From Halorussus pelagicus (GTDB lineage Archaea; Halobacteriota; Halobacteria; Halobacteriales; Haladaptataceae): 64,000 bases of DNA. Each line of letters begins with the position of its first letter. Position 1 is the stretch's first letter. The DNA lies in assembly GCF_004087835.1 (NCBI RefSeq), contig NZ_CP035119.1, forward strand, positions 2,604,001-2,668,000, in the 5' to 3' direction. Shown piece after piece: positions 1 through 64,000 of the stretch. Both the position numbers and the translations under genes were made by a program. The notes under the pieces were generated by a model, which was not told the DNA's origin, did no database searches, and was given only the letters and a program-made list of their open reading frames with translations.

Positions 1-2
1 CC

Positions 3-62
3 GACTATCGAGAAGGAGTGACAGAGGAGGTGAGTAACTGGGTGGAGAGAATCCGTCGGTAG
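3..62 (+). CDS. Possible 3' end of an upstream gene (partial)
   Basis: An open frame enters from the left edge and stops at 60-62, giving about 19 residues ending in NWVERIRR, an acidic/basic amphipathic tail. Codon use is less G+C-rich at third positions than in neighbouring genes, and another frame also ends nearby at 19-21, so the reading frame is uncertain. No function can be assigned from so short a tail. Confidence 0.3.
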   Translation, partial: DYREGVTEEVSNWVERIRR

Positions 63-109
63 TCGAGTTGGTGGGTTCGACCATCCGGTTCAGCAGGAAG
101 ACGGGGCGT

Positions 110-235
110 CCGTAGCTAGCTACTGCCGACGCCACTCATTCCGCAACCGCGTCCGCTGAGCCTGCACTCGCTTCGCTCGCGCAGACCTCGCGCGCTAATG
201 GGGAGACACGAGGTCGCGCCAGCGCGCGCCGGAAT
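110..235 (-). repeat. Intergenic repeat element, copy E
   Basis: This stretch shares an exact 21-nt segment (174-194, minus sense) with the repeat at 62314-62334, and carries a CTAGCTA...GCCGACGC module near 114-137 that resembles the copy at 46135-46157. It is non-coding and lies between the partial upstream gene and the S15 leader. It belongs to a modular palindromic family seen at five places in the window. Confidence 0.6.
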
Positions 236-287
236 GATTGTTCGAACTTCTCGAAACGACGGACGTGTGAGAGCGAGGAGGACAATA

Positions 288-300
288 GGATATAGTAAAG
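288..300 (+). promoter_or_regulatory. TATA-like box ahead of the S15 operon leader
   Basis: GGATATAGTAAAG is the best TATA-like match upstream of the S15 gene. Transcription would start near 315-325, leaving a leader of about 150 nt. This contrasts with the roughly 28-base spacing seen for most genes in the window. Inference only. Confidence 0.45.
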
Positions 301-345
301 CTTTACCCTTGCAGGTGTATCCCCAAATGTACGGGAACAGCACAG

Positions 346-390
346 CCGCAAATCTGACTCGTCGGGTGCTTGCCCGACTCGGGATTGCGG
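346..390 (+). ncRNA. Structured element in the S15 leader
   Basis: Two nested stems are visible: CCGCAA at 346-351 pairs with TTGCGG at 385-390, and GTCGGG at 361-366 pairs with CCCGAC at 373-378. The element lies between the likely promoter and the S15 start codon. It could be a leader hairpin, for example an autoregulatory binding site, or part of a small RNA; nothing more is shown by the sequence. Confidence 0.35.
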
Positions 391-473
391 ACGTGCGCCG
401 CGTCAGACCGACGCATCAGCACGCATACCTCACAATCGGCGATAGCGGCCTGTGCAGTTCCAATCAGACAACT

Positions 474-941
474 ATGGCACGAATGCACACCCGCCGCCGT
501 GGCTCGTCCGACTCGGACAAGCCCGTGGCAGACGAACCGCCGGAGTGGAGCGACGTAGACGAAGACGCCATCGAAGAGCGCGTCGTCAAACTGGCCGAAC
601 AGGGCCACAGCCCGAGCCAGATCGGTCTGAAGCTTCGTGACGAGGGCGTGAAAGGCACGCCTATCCCGGACGTGAAGCTTGCGACCGGCAAGAAAGTCAC
701 CGAGATTCTCGAGGAGAACGACGCCACTGGCGACGTTCCGGAGGACCTCTACAACCTGCTTGAGCGGGCCGTCCGCCTGCGCGAGCACATGGACGAGAAC
801 CCCCAAGACGCCGCCAACAAGCGCGCGCTTCAGAACACCCAGTCGAAGGCTCGACGCCTCATCGACTACTACCGCGGCGACGAACTCAGCGTTGACTTCA
901 CGTACTCCTACGACACCGCCAAGGAAATCACCGAAGAGTAA
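474..941 (+). CDS. rps15: 30S ribosomal protein S15 (uS15)
   Basis: A 155-residue archaeal/eukaryotic-type S15, a small-subunit protein that binds 16S rRNA in the central domain. It begins MARMHTRRRGSSDSD, the usual archaeal N-terminus, and ends with the conserved SKARRLIDYYRGDELS segment near the C-terminus. The ATG at 474 is chosen because the frame stays open far upstream but the family start lies here. It is the first gene of an operon with a RecJ-like gene (5-base gap), pcc1 and rps3ae. The pairing of ribosomal protein genes with KEOPS and a RecJ relative is an established archaeal arrangement. Confidence 0.96.
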   Translation: MARMHTRRRGSSDSDKPVADEPPEWSDVDEDAIEERVVKLAEQGHSPSQIGLKLRDEGVKGTPIPDVKLATGKKVTEILEENDATGDVPEDLYNLLERAVRLREHMDENPQDAANKRALQNTQSKARRLIDYYRGDELSVDFTYSYDTAKEITEE

Positions 942-946
942 CCTGA

Positions 947-2161
947 ATGTCCACCTCGGGTCGATCCACAAGCGGTGACCACACCCACTCGGCCAGCGAC
1001 GTGGCCGCCGAACTGCGCGAGACCGACTTCGTTCGCGTCCTCGCGCGTGCCGACGGCGACTGCCTCGCGGCGGCCGGACTGCTCGCTCGCGCCTGCGCCG
1101 ACCGCGGCGTTCCGTATCAGGTTCGAGTCGGGCGATTCGGCGAGACGCTGGCTCGTCCCACAGACTCCTCTGACGAGGACTCAACGGACGCCCGCGACAC
1201 TGCTGTCGCCATCGGTCTCGACCCCGCGACGGAGGTTCACCTGCCGGGCGAGACGACCCCGGCCAGCGTGACCGCCTTCGACGCCGCGGGCGAACTCGGT
1301 GCGACCCCCGACGCCGTGCTGGCGCTCGCGGGGGTCGTCGCCGCAGGCCACCCCGCGGGAGCGGGCGAGAGCGCACACGTCCTCGAACGCGCACGCGAGG
1401 CCGGTCTCGACCGGAGACTCGGTGTCGGCGTGCCGACCGACGACCTCGTGGACGGACTCGCACACTCGACGCTCGCGCACGCCGACTACTCCGGCGACAG
1501 CGAGACCGTACAGGCCGCGCTCGCCGAACTCGGCCTGCCCGCGGAACTCGACGAGGCGGCCCACCGAGCGGTCGCCTCGGAGTTCGCGCTCGCGGTCGCG
1601 GGCCGAGAGGGCGCGACCGACCGCGCCGCCGAGACCGTCGAGCGCGCGCTCCGGCCGCACGCGATTCCGGACGAGGAGTCCGGCGACGCGGGGACGGCGA
1701 GCGCACCGTTCGCCACGGTCGAAGGCTACGCCGACGTGCTGGAAGCCGCCGCGCGCGAGCGACCGGGAACCGGCGTCGCGCTGGCGCTCGGTCACGACGC
1801 TCGCGCCGACGCGCTCGATGCGTGGCGCGACCACGCCGAGCGCGCTCACGCGGTTCTGCGCGAGGGCACGACTGGCCGGTACGACGGCCTGTTCGTGCTT
1901 CGCACGGAGAGCGCTCCCGTCGAGACGGTTGCCCGTCTCCTGCGGGACTTCCGGTCGCCCGAACCCGTCGCGCTCGTCGTCGGCGAGTCCGAGGCCGCCG
2001 CGATTGCGGTCGCGGACTCAGCCGTCGGCGCGGCGACGACCGAGGCCGCACGAGCGGTCGGCGGGACGGGTGGCGGTACGCCGACCCGTGGCTACGCGCG
2101 ATTCGACCCCGAGACGGACACCAAGGATTTCCTTGCCGCCTTCCGGGAGGCCAGACAATGA
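947..2161 (+). CDS. RecJ-like (DHH-superfamily-related) protein, apparently degenerate
   Basis: A 404-residue acidic protein between S15 and Pcc1, the position where haloarchaeal genomes carry a gene annotated as RecJ-like exonuclease. A motif-I-like ADGDCLAAAG (D36, D38) is visible. I cannot find a DHH motif or a convincing DHHA1 GGGH motif; the nearest is a glycine-rich GGTGGG close to the C-terminus. Catalysis is therefore doubtful, and a structural role in replication or repair, like non-catalytic archaeal RecJ relatives that bind GINS/Cdc45-type complexes, is possible. Its stop overlaps the pcc1 start as ATGA. Confidence 0.72.
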   Translation: MSTSGRSTSGDHTHSASDVAAELRETDFVRVLARADGDCLAAAGLLARACADRGVPYQVRVGRFGETLARPTDSSDEDSTDARDTAVAIGLDPATEVHLPGETTPASVTAFDAAGELGATPDAVLALAGVVAAGHPAGAGESAHVLERAREAGLDRRLGVGVPTDDLVDGLAHSTLAHADYSGDSETVQAALAELGLPAELDEAAHRAVASEFALAVAGREGATDRAAETVERALRPHAIPDEESGDAGTASAPFATVEGYADVLEAAARERPGTGVALALGHDARADALDAWRDHAERAHAVLREGTTGRYDGLFVLRTESAPVETVARLLRDFRSPEPVALVVGESEAAAIAVADSAVGAATTEAARAVGGTGGGTPTRGYARFDPETDTKDFLAAFREARQ

Positions 2162-2454
2162 CTGGTCGCTCCGACTCCGAACAGTCGGCCGGGCGCTCGG
2201 CGACGATTCGGTCGCGGGTCGAGAACGCCGAGATTCTGGCGGCGTCGGTTCGACCCGACAACACGACCGAAATCGATACGCGAGTCGAGCGCGACGACGG
2301 CGTCGCGTCGGTCGTGACGACCGCCGAGCGCGAGACGACCGGCGGTCTCCGGAGTACGATAGATGACTACGTGGTGAACCTCGCGGTGGCGCAGGAAGTC
2401 GTACAGATAGCCAATCGATTCACAGCAGACGCAGACAACACAACCCAATCATGA
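2158..2454 (+). CDS. pcc1: KEOPS complex subunit Pcc1
   Basis: A 98-residue protein matching the small Pcc1 fold: a central ETTGGLRSTIDDYVVNLAVA segment followed by a helical tail. Pcc1 is the dimerisation subunit of KEOPS, which makes the t6A modification at position 37 of ANN-decoding tRNAs together with Kae1, Bud32 and Cgi121. The start ATG overlaps the stop of the RecJ-like gene and its own stop overlaps the S3Ae start as ATGA, so translation is probably coupled. The first 20 residues are low-complexity and may be a lineage-specific extension. Confidence 0.88.
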   Translation: MTGRSDSEQSAGRSATIRSRVENAEILAASVRPDNTTEIDTRVERDDGVASVVTTAERETTGGLRSTIDDYVVNLAVAQEVVQIANRFTADADNTTQS

Positions 2455-3086
2455 GCGAACGATCCGTATCCAAGCAGAAACACGAGAAGCGGTGGTACAC
2501 CATCCACGCTCCCCAGCAGTTCGACCGACAGGAGCTCGGTGGCACCCCCGCAGACGAACCGGATAAAGTTCTCGGTCGCAACATCGAGACGACGCTGGGC
2601 GAGCTGAAAGGCGACGCCAGCGAGAACAACACCAAGCTCACGTTCAAAATCAACGACGTGGGAAGCGACTCGGCGTACACCGAGTTCATCAAGCACGAAC
2701 TGACCCGCGACTACCTGCGGAGTCTCGTGCGACGCGGTGCCTCGAAGGTCGAGGCGTACATCACGGTCCTGACGACCGACGACTACCGCGTCCAGATTCA
2801 GCCCGTCGCGTTCACGACCAAGGACGCCGACGCGAGCCAAGAGCAGGCCATCCGCCGGACGATGATCGACATCGTCGAGGAGGCCGCCGAGGACCGCACC
2901 TTCGAGGACCTCATCGACAGCGTGGTCGAGGGGCGGCTCTCGTCGGCTATCTACGGCGAGGCCAAGACCATCTACCCGCTCCGCCGCGTCGAGATTCAGA
3001 AGACGACGCTGGAAGCCCGTCCCGAAGAGGTCGCCGCCGAGGAAGAGACCTCCGTGGACGTGGACGACGACGAAGTCGAAGTCTAA
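2451..3086 (+). CDS. rps3ae: 30S ribosomal protein S3Ae (eS1)
   Basis: A 211-residue eS1/S3Ae, a small-subunit protein found in archaea and eukaryotes near the mRNA exit. Visible family features include KQKHEKRWYTIHAP at the N-terminus, LTFKINDVGSDSAYTEFIKHELTRDYLRSLVRR in the centre (residues about 63-95) and YPLRRVEIQKTTLE near the end, followed by an acidic tail typical of halophiles. The start ATG overlaps the pcc1 stop. It is the last gene of the four-gene operon; a T-rich stretch follows directly. Confidence 0.95.
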   Translation: MSERSVSKQKHEKRWYTIHAPQQFDRQELGGTPADEPDKVLGRNIETTLGELKGDASENNTKLTFKINDVGSDSAYTEFIKHELTRDYLRSLVRRGASKVEAYITVLTTDDYRVQIQPVAFTTKDADASQEQAIRRTMIDIVEEAAEDRTFEDLIDSVVEGRLSSAIYGEAKTIYPLRRVEIQKTTLEARPEEVAAEEETSVDVDDDEVEV

Positions 3087-3100
3087 ACCACATTTGGTCA

Positions 3101-3126
3101 CCGGTTTTATCCTATTTTTATTTATA
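3101..3126 (+). terminator. T-rich terminator after the S15-S3Ae operon
   Basis: Short T runs (GGTTTTATCC, then TATTTTTATTTATA) start about 15 bases after the S3Ae stop codon. Archaeal intrinsic termination relies on such oligo-T tracts. The same sequence also begins the A+T-rich segment that carries the next gene, so composition alone may explain it. Confidence 0.5.
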
Positions 3127-3185
3127 GGTCATTTTCACCGAGTATCTAGTGAGGGATAAGTAATAATTTAAGCGATTATGGACGT

Positions 3186-3641
3186 GTGAAAGTGATGCTT
3201 GAGACATTAATTCTTGTCTTAGCCATGGCCATTTGTGGCTTCGTCGCGTATTTTGTATTTATGAAAATAGGATCAAAAGAAGAAGCTGCAACGTTAAGCG
3301 TTGCAGCAATGGTTAGTATATCTATACTCGTGGCCCAATATAACCTTCTTTCGTTTAATCCACTGCAGCGATACTCAGGGGCGTATGCTGCGATGGGTTC
3401 AATAACAGTAGGCTTGGCTGCAGAAGTAGAAGCCTCTGAGAGGTTCCAGCCAAAACTATCTGAGAAAGCCTACGAAGTCGCTTGGTTCTTTTTGGTAGTA
3501 GGCAGTATGGCTGCTGTCGGTTTGTTGATGTGGGCCTGTAATTATATACTCGGAATACCAGTAGACATTTTCGTAGCTCTATTACCGGGGTATTGGATGT
3601 ATTATCGAATGTCTCAACAGGATAACTTTAGTAAAAGATAG
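3186..3641 (+). CDS. A+T-rich hypothetical membrane protein
   Basis: A 151-residue protein of unknown function with several hydrophobic segments (about residues 4-26, 36-52, 98-122 and 126-140) and a short basic C-terminus. The GTG at 3186 gives MKVMLET; the in-frame ATG at 3195 is an alternative start. One 60-base line inside it (3241-3300) has 22 G or C bases, about 37%, far below the neighbouring genes, and codons are A/T-ending. This suggests acquisition from a low-G+C source such as a virus or plasmid. It converges with the cupredoxin gene 24 bases away. Confidence 0.7.
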   Translation: MKVMLETLILVLAMAICGFVAYFVFMKIGSKEEAATLSVAAMVSISILVAQYNLLSFNPLQRYSGAYAAMGSITVGLAAEVEASERFQPKLSEKAYEVAWFFLVVGSMAAVGLLMWACNYILGIPVDIFVALLPGYWMYYRMSQQDNFSKR

Positions 3642-3665
3642 AACGCTTTTGTTTTATACAGGAGA

Positions 3666-4091
3666 TTACTCCGTCACCACGACTTTCCCGACCATCCCCT
3701 CCGGTTCGTGGGGGATGCAGTAGTAGTGGTAGTCGCCGGGAATCTCGAAGGTGTGTTCGTACGTCGTCCCCGACTCGATGTACCCTCCGAACCCGTCCTG
3801 CCAGCCATCGACGGCGTCCGCCTCCGAGTCGAAACCGCCCGACGAGAAGTAGTCGGCGTCGTCGGGAATCTGGTTCTCGTAGGCCGTTACGGTGTGTCTA
3901 CGGTTGCCCGTGTTCGCCCAAACGACGGTTTCACCGACCGAGACCTCGATTTCGGCGGGCCGGAAGAACGCCGACCCCATGCCCACGTCGTAGTCGGTCG
4001 CTTCGTTGTTCCCGCCGCCGAGGGCGCTACACCCGGCTACCCCGACTGCTGTGACGGTCGCGGCCCCGGCGAGGAAGGTTCGGCGGTTCAT
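3666..4091 (-). CDS. Halocyanin-like blue copper lipoprotein
   Basis: A 141-residue exported cupredoxin. The N-terminus NRRTFLAGAATVTAVGVAGC has a twin-arginine motif and a lipobox cysteine at about residue 21, so it is probably Tat-exported and lipid-anchored outside the membrane. Type 1 copper ligands can be read as His in NRRHTVTAY and Cys, His and Met in YYCIPHEPEGM. Such proteins shuttle electrons at the cell surface. No redox partner is adjacent. A second cupredoxin lies at 37105-37701. Confidence 0.9.
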   Translation of the reverse strand: MNRRTFLAGAATVTAVGVAGCSALGGGNNEATDYDVGMGSAFFRPAEIEVSVGETVVWANTGNRRHTVTAYENQIPDDADYFSSGGFDSEADAVDGWQDGFGGYIESGTTYEHTFEIPGDYHYYCIPHEPEGMVGKVVVTE

Positions 4092-4201
4092 GTCGGTGGC
4101 TCGGCGTTCAAGCGATTTAGGTCATGCGAAAGCGGGTCCCGGAACCGTCGGCCGCGACTCGAACCCCGAGCGCGACCCTACCCGCCGAGCGAGAGTCGTC
4201 C

Positions 4202-4211
4202 GGATATAAAG
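4202..4211 (+). promoter_or_regulatory. TATA-like box for the archaetidylserine synthase gene
   Basis: GGATATAAAG lies about 37 bases before the ATG at 4244, giving a short leader. It is the strongest TATA-like match in the gap between this gene and the divergent cupredoxin gene. Confidence 0.55.
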
Positions 4212-4243
4212 ACGTATCAACGGCCACCGCACACCCGACACGT

Positions 4244-4999
4244 ATGGAACCCCGCTTCGTCGGTCGGCTCGGCGTCGCCGACGCGGTGACGGTCGCCAAC
4301 GCCGCGCTCGGCTTCCTCGCGGCCGTCGCCGCGACCATCGACCCGGAACTGGCCGCCCGGTTGGTGTTGCTCGCGGCGGTCGCCGACGGTCTCGACGGCG
4401 TCGTCGCCCGGACGTTGGGTAGCACGCCCGCGGGCGAGTATCTGGACTCGCTGGCGGACGTGGCCTCGTTCGGCGTCGCGCCAGCCATGCTCGTGTTCGT
4501 CGTCGCGCGCGAGCGGTGGGCACTGACCGACCCCTCCGCGGTGGCCGTCGCGGTCTTCGCGGTGCCCGCGTTGTTCGTGGCGATGGCGGTCGTCCGACTC
4601 GGACTCTACACCGCCTACGACGTGGGTAACGGACACACCGAGGGCGTCCCGAGTACGCTCGCGGGGACGCTTCTCGCCGCGAGCGTGCTGGCGGGCGTCG
4701 AGGACGCCACAGTCCTGCTGGCGGCCGCGGGTGCCTTCGCGTACCTGATGGTGACGAACGTGACGTATCCGGACCTCTTCGCGCGTGACGCGTTGGCGAT
4801 GGGTGGTTTACAGGCGCTGGCCATCCTCGTTCCGGCCGCCTTCGGCCGGGCGTTCCCCCGACTCCTGCTCGCGGCGGCGCTGGCGTATCTTCTGCTCGGC
4901 CCGCGATTCTACTGGCGGGAGACCGACTGCGACCTCGACGCGCGCGAGGTCGAGGGCCGGAGGTCGGCGACCCGCGAGGGTGAAGGGAAACGCTCTTGA
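4244..4999 (+). CDS. pssA: CDP-alcohol phosphatidyltransferase, archaetidylserine synthase-like
   Basis: A 251-residue integral membrane enzyme with the complete CDP-alcohol phosphotransferase signature: DGLDG, AR, G and then D...D spaced as in the family, spanning about residues 47-70. Several further hydrophobic helices follow. It is expected to transfer an alcohol, probably serine, onto CDP-archaeol in the cytoplasmic membrane. The sequence resembles the haloarchaeal archaetidylserine synthases tied to archaeosortase-dependent lipid anchoring of S-layer proteins, but that specific role is inferred. The C-terminal 20 residues are charged and cytoplasmic. Confidence 0.82.
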   Translation: MEPRFVGRLGVADAVTVANAALGFLAAVAATIDPELAARLVLLAAVADGLDGVVARTLGSTPAGEYLDSLADVASFGVAPAMLVFVVARERWALTDPSAVAVAVFAVPALFVAMAVVRLGLYTAYDVGNGHTEGVPSTLAGTLLAASVLAGVEDATVLLAAAGAFAYLMVTNVTYPDLFARDALAMGGLQALAILVPAAFGRAFPRLLLAAALAYLLLGPRFYWRETDCDLDAREVEGRRSATREGEGKRS

Positions 5000-5024
5000 G
5001 GTGTACGCACCGAGTTTTGCACAT

Positions 5025-5060
5025 ATGAGTCCGGTAAGCCTTGCGGGGTGGGACGAATGA
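5025..5060 (+). CDS. Upstream mini-ORF (11 residues) overlapping the HEAT-protein start
   Basis: ATG at 5025 opens an 11-codon frame (MSPVSLAGWDE) whose TGA at 5058-5060 overlaps the ATG of the HEAT-repeat gene as ATGA. This is the same overlap geometry as in the operons of this window. It may be a translational-coupling leader or chance. It lies 25 bases after the archaetidylserine synthase stop. Confidence 0.35.
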   Translation: MSPVSLAGWDE

Positions 5061-6355
5061 GCGACGAGGACAACGCGGGCGAGGAGACCGAGGAAGCGCC
5101 GGAGACCGAACAGTCCGAGGAGACCGAACTCGACACGACGCCGCTCTCCGAGGAGGAGCTAGAGGAAGAACTCGACGCCGCCGAGAGCGACCTCGAAGCG
5201 GCCGAAACCGAGGCCGACCTCGACGAGGTTGAGGCGCATCTCGACGAAATCGAGGGACACCTCGAAGACGCCGATCTCCCGGAACCCGACGACGAGGACG
5301 AGGAGGGTCCCCGCGAGCAGTTCGAGGGCCGTCTCTCGGACCTCCAAAGCGACCTCGAAGACGCCCGCGGTCCCTACGCCGAGGACGTTGTCGAGGACGT
5401 GAGCGCGTCCGGAACCACCGTCGAGGACACCGAGTGGACCGACACGGGCCGCGAGGAACTGGCCGAAGTGGTCGAGGCCTTCATCGCGGACGTAGAAGAG
5501 ATTCTGGGCGTCTCCATCTCTGCGACCGTCTCGACGGGCGTGACCGACATCGCGGGCGCTATCGACGACGCCGCGGTCGAAATCGGCGAGGCGGGACTCG
5601 ACCCCGACGAGGACGCCGAAACCATCGCGGACCTACAGGAAGCGGCCGCCGACCTCGACGCTGGCGTCGAGGCCGCCGAGGAGTGGGACGACCTCGAAAC
5701 CCGCGAGCAGTTGCAGGCACAGGGTTTCTACGACGTTCTCGACCACCGCAAGGACTACCCGCCGGAGTGGCACGCGCTGAAGGTCTGGGAGAAGCGCGGC
5801 CGCGCGGACATGGTGTTGCTCGCGCTCGACAACCTCCAGTCGAACTTCATGGAGGAACACTGCAAGGAGGCGCTCGTCCGAATGGGCCACCCCGACTCGC
5901 TGGAGAAGATGACGGAACTCGCCCAGCGCCGAGACGAGTACGCGATTCGGACGCTCGGCAAAATCGGCGACAAGGAAGGTCTCGACGCGGTACTCGACTA
6001 CGTGGATTCGGACCCCGGTCTCGCCAAGCCCGCGCTCAAGGCGGTCGGCGAAATCGGTAGCGAGGAGGCGACCCAAGACGTTGCCGACCGACTCGCGGCC
6101 GACAACTCAGAAGTGCGAAGTCAGGCCGCCCGCACGCTCGGTCTCATCGGCGACACGCGTGCCATCGACCCGCTCGCGGACCTGCTCGAAGACGACGAGG
6201 CCGACGAGGTTCGGGCCAGCGCGGCGTGGGCGCTCAACCAAATCGGCACCGAGCGCGCACTCGAAGCAGTCCGACCATACGCCGACGACCGGGCGTACCT
6301 CGTGCAGGCCGAAGCCGAGAAAGCAGTCGAGAGCGAGCGCCAAACAGCGGCATAA
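5057..6355 (+). CDS. HEAT-repeat domain protein
   Basis: A 432-residue soluble, very acidic protein. Residues 1-110 are Glu/Asp-rich, probably a flexible or coiled-coil region. The C-terminal part (about 260-425) contains HEAT-type helical repeats such as ALVRMGHPDSLEKM, AIRTLGKIGDKEGLDAVLDY, ALKAVGEIGSEEATQDV, AARTLGLIGDTRAIDPLADL and AAWALNQIGTERALEAV. These repeats form a protein-interaction scaffold; no catalytic motif is seen and the partner is unknown. ATG 5057 is preferred; GTG 5048 would add three residues. Confidence 0.85.
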   Translation: MSDEDNAGEETEEAPETEQSEETELDTTPLSEEELEEELDAAESDLEAAETEADLDEVEAHLDEIEGHLEDADLPEPDDEDEEGPREQFEGRLSDLQSDLEDARGPYAEDVVEDVSASGTTVEDTEWTDTGREELAEVVEAFIADVEEILGVSISATVSTGVTDIAGAIDDAAVEIGEAGLDPDEDAETIADLQEAAADLDAGVEAAEEWDDLETREQLQAQGFYDVLDHRKDYPPEWHALKVWEKRGRADMVLLALDNLQSNFMEEHCKEALVRMGHPDSLEKMTELAQRRDEYAIRTLGKIGDKEGLDAVLDYVDSDPGLAKPALKAVGEIGSEEATQDVADRLAADNSEVRSQAARTLGLIGDTRAIDPLADLLEDDEADEVRASAAWALNQIGTERALEAVRPYADDRAYLVQAEAEKAVESERQTAA

Positions 6356-6486
6356 GCCGCGACTACCGCCGGAGTCGTCTTCCGGTCCCGGATTTGCGGT
6401 CGAGTTAGTCTGACGGTACCGTTCGATATCGACATTACTCACACAATAACAAAGCGACGGCTATTCGTCCTAATACGTACGCAAGT

Positions 6487-6642
6487 ATGGCGTACGAACC
6501 GAAAACGGTCGGGCGCTGTCCAAACTGCGACGAAGTGATTACTCGTGACTGGCTTCTCATCGAGTACGAGTCCGACGGCCGCCCCGCCCGCTTCGCCGAG
6601 TGTCCCGACTGTCGGAACGTCGTCCACCCCTCAGCCGAGTAG
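6487..6642 (+). CDS. Small zinc-ribbon protein
   Basis: A 51-residue protein, MAYEPKTVGRCPNCDEVITRD..., ending FAECPDCRNVVHPSAE. Two CxxC pairs (CPNC and CPDC) about 29 residues apart form a probable single zinc ribbon. Such tiny haloarchaeal zinc proteins are common and mostly uncharacterised; nucleic-acid or protein binding is possible. It overlaps the 3' end of the convergent membrane-protein gene by 12 bases. Confidence 0.75.
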   Translation: MAYEPKTVGRCPNCDEVITRDWLLIEYESDGRPARFAECPDCRNVVHPSAE

Positions 6643-6873
6643 CGCCGCGACGAACTGCACGGCGAAGGCGACGATGAGAAGGAACGCGCCGATGCGACCG
6701 ATCCAGGTATGTTCGGTCACTTCCATCGGCGAGATGTCGAGGCTGTAGTCGTTGTACTCCTCGCTATACTCAACGTAGGTCGGCAGTTGGAAGAACTCGA
6801 AGAAGACCAACGCCGCGCCGAGCGCACCGAGCGCGTATCCCGAGAGTTCGAGCGCCAGCACCAAGTCCACCAT
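6631..6873 (-). CDS. Small two-helix membrane protein
   Basis: An 80-residue protein beginning MVDLVLALELSGYALGALG, with hydrophobic helices at about residues 3-26 and 58-78 around an acidic, tyrosine-containing loop (YVEYSEEYNDY). The ATG at 6873 is chosen because the upstream extension overlaps the promoter and 5' end of the divergent PLD-like gene. Function is unknown. Its 3' end overlaps the zinc-ribbon gene by 12 bases in convergent orientation. Confidence 0.65.
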   Translation of the reverse strand: MVDLVLALELSGYALGALGAALVFFEFFQLPTYVEYSEEYNDYSLDISPMEVTEHTWIGRIGAFLLIVAFAVQFVAALLG

Positions 6874-6920
6874 ATTCACACCGGCGAACCTATCGAGCAA
6901 AAATCCACCGGTCCCCGAGG

Positions 6921-6928
6921 GTTTAAAT
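6921..6928 (+). promoter_or_regulatory. TATA-like box for the PLD-like gene
   Basis: GTTTAAAT lies about 28 bases before the GTG start at 6953, the spacing expected for a leaderless archaeal transcript. This supports the GTG start. Confidence 0.65.
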
Positions 6929-6952
6929 CGGAACGGGCGACCAACCCTTCCC

Positions 6953-8674
6953 GTGTCCTCCTCGCGCGCCCTCACGCCGACGCTCCTCGCCGCGGTCCTG
7001 CTCGTAGTCGTCGCGCCAGCGGCGATACCGGCCGCTCCCGCGGGTGCGACGGCCGAGTCGCCAGTGAATCACGGGGTGACCGCGGCCGCAAACGACGCGA
7101 TGACCGCGACTGGAACACCCGAAATCGTCTCGCTCTACCCGAATCCCGTCGCGGACGAGGATGCCGGGGAGTTCGTCGTCCTCCAGATTCCCGACCGGAC
7201 GAACCTCTCTGCGTGGGCGCTCGCCGACGGCGAAGCGACCGTCTCGCTCCCGAACGCGACCGTTTCGGGTCGGGTCGCCGTCTCGACCGCCCCCGAGTTC
7301 GCGCGAAACCTGACCGACGCTCGCGTCCTCGCGCTCGACGGTCACTTCTCACTGGCGAACGGCGGCGAGACGGTCCGACTGGTTCGCGGAAACAGAACCA
7401 TAGGGAGTGTCACGTACGAAAACGCTCCCGAGAGCGAACGCTGGCACCGAACGACCGGCGACGACCGCTGGCGGTGGACGCCCCTCGGTGCGACGGACTT
7501 CGGCGTCGCCCGGACCGGACCGACCGAAGCGCGGGCGTTCGTCCTGCCCGACGCGCCCAACGTTCCCGTCGAGACGCTTCGCTCGGCCGACCGGCGCATC
7601 CTGCTGGCGGGCTACAGCTTCGCTTCCCCACGAGTCGCCGACCTGCTGGCCGACGCCGCAAGCAGGGGCGTCTCCGTCCGCGTGCTGGTGGACGGCGCGC
7701 CGGTCGGCGGTCTCACCCGGCGGTCAGCAAAGATTCTCGACTCGCTGGTCGCCCGCGGCGTCGAAGTTCGTGTCCTCGGCGGGCCGCGCGCCCGCTACGA
7801 CTTCCACCACCCGAAGTACGCCGTCGCGGACGACCGCGCGCTCGTACTGACCGAGAACTGGAAGCCATCGGGGACCGGCGGCCACGCGAACCGCGGGTGG
7901 GGCGCGGTCGTACGGAGCGAGGCGGCCGCGGGCCGCCTCGCAGAGGTGTTCGAGGCTGATGCCGACTACCGGGGCGCGAAATCGTGGTCCGAATTCCGTC
8001 GGGGAGAGAGCTTTACCCCCGCCGACGGCACACCCGCGAACGAGACGTACCCGTCGAAGGTCACACCGAGCAATATTACGGTTGCTTCGAGCAGTGTTCT
8101 CGTTGCTCCCGACAATGCAGAGGATGCTTTACTCGACCGACTCGACGCCGCCGACGAGTCCATTCGCGTCCAGCAGGTCTCGGTCGGCGGGCGAAGACAC
8201 TCACTCCTTCGTGCGACCCTCCGGGCCGCGCGCCGAGGCGTCGAGGTCGATGTACTGCTGAGTAGCGCGTGGTACGTCAAGGAAGACAACGAAAAGTTGG
8301 TCAAGTGGCTGAACGGGCGCGCCGAGAGAGAAGACCTGCCGCTCGACGCGCGCCTCGCCGACCCGCGAGGACGCTACGAGAAGATTCACGCCAAGGGCGT
8401 GGTCGTGGACGGCGAGACGGCGGTGGTCGGAAGTTTGAACTGGAACAACAACTCGGCACGGGAGAACCGAGAAGTCGCCGTGCTGTTACACGGCGAGGAG
8501 GCGGGCGCGTACTACGCCGACGCCTTCGACGCCGACTGGGAGGCGAGCGCGGGCGAAGGCGGATACGGCGGGTCGAATCGCGTTCCGGTCGGCCTGCTCG
8601 CGGCGGTGGCTATCGGTGCCGTCGTCGCAATTCTGGTCGCAAAACGGGAGGTGGTCTTCGAGAAGCGCCGCTAA
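6953..8674 (+). CDS. Secreted phospholipase D-like protein with lamin-tail-like N-terminal domain
   Basis: A 573-residue exported protein with two PLD half-sites. The signal peptide (residues 1-30) precedes a lamin-tail-like beta domain (about 52-155) and two PLD-type catalytic halves: HPKYAVADD (HxKx4D) near residue 285 and HAKGVVVDGETAVVGSLNWNNNS (HxKx4D plus downstream GSxN) near 480. A transmembrane helix at about 543-564 with a basic tail anchors it, so the catalytic part should face outside. Activity could be nuclease or phospholipase; the sequence does not decide. Confidence 0.85.
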   Translation: MSSSRALTPTLLAAVLLVVVAPAAIPAAPAGATAESPVNHGVTAAANDAMTATGTPEIVSLYPNPVADEDAGEFVVLQIPDRTNLSAWALADGEATVSLPNATVSGRVAVSTAPEFARNLTDARVLALDGHFSLANGGETVRLVRGNRTIGSVTYENAPESERWHRTTGDDRWRWTPLGATDFGVARTGPTEARAFVLPDAPNVPVETLRSADRRILLAGYSFASPRVADLLADAASRGVSVRVLVDGAPVGGLTRRSAKILDSLVARGVEVRVLGGPRARYDFHHPKYAVADDRALVLTENWKPSGTGGHANRGWGAVVRSEAAAGRLAEVFEADADYRGAKSWSEFRRGESFTPADGTPANETYPSKVTPSNITVASSSVLVAPDNAEDALLDRLDAADESIRVQQVSVGGRRHSLLRATLRAARRGVEVDVLLSSAWYVKEDNEKLVKWLNGRAEREDLPLDARLADPRGRYEKIHAKGVVVDGETAVVGSLNWNNNSARENREVAVLLHGEEAGAYYADAFDADWEASAGEGGYGGSNRVPVGLLAAVAIGAVVAILVAKREVVFEKRR

Positions 8675-8675
8675 C

Positions 8676-10574
8676 TCAGTCGTCCTGCTCGTGACCGACG
8701 GTCGTACTCTGCAACGCCTCGTCGAGTTCGGCGTCGGCCATCTTCTCGACCAGCGCGTCCAGCACTTCCTCGCGCATGCCGGGGACGAACTTGATGGACC
8801 CGACGACGAGGTGGCCGCCGCCCGAGACGCCGCCGCCGACGATTTCCTCGTTGAGTTCCGTCACCATCTCGGGGATGTCGAGGCGCACGCCGTCGCTCCG
8901 GAGAACTGCGAAGTCCGGCCCGTAGCCGATGGTGATGACCGGTTCGCCGGTCTCTTGGACCTTCCGGTCGTGGATTTCGCCCGTGGTCTTGCCCGGCGCG
9001 GGGTAGGTGAACCGGTGGGCGTGGTTCTCCACGTCGATGCGGTAGAGGTTCGCGTCGCTCTCCAGACGCTCGTGTTCGACGTGAGGCATGGCGGCGTCGA
9101 GTTGGTCCTCGACCTCGGACTCGGCAGTCTCCGAGAGGAACGAGACGAGTTCGCGGTGGCGCTCGTCGCCATCTCCGTTACCGACGTTCAGCACGTCGTT
9201 GATGAGGTTGCGCCCGGCGTCGTACTTCAGCCAGTGGGCCTCGTAGTCCAGCGCCTCGCCCACGTCGCGGAGGAAGGCCTCTTCGTAGCCCTCAGACTCG
9301 GCGAGTTCCACGTAGTCGGTCATCGCGTCGGCCTTCGAGCGGTCACAGAGTCCCGCGACCGCGGGGACGTGGCGGAGTTCCTCGGTGATGGGCGGCCAAA
9401 TCATCCGCGCCAGTTCGACGCACATCATCCCGGTCGTGATGCGGTAGTCCTCGTCGTAGAGGTACGGATTGACGTGGTTGTCCACGTAGGGTTCGACCGC
9501 CTCCGGGTCGGGGTGATGGTGATCGACAACGACGATGGGGATGTCGTAGTGTGCGAGGTTCTTGTACGCGGGCACGTCCTCGGCGGTGCTCCCGTTGTCG
9601 AGCATCAGCAGGAGCGGGAGTTTCTGGCCGTGACGGGCCTGATCTTCGAGCGCGAAGTTCAGGTCGCGGGTCACGTCCTCCATCTCGTAGAAGGGTGCCT
9701 TGCTCGGCAGGCGCTTGAAGAGGTGGCGCTTGGCCTCGGGGTCTTGGTGAGTCTCCTCGATGAACTGCTCCAAGGCGTACTGGACCGGAATCGAGGCGCA
9801 CATCCCGTCGCCGTCAGCGTGGTGGCGCACGCGGATGGGCCGACTTTCGAGGACGGTCCGGCGAAGTTGGCGCGCGACTTCTTCGAGGTCGGGGAACATC
9901 TGGGTCAGCGCGGGCCACTCCACGAGCGGTTCGGTCTCGTGGGGCTGGGCGCGCTCGTCGAGCGCGGCCGAGAGGCGCTCGCGCACGTCGTCGGCCTCGC
10001 CGTCGGTCAGCACGTCCAGCGAATCGACTTCGACCTGTAGGGAGTTGCCGCGCTCGTCTACCTGCCCGGTCACGCGAACCACGTCGTCGATTTCGACCTC
10101 GGGGTACGCGCGGACGCCAGCCTCCTCGAACGCGGCGCAGGGGACCACGCCGGTCTCGTCGCTGACGTGGAAGATGGTCGGGCCGCCAGTCTGCTTTATC
10201 TGGACGATTTCGCCTTCGAGGTGGACGGTTTCGCCGACCGCGTCCGAGAGGTCGCCCGCGTCGGAGATGTCGTAGTCGTGGCCGACTTCGACGGTCTCGT
10301 AGTCGTCGAGTTCCACGGGGTCGAAGCTGAGGTCGCCGTTCTCCCGAATCTCGGTCAATTCCACCACGAGATCGTCGCCGACCGCGTAGCTACCCTCGTA
10401 GTTCGACTCGTGAGCGAGTCCGGAGACCGACTCCGAGAGGTCCACGAACACGCCGTAATCGACCACGCCGTTGACGGTGGCGTGGTAGTAGTTGCCCTCT
10501 GAAACGTCTTCGAGGGTGCAGGCCGGGTCGAGGTCGTAGACGACGACCTCGCCCGAGTCAGCGGTAGATGTCAT
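8676..10574 (-). CDS. DHH-family phosphoesterase with S1 and OB domains (RecJ-like)
   Basis: A 632-residue cytoplasmic protein with an S1 RNA-binding domain (about residues 22-85), an OB-fold (about 115-185) and a DHH phosphoesterase core. Motif I is HHADGDG (251-257), the DHH triad is at 351-353, and a C-terminal DHHA1 domain carries the glycine-rich GGGVSGGGH motif near residue 590. All key metal-binding motifs appear intact, unlike the RecJ-like protein at 947-2161. It probably degrades single-stranded DNA or RNA or small phosphodiesters. The start at 10574 is supported by a TATA box about 30 bases upstream. Confidence 0.88.
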   Translation of the reverse strand: MTSTADSGEVVVYDLDPACTLEDVSEGNYYHATVNGVVDYGVFVDLSESVSGLAHESNYEGSYAVGDDLVVELTEIRENGDLSFDPVELDDYETVEVGHDYDISDAGDLSDAVGETVHLEGEIVQIKQTGGPTIFHVSDETGVVPCAAFEEAGVRAYPEVEIDDVVRVTGQVDERGNSLQVEVDSLDVLTDGEADDVRERLSAALDERAQPHETEPLVEWPALTQMFPDLEEVARQLRRTVLESRPIRVRHHADGDGMCASIPVQYALEQFIEETHQDPEAKRHLFKRLPSKAPFYEMEDVTRDLNFALEDQARHGQKLPLLLMLDNGSTAEDVPAYKNLAHYDIPIVVVDHHHPDPEAVEPYVDNHVNPYLYDEDYRITTGMMCVELARMIWPPITEELRHVPAVAGLCDRSKADAMTDYVELAESEGYEEAFLRDVGEALDYEAHWLKYDAGRNLINDVLNVGNGDGDERHRELVSFLSETAESEVEDQLDAAMPHVEHERLESDANLYRIDVENHAHRFTYPAPGKTTGEIHDRKVQETGEPVITIGYGPDFAVLRSDGVRLDIPEMVTELNEEIVGGGVSGGGHLVVGSIKFVPGMREEVLDALVEKMADAELDEALQSTTVGHEQDD

Positions 10575-10600
10575 TCTTGCCCGTAGTTTCGGTTCGGTCG

Positions 10601-10608
10601 ATTTTAAG
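10601..10608 (-). promoter_or_regulatory. TATA box for the S1/DHH gene
   Basis: On the minus strand CTTAAAAT is centred about 30 bases before the ATG at 10574, typical of leaderless haloarchaeal promoters. Confidence 0.7.
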
Positions 10609-10689
10609 GGTTTGCAAGTAGCCACAGGACGCCCCGTTCTGGTCGGGAGCAATTCGCGTCGTTCTTCGGGGTTCTATCCGGCTCAGAGC

Positions 10690-11065
10690 TTCATGCGCCG
10701 ACTTCCGGATTCCGATTCTGAGGGGTCTCGCTCGTTCTCCGAGTCTCGTTCGCGCTCGGTGGACTGTTCGGCCCGGCGCGTGCGGGCGTCTGCGCGAACG
10801 GTGCACGGCGCTCCGCGCCGCGACAAGCGAGCGGTGGAACCGCAAGCAGACGTGAGCGCACGGCTCGTCGGACGTGGTTTGTCCGACGGCGCGACGCCGT
10901 GGGCGACGCGCCCATCCGCGCGAGGGCTGAGCATCGGAGCGAACGAAGTGACCGAGAAGCACAAGCGGTTGGGGAGGCGTGAGGCTGATGCGAGGCGGCG
11001 CGGTGCATACGGTGGTGTTGCGGCCGACTCTTTTCGTCAAGCCTGAAGATAGCGTCTCTACGAGC
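10690..11065 (+). repeat. Intergenic repeat element, copy A
   Basis: This 375-base non-coding stretch carries the 22-nt family core at 10971-10992, identical to 62406-62427 and, on the opposite strand, 32731-32752. It also has an 18-nt segment at 10909-10926 shared with 32783-32800, hairpins (CGGCGC/GCGCCG near 10808-10822 and CGTCGGAC/GTCCGACG near 10867-10889) and an AAGCCTGAAG-type tail at about 11039-11051. No transposase or convincing protein is encoded. Confidence 0.7.
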
Positions 11066-11115
11066 AATATATCCGTGCTTCTCGACCCGAACGTCCGTTC
11101 GCCTAGCGGTTCGCA

Positions 11116-11125
11116 ACCTTTAGAA
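11116..11125 (+). promoter_or_regulatory. TATA-like box for the JAMM protease gene
   Basis: CCTTTAGAAC is centred about 29 bases before the ATG at 11149 and immediately follows repeat copy A. Confidence 0.6.
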
Positions 11126-11148
11126 CGCGCCCGACCGGAGTTTCGACC

Positions 11149-11661
11149 ATGCGGTTGTTCCGGTCGAGCGAAATCCTCGGCATCGCCGAAGACGCCATGC
11201 AGTTCGCGTTGGCGGCGTCCGAGGACGCTCACCCTCACGAGTATATGGGCTTTCTCCGCGGCGAGGACGCGCGGTCGCTCGGACTCGAACGCGACGGGAC
11301 CGTCATCACCGACGTGCTGGTCATCCCCGGCACGGAGACCAACTCGGTGAGCGCCACCGTCAAGACGAGCCAAGTGCCCAACGACTTCAACTCCGTCGGG
11401 TCGGTCCACTCCCACCCGAACGGGGTCTTGAAGCCGAGCAAAGAGGACTTGGCCACCTTCGGCAGAGGGAAAGTCCACATCATCATCGGCTACCCCTACG
11501 AACGTGGGGACTGGCAGGCGTTCGACCGGGAGGGCGAACCGCGAGACCTCGACGTGCTCGACGTGTCGCTCCCCGAGGGCGAATCGTTCTTCGATTTCAC
11601 GCAGGCCGACATCGACGCCGAGTTAGACTACAACTTCGACGAGGACGCGGACGCACCGTGA
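11149..11661 (+). CDS. JAMM/MPN+ metalloprotease (desampylase-like)
   Basis: A 170-residue protein with a complete JAMM zinc motif: Glu31 in PHEYMGF, then H87-S-H89, seven residues, S97-x-x-D100. This family includes archaeal enzymes that remove ubiquitin-like SAMP proteins from targets. The length fits a single-domain MPN+ enzyme. The stop TGA overlaps a GTG that begins a chain of mini-ORFs leading to the FAD synthase gene, so the two genes are likely co-transcribed. Desampylase activity is inferred from family membership. Confidence 0.87.
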   Translation: MRLFRSSEILGIAEDAMQFALAASEDAHPHEYMGFLRGEDARSLGLERDGTVITDVLVIPGTETNSVSATVKTSQVPNDFNSVGSVHSHPNGVLKPSKEDLATFGRGKVHIIIGYPYERGDWQAFDREGEPRDLDVLDVSLPEGESFFDFTQADIDAELDYNFDEDADAP

Positions 11662-11681
11662 CTGACGAGGATTTAGCATGA
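11658..11681 (+). CDS. Linking mini-ORF 1 (7 residues)
   Basis: GTG at 11658 overlaps the JAMM stop as GTGA and opens MTDEDLA, ending in a TGA that overlaps the next ATG. It is too short for a domain and is best read as a possible translational relay. It shares the repeated TGACTGACGAG sequence with mini-ORF 2. Confidence 0.3.
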   Translation: MTDEDLA

Positions 11682-11722
11682 CTGACGAGAACACAGCATC
11701 GACCGAGGAGGCCGGAGCATGA
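11678..11722 (+). CDS. Linking mini-ORF 2 (14 residues)
   Basis: ATG at 11678 opens [14 protein letters not shown], whose TGA at 11720-11722 overlaps the RibL ATG at 11719. Together with mini-ORF 1 it closes the 57-base gap between the JAMM and FAD synthase genes with three consecutive NTGA overlaps. The duplicated TGACTGACGAG suggests a small local duplication. Confidence 0.35.
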
Positions 11723-12153
11723 CCCACGTCATCGCACAGGGAACGTTCGATATTCTCCATCCCGGACACGTCCACTACCTCCGGGATGCGAGGGCGTTCG
11801 GCGACCGACTCACGGTCATCGTCGCCAGACGGGAGAACGTCACCCACAAAGCACCGCCGATACTGCCGAACCGCCAGCGCCGCGATATGGTCGCGGCGCT
11901 CGACCCGGTGGACGACGCGCGCGTCGGCCACCCCGACGACATCTTCGCGCCCATCGAGGAACTGGACCCGGACGTTATCGCGCTGGGCCACGACCAGCAC
12001 CACGACGCCGCGGCCATCGAGGACGAACTCGCTCGGCGCGGCATCGACTGCGAGGTCCGGCGTGCGAGTCCACTCGACCCGGCCTACGAGGGCGAACTGC
12101 TCTCGACGGGCCACATCATCGACCGGATTGTAGAACAGCGAGACGGCGAGTAA
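11719..12153 (+). CDS. ribL: FAD synthase (archaeal RibL-type cytidylyltransferase family)
   Basis: A 144-residue nucleotidyltransferase with [13 protein letters not shown] at the N-terminus; the HxGH nucleotide-binding motif is H14-P-G-H17. Archaeal RibL enzymes of this size adenylate FMN to FAD, while close relatives are glycerol-3-phosphate cytidylyltransferases, so substrate assignment rests on family knowledge. The N-terminus is fixed by this motif. It lies directly downstream of the JAMM gene through overlapping mini-ORFs. Confidence 0.82.
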
Positions 12154-12195
12154 GAGCGGTTGGGTTCGGCGTTTCTACAAGAGGTTAGTTTGTTC

Positions 12196-13365
12196 CTACA
12201 GCGAGTCCCACGCCTTGAGCGCGCGCGGGAGCGAACTCACGTCCGCAATCCAGCGCGCGGCGACGGCCTTCTTGAGGAACTTCGCGGGGTAGGAGTTGAA
12301 CGTCCGGAACGGAACCGAGACGCCACCGGCCTGCACGTCGTGGGCGACGGCAGTCTCGCCGATGGAGATGAGCGTCCCCTTGTCCTCGTAGGACCACGTT
12401 TCGAGCGGTTGGTCGTTGATGGCGCGAGCGATGTTCTCCCCGACGACTTCGGCGGCCTGCCACGCGGCCTGCGCGGTCGGCGGCGCGGGGTTCTCGCCCT
12501 GGTCGATGATGGCCGAGTCGCCGATGGCGAAGACGTTCTCGTCGCTGGTCTGGAAGGTAGACTCGGAGGTGACGCGGTTGTGTTCGTTGTCGAGGTCGGT
12601 GTCGTCGAGCGCGTCCTGCCCGGTGATGCCGCCGGTCCAGACGAACACGTCGTAGTCGAGCGGGTCGCCCTCGTCGAAGTGGATGGCGTCCTCGTCGGCC
12701 TCCGTGATGGGGTCGTCGGTCAGGATTTCGACGTCGGCTTCTTCGAGGTGTCGCCGGACCGTGCCCTGCAACTCCGAGTCCTGTCCGGGCATGATCTCTT
12801 CGAGCGCTTCCACGAGGTAGATGTCGATGGGCGCGCGGTGTTCGTCGCGGTACTCCGCGACCTCGCCCGCGCTCTGGATGCCCGAGAGACCTGCACCGCC
12901 GATGACGACCTTTGCGGGGTCGTTGCGCGAGGCCGTCGAGGCGGCGTCTTTGACCTGCTGGTGAATCTCGTGGGCGTCGTCCAGACTCTTGAGCGTCAGG
13001 GCGTTCTCCTCCATGCCGGGGATGCCGTAGTAGGCGGTCTGGCTCCCGATTCCGACCACTAGGTAGTCGTATTCGACGGCGTCGTCGCCGTCGAGTTCGA
13101 CCGTTTGGTCGTCCGTATCGACGCTCTCGACGCGGGCCTGCACGAATCGCGTACTCGGGCTAGCGATGTCGCCGACCGGAATCGTGATGTCGTCTTCGAC
13201 TCTCGGGTCACGGATGACGCGGTGCGCTTCGTGAAGAACGAGGTGGTAGTTGTTCTCGGAAATCCACGTCAGTTCTACGTCCGCATGCTCCAACTCGTCT
13301 TCGAGGCTCTGAACCGCGCCTGCACCAGCGTAACCCGCGCCGACCACGACGACTTTCTCAGTCAT
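12196..13365 (-). CDS. NADH dehydrogenase-like FAD-dependent oxidoreductase (NDH-2 family)
   Basis: A 389-residue flavoprotein with two Rossmann nucleotide-binding segments: VVVVGAGYAGAGAV (residues 5-18, FAD) and KVVIGGAGLSGIQSAGEVAEY (NAD(P)H), plus the FAD-contacting VFAIGDSA near residue 300. The architecture fits single-subunit type II NADH:quinone oxidoreductases or sulfide:quinone-type relatives. The conserved sulfide-oxidising cysteines are not evident, favouring NDH-2. No transmembrane helix is present, so membrane association would be peripheral. Start ATG 13365 places the GAGYAG motif correctly. Confidence 0.85.
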   Translation of the reverse strand: MTEKVVVVGAGYAGAGAVQSLEDELEHADVELTWISENNYHLVLHEAHRVIRDPRVEDDITIPVGDIASPSTRFVQARVESVDTDDQTVELDGDDAVEYDYLVVGIGSQTAYYGIPGMEENALTLKSLDDAHEIHQQVKDAASTASRNDPAKVVIGGAGLSGIQSAGEVAEYRDEHRAPIDIYLVEALEEIMPGQDSELQGTVRRHLEEADVEILTDDPITEADEDAIHFDEGDPLDYDVFVWTGGITGQDALDDTDLDNEHNRVTSESTFQTSDENVFAIGDSAIIDQGENPAPPTAQAAWQAAEVVGENIARAINDQPLETWSYEDKGTLISIGETAVAHDVQAGGVSVPFRTFNSYPAKFLKKAVAARWIADVSSLPRALKAWDSL

Positions 13366-13494
13366 ATCAACATCTCCGAAGGCCGGGGATACAAAGGCTT
13401 TGAAACCCCGGAACGAATGAGAGAGAGTACCTATCACGAAAAAATGAAAGAGAGATATCAGTATCGGGCGATAAATACGAGATGTAGAGCGGAG

Positions 13495-14028
13495 TTAGTG
13501 TTCAGGTTCCTCGGCGGGGGCTTCCATCGATTCGAGCTTCAGAATTAGGATGTTGTTCGTGTCGTCTTTCCCGTCCACGGACCCGTGGATGACGAGTTTC
13601 GAGAGGGGCGTCGGTCCGACGCGGACGCTGTCGCCCTCGTGAAACTGCCCCACCGACCCGCGGACGTGGATTTCGGCTCGGCAGAGTTCCGGGTGGTGGA
13701 CGCTGGCGAGGTCGATTTCCTCGACGTTGAGGTCTTCGAGCAGTTCGCCGTCAAGAGCGATGGGGACCTCTGCCTCTTGGTCCATGTTCTGGACGCCGAG
13801 CGCATCGAACGCGTTGGCCGTCGGCTTGTACCCGCCTTTCGGACCGGGGACGCCTTCGACGAGTTGGAGGGCCTTGAGACTCTGCATCTGGTTCCGAATA
13901 GTACCGGGGTTCCGATCGACTTCGTCGGCGATATCTTCACCTTTTACGGCGTCCTCGGTCTCGCGGTGGAGGTCCACGAGCGCGCGGAGGATCTTCTTTT
14001 GACTCGCCGTCAGTTCGATTGTGGACAT
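13495..14028 (-). CDS. Winged-helix transcriptional regulator (Rrf2-like)
   Basis: A 177-residue protein with an N-terminal winged helix (residues about 5-75: TASQKKILRALVDLH, IADEVDRNPGTIRNQMQSLKAL, VPGPKGGYKPT) and a C-terminal beta-rich domain containing CRAEIHVRGSVGQFHEGDSVRVG. The wing sequence GPKGGY resembles Rrf2-type regulators; no iron-sulfur cysteine triad is visible. The ligand is unknown. The ATG at 14028 is preferred because a TATA box sits 30 bases upstream; it is divergent from the epimerase gene. Confidence 0.75.
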   Translation of the reverse strand: MSTIELTASQKKILRALVDLHRETEDAVKGEDIADEVDRNPGTIRNQMQSLKALQLVEGVPGPKGGYKPTANAFDALGVQNMDQEAEVPIALDGELLEDLNVEEIDLASVHHPELCRAEIHVRGSVGQFHEGDSVRVGPTPLSKLVIHGSVDGKDDTNNILILKLESMEAPAEEPEH

Positions 14029-14053
14029 TGACCCATCGTTGGCGACAGATAGG

Positions 14054-14062
14054 CTTAAATGC
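14054..14062 (-). promoter_or_regulatory. TATA box for the winged-helix regulator
   Basis: On the minus strand GCATTTAAG is centred 30 bases before the ATG at 14028. This confirms the shorter start and suggests a leaderless mRNA. Confidence 0.65.
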
Positions 14063-14177
14063 GACGGACCGGCCGACGGCGCGACGGGCGTCGGAATTCC
14101 GACGGACTGACAGGTGGTCACCCGTGCCCGGAGAGCGGAGCGACAGCGATTTGACGGTGGCGACGATGGGTCCAGAT

Positions 14178-15107
14178 ATGCAAGGGAAACGCGTCCTCGT
14201 GACCGGTGGTGCAGGCTTCATCGGGTCGAATCTGGCTAACTACCTCGCCGACGAGAACGACGTTCTCGCGGTGGACGACTGCTATCTCGGCACCCCCGAG
14301 AATATCGACGACGCCGTCGAGTTCCACGACGCAAGCGTGCTGGACGACGACCTGCCGACCGAAGATGTGGACGTGCTGTTCCACCTCGCGGCGCTGTCGT
14401 CGCTCACCATGCACGAGGACAGCATCGAAGGTCTCCGACAGGGTGCGCGCGTCAACGTCGAAGGTTTCGCCAACACCGTCGAACAAGTCAGGCAGGACGG
14501 CTGTGACACTGTCGTCTACGCCTCGACATCGTCGATCTACGGGAGTCGGACCGACCCCTCGCCCGAGAGTATGGACGTGGAGGCCCGTACGGGCTACGAG
14601 GCGTCGAAACTCGCCCGCGAGCGCTACGGCGAGTATTTCGCCAACGCCCACGACCTGAACGTGGCCGGGATGCGCTTCTTCTCGGTGTATCAAGGCTACG
14701 GCGGGTCTGAGGAACACAAAGGCGAGTACGCGAACATCATCTCGCAGTTCGCTCACGATATCGCCAACGACGAGACTCCCGTCATCTACGGCGACGGGAG
14801 CCACACCCGAGACTTCACGCACGTCTCCGATATCGTCCGCGGTCTCGAACTCGCAGCGGACCACGAACTCACCGGCATCTACAACCTCGGTACGGGCGAC
14901 TCCTACAGCGCCAACGAGGTCATCGAAATGCTGGAAGACGAACTCGGTGCGGACGTAGAACCCGAACACATCGAGAACCCCATCGACGACGATATGTTCG
15001 TCCACGACACGATGGCCGACGCCTCGAAGATGAGGGAGGCGACCGGCTGGACACCCGAAATCAGCTTCGAGGAGGGTCTCGAAGAGGTCTGCGCGCCGTA
15101 CAAGTAG
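14178..15107 (+). CDS. NAD-dependent sugar epimerase/dehydratase
   Basis: A 309-residue extended short-chain dehydrogenase/reductase. VLVTGGAGFIGSNLANYL at the N-terminus binds NAD(P), the catalytic YEASK (YxxxK) lies near residue 140, and STSSIYG precedes it. It resembles UDP-glucose 4-epimerases and related nucleotide-sugar enzymes used for glycan synthesis. The exact sugar cannot be read from the sequence. ATG 14178 is chosen to put the Rossmann motif at the N-terminus; ATG 14166 adds four residues. No glycosyltransferases are adjacent. Confidence 0.85.
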   Translation: MQGKRVLVTGGAGFIGSNLANYLADENDVLAVDDCYLGTPENIDDAVEFHDASVLDDDLPTEDVDVLFHLAALSSLTMHEDSIEGLRQGARVNVEGFANTVEQVRQDGCDTVVYASTSSIYGSRTDPSPESMDVEARTGYEASKLARERYGEYFANAHDLNVAGMRFFSVYQGYGGSEEHKGEYANIISQFAHDIANDETPVIYGDGSHTRDFTHVSDIVRGLELAADHELTGIYNLGTGDSYSANEVIEMLEDELGADVEPEHIENPIDDDMFVHDTMADASKMREATGWTPEISFEEGLEEVCAPYK

Positions 15108-15185
15108 TCCGCATAGGTTCGCAGTCGGAACCGGACGCCGTCGGTCTTCGAGTTCGCAATTCTCGCGCCAAACCGAAATCACGTC

Positions 15186-15194
15186 TTCTTTACC
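15186..15194 (+). promoter_or_regulatory. TATA-like box for arginase
   Basis: TTCTTTACC is centred about 27 bases before the ATG at 15217, consistent with a leaderless transcript. Confidence 0.6.
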
Positions 15195-15216
15195 ACGGGG
15201 TCTCGAACGTCCGGTC

Positions 15217-16137
15217 ATGAGCAGACAGGTGCAAATTATCGGCGCGCCGATGGACCTCGGCGCGGACCGACGCGGCGTCGATATGGGTTCTTCGACCATC
15301 CGCTACGCGGGACTCGCGGACGAACTCGAAGCGATGGGTCTCGACGTGACCGACGCGGGCGACCTGCCGGTCCCGCGCGCTGAGGAGCGCGACCCCGACG
15401 CCGAGCAACCCAGCGAGGGCCACGCCAAGTTCCTGCGCGAGACGGCTGACGTGTGTACCCGACTCTCCGACGAGGTGGCCGAAACCCTCGATTCGGGCCG
15501 ATTCCCGCTGGTGCTGGGCGGTGACCACTCCATCGCCATCGGAACCGTCACGGGCGCGGCCCGCGACGCCGACCTCGGCGTCGTCTGGTTCGACGCCCAC
15601 GGCGACTTCAACACGCCCAAAACCTCGCCCTCGGGCAACGTCCACGGGATGCCGCTGGCGGCGCTGCTCGGCATTGGGGACTTCGCCGACACCGAGTGGG
15701 CGAACGCCCCGACTCTCCGCGAGGAGAACGTCGCCATGGTCGGTCTCCGGCGGTTGGACGACGCGGAACGCGAGGCGATTCGGGAGAGCGACGTGACCGC
15801 CTACACCATGTCGGACATCGACGAGCGCGGCGTCGTCCCCGTCGTGGAAGACGCGCTGGACGTTGCGACCGACGGCACCGACGGCATCCACGTCAGCCTC
15901 GACATGGACTGGCTCGACCCCAAGGTCGCACCCGGCGTCGGCACCCCGGTCCGGGGCGGCGTCAACTACCGCGAGGCCCACACCGCCTTGGAGAAAGTCG
16001 CCGAGCGCGACGAGGCTGAGGACATCCTCCGAACCCTCGAAGTCGTGGAGGTCAACGCTATCTTGGACGAACACAACGAGACAGCCGAGTTGGCGACCGA
16101 ACTGGCCGCGAGCGGTCTCGGAAAGCGGATTCTGTAG
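15217..16137 (+). CDS. rocF: Arginase
   Basis: A 306-residue ureohydrolase expected to hydrolyse arginine to ornithine and urea with two manganese ions. Metal-binding signatures are visible in order: LGGDHSI (about residue 100), WFDAHGDFNTP (about 126-136), SGNVHGMPLAALLG and SLDMDWLDP (about 228-236). The C-terminal EVNAILDEHNETAELATELAASGLGKRIL closely resembles the arginase end and argues against agmatinase. It is monocistronic as far as visible, followed by a HAD hydrolase with its own promoter-like box. Confidence 0.88.
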   Translation: MSRQVQIIGAPMDLGADRRGVDMGSSTIRYAGLADELEAMGLDVTDAGDLPVPRAEERDPDAEQPSEGHAKFLRETADVCTRLSDEVAETLDSGRFPLVLGGDHSIAIGTVTGAARDADLGVVWFDAHGDFNTPKTSPSGNVHGMPLAALLGIGDFADTEWANAPTLREENVAMVGLRRLDDAEREAIRESDVTAYTMSDIDERGVVPVVEDALDVATDGTDGIHVSLDMDWLDPKVAPGVGTPVRGGVNYREAHTALEKVAERDEAEDILRTLEVVEVNAILDEHNETAELATELAASGLGKRIL

Positions 16138-16208
16138 CGCGACTGTTTTTCGCCGAGACCTTCGGCCGCGGGAAGGTTGCGGCCTGTGGGTACGCTTCTC
16201 GAACCGAC

Positions 16209-16217
16209 ATAGTAAAG
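16209..16217 (+). promoter_or_regulatory. TATA-like box for the HAD hydrolase
   Basis: ATAGTAAAG is centred about 31 bases before the ATG at 16244. Confidence 0.55.
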
Positions 16218-16243
16218 CAGTCGGCGGGCGCGAGACCCGACGA

Positions 16244-16906
16244 ATGACCGACTACGACGCGATTCTGTTTGACAACGACGGCGTACTGGTCGAACCGCCA
16301 AGCGACGCGACTCTCCGACGGGCGGCCGAATCGGCCTTCCGCGCGGTGGGCGTCGAGTCGCCCGACGAGGAACACGTCGCCGACGTACTTCGGGGCGTCA
16401 CGCCCGAGAGTCTACACGAAGTCTGCGACACCTACGGGTTGGACCCCGACGAGTTCTGGACGGCGCGGGACCGCCACGCTTCGGCGGCCCAGCGCGACGA
16501 GTTCCGCGAGGGAGCGCGCGCCCGCTACGACGACGTTGCGGCCGTCGAGGACCTCGCCCACGAGTTCGGTCTCGTGAGTTCGAACCAGCACGAGACCATC
16601 GAGTTCGTCCTCGACCACTGTGGATTCCGAGACCTGTTCGGCACGCACTACGGCCGCGAGATGGGCGTCGGGAGTCTCGACAAGAAGAAGCCGAACCCCC
16701 ATTACCTTGAGCGCGCGCTGGCCGACCTCGGGGGCGAGACCGCCCTCTACGTCGGCGACAGCGAGAGCGACGTGGCGGCGGCCCACCGCGCGGGTCTCGA
16801 CTCCGCGTTCGTCCGGCGCGACCACTGCCGCGGCGTCGAGTTGTCGGTCGAACCCAACTACGAGGTCCCGGACCTCCGAGGAGTGGCCGAGATAGCGGGT
16901 GATTGA
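16244..16906 (+). CDS. HAD-superfamily hydrolase
   Basis: A 220-residue haloacid dehalogenase-like phosphatase. Motif I is FDNDGVL with the nucleophile Asp near residue 10, motif II is the Ser in VSSNQ, motif III is Lys in LDKKKPNP and motif IV is YVGDSESDVAAAHRAG. A helical cap (about 20-90) follows motif I as in the phosphoglycolate phosphatase-like subgroup. The substrate is unknown; a small phosphometabolite is likely. It converges with gyrA 60 bases away. Confidence 0.87.
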   Translation: MTDYDAILFDNDGVLVEPPSDATLRRAAESAFRAVGVESPDEEHVADVLRGVTPESLHEVCDTYGLDPDEFWTARDRHASAAQRDEFREGARARYDDVAAVEDLAHEFGLVSSNQHETIEFVLDHCGFRDLFGTHYGREMGVGSLDKKKPNPHYLERALADLGGETALYVGDSESDVAAAHRAGLDSAFVRRDHCRGVELSVEPNYEVPDLRGVAEIAGD

Positions 16907-16966
16907 GAAACGACGAGCGAAAAACCGGCAAGCGAGAAAACAGCAAACGAGAAACCAGCGAATCAG

Positions 16967-19459
16967 CTACGCTTCGCTCTCGGCCGACTCGTCGGAGTCG
17001 TCGCTTCCGCTTCCGTCCGGAATCACGTCCACGCTGGCCACGCCGTCGTCGCCTTCCAGTTCCATTACCTTCACGCCCATCGTGTTCCGGCCGACTTCGG
17101 AGATATCGCTCGCGCGAATCCGCATAATCTGGCCGTCGTCGCTCATGATAACGAGGTGGTCGGCCGGGGCAACGGCCTTGACCGACGTGACGCCGCCGTT
17201 CCGGCCGCCGGTCTTGATATCGACCAGACCCTTCCCGTTGCGCGACTGCTTGCGGTACTCCGAGAGGGCCGTCCGCTTGCCGTAGCCGTTCTCCGTGACC
17301 GTCAGCAGGTCGCGGTCGGTGCCGTCCTCGGCCGCGACCATCCCGGCGACCGTGTCGTCGCCTTCGAGGTCAACGCCCCGGACGCCCCGAGCGTTCCGGC
17401 CCATCGTGCGGGCCTCGTCCTCGTCGAAACGAATCGCCATGCCGCCGCGAGTGGCGACCAGCAGGTCGGTCGATCCGTCGGTCACTTTCACGTCCACGAG
17501 TTCGTCGCCGTCCTCCAGTTTGGCGGCGATGATACCCGTCGAGAGGATGTTGTCGAACTCCGAGGCGGCGGTCCGCTTGACGTAGCCGTCGCGCGTAACC
17601 ATGCTCAGACACTCCCCGTCCTCGAAGTCGTCGGTGTTGACGACCGCGGTAATCTCTTCGCCGTCGTCCAAGTCAAGCAGGTTGACCGCCGACTTGCCCC
17701 GCGCCGTCCGGGACATCTCGGGAATCTCGTAGGCCTTCAGGCTGTAGACCTGCCCCTGATTGGTGAAACAGAGCAGGTAGTCGTGAGTGTTCGCTCGGAA
17801 CACCTTCGAGACGCGGTCGCCCTCCTTGATGTCGCCGCCGATGATGCCCTTGCCGCCGCGGTTCTGCGCGTCGAACTGGGCGACGGGCATCCGCTTGACG
17901 TAGTCCTGCTCGGTGACGACCACGACCACGTCCTCCTCGGCGATGAGGTCCTCGCGGGTCACTTCGTCGGTGTTCTCGATGAACGAGGTCCGCCGGTCGT
18001 CGTCGTACTCGTCTTTGACCGCAAGTAGCTCCTCCTCGATGACCGAGAGCAGTTCCGACTCGTCGCCGAGGATGGTCTTGAGGCGCTCGATGCGGGATTG
18101 GACGTCCTCGTACTCGTCTTCGATTTCGGCGGCCTCCATCGAGGTGAGGCTACCCAACTGCATCCGAACGATGTGATCGACCTGCTCGTCGGAGAAGTCG
18201 TATTCGGCTTGCAGGTCGGCTTTCGCGCCGTCGCGGTCCTCGGCGTCCTGAATGATGTCCACTACGTCGTCGGCGTGTTCGAGCGCCGTGAGACGCCCTT
18301 CGAGGATGTGGGCGCGGTCCTCGGCCTCGTCGAGTTCGTGCTGGCTCCGCCGTCTGACGACCTCCTTGCGGTGGTCGAGGTAGTGCTGGAGCGTCTCCTT
18401 GAGCGACAGCACCTTCGGTTCGCCATCGACCAGCGCGAGGTTGATGACGCCGAAGGTCTTTTCGAGGTAGCCCTCCAGCAGTTGGTTCTTGACGACTTCC
18501 GTCATCGCGTTCTGCTTGAGTTCGACCACGACCCGGATGCCGTCGCGGTCGGACTCGTCGCGCAGGTCGCGGATGCCTTCGAGCGACCCGTCGTTGACCG
18601 CGTCGGCTATCTTCTCTATCATCCGGGCCTTGTTGGTCTGGAACGGAAGTTCGCTGATAACGATGCGGTCGCTCCCGGTCTCGCGCTCCTCGACCTCGAA
18701 CTCCGCGCGCATCCGGATTCGACCCCGCCCCGTCTTGTAGGCGGCGTGAACCGAGTTCCGGCCGACGATGTTCGCGCCGGTCGGGAAATCCGGACCCTTG
18801 ACGTGTTCCATCAGGTCCTCGACGGTCGCGTCGGGATTCTCGATGAGTTCCACCGTCGCGTCCACGACTTCGCCGAGATTGTGCGGCGGGATGTTCGTGG
18901 ACATGCCGACCGCGATGCCCGACGACCCGTTGACCAACAGATTCGGGAACGCCGAGGGCAACACCTCCGGTTCCTGCAAGCGGTCGTCGTAGTTCGATTT
19001 CCAATCGACGGTGTCCATGTCGATATCGGCCAGCAACTCCTCGGCGATGGGACCCATTCGGGCCTCGGTGTATCGCATCGCGGCGGCCGGGTCGCCGTCG
19101 ATAGAGCCGAAGTTCCCCTGCCCGTCCACGAGGGGGTACCGCATCGAGAAGTCCTGTGCCATCCGAACGAGCGCGTCGTAGATGGACTTGTCACCGTGGG
19201 GGTGGAAGTCGCCCATCGTGTCGCCGACGATGTTCGAGGACTTCCGATGGCTTGCCCAGCTGGAGATGCCCGCCCGGTGCATCGCGTAGAGGATGCGCCG
19301 GTGGACGGGCTTCAGTCCGTCGCGCACGTCAGGGAGCGCGCGGCCCGCGATGACCGACATCGCGTAGTCGATGTAGCTCTGCTCCATCTCGTCCTCGACG
19401 CGGACGTTCCGTACTCGCTCTGCGACCTCGTCGGGGAGGTCCGGTGTATCCGTACTCAT
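16967..19459 (-). CDS. gyrA: DNA gyrase subunit A
   Basis: An 830-residue GyrA, the cleavage-religation subunit that forms A2B2 gyrase and introduces negative supercoils. The active-site Tyr is Y130 in [11 protein letters not shown]. The C-terminal beta-pinwheel contains several blades with [23 protein letters not shown] and [11 protein letters not shown], the gyrase-box-like repeats. At the position of E. coli Ser83 there is Lys91 (HGDKSIYD). ATG 19459 lies one base past the gyrB stop on the minus strand, so gyrB-gyrA form an operon; the upstream in-frame codon is only a TTG. Confidence 0.96.
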
Positions 19460-19460
19460 A

Positions 19461-21960
<2,500 letters not shown>

Positions 21961-22148
21961 GCGAGAGGGTACGACAGTGCGGTGGAAAACCGCTCTGGCG
22001 AGATACCACTCGAACTATTTCTTTTGCGCCACCGCGAGCGGCGAGTCGGCCGCCGCGACCTCGGGACGAAGCCGCCGAACGCACCTCATTTACTATATCG
22101 AAATACAGTTTATTCACTATTTTTACTTTCATTCTGGCATCAAGAAGG

Positions 22149-22157
22149 CTTTAACAT
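22149..22157 (+). promoter_or_regulatory. TATA-like box for top6BA
   Basis: CTTTAACAT is centred 30 bases before the top6B ATG at 22183 and follows an A+T-rich stretch (about 22086-22145). Confidence 0.65.
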
Positions 22158-22182
22158 CTACGCGGCTACGACGTACTACAGA

Positions 22183-24597
22183 ATGCCATCTATCCAGTCG
22201 ACGCTCGGCGAGGAGGAGGGGATCGCCGAGGAGTTGGCCGAGAGCCAACGCCAGATCTCTATCGCCGAGTTCTTCGAGAAGAACAAGCACATGCTCGGGT
22301 TCGACAGCGGTGCCCGAGGGCTGGTGACAGCGGTGAAGGAGGCGGTTGACAACGCCCTCGACGCGACCGAGGAGGCGGGTATCAAGCCCGACATCTACGT
22401 CGAAATCGACGACGAGGGCGACTATTACACCCTCGTCGTCGAGGACAATGGTCCCGGAATCACCAAAGAGCAGGTCCCGAAAGTCTTCGGAAAACTCCTC
22501 TACGGCTCGCGGTTCCACGCCCGAGAACAGAGCCGCGGTCAGCAGGGAATCGGGATTTCGGCGGCGGTCCTCTACGCCCAGCAGACCTCCGGCAAGCCAG
22601 CGAAGATTACCAGCAAGACCGAGGAAGGGACCGAGCAGTACTTCGAACTCATCATCGACACCGATGAGAACGAACCGGAAATCAAACACGAGGCCGACTC
22701 GCCGCCCGTGGGCAAGCACGTCAACGACACCCACGGGACTCGCATCGAGTTGGAGATGGAGGCCAACATGCGGGCGCGCCAGCAGCTCCAGCGTTACATC
22801 AAGCACACAGCGGTCGTCAACCCCCACGCTCGCATCGAGTACCGCGAACCGAGCATGGACGAGCCACAGCAGTTCCGGCGGGCCGAGCGCGCGGAACTCC
22901 CGGCCGAGACTGAAGAGATTCGCCCGCACCCCCACGGCGTCGAACTCGGGACGTTGCTGAAGATGCTCGCTAGCACTGACTCCCACAGCATTTCGGGATT
23001 CGCACAGGAGGAGTTCACCCGTGTCGGTCGCAAGACCGCCGACTCCATCCTTGACAACTTCCGCGACCGCCACTTCGGCCGCGAGGCGGCGTGGCAACCG
23101 CCCCAGAGCAACCAGAAATCCGACCTCGCGCGCGCAGTCGCGTCCGCGGTCTCGAACAAGACCGCGGACGCGACCGCCGCGTTCGGCGACGAGGTCGCCG
23201 AGACCGTCACCGCTCGAAACCGGGTCGCTCACAGCGAACTGGTCGAAATCGTCGCCGAGACCGCCGAGTCGGTCGGCGACGGCGAGGCGTTCAACGAGAC
23301 GTTCGGCGACACCGTACAACAAAACGCCGTCGAAGCCGCGTGGGCCGAACTCACGGAGGGGCGGACCAGCGATCTCTACGGACTCGTGGACGCCGCGACC
23401 AGCACCCGGAAGGACGACGAGACCATCCACGGTCTCGCCGAACGCCTCGCCAAGCGCTTCGAGAAGGGCCGCGAGCGCGACCGCGCGACTCACGACGAGT
23501 TGCGCGACTACGTGGACACGGCCGCCGACCAGACCGAAGAGTTCGACGACGCGACCATCGGCGAGACGGCGCGCGAAAACGTCGTCATGGAGGTCTGGAA
23601 CGCGATGGTCACGGTCCCCGACGAGGTGCCGAAAGTCCGGGAGTTCGTGGACGACCGCGACATGTCCAGCGACCTGTTGGCGGCGATGACCGAAACCGAC
23701 ATCATTTCGCCGCCGACCAACTGCCTGTCGCCCATCACCGCCGACCTCGTGGAGGCCGGACTCCGAAAGGAGTACGACGCCGACTTCTACGCGGCTTCGA
23801 CCCGCGACGCCGACGTTCACGGCGGCGACCCCTTCATTGTGGAGGCCGGAATCGCCTACGGCGGCGAGTTGGAAGAGGAGGGCAAGGCCGAGGTCCTGCG
23901 GTTCGCCAACCGCGTCCCGCTGGTCTACCAGCGTGGGGCCTGTGCGACGACCGACGTGGTCAAATCCATCGGCTGGCGCAACTACAACCTGAGCCAACCC
24001 GGCGGGTCGGGCATCCCGAACGGCCCGGCGGTCATCATGGTCCACGTCGCCTCGACCAACGTGCCGTTCACCAGCGAGAGCAAGGACGCCGTCGCCAACG
24101 TCCCCGAAATCGAGGACGAAATCGAGTTGGCGATTCGGGAGGCCGCCCGCGAGTTGAAGTCGTATCTCAACAAGCGCAAATCGCTTGAGAAGCGCAAGAA
24201 AAAGCAGAACGTTATCGCCTCGATTCTTCCGGAGATGGCCGAGAAGTTGGCCGACGTGACCGACCAGAGCGAACCCCGGTACGAGGACGCGCTGGCCCGA
24301 ATCATGAACAACGTGCTGGTCGAACGCGAAGTCGAGAACGGCACCGTTCGGCTCACCGTCGAGAACAACAGCGACACGAACGCCTCGCCGGAAATCACCG
24401 AAATCGTGAACGCGCAACCACAGAATCTCTCGGACGGCGCAACCGCCGTGGACATGGACGGCGAGTGGTTCGTCAAGTGGTCGCCGACCGTCGGGAGCGG
24501 CGACGAGGTCACGTTGGAGTACGAGGTCGGCGAGGACGCATCGTTCGACGTTAGCGTCGAAGGAATCGAGGACCCGAAACTCACCATCAACCAATGA
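22183..24597 (+). CDS. top6B: Type IIB DNA topoisomerase VI subunit B
   Basis: An 804-residue Topo VI B subunit, the ATPase half of the A2B2 enzyme that relaxes and decatenates DNA. The Bergerat fold is clear: [10 protein letters not shown] (E53, N57), VEDNGPGI and [23 protein letters not shown] transducer with a conserved Lys region lies near [15 protein letters not shown]. It is much longer than the roughly 530-residue Sulfolobus protein because of a charged insertion at about residues 290-490, seen in halophilic orthologues. Its stop overlaps the top6A start as ATGA. Confidence 0.96.
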
Positions 24598-25685
24598 GCG
24601 CAGACAACGAAGCAGAAGCCCAAGAGAAACTCATCGACCTCGCCGCGGAGTTCTACGACCAGTTCGAGCGCGGCGACATCCCCGAGATGTCGCTCCCGAC
24701 CCGGACCAAGAGCAACATCGTCTTCGACGAGGACGAGAACGTCTGGGTGTACGGCGACCGCGAAAGCACACGGAGCGCCAACAGCGTCCGGGGCGCTCGT
24801 AAACTACTGAAGGCTATATACACTATCGACTTCCTCTCCGAGCAGTTGGAGGAAGACCGTTCATCGACCCTGCGTGAACTCTACTACCTCAGCGAGAGCT
24901 GGGACGTGAACGAGGCGCAGTTCTCCTCGCAGGACGAGTCCAACCAGTTGGTCGAGGACTTAGAAATCGTCTCGGAGGTCACGCGCGAGGACTTCCACAT
25001 GCGCCCCGAGGAGTCGGGCGCGACCATCATGGGACCGCTCTATCTCCGCGAACAGACTCGCCGCGGCGAGCGCGAGATCCACTGTCAGAAGGACGTTGGA
25101 GAGGGCGGCTACCAGATTCCGAACAACCCCGACACCATCGAGTTTCTGGACCACGACGCCGACTTCGTCCTCTGCGTGGAGACCGGTGGCATGCGCGACC
25201 GACTGGTCGAGAACGGCTTCGACGAGAAGTACAACACCATCGTCGTCCACCTCAAGGGTCAGCCAGCGCGCGCGACTCGCCGCATCACCAAGCGCCTCCA
25301 CGACGAACTCGACCTGCCCGTAACCGTCTTCACCGACGGCGACCCGTGGTCGTACCGCATCTTCGGGTCGGTAGCCTACGGGTCCATCAAGTCGGCCCAC
25401 CTCAGCGAGTATTTGGCCACGCCGGAGGCCCAGTTCATCGGCATCCAACCCGAAGACATCGTGGAGTACGACCTGCCGACCGACCCCCTCAGCGACTCCG
25501 ACGTGAACGCGCTCGAAAGCGAACTCGAAGACCCGCGCTTCCAGACCGACTACTGGGAGGAGCAGATAGAGATTCAACTTGACATCGGGAAGAAGTCCGA
25601 ACAGCAGTCGCTGGCGTCTCACGGACTGGACTTCGTGACCGAGCGGTATTTGCCCGAGCGACTCGAAGCGATGGGCGTCCTGTAG
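24594..25685 (+). CDS. top6A: Type IIB DNA topoisomerase VI subunit A (Spo11-like)
   Basis: A 363-residue A subunit that makes the transient double-strand break. The N-terminal winged helix contains [10 protein letters not shown] with the catalytic tyrosine among Y97-Y98, and the TOPRIM domain shows [13 protein letters not shown] (Glu) and [13 protein letters not shown] (DxD) for magnesium binding. The length matches archaeal A subunits. Translation is probably coupled to top6B by the four-base overlap. Next to gyrBA, this places both supercoiling enzymes in one chromosomal neighbourhood. Confidence 0.97.
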
Positions 25686-26534
25686 TCAGGCGAACTCTCG
25701 TTCTCGCTCCGGTCCCGTTTCGTCGTCATCTCGCTCCCGGACGAACGGGTCGCCGTTCGCGCACGCTCGGCAGTAGATATTTTCGCCCTCACTCAGCGTT
25801 TCCACGGGAATCCCGGCGACGTAGCGCTTCTCGGCGAAGGTCCGGCGCACGCCGGTTCCGACCGGGCGAGCGCAGGCCGAACACGGGCGATTGGGTTCGT
25901 CCACGATTTCCTCGTCGGTCGTCTGGCGACGGCCGAACGTCGTCGGCGATTCGAAGCCCGGCGCGAACTGCATGGCGAGCGGAATCGACGCGACTGCCCC
26001 CAGCAGGAAGACGACTGCGAGGAGGGTCGTCAGGAACGACGACGTGAGCCAGAGCGCCAGCGTGCCGACGAACGCGAGCCACGCCCCGAACAGCAGTCCG
26101 GCCGCGATGCCGACAGCGGACTTCAGCGTCCACTCTGACGAGTTCTCGTCGGGGCGGCGCTCGGTACCGTCCGGGCGGAGTTCGATGCGTTCGGCTCCGG
26201 GCGAGTAGTTGTACCACGCGTACAGCAGGTTTCCGGCAGGAGTGGTGACCGCCAACAGGAGCGCGTGTATCCACAGCGACCCGATTGTTCGGTTGACCAT
26301 CACGACGCCGTCGCCGTCGTCGCGCTTCACCTCCCAGCCGTCGAGCGCGAGCGATTCGACGCGCTCTCGGAGACCGGGGTCGGAGAGGGCCGCCGCGTCG
26401 GTGTCGGGCGCAACACCCTGAGCGCCCGCGGTCTCCTCGTCCACGGCGGACCCGCACTGCGAACAGAAGCTGTCGCCGGGCGATAGCGACGCTCCGCACT
26501 GCGAACAGAAGTTAGGTGTGGTGCGAGGACTCAC
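25686..26534 (-). CDS. Zinc-ribbon membrane protein
   Basis: A 282-residue protein with an N-terminal double CxxC ribbon (FCSQCGASLSPGDSFCSQCG), a soluble segment, two or three transmembrane helices (about residues 90-112, 137-158 and 160-185) and a second, C-terminal zinc-binding pair set (CSACARP... YCRACA). The start codon is GTG at 26534. The role is unknown; the combination of zinc ribbons and a helical hairpin is common among uncharacterised haloarchaeal proteins. It ends directly against the top6A stop in convergent orientation. Confidence 0.75.
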   Translation of the reverse strand: MSPRTTPNFCSQCGASLSPGDSFCSQCGSAVDEETAGAQGVAPDTDAAALSDPGLRERVESLALDGWEVKRDDGDGVVMVNRTIGSLWIHALLLAVTTPAGNLLYAWYNYSPGAERIELRPDGTERRPDENSSEWTLKSAVGIAAGLLFGAWLAFVGTLALWLTSSFLTTLLAVVFLLGAVASIPLAMQFAPGFESPTTFGRRQTTDEEIVDEPNRPCSACARPVGTGVRRTFAEKRYVAGIPVETLSEGENIYCRACANGDPFVRERDDDETGPEREREFA

Positions 26535-26671
26535 ACTCTAAGTAGTTGCGGCCGGAATAAGTAAATTGTGCTGCATTTCCGAGAACCCGACTGGGAACCG
26601 AAGCGCGGGCGGCATCCTCTCGATAGCTGACTGCCAGTAGACGTAACCCGGAACACGTCGTAGCGCGTTCG

Positions 26672-26881
26672 ATGCCACTCAGCGCACGTAACCGACTCGC
26701 GGGAACCGTGAAGTCGCTCGACACGGCGGGACTGACGGCGGAAGTCGTCGTGGAGACCGACGACGGAACCGAGGTCACGTCGATAATCACCAGCAAGTCG
26801 GCTGACCGACTCGGCTTGGCGGAAGGCGCGGACGTGAACGCGGTCGTCAAAGCGACCGACGTGATGATTGAGAGCGAGTAA
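26672..26881 (+). CDS. TOBE-domain molybdate/tungstate-binding protein (molbindin-like)
   Basis: A 69-residue single TOBE/Mop domain, LSARNRLAGTVKSLDTAGLTAEVVVET...SADRLGLAEGADVNAVVKATDVMIE, the full length of a molbindin. Such proteins bind molybdate or tungstate oxyanions, as oligomers, for storage or sensing. No molybdate transporter is adjacent. The small size and the isolated position suggest an independent cytoplasmic molbindin rather than a domain broken from ModC or ModE. Confidence 0.85.
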   Translation: MPLSARNRLAGTVKSLDTAGLTAEVVVETDDGTEVTSIITSKSADRLGLAEGADVNAVVKATDVMIESE

Positions 26882-26932
26882 CGAGGGAGGACCGCGCGAG
26901 CGAACGGAGAGTGCTCGCGCCCGAACCGCTCG

Positions 26933-27406
26933 TCACTCGCTGTCGAACCAACTCTCCAGCACCGATTCGACCGCTTCGTCCTGCGAGCGAACGTGCCTGC
27001 GCTCGGGGTCGCTCCGGTAGTCGAGGCGTCGGAAGTCGCCGACAGCGACGCGCTCGGCGTCGAGTTTCGCGGCCGCCGCGACCTGTTCGTCGTCCAGCGC
27101 GAACGAGCGGTCGCCTTCGGCGCGGGCCTCGCGGTCAACCAAGGTCCGGACTTCTTCGAGCGCGTCGATACCTCGACTCGTCCAACAGTCGTGACAGCAC
27201 CGGAACCGGAGGGTGCCGCCGTAGTCGCCGACTGCGGTCGGCGCGAGACCGCCGTCCATCGCCGCGCCCCAGACGAGACCGAGAGTATCGACCGTGACGT
27301 GTCGGTCGTCGTCGCTCCCGCAGGCCGCGCAGGCGGTCGGTTCGTCGGCGTAGGGCCAGTCGTCGGGGACCTTCTCCATGCCCGGAACGTGGTAGCGGGG
27401 CGACAT
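26933..27406 (-). CDS. Hypothetical zinc-binding protein
   Basis: A 157-residue acidic protein with two cysteine pairs, CAACGSD near residue 25 and CCHDC near residue 70, which could bind one zinc ion, and a C-terminal helical region. No catalytic motif is recognised. Start could be ATG 27406 or ATG 27379 (MEKVPDDWPY), the second matching the domain boundary better. It converges with the TOBE gene and precedes a small membrane protein gene on the same strand. Confidence 0.65.
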   Translation of the reverse strand: MSPRYHVPGMEKVPDDWPYADEPTACAACGSDDDRHVTVDTLGLVWGAAMDGGLAPTAVGDYGGTLRFRCCHDCWTSRGIDALEEVRTLVDREARAEGDRSFALDDEQVAAAAKLDAERVAVGDFRRLDYRSDPERRHVRSQDEAVESVLESWFDSE

Positions 27407-27472
27407 ATACGTGGTCTTTCGGGTTTCGGTGCGACGTTCGCGTCGGCGGCCGCGAGTGAGGTGCGACGCGCC

Positions 27473-27820
27473 TCATCGGAGCAGAACGGCCAGTCCCGCG
27501 ATGTTCCACAGGACGAGACCGAGACCGTAGAACAGCATCTTCGCGCGGAGCGAGAGGTGGGCGCTCGACCCCGAAAGCATCTCCGTCCCGTTCATCCCCT
27601 CGGTCACCGCCTCCATCCCGGAGTCCTCGGCCATGCCGACCCCCGAGGCTGGCGCGGCCCCGGCCTCGCCAGCGCCGAGAACGACGAGGAGGACGCCGGT
27701 CCCGGCGAGCAGAAGGAGTGTGAGTCCGGTGCTGAAAACGAGGTAGGCGACGCCGACCGTTGCGGCCGCGGCGAGGCCGGTGTAGCGAACCACGGGGGCG
27801 AGCAGTGCGTTCCAGTCCAT
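27473..27820 (-). CDS. Small membrane protein
   Basis: A 115-residue protein with hydrophobic segments at about residues 10-32, 34-56 and 95-113 and a small methionine- and glycine-rich loop (GVGMAEDSGMEAVTEGMNG) between them. Function unknown. It lies just downstream of the frameshifted membrane gene at 27879-28292, so the two were possibly a co-transcribed pair. Confidence 0.6.
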   Translation of the reverse strand: MDWNALLAPVVRYTGLAAAATVGVAYLVFSTGLTLLLLAGTGVLLVVLGAGEAGAAPASGVGMAEDSGMEAVTEGMNGTEMLSGSSAHLSLRAKMLFYGLGLVLWNIAGLAVLLR

Positions 27821-27878
27821 GCCCGGTAGTTGTCAGACAGGAACAAAAATCCGGAGGGTCGTCCCGAAGAGTGTAATT

Positions 27879-28292
27879 CTACGCGAGGAGCAGTTCGAGA
27901 CCGGGCCGACCGCAAAGCCACCGCTCGACCGCCGCTAGCAGGAAGTAGCCCGCGACGTACAGCGGTGCGAAGAGAAAGACGAAGGTGAACCCCCGGCGTG
28001 TCTCCCTGCCCGCTCCCGATTGGTGGGTACTCGATAAGGATGTGCCAGAACGCGAGCAGACCGGCCATCAGGACAACCGGACTCCGGATGCGATAGCGAA
28101 CCCAGAGGGCAATCGGGACGCCGACGACACCGGCCGCTCCGGCGAGCGCACCGCCGACGGTCAGCCAGAGCGGCGTCGAGAAGGCAATTTCTGACGAGGG
28201 TCGAGACCCCACGCGAGGACGACGGCGGCATAGAGCGCGCTACCGACTGCCGCGAGCAGTGCGGGCCGGGTCCATCGTCGTACCGGGAGCAT
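27879..28292 (-). pseudogene. Frameshifted haloarchaeal membrane protein gene
   Basis: Three adjoining minus-strand segments together read as one membrane protein of about 138 residues. Frame 0 from ATG 28292 gives MLPVRRWTRPALLAAVGSAL...; the reading then moves near 28200 to another frame giving STPLWLTVGGALAGAAGVVG... and AFWHILIEYPPIGSGQ, then returns near 28000 to the first frame giving FTFVFLFAPLYVAGYFLLAA... and a TAG at 27879. The two shifts cancel. The second lies beside a run of five Gs. Either a genuine decayed gene or two indel errors in the assembly. Confidence 0.65.
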
Positions 28293-28353
28293 TTACTCTC
28301 AAAAATAACTAGCAACTTAGAAGAAATAATCTCCTCGGTTCCGCTCCGTCTGC

Positions 28354-29115
28354 CTACTCGTCCAGCACCACGGGAACGCCGCGCTTGGCCACGTCGGCGG
28401 CGAACGCGCCCGAATCGGTCTCCAGCGCCTCGAAGGTGTTGTAGTGAATCGGCAGCACGAGGTCGGGGTCCATCGCTTCCGCGAGTTCCGCGGCCTCCTC
28501 GCGGTTCATCGTGAACGACCCGCCGATGGGCGGGCAGAACAGCGACACGTCGAGTTCCGTGTGGCCCGGCAGAGCGTCGGAGTCGCCCGGCCAGAACACC
28601 GTCACGTCCTCGGCGTTCCGGCCGGGGAGCGTGAGGTGGTAGCCGACGCCGAATCCCTCGGGGTGGAAGGGGTCGCCGTTCGCGTCGGTGTGAGGCCCGT
28701 CGGGTTCGTTGTAGCCCGCGACCGACCGGACGATAACGTTGCCGAGCAGAAGGTCGTCCGTCTCGTCCACCTTGATGACTTCGTAGGGCAAGTCGCCTAA
28801 CGCCTCCACGTCGCGGTCGATTTTCGGCGGATAGACCGCATTGTAGACGACCAGCGTGGCGTCCTCAGCGGCGACGCGCCGAATCGCGTCGGAGTCGTAG
28901 TGGTGGTCGTGGGTGACCAGTACGAGGTCGCCGTCTTCCGGGCGATAGTCGCGCGCCTCGGGGTGGCCGACGCCCGGCGAGTCTGGCCGCCACTCGCCCG
29001 TGAGCGTGCCGTACCGGCCGGGGTCAACGTAGACGACCGTTCCGTCGGGCGATTCGAGCCGCAGGCCAGCGTAGCCGAGCCACTCCGCGGTGAGTCCGTC
29101 GTGTCGAATTGTCAT
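28354..29115 (-). CDS. Metal-dependent hydrolase of the metallo-beta-lactamase superfamily
   Basis: A 253-residue protein of the UlaG/UPF0173-like branch. The core motif is THDHHYDSDAIRRV (residues about 85-98), with further metal ligands expected at VAGYNEPDGPH, FWPGDSD and the C-terminal PIHYNTFEA. Substrate unknown; relatives act on small phosphodiesters or lactones. ATG 29115 is chosen because MTIRHDGLTAEWLGYAGLRL is the typical family start. It lies 75 bases downstream of the methyltransferase gene on the same strand. Confidence 0.83.
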   Translation of the reverse strand: MTIRHDGLTAEWLGYAGLRLESPDGTVVYVDPGRYGTLTGEWRPDSPGVGHPEARDYRPEDGDLVLVTHDHHYDSDAIRRVAAEDATLVVYNAVYPPKIDRDVEALGDLPYEVIKVDETDDLLLGNVIVRSVAGYNEPDGPHTDANGDPFHPEGFGVGYHLTLPGRNAEDVTVFWPGDSDALPGHTELDVSLFCPPIGGSFTMNREEAAELAEAMDPDLVLPIHYNTFEALETDSGAFAADVAKRGVPVVLDE

Positions 29116-29190
29116 GCCCGCAGGTTGGAGCGGGGCAGTCAAAACGGTTCGGCCTCGGTGGAACATCCATTCCGAAATCCGCGAGCGCGG

Positions 29191-29907
29191 TCAGTCGTCG
29201 CGGCGGAACGCCCGGAGCGTGTCGCGCTTGGTCGCCCGACGTTCGACCTCGGTGAAGCCCAATTCGGTGAAAATCCGGTTCCAATTGCGGTAGTAGAGCG
29301 GGAACTCCTCTTTGACGTAGTTGACTCCTCGCCGGGCTTCCGCCTCGATGCCTTCAGGAACATCGACTTCGGTGTCCGTTTCGCTCTCGGTGCGAGGAGC
29401 GCCCGCACCGCGGTTCGCGTCGTTTTCGTCCGTCTCCTCCGAGTCGTCGTCGCGGTTCTCGTTCTCGACGGTGACGAGCGTGTCAGCGGTGATGCGCGCC
29501 AGTTCCCCGAAGACCGCCTCGTCGTCGGGGTGGATGTGCTGGAGCGTTTCGACGGAGAAGACGGCGTCGAACCGGCCGTCTTCGAATTCCGGGATAAGGT
29601 CCTCGATGGCGTCGTTGTAGAACGTCCCGGCCTCGGCGAGGTCGGGGTAGGCGTCGGCCATCACGTCGAAGGCCTCGTCGTTGATTTCGACGCCGTGGAT
29701 GTCGTCGTAGCCGTGTTCGTGGAGGTGCGCGAGATGACGGCCGGAACTGCACCCGAGTTCGAGGACGGCGGCGTCCGACCCGACGAACGAGTCGAGCAGG
29801 TCCAGAATCCGGTCGCTCGTCTCGTCGGGACCGTAGTAGGCGTAGTAGCTCGGCGAATATTCGCCCGACCGCTCGGCCCACTGGTTTCGGACTTCGTCGG
29901 AATTCAC
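29191..29907 (-). CDS. SAM-dependent methyltransferase
   Basis: A 238-residue class I methyltransferase. The SAM-binding motif AVLELGCSSGRHLAHL (about residues 46-61) is followed by DIHGVEINDEAF and FDAVFSVETLQHIHPDDEAVFGEL, the usual motif II/post-I and motif IV positions. A low-complexity acidic insertion (ENRDDDSEETDEND, about 150-185) interrupts the C-terminal half. The GTG at 29907 gives the most family-like N-terminus (NSDEVRNQWAERSGEYSPSYY). The methyl acceptor is unknown. Confidence 0.8.
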   Translation of the reverse strand: MNSDEVRNQWAERSGEYSPSYYAYYGPDETSDRILDLLDSFVGSDAAVLELGCSSGRHLAHLHEHGYDDIHGVEINDEAFDVMADAYPDLAEAGTFYNDAIEDLIPEFEDGRFDAVFSVETLQHIHPDDEAVFGELARITADTLVTVENENRDDDSEETDENDANRGAGAPRTESETDTEVDVPEGIEAEARRGVNYVKEEFPLYYRNWNRIFTELGFTEVERRATKRDTLRAFRRDD

Positions 29908-30032
29908 TCTTACCGGAAGGTGCTGTGTCGGTAAAGTCCCACCGGCTTCGGGACGCTCGGTCGAGAGTTCGAGTAGTGAACGCTCGGAGGTAATTAGAAC
30001 AACATTTAACACCGGGCGGTGGTGGCACAGTA

Positions 30033-30659
30033 ATGTCAATGATTCATTTGGAGCTGCGAGAACTGCTCGAAGAAAAGACCGGTGTTCTCCTTTTGATTGC
30101 GGGAGGGCTTCTAATAATCCAGATTGCGTCCCCGGCTTTTCCGGATTTCGCCGGGGTCATGCCAACGGAGCGACTACCGGGATGGGTGGGCTTCATTTCC
30201 TCCGCCCTATCACCAGGACTCGTCGGACGTGGACTCTCGTTCGTTGCTTTGTTAGGTCTGTATCACCGCCTGACTTCCGAGACTCCTCGGTTAGCCATTG
30301 GGGGTGTCGCCCTGATGGCACTCACGCCGCTCCTCTTTTTGAGCGGTCTTCTAACCGCTCTCGTTCGCCCGACACCTGAATTTCGGTATCTCTTCTGGCT
30401 TAGTCCTCTGCCGTACATAGCGGGGACTTCACTTTTCGGACTAGCTTTCCTCTGGAAAGACGGTTCCATCCGGTTCGTTGGGATTCCGTTACTGCTCTTC
30501 TCGGGGACGTGGAGTCTGCTATACGCTATTGGCCTGAAGAACGGCGACATTCCGGGATGGTTTCCGTCCGGCGAACTGCTCACGCTGTCGCTGCTTACGA
30601 TGGGATACCTCCTCTACGCGAACTCGACTCCCCACGACGACGGTGCGCTCGCTCCCTGA
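30033..30659 (+). CDS. Hypothetical multi-pass membrane protein
   Basis: A 208-residue protein with about six hydrophobic helices (about residues 17-35, 50-75, 86-108, 120-140, 147-165 and 180-198) and no recognised motif. The pattern GVLLLIAGGLLII... and the regularly spaced helices resemble unassigned haloarchaeal membrane proteins. It is divergent from the methyltransferase and converges with the DNA ligase gene 20 bases away. Third-position G+C is somewhat lower than in its neighbours. Confidence 0.65.
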   Translation: MSMIHLELRELLEEKTGVLLLIAGGLLIIQIASPAFPDFAGVMPTERLPGWVGFISSALSPGLVGRGLSFVALLGLYHRLTSETPRLAIGGVALMALTPLLFLSGLLTALVRPTPEFRYLFWLSPLPYIAGTSLFGLAFLWKDGSIRFVGIPLLLFSGTWSLLYAIGLKNGDIPGWFPSGELLTLSLLTMGYLLYANSTPHDDGALAP

Positions 30660-30678
30660 AACTATCGAGTATCACTTC

Positions 30679-32511
30679 CTACTGCTCGTCGGCCAGTCGC
30701 TCGACGCGCGCCAGCGAATCCGCGCTCTCGGGGTCCTTGTCGTCGCGCACGCCGAGGAATCGCGGGAAGCGCAGGGCATAGCCCGACGAGTAGGTCGGCG
30801 ACTCCTGAATCTCCTCGTACCCCACCTCGAAGACGACCTTCGGGGCGATTTCGACCTCTTGGCCCTCCTGCTTCCGGATGTGCGGTTCCAGCAGGTCGGT
30901 CAAGTCCGCCAGTTCCTCGTCGGTGATTCCGGTGGCGACCTTGCCGAGCGTCTCGAACTCGCCGTTGCTCGCGTCTCCGTCGCCCGCATCCCCATCGGCG
31001 CGCGCCGAGAGCAGAAAGGTTCCGAGGAAACTCGCCCGGCGGCCCTCGCCCCACTCCGCGCCCGTGACCACGAGGTCCAGCGTCTCCACGTCGGGTTTGC
31101 GCTTGAGCCAGTTCTTCCCCCGGCGGCCCGGCGAGTAGGTCGAGTCGGGGTTCTTCAGCATGATTCCCTCGTGGCCCGCGTCGAGGGCTTTGGTCTCGAT
31201 GCTGGCGATTTCGTCGGCGTCGTCCGCGAGGTGAAGCGACGAGACCACCGACTCGCCGGACCCGTCCTCGGCGTCGAAAATCGCGTCCAGTCGCTCGTGG
31301 CGCTCGGGTAGGGGCGTCCGGAGCAGGTCGTCGCCAGCGGCGTGCAGGCAGTCGAACGCGAACAGGTCGAGTTCGACCTCCTCGCGGGCGCGGGCAACGT
31401 CGTGCTTCCGACGGAAGCGCCGCAGGACCTCCTGAAACGGCAGGGGGTCGCCGTCCTCGGTGGCGACGACTTCGCCGTCGAGGATGGCCGGAGCGTCCAG
31501 ATTCGCCTCGACCTCCTCGACGACTTCGGGGAGGGCGTCGGTCACGTCCTCCATGTTCCGCGAGAAGATTGCGACCTCGCGGGCGTTGTCTCGGTTGCGG
31601 CCCTCGCCCCCGGCGGCGTCGGCGCTCCGGGTCGGGTCAGCGGAATCGTCGGCGGCGTCCCACCCCAACCCCTCGGGGTCGTAGTGAATCTGGACGCGAG
31701 CGCCGTCGTACTTCCACTCGACCGCGACCTCCTCCCAATCTTCGAGCGCGTCGCCGACGGTCCCGGCCTGCGCCAGCATCGCCTGCACCGGCCGACCGAC
31801 TTCGAGGTCCAGTTCCGCGAGTCCCGACTCGCCCTCCTCGCGGGCGACGCGGGCCACCTCGCCGTAGTCGTTCGACACCTGCAACGCGCGCTCGACGGAT
31901 TCGACGGGCACGTCGAAGGCCCCGGCGACGGCGTCCCTGACGGTGCCCTCGCCGACGCCGATGCGCATCTCCGAGAGGACGAGTCTGGCGAGATAGCGCG
32001 CCTCGACCGCGTCCGCGCGGTTGAACAGCGCGAACAGGATGTCTATCTTCGTGTCCTGACTGCCCGAGCCTTCCGCCGCCGCGAGCGCGTCGAGTTCGTC
32101 GGCGACCTCGGCGACAGTGAGGTCGTTCGCGCCGCTCGTTCCAGACCCGTCGCTCGCGCCCGTCCCGCTCGCTCCCCCGCCGGTGAACGCTCCGAGACCC
32201 TGCTGGCCGCCGAAGTCGTAGCTCGCGGCCACCTCGCCGATATCGCCCACCTCGGCAAGTCGGTCCTCCACGTCGTCGGCCGAGACGTTGGTCCCGGCGG
32301 CCCGCGCGATGGCCTCGTAGCAGTAGTTCGGCCCGATGTCGAGGGTCCGCGAGGCCCAGGCTGGGAAGACGCGGCCCTGCACGAACCGGGCCAGCACGGG
32401 GAGGTCATCGGTCGCGCCCTCGAACAGGTGCGTGACCTGCTCGGTAATCTCGGTGTCGGCGCTCAACTCCTCGATTTCGGCGGCGATGTCGGCGAACTCC
32501 CCGAATTGCAT
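30679..32511 (-). CDS. lig: ATP-dependent DNA ligase
   Basis: A 610-residue archaeal/eukaryotic-type DNA ligase that seals nicks in replication and repair. The adenylated lysine is K267 in EWKYDGARVQIH; further nucleotidyltransferase motifs include NPDSTYSPGRRGKNWLKRKP. The N-terminal DNA-binding domain is residues 1-240, with a Gly/Ser-rich linker at about 100-128, and the C-terminal OB domain ends with the conserved ALRFPRF element. ATG 32511 is supported by a TATA box 28 bases upstream; a long open extension beyond it runs through repeat C and is spurious. Confidence 0.95.
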   Translation of the reverse strand: MQFGEFADIAAEIEELSADTEITEQVTHLFEGATDDLPVLARFVQGRVFPAWASRTLDIGPNYCYEAIARAAGTNVSADDVEDRLAEVGDIGEVAASYDFGGQQGLGAFTGGGASGTGASDGSGTSGANDLTVAEVADELDALAAAEGSGSQDTKIDILFALFNRADAVEARYLARLVLSEMRIGVGEGTVRDAVAGAFDVPVESVERALQVSNDYGEVARVAREEGESGLAELDLEVGRPVQAMLAQAGTVGDALEDWEEVAVEWKYDGARVQIHYDPEGLGWDAADDSADPTRSADAAGGEGRNRDNAREVAIFSRNMEDVTDALPEVVEEVEANLDAPAILDGEVVATEDGDPLPFQEVLRRFRRKHDVARAREEVELDLFAFDCLHAAGDDLLRTPLPERHERLDAIFDAEDGSGESVVSSLHLADDADEIASIETKALDAGHEGIMLKNPDSTYSPGRRGKNWLKRKPDVETLDLVVTGAEWGEGRRASFLGTFLLSARADGDAGDGDASNGEFETLGKVATGITDEELADLTDLLEPHIRKQEGQEVEIAPKVVFEVGYEEIQESPTYSSGYALRFPRFLGVRDDKDPESADSLARVERLADEQ

Positions 32512-32534
32512 CGTCCGTGGGTAGTCGATAGGTC

Positions 32535-32543
32535 GGATTAAGC
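32535..32543 (-). promoter_or_regulatory. TATA box for DNA ligase
   Basis: On the minus strand GCTTAATCC is centred 28 bases before the ATG at 32511, a leaderless arrangement. Confidence 0.65.
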
Positions 32544-32674
32544 AATTCGACTCCCGCTTCGTCGTGTGGGTTGACTGGGAGTTCGTGGTCGATTCGTCGT
32601 GTACGAGGCCGAGATGTGAATCGAGTCGGAGAGCAATGAGGTGAACGTCGAGAGAGAAACGAGTGGACCGTCGA

Positions 32675-32865
32675 GAGGAAGCTAGCGTCAGGCGTGAGCA
32701 ACTCATACCGCCACCGCACAGCACCGCGACCGCATCAGCCTCACGCCTCCCCAACCTCGGCGGCCGCATCCGCGGCCGCCGTCCCTCGCGCGGATGGGCG
32801 TGGCGCATGAACGCGCCACGCCCGCACGCGCCGACCGCAGTGGAAACGAAGACTGTCAGAAACTC
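32675..32865 (-). repeat. Intergenic repeat element, copy C
   Basis: Minus-oriented copy. It carries the 22-nt family core at 32731-32752 exactly, an 18-nt match at 32783-32800 to copy A, a perfect palindrome of 10-bp arms around ATCC at 32758-32781, and the CTAGC tail module at about 32679-32689. It fills the gap between the ligase promoter and the 3' end of the chorismate-utilising gene. No protein is supported here. Confidence 0.7.
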
Positions 32866-32880
32866 TCCGAAATCCCCCGC

Positions 32881-34356
32881 TCACTCCTCGACGGCCAACT
32901 CCGCCTCGTCGCCGAGCGCGTCGTCCATCGCGCGGACCAGCGCCCGGCCCTTCGCCAGCGTCTCCTCGTGTTCGTCGTCGGGGTCCGAATCGTGGACGAT
33001 GCCCGCGCCGACCCGCAGATAATACTGCTCGCCCGCCCGGACCAGCGTCCGGATGGTCATGTTCAGCGTGGCGCGCTCGTCGAACCCGACGGCGCCGATA
33101 GCGCCGGTGTAGGGACCGCGCCGGGTCGATTCGAGTTCGTCGATTATCTCCATTGTCCGGGGTTTGGGGGCACCCGTGATGGTCCCGCCGGGGAAGACGG
33201 CGGCGATGGCGTCCGCGACCGAGGCGTCCTCGCGGCGACGCCCGACGACCTTCGAGACGGTGTGCATCACCTCGGAGTAGCGGTCGATACGCCGGTACTC
33301 CGAGACCTCGACCGACCCGAACTCACAGACCTTCCCGAGGTCGTTGCGCTCCAAATCGACCAGCATCGCGTGTTCGGCGTGTTCCTTCTCGCTGTCGAGC
33401 AGTTCGCGCTCCAGTCGTCGGTCGTCCGCGGGCGTCTCGCCGCGCGGCCGGGTCCCGGCGATGGGTTCGGTCACGAGACGATCGCCCGCGCAGTCTATCA
33501 GGAGTTCCGGACTTGCCGAGACCAGATCGACGCCGGGGAACTCCACCATCGCGGAGTACGGCGCGGGGTTCACCCACCGGAGCGCCGCGAACGCCGAGAC
33601 GGGGTGGACCGCCGCGGGCGCGACGAGTCGCTGGGAGATATTCGCCTGAAACGTCTCGCCGTCGCGGACGTACGCCTTGGTCCGGCGCACGCGCTCGGCG
33701 TACTCCTCGCGGCCGACCTCGTTGCGGAACGTCGCCGTCTCGGCGTCGGCGGGCGGGTCTTCGACCTGCGGGTCGCCCTCGCTCGCCCGCCGCGCGAGGT
33801 CGCGGGCGCGCTCGACCGCCCGGCGGTAGAGTTCGGCCGCGTCGTCATCCGGCGCGACTCGCGGACAGCAGGTGACTCGTAACTCCGTCTCGCCCCCGTC
33901 GCGCGGTTCGCGCCACGACGCCACGCGGTCGTAGACGCCCAACTGAAGCCGCGGGAGGTCGCGGTCGTCGTCGGTCGTGTCGGGTAGTTCCTCCAACTCG
34001 CGGGCGAGGTCGTAGGAGAACCACCCGAGCGCGCCGCAGGGGTAGGGCACGTCGCAGTCCCCGCGGACCAGTCGCTCCTCGCCGAGCAGGTCGTCCAGCG
34101 CGGCGAACCCCTCCGGCGTTGCGTCCGAGGCGTCGGTCCGGACCCATCGCTCGGGGTCGGTGGCGAAGTAGCCCCACCCGTCCTGTCCGCCGGTCGTTTC
34201 GAGGTAGACGCCCCCTTCCTCGTTGCGCGCGCGCCGGTAGGCGTCGTACGGGTCGCCGACCGCGGTCCGGACTTCGACCGGGATTCGGGCGGGCGCGTCG
34301 AGAGTCGCGGCGAGAGTTTCGAAGGACTCGCGGGAACTGACCGTTCGAATCGTCAC
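32881..34356 (-). CDS. pabB: Chorismate-utilising synthase component I (PabB/TrpE-like)
   Basis: A 491-residue chorismate-binding enzyme. The catalytic region shows EPIAGTRPRG, LVDLERNDLG, MHTVSKVVG, FPGGTITGAPKPRTMEII and YTGAIG, all intact. The N-terminal domain (1-200) is short and lacks the usual tryptophan-binding LLES motif, favouring aminodeoxychorismate synthase (folate route) over anthranilate synthase. No PabA-type glutaminase or PabC lyase gene is adjacent; where they often follow, copy C of the intergenic repeat is found. PabB versus TrpE is an inference. Confidence 0.8.
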   Translation of the reverse strand: MTIRTVSSRESFETLAATLDAPARIPVEVRTAVGDPYDAYRRARNEEGGVYLETTGGQDGWGYFATDPERWVRTDASDATPEGFAALDDLLGEERLVRGDCDVPYPCGALGWFSYDLARELEELPDTTDDDRDLPRLQLGVYDRVASWREPRDGGETELRVTCCPRVAPDDDAAELYRRAVERARDLARRASEGDPQVEDPPADAETATFRNEVGREEYAERVRRTKAYVRDGETFQANISQRLVAPAAVHPVSAFAALRWVNPAPYSAMVEFPGVDLVSASPELLIDCAGDRLVTEPIAGTRPRGETPADDRRLERELLDSEKEHAEHAMLVDLERNDLGKVCEFGSVEVSEYRRIDRYSEVMHTVSKVVGRRREDASVADAIAAVFPGGTITGAPKPRTMEIIDELESTRRGPYTGAIGAVGFDERATLNMTIRTLVRAGEQYYLRVGAGIVHDSDPDDEHEETLAKGRALVRAMDDALGDEAELAVEE

Positions 34357-34520
34357 GAGAGAGCGTACCGCGGCGGCGGTTATTTCGTTTCGGGTTTCGG
34401 CTTACCGAGACAGCGAAAGACGCGATACCGACCCGAAAGTCCGCGCTCAATGGTATGAGTACGGTTCCCGAACGTACCCCTCATAGTAGCCTTTTCCCGT
34501 TGCTCGCTCGCGTCTCCGAT

Positions 34521-35192
34521 ATGAGTTCTGCGAGGGGAGACTACGCCGCGGCAGTTCGGAGACTGACCGAAACGTACCTCGACGGGGTGACCGACACGAC
34601 CGCCCACCTCCCGGACGCGCTTGACGCCTACGGAACCGACCCGGCCGCGTTCGAGGAAGCGGTCGAGCGCGTCGCCGAGCACGAATCGGCCTGCGACACC
34701 GCGCTTCGAGAGCTGCGAGGGACCGTCCGCGAGTCGATGCCGCCGAACTACACCGAGATGTATCTCCGCGTGGACGACGTGGCCAGACTCTACGCCGCCA
34801 TCGACGCGGTGCCGAATCGCGCGGAGGGATTCGTTCGAGAGCTACACGCTATCACCCCGGAACTGGGCGATTCGGCGCGGACGACGCTCCGAGAGATGGC
34901 GATGCTGACCGCCGAGGCGGCCGCAGAGTTGGCCGCGGCGACGACCGCCTACGTCGAGCAGTTGGTCGGCGAGAGCGCGGCGGTCTCGGTCACCGACGCG
35001 GTTGACCGGGTGGCCGACCTCGAAAGCGAGTGCGACGGCCTGAAACACGACGCGCTCGCGGCGGCCTTCGAGGGGCGGCCGACCGCGGAGGCGCTCGTGG
35101 TCCGGGAGTTAATCTTGAAACTCGACGCCGCGATGGACGCCGTGGAGGACGCGGCCGAACATCTGCTGTTCGTCGCCAGCGCGGACGTGTAG
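34521..35192 (+). CDS. DUF47/PhoU-like protein
   Basis: A 223-residue all-helical protein of the DUF47 family, related to PhoU phosphate-signalling proteins. Characteristic features are paired helices with HESACDTALRELRGTV and ESECDGLKHDALAAAFE, which carry metal-binding E-x3-D/E-type patterns. Such proteins usually accompany PiT phosphate transporters, but none is adjacent. ATG 34521 (MSSARGDYAAAV) is preferred; an upstream ATG at 34455 would add 22 less conserved residues. Confidence 0.75.
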   Translation: MSSARGDYAAAVRRLTETYLDGVTDTTAHLPDALDAYGTDPAAFEEAVERVAEHESACDTALRELRGTVRESMPPNYTEMYLRVDDVARLYAAIDAVPNRAEGFVRELHAITPELGDSARTTLREMAMLTAEAAAELAAATTAYVEQLVGESAAVSVTDAVDRVADLESECDGLKHDALAAAFEGRPTAEALVVRELILKLDAAMDAVEDAAEHLLFVASADV

Positions 35193-35266
35193 CCTCGGTC
35201 GTCGCAGTGGCGAAACACGGGGTTGTCGGAGTGAGAGCGCGAAAAATCGGGAAATGCGTACGCCGA

Positions 35267-35725
35267 CTAGACGTTGACTTCAGACTCGCCGATGACCGCC
35301 GTCTTGTCGCTACCGGACGCTTTCCAGATGATTTTCACTGCGTCGCCGTCCGAGAAGGAACTGCTGTTGACGGTGAGACCGTCACCAGCAGTAATATCTT
35401 CGTTCGGGAAGGAACTGTTATCTGAACTGCTCACTACAAGACCACCGTTGCCGTAGACGTTCTGTCCACCGACAGTAACGTTCACTTGGTCGGCCGCAAC
35501 GGAGTCCCCACCGTCGTGAACTGTATCCACAGTGATATTGCCGCTAGATTGGCTATAGTCGAAACTGAACGTCGCACTCGGACTCGCCTGATTCACGCGG
35601 TCGCCGAGACCGAGGACGAACGTACCGATGACGGCGGCGAGGATGACCGTAATCGCCACCATCAGGATGACGCCGATGACCGGCGAGACGGCGTCCTCGT
35701 CACCGAACAAGTTTTTCAGCTCCAT
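35267..35725 (-). CDS. Type IV pilin (second of tandem pair)
   Basis: A 152-residue prepilin-like protein. The N-terminus [20 protein letters not shown] is followed by a hydrophobic [21 protein letters not shown] helix, the haloarchaeal type IV pilin class III signal in which a prepilin peptidase cleaves just before the helix. The C-terminal domain is Ser/Asn-rich with several N-x-S/T sites, suited to surface display. It follows the other pilin gene with a two-base gap, so they form one unit. Probable role: surface adhesion pili. Confidence 0.88.
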
Positions 35726-35727
35726 CG

Positions 35728-36207
35728 TCAGAGCGACACCTCGGACTCGCCAACGACAGCCGTCTTGTCGCTACCCGAAGCACTCCAAATGACTTTCACC
35801 GTGTCGCCGTCGCTCATGAAGCTACCGTCTTCCTGAATGTCGAGGGTATTGCCAGCGGTGATTTTCTTTCCAGACCATCCATCACTGCCTCCGGCACTGA
35901 TGAAGTTGTTCTCATAACCTGTACCGTTCCACGCAGTGCTACTGTTAATCTGAACGCTAAGTTGGTCCGCCTCAACACCGTCACCGCCGTCGTGAGTGAT
36001 GTTCACGTAGTCTCCGTTCGTTCCGCCAGCAGTCCCGTAATTGAAACTAAACTGTGAGTTCGGACTCGCCTGACTCACTCGGTCGCCGAGACCGAGAACG
36101 AACGTTCCAATCACCGCGGCCAGAATCACCGTAATCGCCACCATCAGGATGACGCCGATGACCGGCGAGACTGCGCCGTCGTCTTCGAATAGTGCTTTGA
36201 GTTTCAT
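35728..36207 (-). CDS. Type IV pilin (first of tandem pair)
   Basis: A 159-residue pilin paralogue of the next gene. [20 protein letters not shown] and the same hydrophobic helix open the protein, and both paralogues end in an [26 protein letters not shown] motif, showing a tandem duplication with a diverged centre. ATG 36207 is chosen to give the short positively charged leader typical of prepilins; an upstream ATG adds nine residues. No assembly ATPase or membrane platform gene is nearby, so it relies on one elsewhere. Confidence 0.87.
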
Positions 36208-36256
36208 GTTTCGTATTTCTCTGTTTTCCGTCACGTTATCACCCGTGAGAAGCGGC

Positions 36257-36272
36257 CATATACTTTATTATA
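36257..36272 (-). promoter_or_regulatory. TATA-like region for the pilin pair
   Basis: The minus strand reads TATAATAAAGTATATG here, about 50-60 bases before the pilin ATG, so a short leader of about 25-35 nt is expected. Confidence 0.5.
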
Positions 36273-36447
36273 CCGACGCCGCATGGTACGTTCGTCGGCG
36301 GGGGACCGCCAAAGCCGCCCCGAACCGGCACTTCTCCCGAGATGATACGTGCTTAGTTGCGACGTTCGCATTCCCCCTATATAAATACTTGCTTAATTGA
36401 AAACAGAATTATAGTCGTTGATATCTTGCCGAATCGGACACCGACAA

Positions 36448-36489
36448 ATGAGTTACACCTCTGGAGAATCCAGAAACGCTCAGATTTAA
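36448..36489 (+). CDS. Possible 13-residue micro-ORF
   Basis: ATG 36448 opens MSYTSGESRNAQI, ending at TAA 36487-36489 within the TATA box of the next gene. A strong TATA-like CTATATAAATAC lies about 60-70 bases upstream (about 36375-36390) on the plus strand, so this region may be transcribed separately. Coding function is unproven. Confidence 0.2.
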   Translation: MSYTSGESRNAQI

Positions 36490-36490
36490 G
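36483..36490 (+). promoter_or_regulatory. TATA box for the HNH-associated repeat gene
   Basis: GATTTAAG is centred 30 bases before the ATG at 36517. Confidence 0.65.
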
Positions 36491-36516
36491 ACTTCTCGCT
36501 CAAACGTAACGACCAG

Positions 36517-37074
36517 ATGAGCCAGCAAGTCACTCCGGAGACGCTCCGGTCCGCACTTCAGTCGCTGGCCGCCCGGCTCGGCAAGACGCCGACCGTGGTG
36601 GACATGCACGAGGAGGGCGAGTACGCGCCGGAGCGCTATCAGGAAGTCTTCGGAGGCTGGAACGAGGCGCTGGAGGCGGCCGGGTTGGACCCCGACGAGA
36701 TGGGTAGCAAGCGCATTCCCGACAGAGAACTACTGGCCGAGCTTCAGCGGCTCTACACCGAGCTGGGCGAGCCGCCGACCCAGCGGGACATGACCGACCA
36801 CGGCGAGTATTCGAACCGGACCTATCAGCTCCGGTTCGGTAGCTGGTCGAACGCGCTCCGCGAGGCGATGCTCGACACCAACGACGGCATCTCCGAGACC
36901 GAACTTCTCCGGGAGATAGAGCGTCTCACCGACGAACTCGGCCGCTCCCCGAAGGCCGCCGAGATGGACGACCGGGGCCAGTACGCCCCCGTGACCTACC
37001 ACCGACGGTTCGGGTCGTGGCGTCGGGCGCTCACCGAAGCGGACCTCGAAAGCGTCTCCGGCGACGACGACTGA
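36517..37074 (+). CDS. Homing-endonuclease-associated repeat protein (nuclease-free)
   Basis: A 185-residue protein made almost entirely of three repeats of about 55-60 residues (about 7-58, 66-118 and 126-176), each with the pattern L..LQ.L...LG..PT..DM...GEY....Y...FGSW..AL.EA. This is the DNA-binding repeat often fused to HNH homing endonucleases. No HNH, LAGLIDADG or GIY-YIG nuclease motif is present, so it is more likely a sequence-specific DNA-binding protein, perhaps a regulator. It is divergent from the pilin pair with an A+T-rich 309-base gap. Confidence 0.8.
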   Translation: MSQQVTPETLRSALQSLAARLGKTPTVVDMHEEGEYAPERYQEVFGGWNEALEAAGLDPDEMGSKRIPDRELLAELQRLYTELGEPPTQRDMTDHGEYSNRTYQLRFGSWSNALREAMLDTNDGISETELLREIERLTDELGRSPKAAEMDDRGQYAPVTYHRRFGSWRRALTEADLESVSGDDD

Positions 37075-37104
37075 CGGCGTCGCGCAACGCGACTCGTTGT
37101 GGAC

Positions 37105-37701
37105 CTATCCGTCGCCCGCGAACTCCTCGTAGGAGATGGACCCTCGGTCCACGATGTCTTGGGGCGCGGGCACCTCGCCGTCCGGCGGGTTCCCCTCAAC
37201 GCCGCCGGGTTGTCCACAGACGATTCGCGCGACCATCCCCAGCGTCTTGTGCGGGATGCAAAAGTAGTCGTAGGTGCCCTCCACCTCGAAGGTGTGGCTG
37301 AAGGTGCCGCCCTGCTCGGTGATGATTTCGCTGTTCCACGGCTCCGCGTCGTCCGGAATGCGGGTGACTTCCGCGCTGCCCGTCCCCTCGGCGTAAGCCG
37401 TCGCAGAGTGGGACCCCGACTGGTTGACCCACTCGACAGTCGTCCCCGGTTCGACGAACAGGCCGATGGGGTCGAAGTAGTAGTTGGTCCCCTCGCTAAT
37501 CATGGCGACCTGCACGGGTCCGCCATCCTCGGTCGTCGTTCCGTCCGTCTCGGCCGCGTCCTCGGCAGTCGTCCCCGCCGGGGTCGTCTCCGTCGTCGTC
37601 CCTTCAGCGCCGTCTCCCGACGGCGCGTTACACCCTGCGAGGCCCGTAAGTCCGCCCACCGCGACTGTCCCCCCGCCTTTCACGAACGTTCGTCGTTTCA
37701 T
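37105..37701 (-). CDS. Halocyanin-like cupredoxin lipoprotein
   Basis: A 198-residue exported copper protein. KRRTFVKGGGTVAVGGLTGLAGC is a Tat signal with lipobox Cys at residue 24, followed by a Thr/Glu-rich linker (about 28-62). The cupredoxin domain has ligands His in SGSHSATAYAE and Cys, His and Met in YFCIPHKTLGM. A C-terminal extension (about 165-198, GGVEGNPPDGEVPAPQDIVDR...) is absent from the window's other cupredoxin and may contact a partner. ATG 37701 is used; the longer open frame upstream is antisense to the M48 gene region. Confidence 0.9.
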   Translation of the reverse strand: MKRRTFVKGGGTVAVGGLTGLAGCNAPSGDGAEGTTTETTPAGTTAEDAAETDGTTTEDGGPVQVAMISEGTNYYFDPIGLFVEPGTTVEWVNQSGSHSATAYAEGTGSAEVTRIPDDAEPWNSEIITEQGGTFSHTFEVEGTYDYFCIPHKTLGMVARIVCGQPGGVEGNPPDGEVPAPQDIVDRGSISYEEFAGDG

Positions 37702-37772
37702 AGCAGTGGTACTAGGGAAGCGAGCGAAATAACGGATTCGGCCGGTGGACTCGCTCGGGACCTCCCGGCAGC

Positions 37773-38723
37773 TCATCGAACCGTTATCGACACCGCGCCG
37801 CGCTCGCGGTCCGCGCGCTCGACCAGTCGGTCGATGCGCTCGTCCATCTCGGGATGCGTCGAGAGCAGTCGCGTCAGCGCGCCGTCCTCGTCGCCGCGGA
37901 CGTACAGCGATGACGACATCGCCCATCGCGGTTCGGTGGCGCGCTCGATTTTCCGGAGCGCGCGGGCGAGTGCGAGGGGATTGCCCGTTACCGCGGCCGC
38001 GCGGTCGTCGGCGGCGTACTCGCGCCGCCGCGAGTGTGCGAGCATGACGAGCGTGAGCGCCACGAACCCGACCATGACGACTTGTCCGACTCGCCTGCGG
38101 AGCGAGGCGACAGGCGCGAGCGCGTCGGCGGGCGGTCGCCCTCGAAGCCAGTCGAACGCCCGGTGCAGCCCCGACCCGACGAGGACGAACGGGAGCGCCG
38201 CGGCGACGACGACCCAGACGAGCGACTGCCCGGTGCTGTAGGCCAGCGTCTGGACGAGGCTGTCCTTGCTTTCGAGGTGCGCGAGTTCGTGGGCCAGCAG
38301 GGCTTCGAGTTCGTCGGCCGACAGCAGGAACAACACCGAGCGGTCGAGAACGACCGCGCCATCCCGGACCCCGCCCAGCGCCATGGCGTTCGGCGCACCG
38401 ATGCGCCCGACGAGCAGGCGGGGTCGGCCCGCGTTCATCTCCTCGGCGAGGCGGTCGAGGCGAGCGTGGACCTCGGGTGCGCGACGGCGCGAGAGGTCGG
38501 CCGCGCCGACCCGAGAGAGGAGCTGTCCCGTGCCGAAGCGGTAGCTGAGGTAGCCGAGCGCGACGGTGAGACCGGTGGTCCAGAGGACGACCGCAAGCAG
38601 GTCGGCGCGCGCCAGCCAGACCGCGGCCAGCAGTCGGTAGCCGAGGTAGGCGACGCCCGCGTAGACGGCGAGCAGGGCGAGACCGACGAGGGCCATCAGG
38701 GCGCGGAGACCGACGCGGCGCAT
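37773..38723 (-). CDS. M48-family membrane metalloprotease (HtpX-like)
   Basis: A 316-residue membrane protease. Two N-terminal helices (about 8-33 and 42-60) precede the zinc site HELAH at 145-149; two further helices (about 165-185 and 212-232) follow, and the third ligand Glu is in RRREYAADDRAA. The layout matches HtpX, which degrades misfolded membrane proteins. ATG 38723 (MRRVGLRA) is chosen because it places the first helix at the N-terminus. It is divergent from leuS. Confidence 0.87.
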   Translation of the reverse strand: MRRVGLRALMALVGLALLAVYAGVAYLGYRLLAAVWLARADLLAVVLWTTGLTVALGYLSYRFGTGQLLSRVGAADLSRRRAPEVHARLDRLAEEMNAGRPRLLVGRIGAPNAMALGGVRDGAVVLDRSVLFLLSADELEALLAHELAHLESKDSLVQTLAYSTGQSLVWVVVAAALPFVLVGSGLHRAFDWLRGRPPADALAPVASLRRRVGQVVMVGFVALTLVMLAHSRRREYAADDRAAAVTGNPLALARALRKIERATEPRWAMSSSLYVRGDEDGALTRLLSTHPEMDERIDRLVERADRERGAVSITVR

Positions 38724-38797
38724 GGGCGACGATTCGGGCGGTAGGGCCAAGGAGATGACGGTCCCGACGGTGTGGCGGCGACTGGCAGAAGGCAAAG

Positions 38798-38806
38798 CTA
38801 TTGTAT
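38798..38806 (+). promoter_or_regulatory. TATA-like box for leuS
   Basis: CTATTGTAT is centred 29 bases before the leuS ATG at 38831, which supports the downstream ATG over the in-frame ATG at 38801. Confidence 0.6.
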
Positions 38807-38830
38807 CGTGGTCGCCCGTATTTCGATATA

Positions 38831-41512
38831 ATGACTACCGAGCAGCGCGAACGAGGGTTCGACCATACGTCGGTCGAACCGAAGTGGCAACGCGAGTGGG
38901 AGGACGCCGACGTGTTCCGCATTCCGGACAGCGCCGAGGACCCCGAGTACGTCCTCGCCATGTTCCCTTACACCTCCGGGAACCTCCACATGGGCCACGT
39001 TCGTAACTACACCATCACCGACGCCTACGCCCGATTCGAGCGACTCCGCGGCGAGAACGTTCTGCACCCGATGGGGTGGGACTCGTTTGGCCTGCCCGCC
39101 GAGAACGCCGCCGAGGAGCGCGACACCAACCCGCGCGACTGGACGCTGGATTGCATCGACTCGATGAAAGAACAGCTCAAGGCGATGGGCTTTGGCTACG
39201 ACTGGGAGCGCGAGGTCACGACCTGCGACCCCGACTACTACCAGTGGAACCAGTGGCTGTTCAAGCGATTCCGCGACGAGGGGCTGTTAGAGCGCCAGAG
39301 CGCCGAACTGAACTGGTGTCCCTCCTGCGAGACCGTGCTGGCCGACGAGCAGGTCGAGGGCGAGGCGGAACTGTGCTGGCGGTGTGACACGCCCATCGAA
39401 CACCGCGAGATGGACCAGTGGTTTTTCACCATTACCGACTACGCCGACGAACTGCTGGAGTCGCTGGACGAACTGGACGACTGGCCCGCCAACGTCCGGG
39501 AGATGCAGCGCAACTGGATCGGCCGCCAAGAGGGCGACAGCGTGGCCTTCGAGATTCCGGGCTACGGCGACGTAGACATCTTCACGACGCGACTCGACAC
39601 GATTCACGGCGCGACCTTCTTCTCGCTGGCTCCCGGCCACCCCGTCGCGCAGGAAATCGCCGAAGACAACGAGGAAGTCGCCGAGTACATCGACGAGGCC
39701 GAACACGCCGACGAGGACGACCTCGACGTGACCTCCGGTGTGTTCACAGGAGAGTACGCGGTCAACCCAGCCACGGGCGACGAGATTCCCGTCTACGTCG
39801 CCGACTACGTGCTGACCGACGTGGGCACGGGCGCGCTGTACGCGGTGCCCGGCCACGACGACCGGGACCACGAGTTCGCCGAGGCCCACGACATTCCCAT
39901 CGAACAGGTCGTGGAACCCGCGCCGGACGCCGACACCGACCCCGAGGAGGTAGACGTACAGGAAGACGCCTACACGCCCGACGGCGTGCTGGTCAACAGC
40001 GGCGAGTTCGACGGCCTGCCCAGCGAGGAGGCCCGCGAGCGGTTCGTCGAGGAGTTCGACGGCGACCACCGCACCGAGTACAAACTCCGGGACTGGGGCA
40101 TCTCGCGCCAGCGCTACTGGGGCACCCCCATCCCGATGATTCACTGTGACGACTGTGGCCACGTCCCGGTACCCGACGAGGACCTGCCGGTCGAGTTGCC
40201 CGAGTTCGTCCACACGACGGGCAACCCGCTGGACGCCGCCGAGGAGTGGAAGCGCGTCGAGTGTCCCGACTGTGGCGGCGACGCCGTGCGCGAGACCGAT
40301 ACGATGGACACCTTCGTGGACTCGTCGTGGTACTTCCTGCGCTACGTCTCGCCGGACGAAAAAGCGGTGCCCTTCGACACCGACCGACCGAGCGATTGGA
40401 TGCCGGTAGACCAGTACGTCGGCGGCATCGAACACGCCGTGATGCACCTGCTGTACGCCCGGTTCTTCACGAAGGTGCTGGACGACATCGACCTGCTGGA
40501 GGGCGTCCGCGAACCGTTTACCGACCTGACGAATCAGGGGATGGTGCTGGGCGAGGACGGCAACAAGATGTCCAAGAGCAAGGGCAACGGCGTCTCGCCC
40601 CAGCGCATCATCGACGAGTACGGCGCGGACACCGCCCGCCTGTTCATCATGGAGGCCGCCCAACCCGAGAAGGAGTTCGCGTGGAGCGCCGAAGGTGTCC
40701 ACTCAGCGAACAACTTCCTGCAGAACGTCTACCGACTGGCCGAGGAGTTCGCCGCGGGCGAGGTGACCGCCGCGGAAGACGACACCGACGCTCTGGCCGT
40801 CGCCGACTACGTTTCGCGGGAAATCGACGCCACGGTCGCCACCGCGACCGAGGAGTACGAGGACTTCCGATTCAACCACGCGCTCCAAGCGGTCCGCGAG
40901 CAGATTTCGCTCCTGCGGCGCTACCGGGAGTACACCACACCCGACGCCGACACCTTCGAGCGCGGACTGGTGACGGCCGTCAAGATTCTGTCGCCGGTCG
41001 CGCCCCACCTCGCCGAAGAGGTCTGGGAGCGACTGGGCCGCGACGGACTCGTCGCCGAGGCCGACTGGCCCGCCGCAGACGCCCCTGAGAACTACGACAT
41101 CGAGCGTCGCCTCGTGGAGAACACCCGCGAGGACGTGCGCGACATCGTGGATACGGTTGGCATCGAGGACCCCGAGACCGTCACGCTCGCAGTCGCCCCC
41201 GAGTGGAAGCACCGCGCCCGCGAAGTCGCCGCGAACGCCGAGGGCAACGTCGTCGGCACGGTCATGGGCGACGAGCAACTGCGCGAGGTCGGCGAGGCCG
41301 CCGCGGACTTCGCCAAGGACCTCGCCGCGCGCTCGGAAGCACTGGACGAGCAACTGTCGCCCGAGCGCGAGCGCGCCGCCCTCGAACGCGCCGCGTGGCT
41401 GTTGGAACGGGAGTTCGGAGCCAGTGTGGTCGTCCAGAGCGCCGATGAGGCCGACGACCAACTGGCGAGCAAGACCGAACCGGGTCGGCCCGCAATCGAC
41501 ATCGAGGAGTAG
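38831..41512 (+). CDS. leuS: Leucyl-tRNA synthetase
   Basis: An 893-residue class I synthetase charging tRNA-Leu. The HIGH-like motif is LHMGHVRNY (about residues 57-65), the KMSKS loop is NKMSKSKGN (about 578-586), and zinc-binding pairs CPSC and CWRC lie at about 160-185. The editing CP1 domain includes TTRLDTIHGATFFSLAPGHP and VPGHDDRDHEFA. In overall organisation it resembles bacterial LeuRS, as is usual in haloarchaea. The ATG at 38831 is supported by promoter spacing. Confidence 0.96.
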   Translation: MTTEQRERGFDHTSVEPKWQREWEDADVFRIPDSAEDPEYVLAMFPYTSGNLHMGHVRNYTITDAYARFERLRGENVLHPMGWDSFGLPAENAAEERDTNPRDWTLDCIDSMKEQLKAMGFGYDWEREVTTCDPDYYQWNQWLFKRFRDEGLLERQSAELNWCPSCETVLADEQVEGEAELCWRCDTPIEHREMDQWFFTITDYADELLESLDELDDWPANVREMQRNWIGRQEGDSVAFEIPGYGDVDIFTTRLDTIHGATFFSLAPGHPVAQEIAEDNEEVAEYIDEAEHADEDDLDVTSGVFTGEYAVNPATGDEIPVYVADYVLTDVGTGALYAVPGHDDRDHEFAEAHDIPIEQVVEPAPDADTDPEEVDVQEDAYTPDGVLVNSGEFDGLPSEEARERFVEEFDGDHRTEYKLRDWGISRQRYWGTPIPMIHCDDCGHVPVPDEDLPVELPEFVHTTGNPLDAAEEWKRVECPDCGGDAVRETDTMDTFVDSSWYFLRYVSPDEKAVPFDTDRPSDWMPVDQYVGGIEHAVMHLLYARFFTKVLDDIDLLEGVREPFTDLTNQGMVLGEDGNKMSKSKGNGVSPQRIIDEYGADTARLFIMEAAQPEKEFAWSAEGVHSANNFLQNVYRLAEEFAAGEVTAAEDDTDALAVADYVSREIDATVATATEEYEDFRFNHALQAVREQISLLRRYREYTTPDADTFERGLVTAVKILSPVAPHLAEEVWERLGRDGLVAEADWPAADAPENYDIERRLVENTREDVRDIVDTVGIEDPETVTLAVAPEWKHRAREVAANAEGNVVGTVMGDEQLREVGEAAADFAKDLAARSEALDEQLSPERERAALERAAWLLEREFGASVVVQSADEADDQLASKTEPGRPAIDIEE

Positions 41513-41550
41513 TCCGGAGACGAGCGGGCCGTCGAGGTCTCCGGCCTCGT

Positions 41551-41973
41551 TTAAAAGACCCGTTGGAGGCCGAACCGGCCGATAATACGGTCCAGACCGA
41601 CTCTAAGTGCTGCTTCTCCGAGCGTAATTACTAGCACGAATCCCAATAGAATCGGCCAGACGATCAGATACGACGAGAGCGGGTGAAGATGCGCTCCGTA
41701 CCGCCATTGATACGCCGTATCGCCCAAAATCCAGAGCGTCGCAAGCGGTGAGGAGACGAGCGAGAAGCGGCCGAACAGGTACAGGGGAACGGCGGCCGTA
41801 ACGAACATTCCCACCACCGAGTAGCCGAGCGCGAATACGACCGCCACTACCCCCTGAGACGAAAAATAAACACCTGCCGAGAAGAGCCACGAGAGGACGA
41901 ATACCGCGTAGATAGCTCCTCCGAGGACTGCAACGGTGCGTGCGTCGCGGTTCTCGGTCGAGAAGAAACCCAT
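41551..41973 (-). CDS. Hypothetical membrane protein
   Basis: A 140-residue protein with about four transmembrane segments (about residues 14-37, 41-66, 71-90 and 105-122). No family motif is recognised. It converges with leuS and lies upstream of an A+T-rich gap before the MoxR gene. Function is unknown. Confidence 0.6.
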   Translation of the reverse strand: MGFFSTENRDARTVAVLGGAIYAVFVLSWLFSAGVYFSSQGVVAVVFALGYSVVGMFVTAAVPLYLFGRFSLVSSPLATLWILGDTAYQWRYGAHLHPLSSYLIVWPILLGFVLVITLGEAALRVGLDRIIGRFGLQRVF

Positions 41974-42190
41974 ACTATTTCGAACATTCTTAACCTCATA
42001 TATTTCTTCCTTCTCTCACCGAACACACTCGAAATTTGTTCGCAAGTCGCTCCTGCCGACGGTTTCGATGGGACCTCACGGAAACCCCGACTCGCGGCGA
42101 GCAAGTGGCGTCTTTTCGACCCGGTCTCCTGCCGAAATCGCCCCCGATAGAGACGACACCGAACACCCGTCGGTTTGCTGAGTACCAAGC

Positions 42191-42199
42191 TTCTTTACG
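42191..42199 (+). promoter_or_regulatory. TATA-like box for the MoxR gene
   Basis: TTCTTTACG is centred about 25 bases before the ATG at 42220. The 246-base gap before this gene is otherwise unremarkable, with A+T-rich sequence near 41990-42010. Confidence 0.5.
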
Positions 42200-42219
42200 A
42201 CTCACTAAGAGTTCGGGAC

Positions 42220-43182
42220 ATGGACCAACCCACGGCGACCCAGCGTTGCGAGCGCGTCCTCGACGCCGTCAGTTCGGCGGTCATCGCCGACGAGGAGTTC
42301 CTCGAAACCGTCCTCACCGGAATCTTGGCCCGCGGGCACGTCCTGCTCGAAGACGTGCCGGGGACGGGAAAGACCCTGACCGCGCGGTCGTTCGCCGACG
42401 CGCTCGGTCTCTCTTTTTCGCGCATTCAGTTCACCCCCGACCTGCTCCCCGCCGACATCACGGGGTCGAACGTCTACGACGAGGGAACCGGCGAGTTCGA
42501 GTTCTCGCCCGGCCCTATCTTCGCCAACGTCGTCCTCGCCGACGAAATCAATCGCGCGCCGCCCAAGACCCAAGCCGCCCTGCTGGAAGCGATGGGCGAG
42601 GGGCAGGTCACGGTGGACGGGACGACTCACGACCTCCCGACGCCGTTTTTCGTCCTCGCCACGCAGAACCCCGTCGAGCAGGAGGGCACCTTCGGCCTGC
42701 CGGAGGCCCAGCGCGACCGCTTCATCGTCAAGACGACGATGGGGTACCCCGACTTCGGCGGCGAGCGCGAACTGGTGGACAAGCGCGCCGACCGGACCGC
42801 GAAGGCTCCGAGCGTCCAGTCCGTGGTGGAGGGCCGGGAGGTCGCGGCCATCCAGCGCGTCCTCGAATCGGTCCGCGTGGATGGCAAGATTCGGGACTAC
42901 GTGGTCGCGCTCGGACGAGCGACCAGAGAGGACGACCGCGTCGATGTCGGCGTCTCGCCGCGCGGTATCCAGCGCCTCTTCGAGGCCGCCCGCGCCAGCG
43001 CGATCGTCTCGGGCCGCGGGTACGTCGTCCCCGACGACGTGAAGCGAGTCGCGGAACCGACGTTCGCCCACCGCCTCGTGTTGACCGACGAGGCGAGCGT
43101 CCGCGGGACCGACCGAAGCGCAATCGTCGCGGACGTGCTGGAGCGCGTGGAGGTGCCCGCGGTGAAGTCGTCGTCGGTCTAA
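42220..43182 (+). CDS. MoxR-family AAA+ ATPase
   Basis: A 320-residue AAA+ chaperone-like ATPase. Walker A is GTGKT (48-52), Walker B and following MoxR signature read VVLADEINRAPPKTQAALLEAM, and FVLATQNPVEQEGTFGLPEAQRDRF is the sensor/MoxR-specific segment. MoxR proteins act with DUF58 and transglutaminase-domain membrane proteins; here those partners start 3.3 kb downstream. ATG 42220 matches both promoter spacing and the family N-terminus. Between MoxR and its partners two minus-strand genes intervene. Confidence 0.92.
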   Translation: MDQPTATQRCERVLDAVSSAVIADEEFLETVLTGILARGHVLLEDVPGTGKTLTARSFADALGLSFSRIQFTPDLLPADITGSNVYDEGTGEFEFSPGPIFANVVLADEINRAPPKTQAALLEAMGEGQVTVDGTTHDLPTPFFVLATQNPVEQEGTFGLPEAQRDRFIVKTTMGYPDFGGERELVDKRADRTAKAPSVQSVVEGREVAAIQRVLESVRVDGKIRDYVVALGRATREDDRVDVGVSPRGIQRLFEAARASAIVSGRGYVVPDDVKRVAEPTFAHRLVLTDEASVRGTDRSAIVADVLERVEVPAVKSSSV

Positions 43183-43340
43183 TTTCTGCGGGTAACTCTC
43201 CCAGCGAACGTCATCGGGGCGTTTCCGTCCGCGACCGCGAGTGGGAGATTCTGGCCCGCGAGGAGACCGACGGCGAGTTCGCGGAGACCCATCCGACAGT
43301 CCCGGAGACCGGGACCGAGGTCCGGACCCACGAACGCTGA
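43183..43340 (+). pseudogene. Orphan coding fragment after MoxR
   Basis: An open frame directly after the MoxR stop, in a different frame, reads GVSVRDREWEILAREETDGEFAETHPTVPETG-like acidic sequence and ends at TGA 43338-43340, one base before the convergent oxygenase gene. Codons end almost entirely in G or C, like real genes here, but no ATG, GTG or TTG start exists between the MoxR stop and this stretch. It looks like the 3' remnant of a small gene. Confidence 0.35.
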
Positions 43341-43341
43341 G

Positions 43342-44829
43342 TCATCGCTCGACTTCGGGGAAGAACTCGCCGTGGAACCCGAACGGGATGTGATGGGGAA
43401 CCTCGGCGCGCGCCAACTCCTCGAAGCGCTCGCCGTCGAGAACGACCAGTAGCGACTGCCCGCGCTCGGCGTCGAGCGCGGGCGCGAGGACGACGCCGCG
43501 GTCCTCGGGCGCGTCTGCGCCCTCTGTACCTTCCACATCCTCTGCCGGTTTCGGCACGAAAATCGGCTCTCCGGCGTAGTGGTCGTCGGCCCACCACTCG
43601 GTCGCCTCGCCGGTTTCGACGGTCACCTTGACGAGACCGGTCTGGCCTTCGCGGGCGGTCGCTTGCCCGTAGGCGTAGCGGTACCGCTTCGTCCGGGCCT
43701 GCGGGGCGACTCGCGGGAGTTCCGTGCCGGTGTAGACGCTCCGGCGTCGGACGCTCTCGGAGTCGTCCGCGACGGGAATTCGGAAGCGCGTCAACTCGCC
43801 GTCCGCGGCGTTGAGGTCCGGCCCGGAGTCAGGGGCGCGCTCCCCGCGCTCGTCCACCGATTCGACCTCCTCACCGACCGCACCCATGAACAGATTCGAA
43901 ACGATTTCGGCGTCCTCGTAGGCCACGAGGTCCACGACGATGTCGCCCTCGGACTCGAAGGCGTTGACCGTGTGGAAAAAGAAAAACGGGGTAACGCGGC
44001 GCTCGACCACGAGGTCCCCCGTCTCGCGCTCGACGGCGAGAAATCGCGTGCCGCGCTCGGGCCGCCAGCGAAAGTTGTCGATGAACCCGCCCTCGCCCGG
44101 CAGGAGAAAGCGCATCGGGTTCGTGACGAACGGCGGTTCGACGAGGACCGCGTACCGCGGCGTCAGCGCGAAACTGTGGAGGTACGCCGGGCGGTCCACG
44201 TCGAGCGAGACCACGGGGACGCGCTCGATTTTCCCCGCCGCGGACTGCTCGTCCGAGACCCGATAGACGTGATAGCGGTTCGTCCGGCCGAACTGCGTCG
44301 CGTAGCCGACCGTCTCCCCGCGCCGGTCGTCGCGCTGGAGATGGGCCGTGACGTGGTGGACCGTCAGGTCGTCGGCGTAATCGAGATGGTCCTGCACCGC
44401 GAGGCTCTCGGGGTCGAAGCGGACTCTGCGGAGCGTCTCGGTCAGCGCGACGTACTCGCCGCCGACGCGGGCGACGTTGACGTTCGCGTTGTCGGTCGGG
44501 TCGCCCAGAAACGACTTCAACTGGTCGAGATAGCCCCCCGAGGTGGCGAACTGGCTCGAAATCTCGCCCTCCTCGACGGCCCGCCGGTAGGTCTCGGTCC
44601 GGAGAAATCGGTTCGAGTACGACACCGAACCGGCGTCGAACCGGAACTTGTGGAGCATCGCCAGTCCGTCGAACCAGTGTTCGACTCGCTGGCCGCCCAC
44701 CTCGAACTTGCCGGGACCGTTGCGGACCAGCGACCCCGAGAGCCACGACGGAATCTCGCCTGTCACGTCGAGCGCGAGGTCGTCGTGTTCGGCGTCGAGC
44801 GACCGGAATCCCGAACTGTAGGCTGGCAT
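43342..44829 (-). CDS. Carotenoid oxygenase family protein
   Basis: A 495-residue seven-bladed beta-propeller dioxygenase that cleaves carotenoids or apocarotenoids with a non-haem iron. Four histidine ligands are plausible in DLTVHHVTAHL, AYLHSFALT, FFHTVNAFE and the terminal HIPFGFHGEFFPE. RNGPGKFEV at residues about 37-45 is a family hallmark. In halophiles such enzymes may provide retinal or degrade carotenoids; no rhodopsin gene is nearby. It converges with MoxR and follows the PQQ-like gene by about 50 bases. Confidence 0.88.
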   Translation of the reverse strand: MPAYSSGFRSLDAEHDDLALDVTGEIPSWLSGSLVRNGPGKFEVGGQRVEHWFDGLAMLHKFRFDAGSVSYSNRFLRTETYRRAVEEGEISSQFATSGGYLDQLKSFLGDPTDNANVNVARVGGEYVALTETLRRVRFDPESLAVQDHLDYADDLTVHHVTAHLQRDDRRGETVGYATQFGRTNRYHVYRVSDEQSAAGKIERVPVVSLDVDRPAYLHSFALTPRYAVLVEPPFVTNPMRFLLPGEGGFIDNFRWRPERGTRFLAVERETGDLVVERRVTPFFFFHTVNAFESEGDIVVDLVAYEDAEIVSNLFMGAVGEEVESVDERGERAPDSGPDLNAADGELTRFRIPVADDSESVRRRSVYTGTELPRVAPQARTKRYRYAYGQATAREGQTGLVKVTVETGEATEWWADDHYAGEPIFVPKPAEDVEGTEGADAPEDRGVVLAPALDAERGQSLLVVLDGERFEELARAEVPHHIPFGFHGEFFPEVER

Positions 44830-44881
44830 CGTCTGCCAATCGGTCTCCACCTCGAAAATCGTGGTGGTGCAGTGCGAGTCC

Positions 44882-46057
44882 TCACTCCCGGTAGCGGGGC
44901 ACCTGTCTGACCCACGGCCCAGAGACGAACAGGTCGTCGTCGCCAGCGACGAGACCGACTCGCCGCTCGTAGGTCGGACTCCAACCGCACAGGTCCTCTC
45001 CTCGCTTCTCGGGGACCCGGAACAGGTCTCGGCGCTCGCCCGTCTCGGCGTCGAGAACTCGGACGTACCCCCTGTAGTCGATGGCGTACGCGACCGACCC
45101 GTCGGAATCGAGACCGGAGATTCCCTCCTCGCCCGCGGAGCGCCAGCGTTCGCTCCCGTCGTCCTGCGAGACGGCGACGACGCTCCCCGAATGGGTCCCG
45201 ACAAAGAGGTTCGCGTCGTCGTGCGAGAACGAAATGACGGAACTCGACAGCGAGGTGGTCCACCGCTCCGCGCCCGATTCTGCGGCGAGCGCCGCGATTT
45301 CTCCCTTCCCGCTGGCGACGTGGACCGTATCGCCGTCGGCGAAAATCGACTGGTTCACCGTCTCGCCGACCCCGGTCCGCCAGCGTCGAGTTCCGTTGTC
45401 GGCCGCGAATCCGTAGACCTCCCCGGCTTCCGTCGCCGTAACGACGGTATCACCGACTGCGACGGGACCGGTCCAGACCATTTCGTCTACCTCCTGCGCC
45501 CAGACCTCTTCGCCGGTGTCGGCGTCGAGCGCGACGACTCGGTGGGTGTAGGTCTCGTCGTCGCTCGGCATCGCGTCCCCCTCTTCGGAGTGCGAGACGC
45601 CGACCAGCACGAGTCCGTCGGTCTTGGCCGGTTGGCCCCACGCGCCGCCGCCGTAGGTCTCGCGGCCGTCAGCGTCGTAGCGCCACTCGACGCGTCCGGT
45701 CCGCCGGTCGAGCGCGTACACCAAGTCCCCGCCGGTTCCGACGTAGACCGTCTCGTCGGCGACGAGCGGTACCCCGGCACCGCCACCGGACACGGTGAAG
45801 ACCCAGTTCGGTTCGCCGTCGTACTGCTCCAGCGACGCGACGCGAGAGACGAGGTCGTCATCCGTGGTGCCGAACTGCTCCGAGACGTAGACGGAACCAT
45901 CGGTAGTGACGGGCGGAGACCAGCGTTCGCCGCTGAGAGTCCACTCGGGGTCTCTGCGGTCGGGGCAGTTATCGCCGTTCCACCAGCGATAGCCGCCGAC
46001 GCCGACGGCCGCGGTGCCGAGTCCAGCGAGCAATTGGCGGCGGTTCAACTCGCTCAT
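44882..46057 (-). CDS. PQQ-like beta-propeller repeat protein, Tat-exported
   Basis: A 391-residue protein with a twin-arginine signal (NRRQLLAGLGTAAVG, residues 5-19) and about seven blades marked by repeated A-x-D/E-x2-TG-x2-W motifs such as ALDRRTGRVEWRY, ALDADTGEEVWAQ, FAADNGTRRWRTG, ALAAESGAERWTT and VSQDDGSERWRS. It resembles BamB-like/PQQ repeat proteins; cofactor residues for a dehydrogenase are not evident, so a binding or scaffold role outside the membrane is more likely. Confidence 0.85.
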   Translation of the reverse strand: MSELNRRQLLAGLGTAAVGVGGYRWWNGDNCPDRRDPEWTLSGERWSPPVTTDGSVYVSEQFGTTDDDLVSRVASLEQYDGEPNWVFTVSGGGAGVPLVADETVYVGTGGDLVYALDRRTGRVEWRYDADGRETYGGGAWGQPAKTDGLVLVGVSHSEEGDAMPSDDETYTHRVVALDADTGEEVWAQEVDEMVWTGPVAVGDTVVTATEAGEVYGFAADNGTRRWRTGVGETVNQSIFADGDTVHVASGKGEIAALAAESGAERWTTSLSSSVISFSHDDANLFVGTHSGSVVAVSQDDGSERWRSAGEEGISGLDSDGSVAYAIDYRGYVRVLDAETGERRDLFRVPEKRGEDLCGWSPTYERRVGLVAGDDDLFVSGPWVRQVPRYRE

Positions 46058-46129
46058 TCGACGGGAAATGGTTACTCACCCGTCATAAGTCTTCTACTCT
46101 CGGTCTCGTTGGGAACTGTCGGCGGCGAC

Positions 46130-46300
46130 AGACCTCGCTAGCTATCGCCGACGCTGAGGAGTCGCCGCGACTGCACTGCAACTGCACGACACCGACACCG
46201 CACAGCATCGCCGACCGCACCGCCACCACGCCCCGTGCCTCCTTGCTTACGTCTGCGCTCGCGCTCGCGGTTCCGCGAGCGCGAGCGCAGACGCGGCGCG
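46130..46300 (-). repeat. Intergenic repeat element, copy D (diverged)
   Basis: The order of modules matches copy C: a CTAGCTA...GCCGACGC end (46135-46157), a CCGCACAGCATCGC segment, a degenerate core, then a large palindrome. The 22-nt core is not conserved exactly. The copy lies in the 415-base gap before the transglutaminase gene. Confidence 0.5.
46250..46293. repeat. Perfect palindrome with 21-bp arms
   Basis: Bases 46250-46270 and 46273-46293 are exact reverse complements around a TT loop. The arms are rich in GCGCTCGC and could form a very stable cruciform or RNA hairpin. It ends about 180 bases before the transglutaminase ATG and belongs to repeat copy D. Confidence 0.85.
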
Positions 46301-46472
46301 TCCCGTGGATTGGTCCGTCGAGCGCGCTCCGTGGTTCGTTCCACCGAGCGCGTCTCCGAGACGACCACACCCGCCGCCCCGCCTCCTGTCAACATCCCTG
46401 ACTTCCACCACTCTTTTTACCTGTCTGCGCACACGTTGCACCAAGACTGCGCCGTCCGCGGACTCACTCATC

Positions 46473-49406
46473 ATGCCAACGAAGCCGTCACCTCTGTTGC
46501 CCGACGACGAACAGTCCCGCGACCGACTCCGCGCCGCGCTCGCGGCGTGTTGCGTCCTCGCGGTCGTCCTCGCGGGCACCCTCGTCCCCGCCGTCTCGGG
46601 GGCCGGACTCGGGAGTTCCCCCATCGGGTCCGTCGTCCCCCAACCGAACGTTGACCCCTACGGACTCTCGGAGGGGAGCGGCGGGACCGGAAGCGGCGGC
46701 GGACTCGGCGCGCTGAATCCCGGCGACCAGACCGACGTCGGCGGGTCGCTGGCGAGCGAGGGGACCAGCGCCTTCCGGTCCCAGAACGCCGAGACCCACT
46801 TTCAGGTGCAGAGTTCGGTCCCCGCCTACTGGCGGACCGGTGCGTACGACACCTACACCGGGTCGGGGTGGGAGTCCTCCGGCGAGCGCCGACCCTACGA
46901 TGGACCCATCGAGGACGCGGCGATTCAGGGCCGAGAGGTCCAGTATCGCGTCACGCTCCAGCGGTCGGCGACCGCGCTCCCGAGCGTCTGGCGCGCGAAC
47001 TCCGTCGAAGCGGACGCCGACTCGCTGTACGTCACCGACGACAGGGCCTTCGAGAGCCAATCCCCGATTTCGCCGGGGACGACCTACTCCGGGGTCAGCC
47101 ACCTGCCCGCCCGCGACCCGAACGTTCTCCGGACCGCGGGGAGCGACTACCCGGACGAAATCGAGCGGCGCTACACCGACCTGCCGGGCGACGCCGACCG
47201 CCGCATCGGGCGGTTCACCGACGACCTGACCGCGGACGCCTCCTCGCCCTACGAGTCCGCGACGCGAATCGAGTCGTGGCTCGAATCGAACAAGAACTAC
47301 TCGCTGAACGTCTCGGAACCCGCGGGCGAGGACGTGGCCTCGCAGTTCGTCTTCGACATGGAGAAGGGCTACTGCGAATATTTCGCCACCTCGATGACGG
47401 TGATGCTCCGCTCGCAGGACATCCCCGCGCGCTACGTCGTGGGCTACTCTACCGGCCAGTCGGTCGGCGCGAACACCTACGAGGTCCGCGGGATGAACGC
47501 CCACGCGTGGGTCGAGGCGTACTTCCCAGATGTCGGATGGGTAAAATTCGACCCGACACCCGGACGCGAGCGCCTCGACGCCGAACAGCGCGCCCTGACG
47601 AATCAGACCGACGCCGACCCGAGCGACTACTCGCCCAACGAGTCAGGCAGTCCCGACGAGCGGTTCTCACCGAACAAGACGGCCACCGACCCCGGCGAGG
47701 GCGACCCGACCGCGACGAGCGGCGGAAGCGGCGGGACCCGAACCGGCGCGTCGGGGACTGACTCCTCGCCGGAGGGCGAGACGCCCACCGACTCGACGGA
47801 GAGCGGCGAGACGCCCGCGGAGACGACCGCGACCGACTCCGACGAGACGACGACCGGCGAGGACGCCGGAGAGACGACCACGGAGACCGACTCTCGGACG
47901 ACCGACCAGTACAGCGTCAGACTCAATCGTACCCCGGTCCCCGGCGCGACGGTCGAGGTGACCGTCACCGACGAGGGAACCCCCGCCATCGGCGTCCCGG
48001 TCTTCTTCAACGGGGAACAGGTCGGCATCACCGACACCGAGGGGACGGTGACCGGGCAGGTCCCCTACGCCGAGAATCTGCGGATAGCGGTCGGCGGCAC
48101 GTCGGACGATGACGTGGTCGAGGGTGTCGCCGGGCCGCCGACGAATTTCGACGCCGCGTTCTCGCTGTCGGACCCGCCGCGCTCGCTCTCTTCCTCTTCC
48201 TTTTCCCCTTCACCGCGCGCTCTCGCGCAGGAAAACGGGAGCAACGCCACCGACGGCACCGAGTACCCGCTGGCGACCGACGCCTCGCTCGCCGTCTCGG
48301 GCGACGTGGCCACGGGGCGCGAAGTCGTCGTGACCGCGACGGTCGAGGGCGTGGCGGTCCGGAACGCCGACGTGACCCTCGACGGCGAGACGGTCGGCAC
48401 GACCGACCGGAACGGCCGTCTCCGGGTCCGACTCCCCGACTCGCCGGGCAACGTCACGCTCGCGGTTTCCCGCGGGTCGGTCTCGGGCGAGCGCACCCTC
48501 TCGCTCCCGCGCCTCGAACTCGACGTTGACCCACAGTTCCCGCTCGCGCTCCCCGGCACCGCGGTCGAAATCAGCGCGACCTACGGCGGCGACCCGCTGA
48601 CGGACGCCACAGTGGAAGTCGCGGGCGCGAACGAGACCACCGGCATCAACGGCACGGCGACGGCCTCGCTCCCCGTCCAGCGGAGCGCCGAGGTCGTCGT
48701 CTCCGCGGAGGGCCAGACGCGCCGAGCGACCGTCTCGGGACTGCTGGTCAACCTCGCCGGGGTCCTCAGCGGTCTCGCACTCGTCCTCGGCGGACTCGCT
48801 TTCGGGGCCTCCCGCCGGGGGTGGACGCTCCGGCGACTCGTCGCCGCGCTCGCCGGGACCGTGCGCGCGATTCCGGACCTCGCGGTCGCCGCGCTGTTCG
48901 GCGCGGCCGACCGCCTCGCGCGGGCCGTCGAGACGGTCCTCGACGCGCTCGAAGAACTCGCCGCGGGCGAGACGACGGTCTCGGAACTGCTCGCGCGACT
49001 CCGGGCGTGGTTCGCCGAGCGCGTGCGGGCGGTCCGCGCGGGGTCGTTGCGGTCGCTCGGCGGCGGTCCCACGCCGGACGTTTCGGGGTCTGAGGACGCC
49101 GAGGCGGCCGACTCCTACCGAACGCTCCGGGAGGCGTGGGCGACGTTCCTCCGAGTCGTCTCGGTCCGGCGACCGGAGGCCTCGACGCCCGGCGAACTCG
49201 CCGACCACGCGGTCAGCGAGGACGGCCTGCCGCCCGCCGCGGTCGTCACCCTGCGCGACGCCTTCCGGGACGTTGAGTACGGCGCGCGCTCACCGAGCGA
49301 CCGCCTCGCCCACGTCGAGGAGGCAATCGACGCCATCGAGCGTGCGGCCCGCGAGGGGAGCGACGCGCGCGATTCCCGCGACGCCCGCTCGGGAGGTGAC
49401 GACTGA
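46473..49406 (+). CDS. Transglutaminase-like domain membrane protein with DUF4129 C-terminus
   Basis: A 977-residue membrane protein. An N-terminal helix (about 21-45) leads to a transglutaminase core with the triad C301 (GYCEYFATS), H344 (MNAHAWVEAYF) and D360 (KFDPTPG). A Thr/Glu-rich linker (about 380-480), Ig-like repeats (about 485-770), a second helix (about 770-790) and a DUF4129-type helical end follow. It fits the MoxR/DUF58/transglutaminase systems; the triad is intact, so peptide cross-linking or proteolysis outside the cell is plausible. Stop and next start overlap by one base. Confidence 0.87.
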   Translation: MPTKPSPLLPDDEQSRDRLRAALAACCVLAVVLAGTLVPAVSGAGLGSSPIGSVVPQPNVDPYGLSEGSGGTGSGGGLGALNPGDQTDVGGSLASEGTSAFRSQNAETHFQVQSSVPAYWRTGAYDTYTGSGWESSGERRPYDGPIEDAAIQGREVQYRVTLQRSATALPSVWRANSVEADADSLYVTDDRAFESQSPISPGTTYSGVSHLPARDPNVLRTAGSDYPDEIERRYTDLPGDADRRIGRFTDDLTADASSPYESATRIESWLESNKNYSLNVSEPAGEDVASQFVFDMEKGYCEYFATSMTVMLRSQDIPARYVVGYSTGQSVGANTYEVRGMNAHAWVEAYFPDVGWVKFDPTPGRERLDAEQRALTNQTDADPSDYSPNESGSPDERFSPNKTATDPGEGDPTATSGGSGGTRTGASGTDSSPEGETPTDSTESGETPAETTATDSDETTTGEDAGETTTETDSRTTDQYSVRLNRTPVPGATVEVTVTDEGTPAIGVPVFFNGEQVGITDTEGTVTGQVPYAENLRIAVGGTSDDDVVEGVAGPPTNFDAAFSLSDPPRSLSSSSFSPSPRALAQENGSNATDGTEYPLATDASLAVSGDVATGREVVVTATVEGVAVRNADVTLDGETVGTTDRNGRLRVRLPDSPGNVTLAVSRGSVSGERTLSLPRLELDVDPQFPLALPGTAVEISATYGGDPLTDATVEVAGANETTGINGTATASLPVQRSAEVVVSAEGQTRRATVSGLLVNLAGVLSGLALVLGGLAFGASRRGWTLRRLVAALAGTVRAIPDLAVAALFGAADRLARAVETVLDALEELAAGETTVSELLARLRAWFAERVRAVRAGSLRSLGGGPTPDVSGSEDAEAADSYRTLREAWATFLRVVSVRRPEASTPGELADHAVSEDGLPPAAVVTLRDAFRDVEYGARSPSDRLAHVEEAIDAIERAAREGSDARDSRDARSGGDD

Positions 49407-50086
49407 TGCGCGTTCGCGCTCTGGGCGCGCTCGGCGCGCTGGCCACGCTCCTCGCGGCCGCGGTGGTCGTCGCGCCCGGTCTCGCCGACCGCCTCTCGGC
49501 GGTCGTCTCGGTCCTCGAATCCCGAGACCCTCAGCGACTCCTGCTCGTCCTCGGGTCGGTCGTCGGCGCGTACGCGGCGTGGGCCGCCCGCGGCGGGCGA
49601 CCGGACCGCGCGCCGACCGACGGCCCGGCCGCCAGATTCGACGCGACGGACGACCGGCCCCAGCAGGTGAGCGCCGCCGACCGCGCCCGAACCGGCGAGA
49701 CGTTCGACGCGAGCGTCGCCGACGCCTGCGACGGCGACGAGCGCGCGCTCGATGCAGTCCAATCGACCCTCGCGGACACCGCCGCGAGCGCCCACGCTCG
49801 CGCGGCCGACCGCGGTCCAGAGCAGGCCGAGTTGGCGGTCGCAACCGGCGCGTGGACCGGCGACCAGACCGCCGCGGCGTTCCTCGCCGGGGAGTCGGGA
49901 CCCTCCTTCTCGCTCGCCTCGCGCCTGCGGGCGTGGCTCGACCCGGCCGCCGAGCGACGGCGGCGAATCGAGCGCACGGTCGGGGAAATCGAGCGCGTCC
50001 TCGGCGACAAATCGGACGCGGAGGGTGATTCGGTGAGGGGTGGCCCAGCCGACGACTCGGCCGACACCGCGGGAGGGAACTCGTGA
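49406..50086 (+). CDS. Membrane protein of the MoxR/DUF58 cluster (DUF7269-like)
   Basis: A 226-residue protein with two hydrophobic segments near the N-terminus (about residues 4-28 and 47-60) and a soluble Ala/Arg/Asp-rich domain. No enzymatic motif is recognised. Overlaps with both neighbours (TGATG at 49404-49408; GTGA at 50083-50086) show it is part of the operon, where an equivalent uncharacterised protein is usual. A scaffold role is inferred. Confidence 0.75.
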   Translation: MRVRALGALGALATLLAAAVVVAPGLADRLSAVVSVLESRDPQRLLLVLGSVVGAYAAWAARGGRPDRAPTDGPAARFDATDDRPQQVSAADRARTGETFDASVADACDGDERALDAVQSTLADTAASAHARAADRGPEQAELAVATGAWTGDQTAAAFLAGESGPSFSLASRLRAWLDPAAERRRRIERTVGEIERVLGDKSDAEGDSVRGGPADDSADTAGGNS

Positions 50087-51459
50087 CTCGCACCCGCGTC
50101 CCGCGGTTCCGCGGCGCGCTCGCCGGGACGCTCCTGTTGACGACGCTCGGCCTGCTCTACGCCGAGGCGCGACTGTTCGCGGCCGCGGCGGTGCCGCTGG
50201 CCTACGTCGCCGTCGGCGCGCTCTCGTCGCTCTCGGGCGCGACCGAACCCGAGGTGACGAGGGCGTTCGACCCCGCAAGTCCGCCGCCGGGCGGCGAGGT
50301 CGAGGTGACGCTGACGGTCCACAATCCGGGCGAGTCGGCGCTCGCGGACGTGCGAATCGTGGACGGCGTGCCCGACGAGTTGGCGGTCAGTTCGGGGTCG
50401 CCGCGGGCCGCGGTCGCGCTCCGCCCCGGCGAGGAGGCGACCGTCTCGTACTCCGTGGTCGCCAAGCGCGGCGACTACGAGTTCGGCGACCCGGCCGTTC
50501 GAGTCCGAACCGTCAGCGGGACCGACCGCGTGACGACGGCGGTCGAAGCGGACGGCGAGACGACCCTCTCGTGTTCGCGTTCGGTCGCCGACCCGCCGTT
50601 CGGCCGGGCGTCGCCGCGGCGCGTCGGGACCCACACCACCGACTCGGGCGGCGAGGGAATCGAGTTCCACTCGACCCGCGAGTACCGGCCCGGCGACCCC
50701 ATCAGTCGCCTCGACTGGCGGCGGTTCGCCAAGACCGGCGACCTGACCACGGTGCGGTTCCGCGAGGAGCGGGCGGCCCGGACCGTCGTCGTGGTGGACG
50801 CCCGGCCGGTCGCCCGGACGACCCCGAGCGCGGGCTACCCCAACGGCGCGGCGCTCTCGGCCTACGCCGCCGAACGGCTCTACGACGCGCTGACGGGCGC
50901 GAACGTGGCGACCAGCGTCACCGCGGTCGGACTCGGCGAGGACGACCTCGAAGGCGGTCTGCCGCCCGACGACCTGCCGTGGGCCGACTCCGACGGCGCG
51001 GGGAGCGCCCGCCTCGTCTTCGACGCGGTGGGTCGCGCGGCCGACCGCGACGACCCCGATTCCGTGCCGACCGACGGGACGAGTCCGGTCACCGCTACCG
51101 CCGCGGCCGCGGCGGACGGCGGAGTCCCCGACGGGAGTTCCGACCCGGCCGACGCGATGACTCGGCGACTGCTCGCGCGCCTGCCGGGCGACGCGCAGGT
51201 CGTCGTCGTCTCGCCCGTGCTGGACGACTGGCCGGAGTCGCTGGCCCGCGCACTGGCGGCCCGCGGCCACGACGTTGCCGCGCTGAGTCCCGACGTGACC
51301 GGGGGAGACGCCAGGTCGTCGCCCGGCCGGTCGGTCGCCGCGACGCGGCGCGCGATTCGCCTTTGGGACCTCCGGACCGCCGGGGCGACGACCGTCGATT
51401 GGGACGTGGACGACCCGCTCGGAATCGCGCTGGAACGCTCGCTACGGAGCCTGCTCTGA
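50083..51459 (+). CDS. DUF58 domain membrane protein
   Basis: A 458-residue protein with two N-terminal helices (about 9-26 and 30-48), a beta-sandwich region (about 60-150) and the DUF58 core: GGEGIEFHSTREYRPGDPISRLDWRRFAKTGDLTTVRFREE (about residues 190-230), followed by a von Willebrand A-like fold with VVVVDARP. DUF58 proteins are the constant partner of MoxR ATPases. The GTG at 50083 overlaps the upstream stop. The predicted MoxR partner is the gene at 42220-43182. Confidence 0.9.
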   Translation: MTRTRVPRFRGALAGTLLLTTLGLLYAEARLFAAAAVPLAYVAVGALSSLSGATEPEVTRAFDPASPPPGGEVEVTLTVHNPGESALADVRIVDGVPDELAVSSGSPRAAVALRPGEEATVSYSVVAKRGDYEFGDPAVRVRTVSGTDRVTTAVEADGETTLSCSRSVADPPFGRASPRRVGTHTTDSGGEGIEFHSTREYRPGDPISRLDWRRFAKTGDLTTVRFREERAARTVVVVDARPVARTTPSAGYPNGAALSAYAAERLYDALTGANVATSVTAVGLGEDDLEGGLPPDDLPWADSDGAGSARLVFDAVGRAADRDDPDSVPTDGTSPVTATAAAAADGGVPDGSSDPADAMTRRLLARLPGDAQVVVVSPVLDDWPESLARALAARGHDVAALSPDVTGGDARSSPGRSVAATRRAIRLWDLRTAGATTVDWDVDDPLGIALERSLRSLL

Positions 51460-51461
51460 CC

Positions 51462-53087
51462 ATGATGGACGAACACGACGCGACCGACTCGACGGCGAAC
51501 TGGGCACCGACGAGAGCGAGTACCGCGGTCGCGCTACTGGGCACTGCTGGCGGCGTCGCGGGCCTGAGCGCGACTGTCGGGGTGGTGAGGGGCGCGCTCG
51601 CCGCCGCGGCGGGCGCAGTCTGTCTCGCGGCCGCGCTCTGGTTGCTGACGCGCGACCGGTGGCGCGTGCCCGCGACGCTGGCGGGGAGTCTCCTGCTGGT
51701 TCCCGCGGGGACCGCAGTCGCGGCGGGCATCGGCTACGAGACGCTGGTCGCGTTCGCGGCCTCGTTCCCGGCGTCGTCGCCGACCCGCGTGGTCGGCGAG
51801 TCGCTTCGCATCGTCGGCGTGCTGGCGGTCCTCTGGGGCGGCACGGTCGCGGTCTTCGGCGCGGCGGCGTCGGTCCGAGGCGTCGCCACCTCGTGGTCCG
51901 TCTCGAAGTCCCTCGACGTTACGAACCGGGTCGCGGTGCTTCCGTTCGTCCTGTTCCTCGCGCTCGCGGGCCACGCACTCCTGACGAACTTCGAGGTCGG
52001 CGCGGCGGGTGTGGTCGGCGACTTCGTGTCGATGGCGACCGACTGGTTGTTCGCGCCCTCGGGAGGGGAGATTCACCTGCTCTCGTTCGGCCTGCTGGCC
52101 GCGGCCGCAACGCTCGCCAGTTACCTCGCGGTTCGGGACCTCCCGACCGAGGAACTGGCAGGGGACGCCGAACTCGGCGATGTGAGGGTCGCGGCCCTCG
52201 CGGCGGGCCTTCAGCGCGCGCTTGGGCAACTCCTCGGACTCGGCGTCGTCGCGCTCCCGGTCGTCTTCCTCGTCGAACTGGGGATTTCCGAGTCGGTGGT
52301 CGAGAGCGCGCTCCCCGGCGCGGTCCGGGACTTCCTCGTCACCCTCACGGCGACGCCGGGCGTCCGGACCGCGCTCTGGTGGCTCGCGCTCGTCGCGGGC
52401 GCGCTGGCACTTGTGGCGGCGCTGGTCCGGCGCTCGTCGCGCACCTCCACGCGGGAGATGCTGGTCGGCTACGCGCCGTTCCTCGCCGGGATGGCAGTCG
52501 TCGCGTCGGTCGGCGTGGTTCACCGACCGCTCCTCGACGCGCTCGTCGGCTTCGTCGCCGGGCGACTCGACGCGCCGCTGGCGGGGCGCTTCCGGGACCT
52601 CTCGGAGGGCGTCGTAACGTTCTACGGCGGCGAGACGGTCGTCCTCGGTCTGACCGCGGGCGTGCTTTTGCTCGCGGTGGTGAGTCTCTTCGCGCTCTGG
52701 GTCGCGTTCGCGCTCGGGTTCGTCACCGACCGCGCGGCCGGTCCGGCGCTCGCGGGGGGCGGTCTCTTCGTCGCCGCGGCGTTCGCCGGGACTGTGAGCG
52801 CGCCGACGTGGCTCGTCTTCGCCGCGCTCGTCGCCGCGCTGGCGGTCTGGGACGCCGGGGAGTTCGCCACGACGCTCGGGTCGGAGGTCGGCCGCCGCGC
52901 GGCGACTCGGAAGGTCGAACTGCTCCACGGTCTCGGCGTCCTCGCGGTCGGGGTCTGCGCCGCGCTCGCGGCCGGTCTGCTCGCGCGGGACCTGCCCGCT
53001 GGACGTTCGGGCGAGTTGGGCGGCACGTCGCTCGCGCTGTTGGGTGCCGTCGCAGGCGTGGTCCTGCTGGTGACGGCGCTCCGGTGA
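51462..53087 (+). CDS. Multi-pass membrane protein of the MoxR/DUF58 cluster (DUF7519-like)
   Basis: A 541-residue integral membrane protein with roughly 12-14 helices separated by short loops and an almost featureless Ala/Val/Leu composition. It starts two bases after the DUF58 stop with two adjacent ATGs (51462 and 51465). It is the last gene of the transglutaminase operon and may provide the membrane platform for the MoxR-DUF58 module; this is inferred only from context. Confidence 0.78.
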   Translation: MMDEHDATDSTANWAPTRASTAVALLGTAGGVAGLSATVGVVRGALAAAAGAVCLAAALWLLTRDRWRVPATLAGSLLLVPAGTAVAAGIGYETLVAFAASFPASSPTRVVGESLRIVGVLAVLWGGTVAVFGAAASVRGVATSWSVSKSLDVTNRVAVLPFVLFLALAGHALLTNFEVGAAGVVGDFVSMATDWLFAPSGGEIHLLSFGLLAAAATLASYLAVRDLPTEELAGDAELGDVRVAALAAGLQRALGQLLGLGVVALPVVFLVELGISESVVESALPGAVRDFLVTLTATPGVRTALWWLALVAGALALVAALVRRSSRTSTREMLVGYAPFLAGMAVVASVGVVHRPLLDALVGFVAGRLDAPLAGRFRDLSEGVVTFYGGETVVLGLTAGVLLLAVVSLFALWVAFALGFVTDRAAGPALAGGGLFVAAAFAGTVSAPTWLVFAALVAALAVWDAGEFATTLGSEVGRRAATRKVELLHGLGVLAVGVCAALAAGLLARDLPAGRSGELGGTSLALLGAVAGVVLLVTALR

Positions 53088-53157
53088 CGATGCGGAGTTC
53101 GCCAATCGCTTCCGACCGACCACAAAGCTCATGCCAACGGTCCGACAATCGCCGACG

Positions 53158-53379
53158 ATGCCCTCCGACGAAATCCACGACGACGACGGCTGTCCGAAGT
53201 GCGGCCACACCGAGACCGACGTGGGAACGATTTCGACGACCGGCGGCGGTCTCTCGAAGATGTTCGACATTCAGACCAACCAGTTTCAGGTCGTCTCGTG
53301 CCTGAGCTGCGGCTACTCGGAACTCTACCGCGACACTGGCTCCACGGGGAGCGACATCGTGGACGTGTTCCTCGGTTGA
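53158..53379 (+). CDS. Small zinc-ribbon protein
   Basis: A 73-residue protein with CPKCGHTETDVGTIS...VVSCLSCGYSELYRDTGS. The paired CxxC motifs 31 residues apart make one zinc ribbon similar to nucleic-acid-binding zinc ribbon proteins that end in an ELY-type segment. ATG 53158 is preferred over 53131, which adds nine unconserved residues. It precedes a tiny membrane protein gene by seven bases. Confidence 0.8.
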   Translation: MPSDEIHDDDGCPKCGHTETDVGTISTTGGGLSKMFDIQTNQFQVVSCLSCGYSELYRDTGSTGSDIVDVFLG

Positions 53380-53386
53380 GGTTGCC

Positions 53387-53587
53387 ATGTCCGGAGCCGC
53401 GATGTTCGCGCTGGTCCTGTTCGTGAGCGTCGGCGGCGGCCTGCTCCTGTGGGCCGCGGTCGATAGCGAGAAGAATGGGCGACAGGTGATGGACCGCGAG
53501 TCGGCCGAGAAGGCGGCGCGGCGGGACACCGACGCCGCGGCGTCTCGCCGCGCGAACGACCGCTCGCGCCGCAGTTTCGACGAGTGA
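53387..53587 (+). CDS. Small single-helix membrane protein
   Basis: A 66-residue protein with one N-terminal helix (residues 5-25) and a charged C-terminal half (DRESAEKAARRDTDAAASRRANDRSRRSFDE). It is probably co-transcribed with the zinc-ribbon gene. Similar tiny proteins are common in halophiles; function unknown. Confidence 0.6.
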   Translation: MSGAAMFALVLFVSVGGGLLLWAAVDSEKNGRQVMDRESAEKAARRDTDAAASRRANDRSRRSFDE

Positions 53588-53604
53588 GGCGGACGCGCGA
53601 CGAC

Positions 53605-54654
53605 CTACTCGCCGAGACCCCGCTTTTCGACCGCGCGCCGAAGTCCGACGAACGCGACCAGCGAGACGACCAGATAGGCGACGACCGAGAGGTGGGTCGT
53701 CTGTGTCGGACTCCCGATAGCCAGTTTCGCCACCGCGTTCGCGGGCGACTCCGGCAGGAGATACGTCGAGCTAAACACGACCAGCACGCCCATCGAGAAG
53801 AGGAACTGGGCCTGCTTGCGCTCGCGGAACGCCAGCGCCGCGGTCGCGCCCATCGTGACGACGCCGACCGAGAAGCCCGTCACGAGCAACAGAATCTCGA
53901 AGGGGTTCGAAATCGCGGTCCCGCGAAGCGACAGGATTGCCAGCCACGCGCCTGCCTGCACGGGCGCGAGGCTTCCCATCGCCAGTAGCTTCCCGTCCAC
54001 GATGTCGGTCCCGGTCAGGGGCGTCACCCGGAGGAGTTCGAGGGTCCCGCGGTCGTACTCCTCGGCGATGGCGTCCACCGCGATGGACCCGCTGACGAAC
54101 ACCGGCAGGAAGGTCAGAAGCGGGAGCAACACCGTGTAGGTGAACCCGAAGTAGGGGCTGGAGGAGGCGTCGGGCGGCAGTTCGACCGGTTGGCGCTCCA
54201 AGCGGGAACTGAGTCGGTCGCGCTCGCTCCGCTCGAACGCCTCCAGCACGCCCTTGATTTGGGTCACGACGAGCGTCGTCCGGACGTTGCCGTCGGGCGC
54301 GGTCGCCCGGACCTGCGCCCGGCCGCTGTCCGTCCGAGAGACCGCGAGGACGGCGTGAACCTCACCCCCGTTGAAGTCCCGGAGCGCCGCGGCCTCCTCG
54401 CCGTACTCGATGGCGCGCCAGCCGTCGCGCTCCTCGATGACGGGAACGATATCCTCGCGGGCCTCGCCCGTGACGCCGAACTCCACGACGAACTGGTTCG
54501 AGACCGAACCGGGGTCGTACAGCGAGACCAGCCCCACCGCGAGGAACGACGAGAACGCGGCGATGAACAACTGGATGAGGATGGCCAGCACGATGGTCTT
54601 CTCGCTCCGGAGCGACGCGAGTTCGCGCTTGGCGACCGTCAGGCGCTTACCCAA
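53605..54654 (-). CDS. ABC-2 type transporter permease
   Basis: A 349-residue permease with an N-terminal helix (about 22-48), a large extracellular domain (about 50-170) and five further helices (about 171-345), the ABC-2 export layout. The cytoplasmic signature EEYDRGTLELLRVTPLTGTDIVDGKLL is characteristic of NatB-type sodium or drug export permeases. Its start overlaps the stop of the upstream permease-protease fusion by eight bases. The ATPase gene is the first gene of the operon. Confidence 0.88.
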   Translation of the reverse strand: MGKRLTVAKRELASLRSEKTIVLAILIQLFIAAFSSFLAVGLVSLYDPGSVSNQFVVEFGVTGEAREDIVPVIEERDGWRAIEYGEEAAALRDFNGGEVHAVLAVSRTDSGRAQVRATAPDGNVRTTLVVTQIKGVLEAFERSERDRLSSRLERQPVELPPDASSSPYFGFTYTVLLPLLTFLPVFVSGSIAVDAIAEEYDRGTLELLRVTPLTGTDIVDGKLLAMGSLAPVQAGAWLAILSLRGTAISNPFEILLLVTGFSVGVVTMGATAALAFRERKQAQFLFSMGVLVVFSSTYLLPESPANAVAKLAIGSPTQTTHLSVVAYLVVSLVAFVGLRRAVEKRGLGE

Positions 54655-56524
54655 TGTAACTCACCACCGTTAGGTTGTAGGCAGCGTGAAGCAACGTCGC
54701 CGTAACGAGCGTCCCGGCGTACCAGTTGCGGTCCCGCGTCGCGCCCGCGGCCGTAATCGTCGTCGTGACGGTGTGAAGCGCCAGCGGCGCGAATAGCAGA
54801 CCGATCAGCAAGAGCGGCGAGGTCTCGATGCCCAACCCCGTCACGGTGCCGAACGCGGCCCGGCCGAGTTCGAGGTCCGGCAGACCGACCAGTTGGGCGA
54901 CGGCGGTCGCCTTCTCGCCGAGGAAGAAGCCCAGTCCCGACAGGAACCCGAGAATACCGGCCGAGCGGAGCGTCCGCTCGAACCGCGAGTGGGCGAACCC
55001 GGCGTAGATGTGGATGCTCTTGGCGAACTCCTCGACGGCCGCGATGGCGACGAGCAAGACCGGCATCGACAGCGACACCGGAAGCGCAAAGAGGAGCGCG
55101 ACCGCGAGCAGTTCGCCGACGAAGACGAACGGAATCGAGAGCGCGCTCAGTTTCGCAATCGAGCGCCGCCCCGAAATCTGGCCGTCGAGCGCGTCGAGGA
55201 ACTTCAGCGGGACCGACCGCTGGGTGAACATGTCCTCCTCGCGGTAGACGCCCGCGCCGAGCGCGAACAGCGCGCCCGACGAGAGGTAGAGCGGTCCCGT
55301 CGAGAAGGCGTACTCGCCCAGCGTGAAGGCGGTCCCGCGCAGAGCCTTCACGACGAGCGTGAGCGGCGAGATGGCCGCGACCGGGTGGACGTTCGTGAAA
55401 ATCGCGGGGACGAACGCGTAGGAGGTCAGGAACACCGACAGGGTCACCGTGACGAACGTGAGTTCCTTGAACGACCGCGCGAACATCCCGCCGACGAACG
55501 CCGCCGAGAGGAAGAGCAACGCGATGGGAACCACCGCGGAGACCGACTTCGCCGCGGTCGAAGCGACCGCGAGCGCGCCCGCCGCGGCGGGGGTCAGGAC
55601 CGCGATACCGACCGCCGTCAGCGAGGCGATGGCGACCATCCCCGCGAAGTACGGCAGGGTCTTGCCCGCGATGATGTCGCCGCGCGAGACCGGCGAGACC
55701 AGCAGGAGTTCGCCGCGCTCGTTGACTCGCTCGTCGAGAATCGTGGAGGCGTACGCCTGAATCACGAAGTTCATCGGCAGGACGAACGCGAACGCCAGCA
55801 CCAGCGACTCGAAGGGGAACGGCGGCGCGATGCCCGAGGGCGTGTCGCCCTGCGCGTTTCCGCCGAACAGCGACCCGCCGCCGCTACCGACCGAGGGCGC
55901 GCCGACCGGACCGTCGCTCGCGCCCGACCCGGAGTCCGACGAGTCGGTTCCCGACCCGCCGGAGTCGCCATCCCCGCCGCTTTCGCCGCTTCCGCCGCCG
56001 AGACGCTTCTCGCCCTCGCGGGTGGTCCGGCGGGCCTCGTCGGACGACCCTGAGCCACCGACCTGTAGGCCGTCCTGTTGCTCGTAACTGACCGAAACGG
56101 AGACGGGGAACGCCGCGACGCTGTCGGACTCGTCGGCCATCAGGCGGTCGTTGTACCGGCCGACCGACTTCCGGAGTTCCGCGACCGCGGCCCTCCCCTT
56201 GTCGGTGTTGTCGGCGCGAATATCGCCGGGTTCGCAGTTCGGCGTCGATTCCGTGCAGAAGAACAGGTCCGACCCCTCGTCTCTGGGTTCGACCGCGACG
56301 AACGTCGAGTCGTTCTGCACGGGGGCGTAGTACGGGTTGTCCTGCGAGACGCCGACGCGGTAGATGCCGTCGTTCAGGGTGACGCCCTCGCTGGCGACCA
56401 GCGGGGTCAGCGCACCCACCGCGAGCAGGACGACGAGACCGACCGCGACCGTCCGGCGGTCGAGTTGCCCCGCGTTCTTCGAGATTTCCCAGCGCGCGAT
56501 GCGCAGGGTCTTGCGTAGCTTCAC
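54647..56524 (-). CDS. ABC-2 permease fused to a PrsW-like intramembrane protease domain
   Basis: A 625-residue two-part protein. Residues 1-425 are an ABC-2 permease: N-terminal helix, extracellular domain with a Gly/Ser/Asp-rich low-complexity region (about 155-230), and VNERGELLLVSPVSRGDIIAGKTL. Residues 450-625 resemble PrsW proteases: EEFAK at 498-502, SGLGFFLGEKA with Glu about 537, H584 in LALHTVTTT and H613 in LLHAAYN. The protease part could act on membrane substrates when the transporter works. Start overlaps the ATPase stop. Confidence 0.82.
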   Translation of the reverse strand: MKLRKTLRIARWEISKNAGQLDRRTVAVGLVVLLAVGALTPLVASEGVTLNDGIYRVGVSQDNPYYAPVQNDSTFVAVEPRDEGSDLFFCTESTPNCEPGDIRADNTDKGRAAVAELRKSVGRYNDRLMADESDSVAAFPVSVSVSYEQQDGLQVGGSGSSDEARRTTREGEKRLGGGSGESGGDGDSGGSGTDSSDSGSGASDGPVGAPSVGSGGGSLFGGNAQGDTPSGIAPPFPFESLVLAFAFVLPMNFVIQAYASTILDERVNERGELLLVSPVSRGDIIAGKTLPYFAGMVAIASLTAVGIAVLTPAAAGALAVASTAAKSVSAVVPIALLFLSAAFVGGMFARSFKELTFVTVTLSVFLTSYAFVPAIFTNVHPVAAISPLTLVVKALRGTAFTLGEYAFSTGPLYLSSGALFALGAGVYREEDMFTQRSVPLKFLDALDGQISGRRSIAKLSALSIPFVFVGELLAVALLFALPVSLSMPVLLVAIAAVEEFAKSIHIYAGFAHSRFERTLRSAGILGFLSGLGFFLGEKATAVAQLVGLPDLELGRAAFGTVTGLGIETSPLLLIGLLFAPLALHTVTTTITAAGATRDRNWYAGTLVTATLLHAAYNLTVVSYIG

Positions 56525-57429
56525 GGTCGGCCCTCCACGTCCGGGGACTCGGCCGCGAGGTCGAGGAAGATGTCTTCGAGACTCGGGGTGTGAGTCTGAA
56601 TGTCATCGACCTCGCCGCCCGCCGCCTCGGCGAGTTCGCGGGTCTCCTCGACGGCGTCCATGCTCTCGACGGTGCGGCGGTACCGGCCGTTCTCCTTCAC
56701 CGCGCCCGCCACTTCGACCGTGGTGTAGACGCGGTACTCGGTCCGGCCGTGTTCCTCGCGGATGTTCTCGACGCTCCCGCGAGCGACGATTCGGCCGTCG
56801 TTCATCACGGCCACGCGGTCGCAGATGCTCTCGACGTGGAAGAGGTTGTGCGCGCTGAAGACGACGGTCTTGCCCGACTCGGCGAGTTCGCGGGTGAACT
56901 CGATGATGTAGTTGGTCGTCAAGGGGTCGAGTCCGCTCGCGGGTTCGTCGTAGACGAGTACGTCGGGGTCGTTGACCAGCGAGCGCGCGATGGCGACTTT
57001 CCGGGTCATCCCCTTCGACATATCGCCGATTTTCCGGTCGCGGTGGTCCAGTTCGAGGCGGTCAAGCGTGTCGTGGATGCGCGAGTTCGCGGCGTCGGTC
57101 GGCACGTCGTAGAGGTCCGCGAAAAAGCGGAGGTACGAGACGGCGGACATGTCCTCGTAGAGGGGCGACTCCTCGGGCAGGAAGCCGAGGTGCGTTCGCA
57201 TCTCGGGGTCTTGGGCGTCGTAGCCCGCGACCGTGGCCGACCCCGAGGTGGGTTCGACCAGTCCCGAGAGCATTTTCAGGGTCGTGGTCTTGCCCGCGCC
57301 GTTCGGGCCGATGACGCCGAACACCTCGCCTTCGGGAACCGAGAAGCTACTGCCCTCGACGGCGGTGAATCCGCCGTACTCCTTCCGCAGGTTCTCGACT
57401 TCTATCATCTGGTGTTCGGGTGTGTTCAC
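56521..57429 (-). CDS. ABC transporter ATP-binding protein
   Basis: A 302-residue ATPase with Walker A GPNGAGKTTT (about 40-49), Q-loop region GFLPEESPLYEDM, signature MSKGM, Walker B DVLVYDEPASGLDP and H-loop FSAHNLFHVE, all intact. It is the NatA-like subunit for the two downstream permeases, with a four-base overlap to the first. A C-terminal extension of about 75 residues ends THTPSLEDIFLDLA, typical of ABC-2 export ATPases. Confidence 0.93.
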   Translation of the reverse strand: MNTPEHQMIEVENLRKEYGGFTAVEGSSFSVPEGEVFGVIGPNGAGKTTTLKMLSGLVEPTSGSATVAGYDAQDPEMRTHLGFLPEESPLYEDMSAVSYLRFFADLYDVPTDAANSRIHDTLDRLELDHRDRKIGDMSKGMTRKVAIARSLVNDPDVLVYDEPASGLDPLTTNYIIEFTRELAESGKTVVFSAHNLFHVESICDRVAVMNDGRIVARGSVENIREEHGRTEYRVYTTVEVAGAVKENGRYRRTVESMDAVEETRELAEAAGGEVDDIQTHTPSLEDIFLDLAAESPDVEGRP

Positions 57430-57519
57430 CGGGGGAACTTGATTTTGTGGTTGACGGCGGAAAATCAGCGGGCGGCTTCGATACGCAACACTTGTAAGAA
57501 ACTAGTCAGAAAATCGACC

Positions 57520-57882
57520 ATGAGTTTCACGGAGCGAATATCGTGGCGGACAGTCGGCCTTAGAGCGTTCGTACTGGCGATTCTTGCTGTCGGAAGCTTC
57601 TTCCGGAGCGCACCGGCGGCCATTTTCCTCGCGTCGTTGGCGTACGTCGTCGCGCAGGCAGTCCACCTGCGGTCGTTGTCCAAGCGGCGCGCCGAGTCGT
57701 TCGTGACACTGGTCACGTCGTCGGGATTGGTCCTCCGGCGCGGCGTTCTCTGGGCGCTCATCGCGCTGGCTGTGCTGTACGACCTGCTAATCGCCCAAGC
57801 GGTCGCGCTGGCGCTCGCCTCGGTGACGCTCGTCTACGTCGGAGGTCTGTTTACGCAGGCGGCGCGCGAACCGTCGCCATAG
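57520..57882 (+). CDS. Small membrane protein
   Basis: A 120-residue protein with three or four hydrophobic helices (about residues 13-28, 33-48, 73-88 and 90-112) and a basic cytoplasmic loop (RSLSKRRAES). No family is recognised. It is divergent from the ABC operon and ends 14 bases before the left arm of a long inverted repeat. Confidence 0.6.
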   Translation: MSFTERISWRTVGLRAFVLAILAVGSFFRSAPAAIFLASLAYVVAQAVHLRSLSKRRAESFVTLVTSSGLVLRRGVLWALIALAVLYDLLIAQAVALALASVTLVYVGGLFTQAAREPSP

Positions 57883-57895
57883 GTTCCTCGACCGA

Positions 57896-57936
57896 TTTCG
57901 TTTAAGTGCTTCTGGCGACAACGGATAGATACGAGG
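57896..57936 (+). repeat. Left arm of the 41-bp inverted repeat
   Basis: This arm matches the reverse complement of 58917-58957 at 39 of 41 bases, with the first 29 bases (57896-57924) identical. It contains a TATA-like CGTTTAAGTG pointing rightward, toward the 3' end of the RNA polymerase epsilon gene. About 60-100 bases further on, degenerate copies of the TTGCCAGC repeat unit follow, as they do after the right arm. Confidence 0.8.
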
Positions 57937-58034
57937 AAGATTCGTTCGCCGTTTTCCTGCGGTTTTTCTCTGCCGTCGATTCCCTTGCAGTTTCAGCTAT
58001 CACCCTTGCCAGCTATCGCTCCTCGTCGGTCTCG

Positions 58035-58775
58035 TCACTCGTCAGTCTCGTCAGTCCGGCGAGCGTCGAGGCTCGGCAGGTTCGGGTCTCGCTGGGGGTT
58101 GCGACCGTACACCGCGTCTTCGAGGTGCTGGTCGGCGAGTTGCTCTTTCAGGGTGCGCCGGAGTCGGTTGAGACTGGTCACGTTCAGTCCGTGCTTCTCC
58201 ACGAGGTCCGAGAACTGCGGGTCGTCGGTGATGGACCGGAACCGGTCGTAGAGGTCGCCGAGTCGGTCCGGCGGGAGTTGCCCGATCCACTCCTCGTCGT
58301 GGAGACCGAGGTAGTGTTCGCGCTCGCGGTCCACGACGTGGCGGATGACGACCAGCGCGACCTTCGGAATCGCGCGCTGGCTTCCGAACGCGGTCAAATC
58401 GAGGTCAGACATGATGCCGACCACGCGGTCGCGTTGCCACGTCGTCAGCGACAAATCGTTGCAGAGCGCGTGGGAGATGCGGAGTTTGTCGAGGCGGTGC
58501 ATCCGCGAGCTATGGCCCGCCATCGCCGAGTGGCGCTCCTCGTGGAGGCGACGAACGCTCTCGGAGAGGTCGGCGTCGGGCGACTCGGCGCGGCCGATTT
58601 GGGTTGCGCTCGGCGTGACTGGTCCCCACTGGCGCACCGTCTGGTCGCGCTGGAGGTCCGCCCGGCCGACCGCCCCGTCGCCGGGGCGCTGGCTGAGCGG
58701 TCGGTCGGCGTCTCGGTCGTCGTGTGGTCCCGACTGCCACGTCGGCAGCGAGTCCGTCCACCCCTCGGTCATCAC
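58035..58775 (-). CDS. rpoeps: Haloarchaeal RNA polymerase-associated protein (epsilon)
   Basis: A 246-residue, largely helical protein. The centre (RRLHEERHSAMAGHSSRMHRLDKLRISHALCNDLSLTTWQRDRVVG, about 75-120, then LTAFGSQRAIPKVALVVIRHVVD) and the end (YGRNPQRDPNLPSLDARR) match the haloarchaeal family annotated as DNA-directed RNA polymerase subunit epsilon, a protein without a bacterial counterpart. The first 50 residues are low-complexity. The gene lies inside a 41-bp inverted repeat and has a repeat-bearing upstream region. Confidence 0.75.
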   Translation of the reverse strand: MMTEGWTDSLPTWQSGPHDDRDADRPLSQRPGDGAVGRADLQRDQTVRQWGPVTPSATQIGRAESPDADLSESVRRLHEERHSAMAGHSSRMHRLDKLRISHALCNDLSLTTWQRDRVVGIMSDLDLTAFGSQRAIPKVALVVIRHVVDREREHYLGLHDEEWIGQLPPDRLGDLYDRFRSITDDPQFSDLVEKHGLNVTSLNRLRRTLKEQLADQHLEDAVYGRNPQRDPNLPSLDARRTDETDE

Positions 58776-58824
58776 CCGGCCGTACTCGGCGGGGATAGTT
58801 GAAACATGCGCCTCTCGGGAACGT

Positions 58825-58884
58825 GAGAAGACGCATCGCTGGCAAGAGAAGATATCACTAGCAGGCGAAGACGCATCGCTGGCA
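58825..58884 (-). repeat. Three tandem repeats of about 20 bp upstream of RNA polymerase epsilon
   Basis: Copies at 58827-58844 and 58867-58884 are identical over 18 bases; a diverged copy (about 58848-58863) lies between, giving a period near 20. On the minus strand the unit reads TGCCAGCGATGCGTCTTC. Related GCCAGCGACTCGCAGG units occur at about 58966-59010 and degenerate ones after the left inverted-repeat arm. They would lie in the leader of a transcript started at the right arm. Confidence 0.75.
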
Positions 58885-58916
58885 GGTGTAGCGTCCGGTA
58901 GAACGTCGCCGACTTC

Positions 58917-58957
58917 CCTCGTATCTGCCCGTTGTCGCCAGAAGCACTTAAACGAAA
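58917..58957 (-). repeat. Right arm of the 41-bp inverted repeat
   Basis: Reverse complement of 57896-57936 with two mismatches. Read on the minus strand it carries the same TATA-like CGTTTAAGTG, facing the RNA polymerase epsilon gene about 170 bases away. It may be a duplicated promoter with a long leader, or one end of an invertible or mobile segment. Confidence 0.8.
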
Positions 58958-59015
58958 ACGCCGACTCGCTCTGTGAGTCGCTGGCGTCGCCCTGCGAGTC
59001 GCTGGCACCCGCCCG

Positions 59016-59618
59016 CTAGTCGCCGTCGTAGAACTCCGCGCGCAGGTCGTCGTCGTCCAGCGTCCCGGCGGTGTCCGAGAGTTGCGCCCGGAGTTCGGCC
59101 AGTTCCGCGGTGAGGTCGGCGTACTCCTTGTTTGCGTCCAGTTCCTCGGGACTCTTTTTCGTCTCCAAGGCGGCCTTCTTGTTGGCCAGCGAGAGGAACC
59201 GCTGCATCTGGGCGTCGTAGGTCGAGCGCGTGAGCAGCGTCTCGACGATTTCGAGCAGTTCCTCGGCCTTCGACACCGGCTTTTCGAGGTAGGCGTCGAA
59301 GCCGAGTTCGAGGATGTCGAAGTCGGGTTCGACCGCCGAGACGAGCGCAACCCGACAGTTGAGTCCCTGTTCGTGAATCCGCGCCAGCACGTCCTCGCCC
59401 GAGAGGTTCGGCATCCGGCGGTCCAGAAGGACCACATCGACCCCCTCGTCAAGTTCGTCGAGCGCTTCCGACCCGCTGTAGGCGGTTCGAACGTTGTAGT
59501 CCTCTTCGAGCCACTGAGCGTAGGCGTCGGTTATTGGCTCCTCGTCATCGACTATCAGCACTGTGGCGTCCTTGGGCATGGTTGCGATGTCGTTGGCGCT
59601 CGGTAGTGATTCGCTCAT
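59016..59618 (-). CDS. HalX-type response regulator
   Basis: A 200-residue regulator. The receiver domain (17-130) has the acidic pair DDEE, the phosphoacceptor D66 in VVLLDRRMP and the conserved Lys in LEKPVSKAEEL. The C-terminal helical HalX domain (about 135-190) is specific to haloarchaea; there is no DNA-binding domain in the usual sense. ATG 59618 overlaps the stop of the upstream regulator gene by four bases. No sensor kinase is adjacent. Confidence 0.9.
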   Translation of the reverse strand: MSESLPSANDIATMPKDATVLIVDDEEPITDAYAQWLEEDYNVRTAYSGSEALDELDEGVDVVLLDRRMPNLSGEDVLARIHEQGLNCRVALVSAVEPDFDILELGFDAYLEKPVSKAEELLEIVETLLTRSTYDAQMQRFLSLANKKAALETKKSPEELDANKEYADLTAELAELRAQLSDTAGTLDDDDLRAEFYDGD

Positions 59619-60733
59619 CCGTCAGTCGTCTCCTGTTCGAAGGGCGATTTCGCGGTTTCCGGTTCGTAGCCGCTCAAGAAGACGAGGTTGCCGCGGCCGA
59701 CCTGTACGCGGGTAACGAGACCTTTCTCTTCCATCTTCGAGAGTTTGCGACTCACGGTCGATTTCGACCAGTCGGTCTCTTCGGTCACGTCGGCCTGCTT
59801 CATCCGGCCGCCGTAACTCGTCAGCAGTTCGCGGATGCGGTCCTCGTCGGTCAGCATCGCCTCGTCGGGGAACTGCTCGGCGCTCGACTCGCTCGCGGAG
59901 TGGTCGGAGTCGGCGGCCGTGCTTCCGGCCGACGACCCCGGCGACGCCGAAATATCGGGGTCGGGTCCGGGTCCAGTCTCGGGGCGCTCCGGTTCGTCAG
60001 CCCCCGAGAACAGGTTCGACACCGCGCTCAGGACGGACCCGAACACGCCGTCGTCGGAGTCGGAGACCGACACGTCGGTGTCGTGGGTTTGGGCGTGATC
60101 GCTGGTCGCGCTCCGGTCGCCGTAGGTCTCGGTGACCGACCACTCCCGGCCGTCGTCGCCCACCTCGACCACGGCGTCGAACAGCGTCTTCAGCGTGTTG
60201 ACGGTCTCCTCGTCGTGGATGTCCGGGTCCATGTGGTAGAACCCGATTGCGTCGGCCGCCTGCACCCGGTGGGTGAGGATGTGGAGATACCGAAACGCCG
60301 TGTCGAAATCGACGTATTCCAAGAGGACCGTCAGCGTCTGGACCGACACGAGCGTCTGGTTGCCGTTGTCCTCCCACCGAGTCAACTGCTCGCTCAGTGG
60401 CGCGATGATGTCCATCGGCTGATTCGGGTCCACTCGCGCGACCGAGACGTTCTCCGGGACCTCCGTGCCGTCCGGCCCGTCATCGGTCTCGACCGTGTTC
60501 GCGTGGATGAACGCGAGTTCGGCCGGGAGGTCGCCGACGTTCGCCTTCCAGTCGGAAATCCACGTCTCCGGCGGCGGCGTGTACGTCACCGCGGCGACGT
60601 TGGTCTCGTCCGGTCGGGCGGTCGAAGCGAGTAGTTCGAGACAGGCGCGATTCCCCGTCGGCGTCAGCGGTGCCAGTAACAGAACGTTCGACGACTGGTC
60701 GAGTTGCCGCTTGTCCGATGTATCGATGTTCAT
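59615..60733 (-). CDS. DUF7504/KaiC-like regulator with C-terminal winged helix
   Basis: A 372-residue protein. Residues 15-180 resemble a RecA/KaiC-like fold without Walker motifs (SSNVLLLAPLTPTGNRACLELLA; ADAIGFYHMDP), a pattern annotated as DUF7504 in halophiles. A disordered acidic linker (about 215-290) leads to a winged helix (295-355: EDRIRELLTSYGGRMKQADV, TDWSKSTVSRKLSKMEEKGLVTRV). It is translationally coupled to the HalX regulator, so the pair probably acts together in transcription control. Confidence 0.8.
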   Translation of the reverse strand: MNIDTSDKRQLDQSSNVLLLAPLTPTGNRACLELLASTARPDETNVAAVTYTPPPETWISDWKANVGDLPAELAFIHANTVETDDGPDGTEVPENVSVARVDPNQPMDIIAPLSEQLTRWEDNGNQTLVSVQTLTVLLEYVDFDTAFRYLHILTHRVQAADAIGFYHMDPDIHDEETVNTLKTLFDAVVEVGDDGREWSVTETYGDRSATSDHAQTHDTDVSVSDSDDGVFGSVLSAVSNLFSGADEPERPETGPGPDPDISASPGSSAGSTAADSDHSASESSAEQFPDEAMLTDEDRIRELLTSYGGRMKQADVTEETDWSKSTVSRKLSKMEEKGLVTRVQVGRGNLVFLSGYEPETAKSPFEQETTDG

Positions 60734-61057
60734 TCGTTGTCAATCATGGTTCCGTTGTTTCCGACACCTTGTGGGAGAGTTCCCGGAGTCTCGATAAGCC
60801 GGACGAGACTACGTTCCCCCAGATATTAAGCCATTTGCCGCGAGAGGGCGTCCGGAACGTCTCTCCGACGACAGTCGTCCGTTTCTATCGAAAGAAGATA
60901 CCCGGAAGGGAAAAACCTCTGGTAGGACCGGTCACAGGGTTTTAAACACGGCTGTCGAACAATACCAAGAGTCTCGCCCCCGTTCAATGTAACCGTTTGA
61001 CGAATAGTATCCGACGACTCCGGGAGACTGAAACTACTGGCCGTCGAATGCGGTGGC
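60734..61057. other. Non-coding gap between regulator and sugar nucleotidyltransferase
   Basis: A 324-base gap between divergent genes. TATA-like boxes are visible for each side: AGATATTAAGCC (about 60819-60830, minus sense GGCTTAATATCT) for the regulator, and GGGTTTTAAACA (about 60937-60948) for the plus gene, which would give leaders of about 65-85 bases. No open frame or repeat of the window's families is seen. Confidence 0.5.
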
Positions 61058-62239
61058 ATGCAAGCAGTGCTTCTGGCCGCGGGCGAGGGGACCAGAATCC
61101 GACCGCTGTCGGCGTCGCTCCCGAAACCGATGCTCCCGGTCGCCGACCGGCCGCTGGTCGCGCACGCCGCGGACGCGGCCGTGGACGCTGGCGCGGAGGA
61201 ACTCGTCGTCGTTGTCGGCTACGAGGCCGAGGAGGTCCGCGGATACTTCGGCGAGGAGTACCGCGGCGTGACGGTCACCTACGCGGTCCAAAGCGAACAG
61301 GCCGGGACCGCCGACGCGGTTCGAGCGGCCCGCGAGCATCTGGACGGCGAGTTCGCGGTTCTCAACGGCGACAACCTCTACGACCCCGCGGCCGTCGCCG
61401 ACCTGTTCGATTCGGGACCGAGCGTCGGCGCGGTCCGCGTCGCCGACCCCTCGAACTACGGCGTCCTTTCGGCGGAAGACGGCACCGTCACCGACATCGT
61501 GGAGAAACCGGCCGACCCGCCGACCGACCTCGCCAACGCCGGGGCGTACGTTTTCCCCGCCGAAGCGCGCGAATGGCTAGAGGTGCCAGCGAGCGAGCGC
61601 GGCGAACACGAAATCACGGACGTGGTGGCCCGCGCCGTCGCGGAGTACGACGTGGGTTACGCCGCGATGGACCGATGGCTCGACGTGGGTCGCCCGTGGG
61701 AACTGCTGGAGGCCAACGAGTGGAAACTCGGTGAACTGGCCCGCGACGTGCGCGGCGAGGTCCACGAGGACGCCGACCTGCGCGGCCCGGTCGTCATCGA
61801 GGAGGGCGCGACGGTGGACGCAGGAGTCGTCATCGAAGGTCCCGCGCTCGTCCGCTCAGGCGCGAGCGTTGGCCCGAATTCCTACGTCCGGGGCGCGACG
61901 CTGGTCGGCGAGGACGCCCACGTTGGCCACGGCGTCGAAATCAAGAACAGCGTCGTCGGCAAGGGGAGCCACGTCGCGCACCTGAGCTACGTCGGCGACA
62001 GCGTGCTGGGCCGGAACGTCAACTTCGGCGCGGGCACGAACGTCGCCAACCTCCGCCACGACGGCGACTCCGTGCGGCTTACTGTCAAGGGCGAGCGCGT
62101 TTCGACGGGCCGCCGGAAGTTCGGCGTCGTCGTCGGCGACGACGCGAAGACGGCCATCAACACGAGTCTGAACGCGGGCGTGACGCTCTCTTCGCGCGCG
62201 ACGACGACGCCCGGCGAAGTCGTGACGCGGGACAGATAA
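61058..62239 (+). CDS. Sugar-1-phosphate nucleotidylyltransferase/acyltransferase (GlmU-like)
   Basis: A 393-residue bifunctional enzyme. The nucleotidyltransferase domain starts AVLLAAGEGTRIRPLSASLPKPML (GxGTR-type nucleotide-binding loop) with the catalytic region FAVLNGDNLYDP and DIVEKPADPP. After residue 235 a left-handed beta-helix of hexapeptide repeats (VVIEEGATVDAGVVIEGPALV..., NSVVGKGSHVAHLSYVGDSV) forms an acyltransferase domain. It likely makes a UDP- or dTDP-sugar such as UDP-GlcNAc; specificity is not determined. Confidence 0.88.
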   Translation: MQAVLLAAGEGTRIRPLSASLPKPMLPVADRPLVAHAADAAVDAGAEELVVVVGYEAEEVRGYFGEEYRGVTVTYAVQSEQAGTADAVRAAREHLDGEFAVLNGDNLYDPAAVADLFDSGPSVGAVRVADPSNYGVLSAEDGTVTDIVEKPADPPTDLANAGAYVFPAEAREWLEVPASERGEHEITDVVARAVAEYDVGYAAMDRWLDVGRPWELLEANEWKLGELARDVRGEVHEDADLRGPVVIEEGATVDAGVVIEGPALVRSGASVGPNSYVRGATLVGEDAHVGHGVEIKNSVVGKGSHVAHLSYVGDSVLGRNVNFGAGTNVANLRHDGDSVRLTVKGERVSTGRRKFGVVVGDDAKTAINTSLNAGVTLSSRATTTPGEVVTRDR

Positions 62240-62264
62240 CGGAGTTCGCGCACGATTCGACGTT

Positions 62265-62505
62265 CTGCCCGGCGCGTGCTGGTGCGACGGCGCAGGTGCG
62301 CCGTCGAACCAACCGCGCGAGGTCTGCGCGAGCGGACGTGAGCGCAGGCTCGGAAGACGCAGTTTGTCCTCCGGTGGACGAGCGAGCGAAGCGAGCGAGG
62401 AGGCTGGGGAGGCGTGAGGCTGATGCGGGGCGGGGCGGTGCCGTGCGGGGCGGGTGCGGTATGATTGGCTCAAGCCTGAAGCTAGCTTCGCTCCGAGACT
62501 CATCC
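62265..62505 (+). repeat. Intergenic repeat element, copy B
   Basis: Contains the 22-nt core at 62406-62427 (identical to copies A and C), a perfect palindrome with 10-bp arms around GG at 62285-62306, the 21-nt match to copy E at 62314-62334 and the GAAGCTAGCTTC tail (62478-62489). It fills most of the 324-base gap between the nucleotidyltransferase and the DCC gene. No gene is supported here. Confidence 0.75.
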
Positions 62506-62563
62506 TGTTCCTTCGCTCCGTTACCCACCCGACTCCTTCGCTCCGACGAGTACACTGTCTCCG

Positions 62564-62992
62564 TTAGCGACCCACTTTCGCGGTGTGCCACGCGTTCGCC
62601 GCCAACTCCCCGAACGCCTCCATCCCTGCCTCCGAAAGCGGATAGGTACCGTGATACGGCTCAGGCTCACCCTCCACGCCCGTCACGCGCCGAATCGCGT
62701 CGGCCAGCGACTCGTAGTTGTCGCCCACGATGTCCCCCACGAGGACGGGCATCCCGGCCCGGTCGCAGAGTTCGCGCGCCGCCTCGCGGCCGACGTAGAC
62801 GCGTTCCTCCCGGTTATCCGCGAAGACCAGCGCGAAGGGGGTCTCGCCGAACTGCGCTTCGAGAAACGCTTGGGCCGGGTCGTCGCCCCACGCGATAGCG
62901 CCGACGCCGTCGAGTCGCCGGAGCGCCGTGGCCGCCGCCGAGCAGAACGGACACTCGCCGTCGTAGACGAGGGCCGCGTGGTAGTCGCTCAT
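62564..62992 (-). CDS. DCC-family thiol-disulfide oxidoreductase-like protein (DUF393)
   Basis: A 142-residue thioredoxin-fold protein. YDGECPFCSAAATALRR (D11-G-E-C14-P-F-C17) is the DCC signature with both redox cysteines present. The C-terminal helix bundle is typical of DUF393. Reaction partners are unknown. The start ATG 62992 lies 27 bases after a TATA-like box that is present in three tandem copies, supporting this start. A 2Fe-2S ferredoxin and a ferritin-like gene follow on the same strand upstream. Confidence 0.85.
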   Translation of the reverse strand: MSDYHAALVYDGECPFCSAAATALRRLDGVGAIAWGDDPAQAFLEAQFGETPFALVFADNREERVYVGREAARELCDRAGMPVLVGDIVGDNYESLADAIRRVTGVEGEPEPYHGTYPLSEAGMEAFGELAANAWHTAKVGR

Positions 62993-63008
62993 GGACGAGT
63001 GTAGGACC

Positions 63009-63093
63009 GCTGGCGGTAAAACAGCGATGGGGCCACTGCTGGCGGTAAAACGGTGATGGGCCACTGCTGGCGACAAAACGGCGATGGGGCGAC
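63009..63093 (-). repeat. Three tandem promoter-like units of 28-29 bp
   Basis: Units at 63009-63037, 63038-63065 and 63066-63093 each contain GGTAAAAC or GACAAAAC followed by GATGGGG. On the minus strand the AAAAC block reads as a GTTTTACC TATA-like box; the unit nearest the gene places it (63015-63022) about 27 bases before the DCC ATG. The repeat length equals one promoter spacing, so TATA boxes recur every 28 bases. Confidence 0.75.
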
Positions 63094-63162
63094 GGCGAGC
63101 GCCGACCGGACCGCGCCGTAGCCGAGAAACACAAATATGTCTCTAACACTGCTACATCTGTC

Positions 63163-63525
63163 TCACCGCTTCGACTGGCCCGGCGGCTTGTCGTGTTCCG
63201 CGCGGTGGTCGAGCATCGCGTCGTTCTGGCAGGCCCGAATCCGGAGGTCCGACCGGGGCTTGGCGACGCAGGAGAGAATCAGGTCGGCCTCCTCGTCTTC
63301 CTCGTAGTAGCGCCGGGCGTCAGACTGGTCAACCTCGCCCGAGAGCAGTTTCGCGGCGCAGGTGGTACACCACCCCTGCTGGCAGTCGGCCGGAAGCCAG
63401 ACGCCCGCACTCCGTGCGGCCGAGAGGACGTACTCGCTCTCGGGAACCTCGATTTCGACGGTCTCTCCGGCCTGCTCGACGGCGCAGTCCGCCGGAATCT
63501 CGATGACGACGGTGTACGTACTCAC
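63163..63525 (-). CDS. 2Fe-2S ferredoxin
   Basis: A 120-residue plant-type ferredoxin. Cluster ligands are C48, C53, C56 (CQQGWCTTC) and C86 (ILSCVAKP), the C-x4-C-x2-C-x29-C pattern. The C-terminus ends with a charged tail (LDHRAEHDKPPGQSKR). Start is GTG 63525, giving MSTYTVVIEIP. It is shorter than the 128-residue haloarchaeal ferredoxin with its acidic N-terminal insertion, so it is a different paralogue, closer to bacterial and algal-type ferredoxins. Confidence 0.9.
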   Translation of the reverse strand: MSTYTVVIEIPADCAVEQAGETVEIEVPESEYVLSAARSAGVWLPADCQQGWCTTCAAKLLSGEVDQSDARRYYEEDEEADLILSCVAKPRSDLRIRACQNDAMLDHRAEHDKPPGQSKR

Positions 63526-63617
63526 GACGATTGGTAGTCGATAAATCGGGATGAACGTGTCGGCGACCGAGCGCGTAGCGACCGATTCGCCGACCGTCGC
63601 GGTTCGCGTTGCCGTCG

Positions 63618-64000
63618 TCAGGCCGAGTCGTTGATGCGTCGGTTGGTCGAGTACGGCGCGTCGCCGGGTTCGCCGCGGACGAAGTGGCCCGCCGGGTTGA
63701 TTTCGCCGTCGCGCTCCATGCTGAGGAGTTCCACGAACCACGCTTCGTGTTCGATTTCCTCCTGCAGGATGCGACTCGCCATGTCGTAGGTCCGCGGGTC
63801 CTTTCCTTGGGTCATGTCGCAGATTTCGCTCCACGTCCGGATGGCGCAGCGCTCGGCCTCCAGCAGCACTTCGAGGACGCTCTCGGCATCGAGTTGTTCG
63901 AGGTCGTCCGGTGCGTCGCCGCCCATCGCCACCGGCAGTTCCGCGTGCGGACAGGACGCTCGACTCATGAAGTCGCCGATGTCGTTCGGGAGCGACCCGC
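63618..64000 (-). CDS. Ferritin-like protein, 5' end beyond the window (partial)
   Basis: At least 127 residues of a ferritin-like four-helix protein. [51 protein letters not shown] carries carboxylate and histidine ligands (E...E...EEIEHEAW) of a di-iron or Dps-like centre. The frame remains open to the right edge with [10 protein letters not shown] before the internal Met at 63968, so the true start lies outside. It resembles Dps-like archaeal proteins with iron storage or peroxide protection roles. The C-terminal 30 residues are Gly/Asn-rich. Confidence 0.82.

Follow-up and report, generated by a model that had tools for sequence, protein, structure and literature searches.

An extended promoter-like element surrounds the RNA polymerase epsilon gene and co-occurs with it in Halobacteriales

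The gene for RNA polymerase subunit epsilon in Halorussus pelagicus lies between two inverted copies of an element that joins a TATA box to a conserved motif in the spacer between that box and the predicted transcription start. Among 293 Halobacteriales genomes, 141 of which carry a strong epsilon gene, this element is present almost only where epsilon is present, as would be expected of a sigma-like relationship: it occurs in 137 of the 141 genomes with epsilon and in one of the 152 without. Judged by their sequence features, the two copies are very probably promoters of one class, and the account that we favour, with a confidence somewhat above even, is that of an autoregulated, epsilon-dependent promoter class. 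According to this account, the right copy would be a distal promoter of epsilon beside an ordinary proximal TATA box, and the left copy would start a short convergent RNA just past the 3′ end of the gene. The spacer would be read by RNA polymerase carrying epsilon, or by epsilon within the initiation complex, and epsilon would activate its own gene together with a small lineage-specific set, which would include menA in Halorussus and genes for DsbA-like proteins, nucleotidyltransferases and acetyltransferases elsewhere. As a by-product, the inverted copies would recombine and flip epsilon over evolutionary time, with the promoter retained.

Inverted arms around the epsilon gene

The window, by which we mean the whole 64,000-nucleotide stretch of DNA that was analysed, contains two arms (57896-57936 and 58917-58957) that are identical in inverted orientation at 39 of 41 positions, each with CGTTTAAGTG oriented inward, exactly as a sequence-only reading of this locus had claimed. 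A repeat finder extends the arms to 57893-57936 and 58917-58960 (44 nt, 93%), separated by a gap of 980 nt; at random, 64 kb of sequence would contain about 3e-9 such arm pairs. The same reading had named the gene inside the repeat as that of RNA polymerase epsilon, and its annotated orthologues on plasmids of Halorussus halophilus (NZ_CP044526) and H. vallis (NZ_CP100002) bear this name. The features of the locus, in window coordinates, are as follows.

57520..57882, plus strand: open reading frame for a small membrane protein, its end 18 nt short of the left TATA box; relatives in genomes G012, G017 and G026
57893..57936, plus strand: left arm, an extended promoter copy aimed at the 3′ end of epsilon; the core pattern is matched perfectly
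57901..57908, plus strand: TATA box TTTAAGTG of the left copy; from the sequence and its conservation in 235 non-redundant copies
57910..57924, plus strand: conserved spacer TTCTGGCGACAACGG of the left copy, at about -21 to -7; from the alignment of copies
57929..57933, plus strand: predicted transcription start of the left copy; from archaeal promoter geometry, about 30 nt past the start of the TATA box
57934..57949, plus strand: GAGGAAGATTCGTTCG, start-proximal and special to convergent copies; from comparison of convergent with upstream copies
57952..57971, plus strand: T-rich tract past the convergent copy, a possible terminator; TTTT in 9 of 14 against 2 of 16 copies
58035..58772, minus strand: RNA polymerase subunit epsilon gene (alternative GTG start at 58775); by homology
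58795..58804, minus strand: proximal TATA-like box TTTCAACTAT of the ordinary leaderless type, 32 nt before ATG 58772; conserved
58900..58904, minus strand: GTTCT in the predicted early transcribed region; from the enrichment of TTCT at +38 to +65
58917..58960, minus strand: right arm, an extended promoter copy predicted to drive epsilon; core-pattern match and repeat finder
58920..58924, minus strand: predicted transcription start of the right copy, giving a leader of about 150 nt
58929..58943, minus strand: conserved spacer TTCTGGCGACAACGG of the right copy; from the alignment of copies
58945..58952, minus strand: TATA box TTTAAGTG of the right copy; from the sequence and its conservation among copies

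Two further repeats were seen nearby. An imperfect 25-nt direct repeat, TGCCAGCGATGCGTCTTC, lies at 58827-58851 and 58867-58891 in the predicted epsilon leader, and a 21-nt tandem direct repeat (86%) lies at 58966-59007, past the right arm and near the end of the gene for a HalX response regulator.

Architecture of the element

The consensus of the element is TTTAAGTG, exactly 2 nt, TTCTsGysAyAAsGG and then a start region, which is AGATACGA in most families. Aligned copies from the family to which the window belongs read TTTAAGTG, two free bases, TTCTsGysAyAA, and then GG followed by AGATACGA; elsewhere in the order the start-side half is sometimes TTCGTAGTGAG, with the TATA box and spacer unchanged. 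The register is fixed: when 0 to 8 nt were allowed between TTTAAGT and TTCT, the gap was exactly 2 in 68 of 68 matches, and a reversed-pattern control gave 0 in every genome searched. In 235 copies made non-redundant by their downstream sequence, and with the first T of the TATA box as the origin of coordinates, positions that had not been selected by the pattern were conserved in the BRE region (-10 to -1) and at +34 to +37. GTTCT is conserved at +38 to +65, where TTCT was found in 174 of the 235 copies compared with 35 of 235 further downstream, and a yAGC motif is weakly enriched at +60 to +85 after elements generally. A second binding site was also considered in the TTCT that recurs some 40 nt downstream, which is enriched although flexible in its placement.

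The arms had previously been read as promoter-like, and the BRE and TATA sequences and spacer in fixed register, lying at a set position upstream of genes and followed by a suitable start region, bear this out. Archaeal transcription usually starts about 30 nt past the first T of the TATA box, which places the spacer motif at about -21 to -7 and the predicted starts nearer 57931 and 58922 than the 57925 and 58928 given before. Outside about -10 to +40 the copies have almost nothing in common except the loosely placed GTTCT, and the earlier suggestion that the segment had been carried as a unit is not supported by this. It is likewise extremely improbable that the arms are remnants of a mobile or repetitive element, even though there are 1-17 copies per genome, many of them plasmid-borne, since the copies lack common flanks, sit between genes in exact promoter register, and have a conserved length of about 50 nt that fits a promoter. 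The plasmid copies in particular were considered as a mobile unit, a reading that was rejected since their flanks are unrelated.

The spacing of the copies raises a different reading, in which the elements would be genes of a small RNA family of about 50-110 nt and the flanking protein genes would be incidental. The next start codon on the same strand lies mostly 108-160 nt past the TATA box, most tandem copies are spaced by 110-170 nt, and the distance to a convergent gene end is mostly at least 97 nt, so that about 100-160 nt are kept ahead of whatever comes next, be it another element, a start codon or a convergent stop codon; in addition, 46 of 159 copies have a convergent gene next, and a GC hairpin with TTTT follows some elements. 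However, RNA structure is not in excess downstream of the elements (mean z about 0), an Rfam scan of the region gave no above-chance match near the arms, and conservation does not continue past about +40 save for GTTCT and the weak yAGC. Moreover, with next genes assigned by a codon-based gene caller, a same-strand gene comes next for 110 of the 159 copies and is often orthologous between species. We thus consider a small RNA family very unlikely, and the reading of the element as a promoter class is retained.

A distal and a proximal promoter for epsilon, and a convergent copy

The most likely start of epsilon is ATG 58772, and its ordinary TATA box, at 58804-58795, is conserved upstream of the gene in nearly all genomes of the window's family (f1). 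The element would therefore be a distal, second promoter of epsilon, and the transcript with a long leader would be only one of two. The long leader had been anticipated from the right arm, which would indeed give about 150 nt, but the proximal box of leaderless type had been missed.

In Halorussus and Haladaptatus, one copy lies upstream of epsilon and another is usually aimed at its 3′ end. The convergent copy is found in 23 of the 28 family genomes, where it lies 104-201 nt past the 3′ end of epsilon (a distance that runs to where the profile match ends), and both copies are found in 20 of the 28. In most of the convergent copies in Halorussus, GAGGAAGATTCGyTCG stands next to the predicted start, with a T-rich tract behind it; TTTT follows 9 of 14 convergent copies in this genus compared with 2 of 16 upstream copies. 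The prediction of convergent transcripts from both sides of the gene consequently survives in part: the convergent arrangement is conserved, whereas a long antisense RNA is doubtful, because the T-rich tract after the copy makes a short transcript likelier. The convergent copy could possibly provide negative feedback by collision, or it could give rise to a short antisense RNA at the 3′ end.

Co-occurrence of the element with epsilon

The distribution of the element across the 293 genomes was compared with that of one gene family, epsilon, using a long pattern and a core-only pattern. The long pattern found the element in 117 genomes, 116 of them epsilon-positive, and the core-only pattern added 21 genomes, all epsilon-positive (many were checked directly). 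For the two patterns together, Fisher's test gives a P of about 5e-78, a value that ignores kinship, close relatives not being independent. The single genome with the element and without epsilon, G167, is 87% complete and belongs to a genus that is otherwise positive; its contig stops about 190 nt past the last element, and the sequence there is unrelated. Conversely, four epsilon genomes (G153, G166, G219 and G223) had no match to the element by either pattern, and in G153 a near variant lies upstream of epsilon.

Part of this association is trivial, since the copies usually include the promoter of epsilon itself. Its informative part, as far as sequence can tell, is formed by copies distant from epsilon in clades where epsilon is patchy. 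In family f5, G244 is both the sole genome with a strong epsilon gene and the sole genome with the element, and six of its seven copies are distant from epsilon. In family f15, epsilon is found only in G065 and G088 of 10 genomes, and elements are found only in both of these; 4 of 5 and 7 of 8 copies, respectively, are distant from epsilon, on several contigs. Genus g48 has the element elsewhere in the genome, with none found upstream of epsilon, and none of the copies listed for G183 is near epsilon. It is this co-occurrence that suggests a dependence of the element on epsilon, and a promoter motif that is gained and lost with epsilon even at distant loci would make promoter choice by epsilon directly testable.

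The main rival to such a dependence is that an ordinary DNA-binding regulator, or a particular TFB paralogue, recognises the spacer and has been co-inherited with epsilon, in which case epsilon would be a conserved target of it. Archaeal regulators often bind next to the TATA box, the window's genome has about eight ordinary TFBs, no sequence homology of epsilon to DNA-binding families was found, and some HTH genes are preceded by elements. The neighbours of epsilon, however, vary, from HalX and wHTH genes in Halorussus to DsbA-like or nucleotidyltransferase genes elsewhere, and the plasmids of H. halophilus and H. vallis have neither neighbour set; since the neighbours differ between lineages, no neighbouring gene is a candidate for the regulator. 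Furthermore, the motif is one-sided and in fixed register with the TATA box and start, unlike a dimeric operator. We consider a co-inherited regulator unlikely, though a serious alternative, and continue to favour recognition of the spacer by epsilon.

Several separate observations on the gene family were made in the same genomes. Weak epsilon-like matches, of about 1e-11 to 1e-20, were seen in 11 genomes (G047, G161, G177, G283 and others) and at G088:C7:140293, and a match in G163 reached only 2e-4. These hint at a second, distant family in genomes without true epsilon. In addition, the plasmid epsilon genes of H. halophilus and H. vallis are surrounded by copies of the element.

The epsilon protein and comparison with known factors

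Relatives of epsilon at 70-85% identity are found in Halorussus, Haladaptatus and Halococcus. No model for epsilon exists in Pfam or NCBIfam, and Pfam shows neither a DNA-binding domain nor a recognisable TFIIB repeat in the protein. Compared by sequence with Pfam, NCBIfam and PDB families, epsilon gave no convincing homology, and a profile comparison with the genome's own TFBs gave none either (hhalign probability below 1%); phage records gave no match, and no epsilon relatives were found in viral contigs. AlphaFold predicted a confident all-helical core, both for the full protein and for residues 53-231. The best PDB match of this predicted core in Foldseek was 7o4i_M (probability 0.97, TM 0.44, weak E of 0.28), followed by Brf2 and cyclins. 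The entry stands for chain M in a pre-initiation complex of yeast RNA polymerase II, and we take this chain to be TFIIB. The predicted core thus weakly resembles TFIIB, which is a lead and not proof. That epsilon is a promoter-selectivity factor, reading the motif between TATA box and start at its own gene and at a small lineage-specific regulon and doing so with a cyclin/TFIIB-like fold, is a tentative proposal that we hold at just under even confidence. As a side observation, a 116-aa open frame at G000:C1:79162-79419, in the window's genome, matches a single TFIIB repeat, in addition to the roughly eight ordinary TFBs encoded there.

Epsilon was reportedly found with the RNA polymerase of Halobacterium in 1983. 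The window's gene belongs to the same family as epsilon of Halobacterium salinarum (OE_1279R, rpoeps), with relatives across the order. According to a published account (PMC8305020), native templates can be transcribed by purified RNA polymerase that carries epsilon; it is for the Halobacterium protein only that co-purification with the polymerase and its stimulation are known. The biological relevance of epsilon is termed enigmatic (PMC8305020), and the literature searched describes stimulation on native templates, with no promoter preference or promoter element found in it. The same literature search, with few subscription journals in its scope, found no report of the motif or of epsilon-dependent promoters.

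The proposed class would resemble bacterial alternative sigma regulons in having a polymerase-associated factor and an extended core-promoter motif at a fixed distance, and, by analogy, in its autoregulation and its small, lineage-variable regulon. It differs from them in that the machinery here is TBP and TFB, the motif lies between the TATA box and the start, and the dependence on epsilon is putative; nor is epsilon related to sigma factors in sequence above chance, with one weak NCBIfam match among 28 members. The selection of promoters by TFB and TBP paralogues in Halobacterium (TbpD/TfbA, PMC2121645) is alike in that variants of basal factors define promoter classes; in contrast to that system, the candidate here is a polymerase subunit and the motif occupies the spacer from TATA box to start. 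If the account is correct, some archaea would place sigma-like control on a polymerase subunit instead of on TBP and TFB.

Inversions at the Halorussus locus

The epsilon locus in Halorussus has conserved flanks, ABC(-) ... HalX(-) wHTH(-) GlmU(+), between which the gene is found in both orientations: 9 of 14 genomes, including that of the window, have it one way and 5 of 14 the other. Two well-supported sister pairs, G026/G012 and G013/G023, differ in the orientation of epsilon, and well-supported branches of the tree force at least three changes of orientation. Between G012 and G026, whose flanks are about 93% identical, the alignment switches between direct and inverted inside the element on both sides of the gene. 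By these comparisons, the arms have served as inversion endpoints between species, and the recurrent flips of epsilon show that a gene can be rearranged through inverted copies of its predicted promoter and still retain one.

It had also been suggested that the segment is invertible, and a phase-variable switch that alters epsilon expression within a population might be read into the two orientations at one locus, with their three or more changes, and into the crossover inside the element in G012/G026. The first part of the suggestion agrees with the inversions between species that end at the arms. A regulatory on/off switch does not follow, because the crossover falls upstream of the leader, which is turned together with the gene: epsilon would still lie behind an element after a flip, and its predicted promoter is kept in either orientation. 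Moreover, the inverted pair is missing from two genomes, and in others as many as 15 of 44 positions differ between the arms; a scan of the six neighbouring proteins revealed no recombinase, and plain homologous recombination is enough to explain the inversions. The likeness to fimS-type switches is confined to inverted repeats around a segment found in both orientations, which here means in different species; unlike in fimS, it is the gene that flips and the promoter lies within the arms, so that no switching off is expected, and no recombinase was recognised nearby. We accordingly give a phase-variable switch very little credence and read the flips as a by-product of the paired promoter copies.

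In G012, G014, G017 and G024 (loci L262, L264, L266 and L271), a lipoprotein-like gene of about 476 aa lies between copies of the element next to epsilon, and relatives have this gene inverted or lack it. In G014, G017 and G024 it is flanked by further copies, and in G012 the same gene is found across epsilon in the other orientation. The arrangement looks as if elements bounded cassettes.

Further copies and downstream genes

Searching the window's genome for other copies of the arm had been proposed as a check on this locus, and the search found exactly one further, third copy, 129 kb away and upstream of menA; the arm is hence not specific to the epsilon locus. This copy points into menA, a gene of the UbiA family, which is preceded by the element in nine Halorussus genomes and carries a weaker GCTATTG at roughly the position of the proximal TATA box of epsilon. 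A 20-nt piece of the arm, with at most 2 mismatches allowed, was found 1-6 times per genome in 24 of the 28 family genomes, and its reversed control never.

Upstream of epsilon, the element is present in several families, often as 2-4 tandem copies. Other genes that it precedes encode DsbA-like proteins (f13), a nucleotidyltransferase and an acetyltransferase (f8) and, once, HisG; on Haladaptatus plasmids it precedes a wHTH gene, with a PIN-like gene next. By sequence, then, the putative regulon is small and varies between lineages, and the element supplies both a list of candidate regulon genes and a design for reporters.

Among the downstream genes, a toxin-antitoxin-like pair of a wHTH (DUF7437) gene and a PIN-like gene recurs behind the element at loci L146 and L153 and on Haladaptatus plasmids, and genes for SWIM zinc finger and SprT-like proteins recur near such pairs. 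At locus L045 (G027:C3:114054-114555), four tandem elements lie upstream of a gene for a TetR-type regulator, and several of them are directly trailed by a GC hairpin and TTTT in an attenuator-like arrangement.
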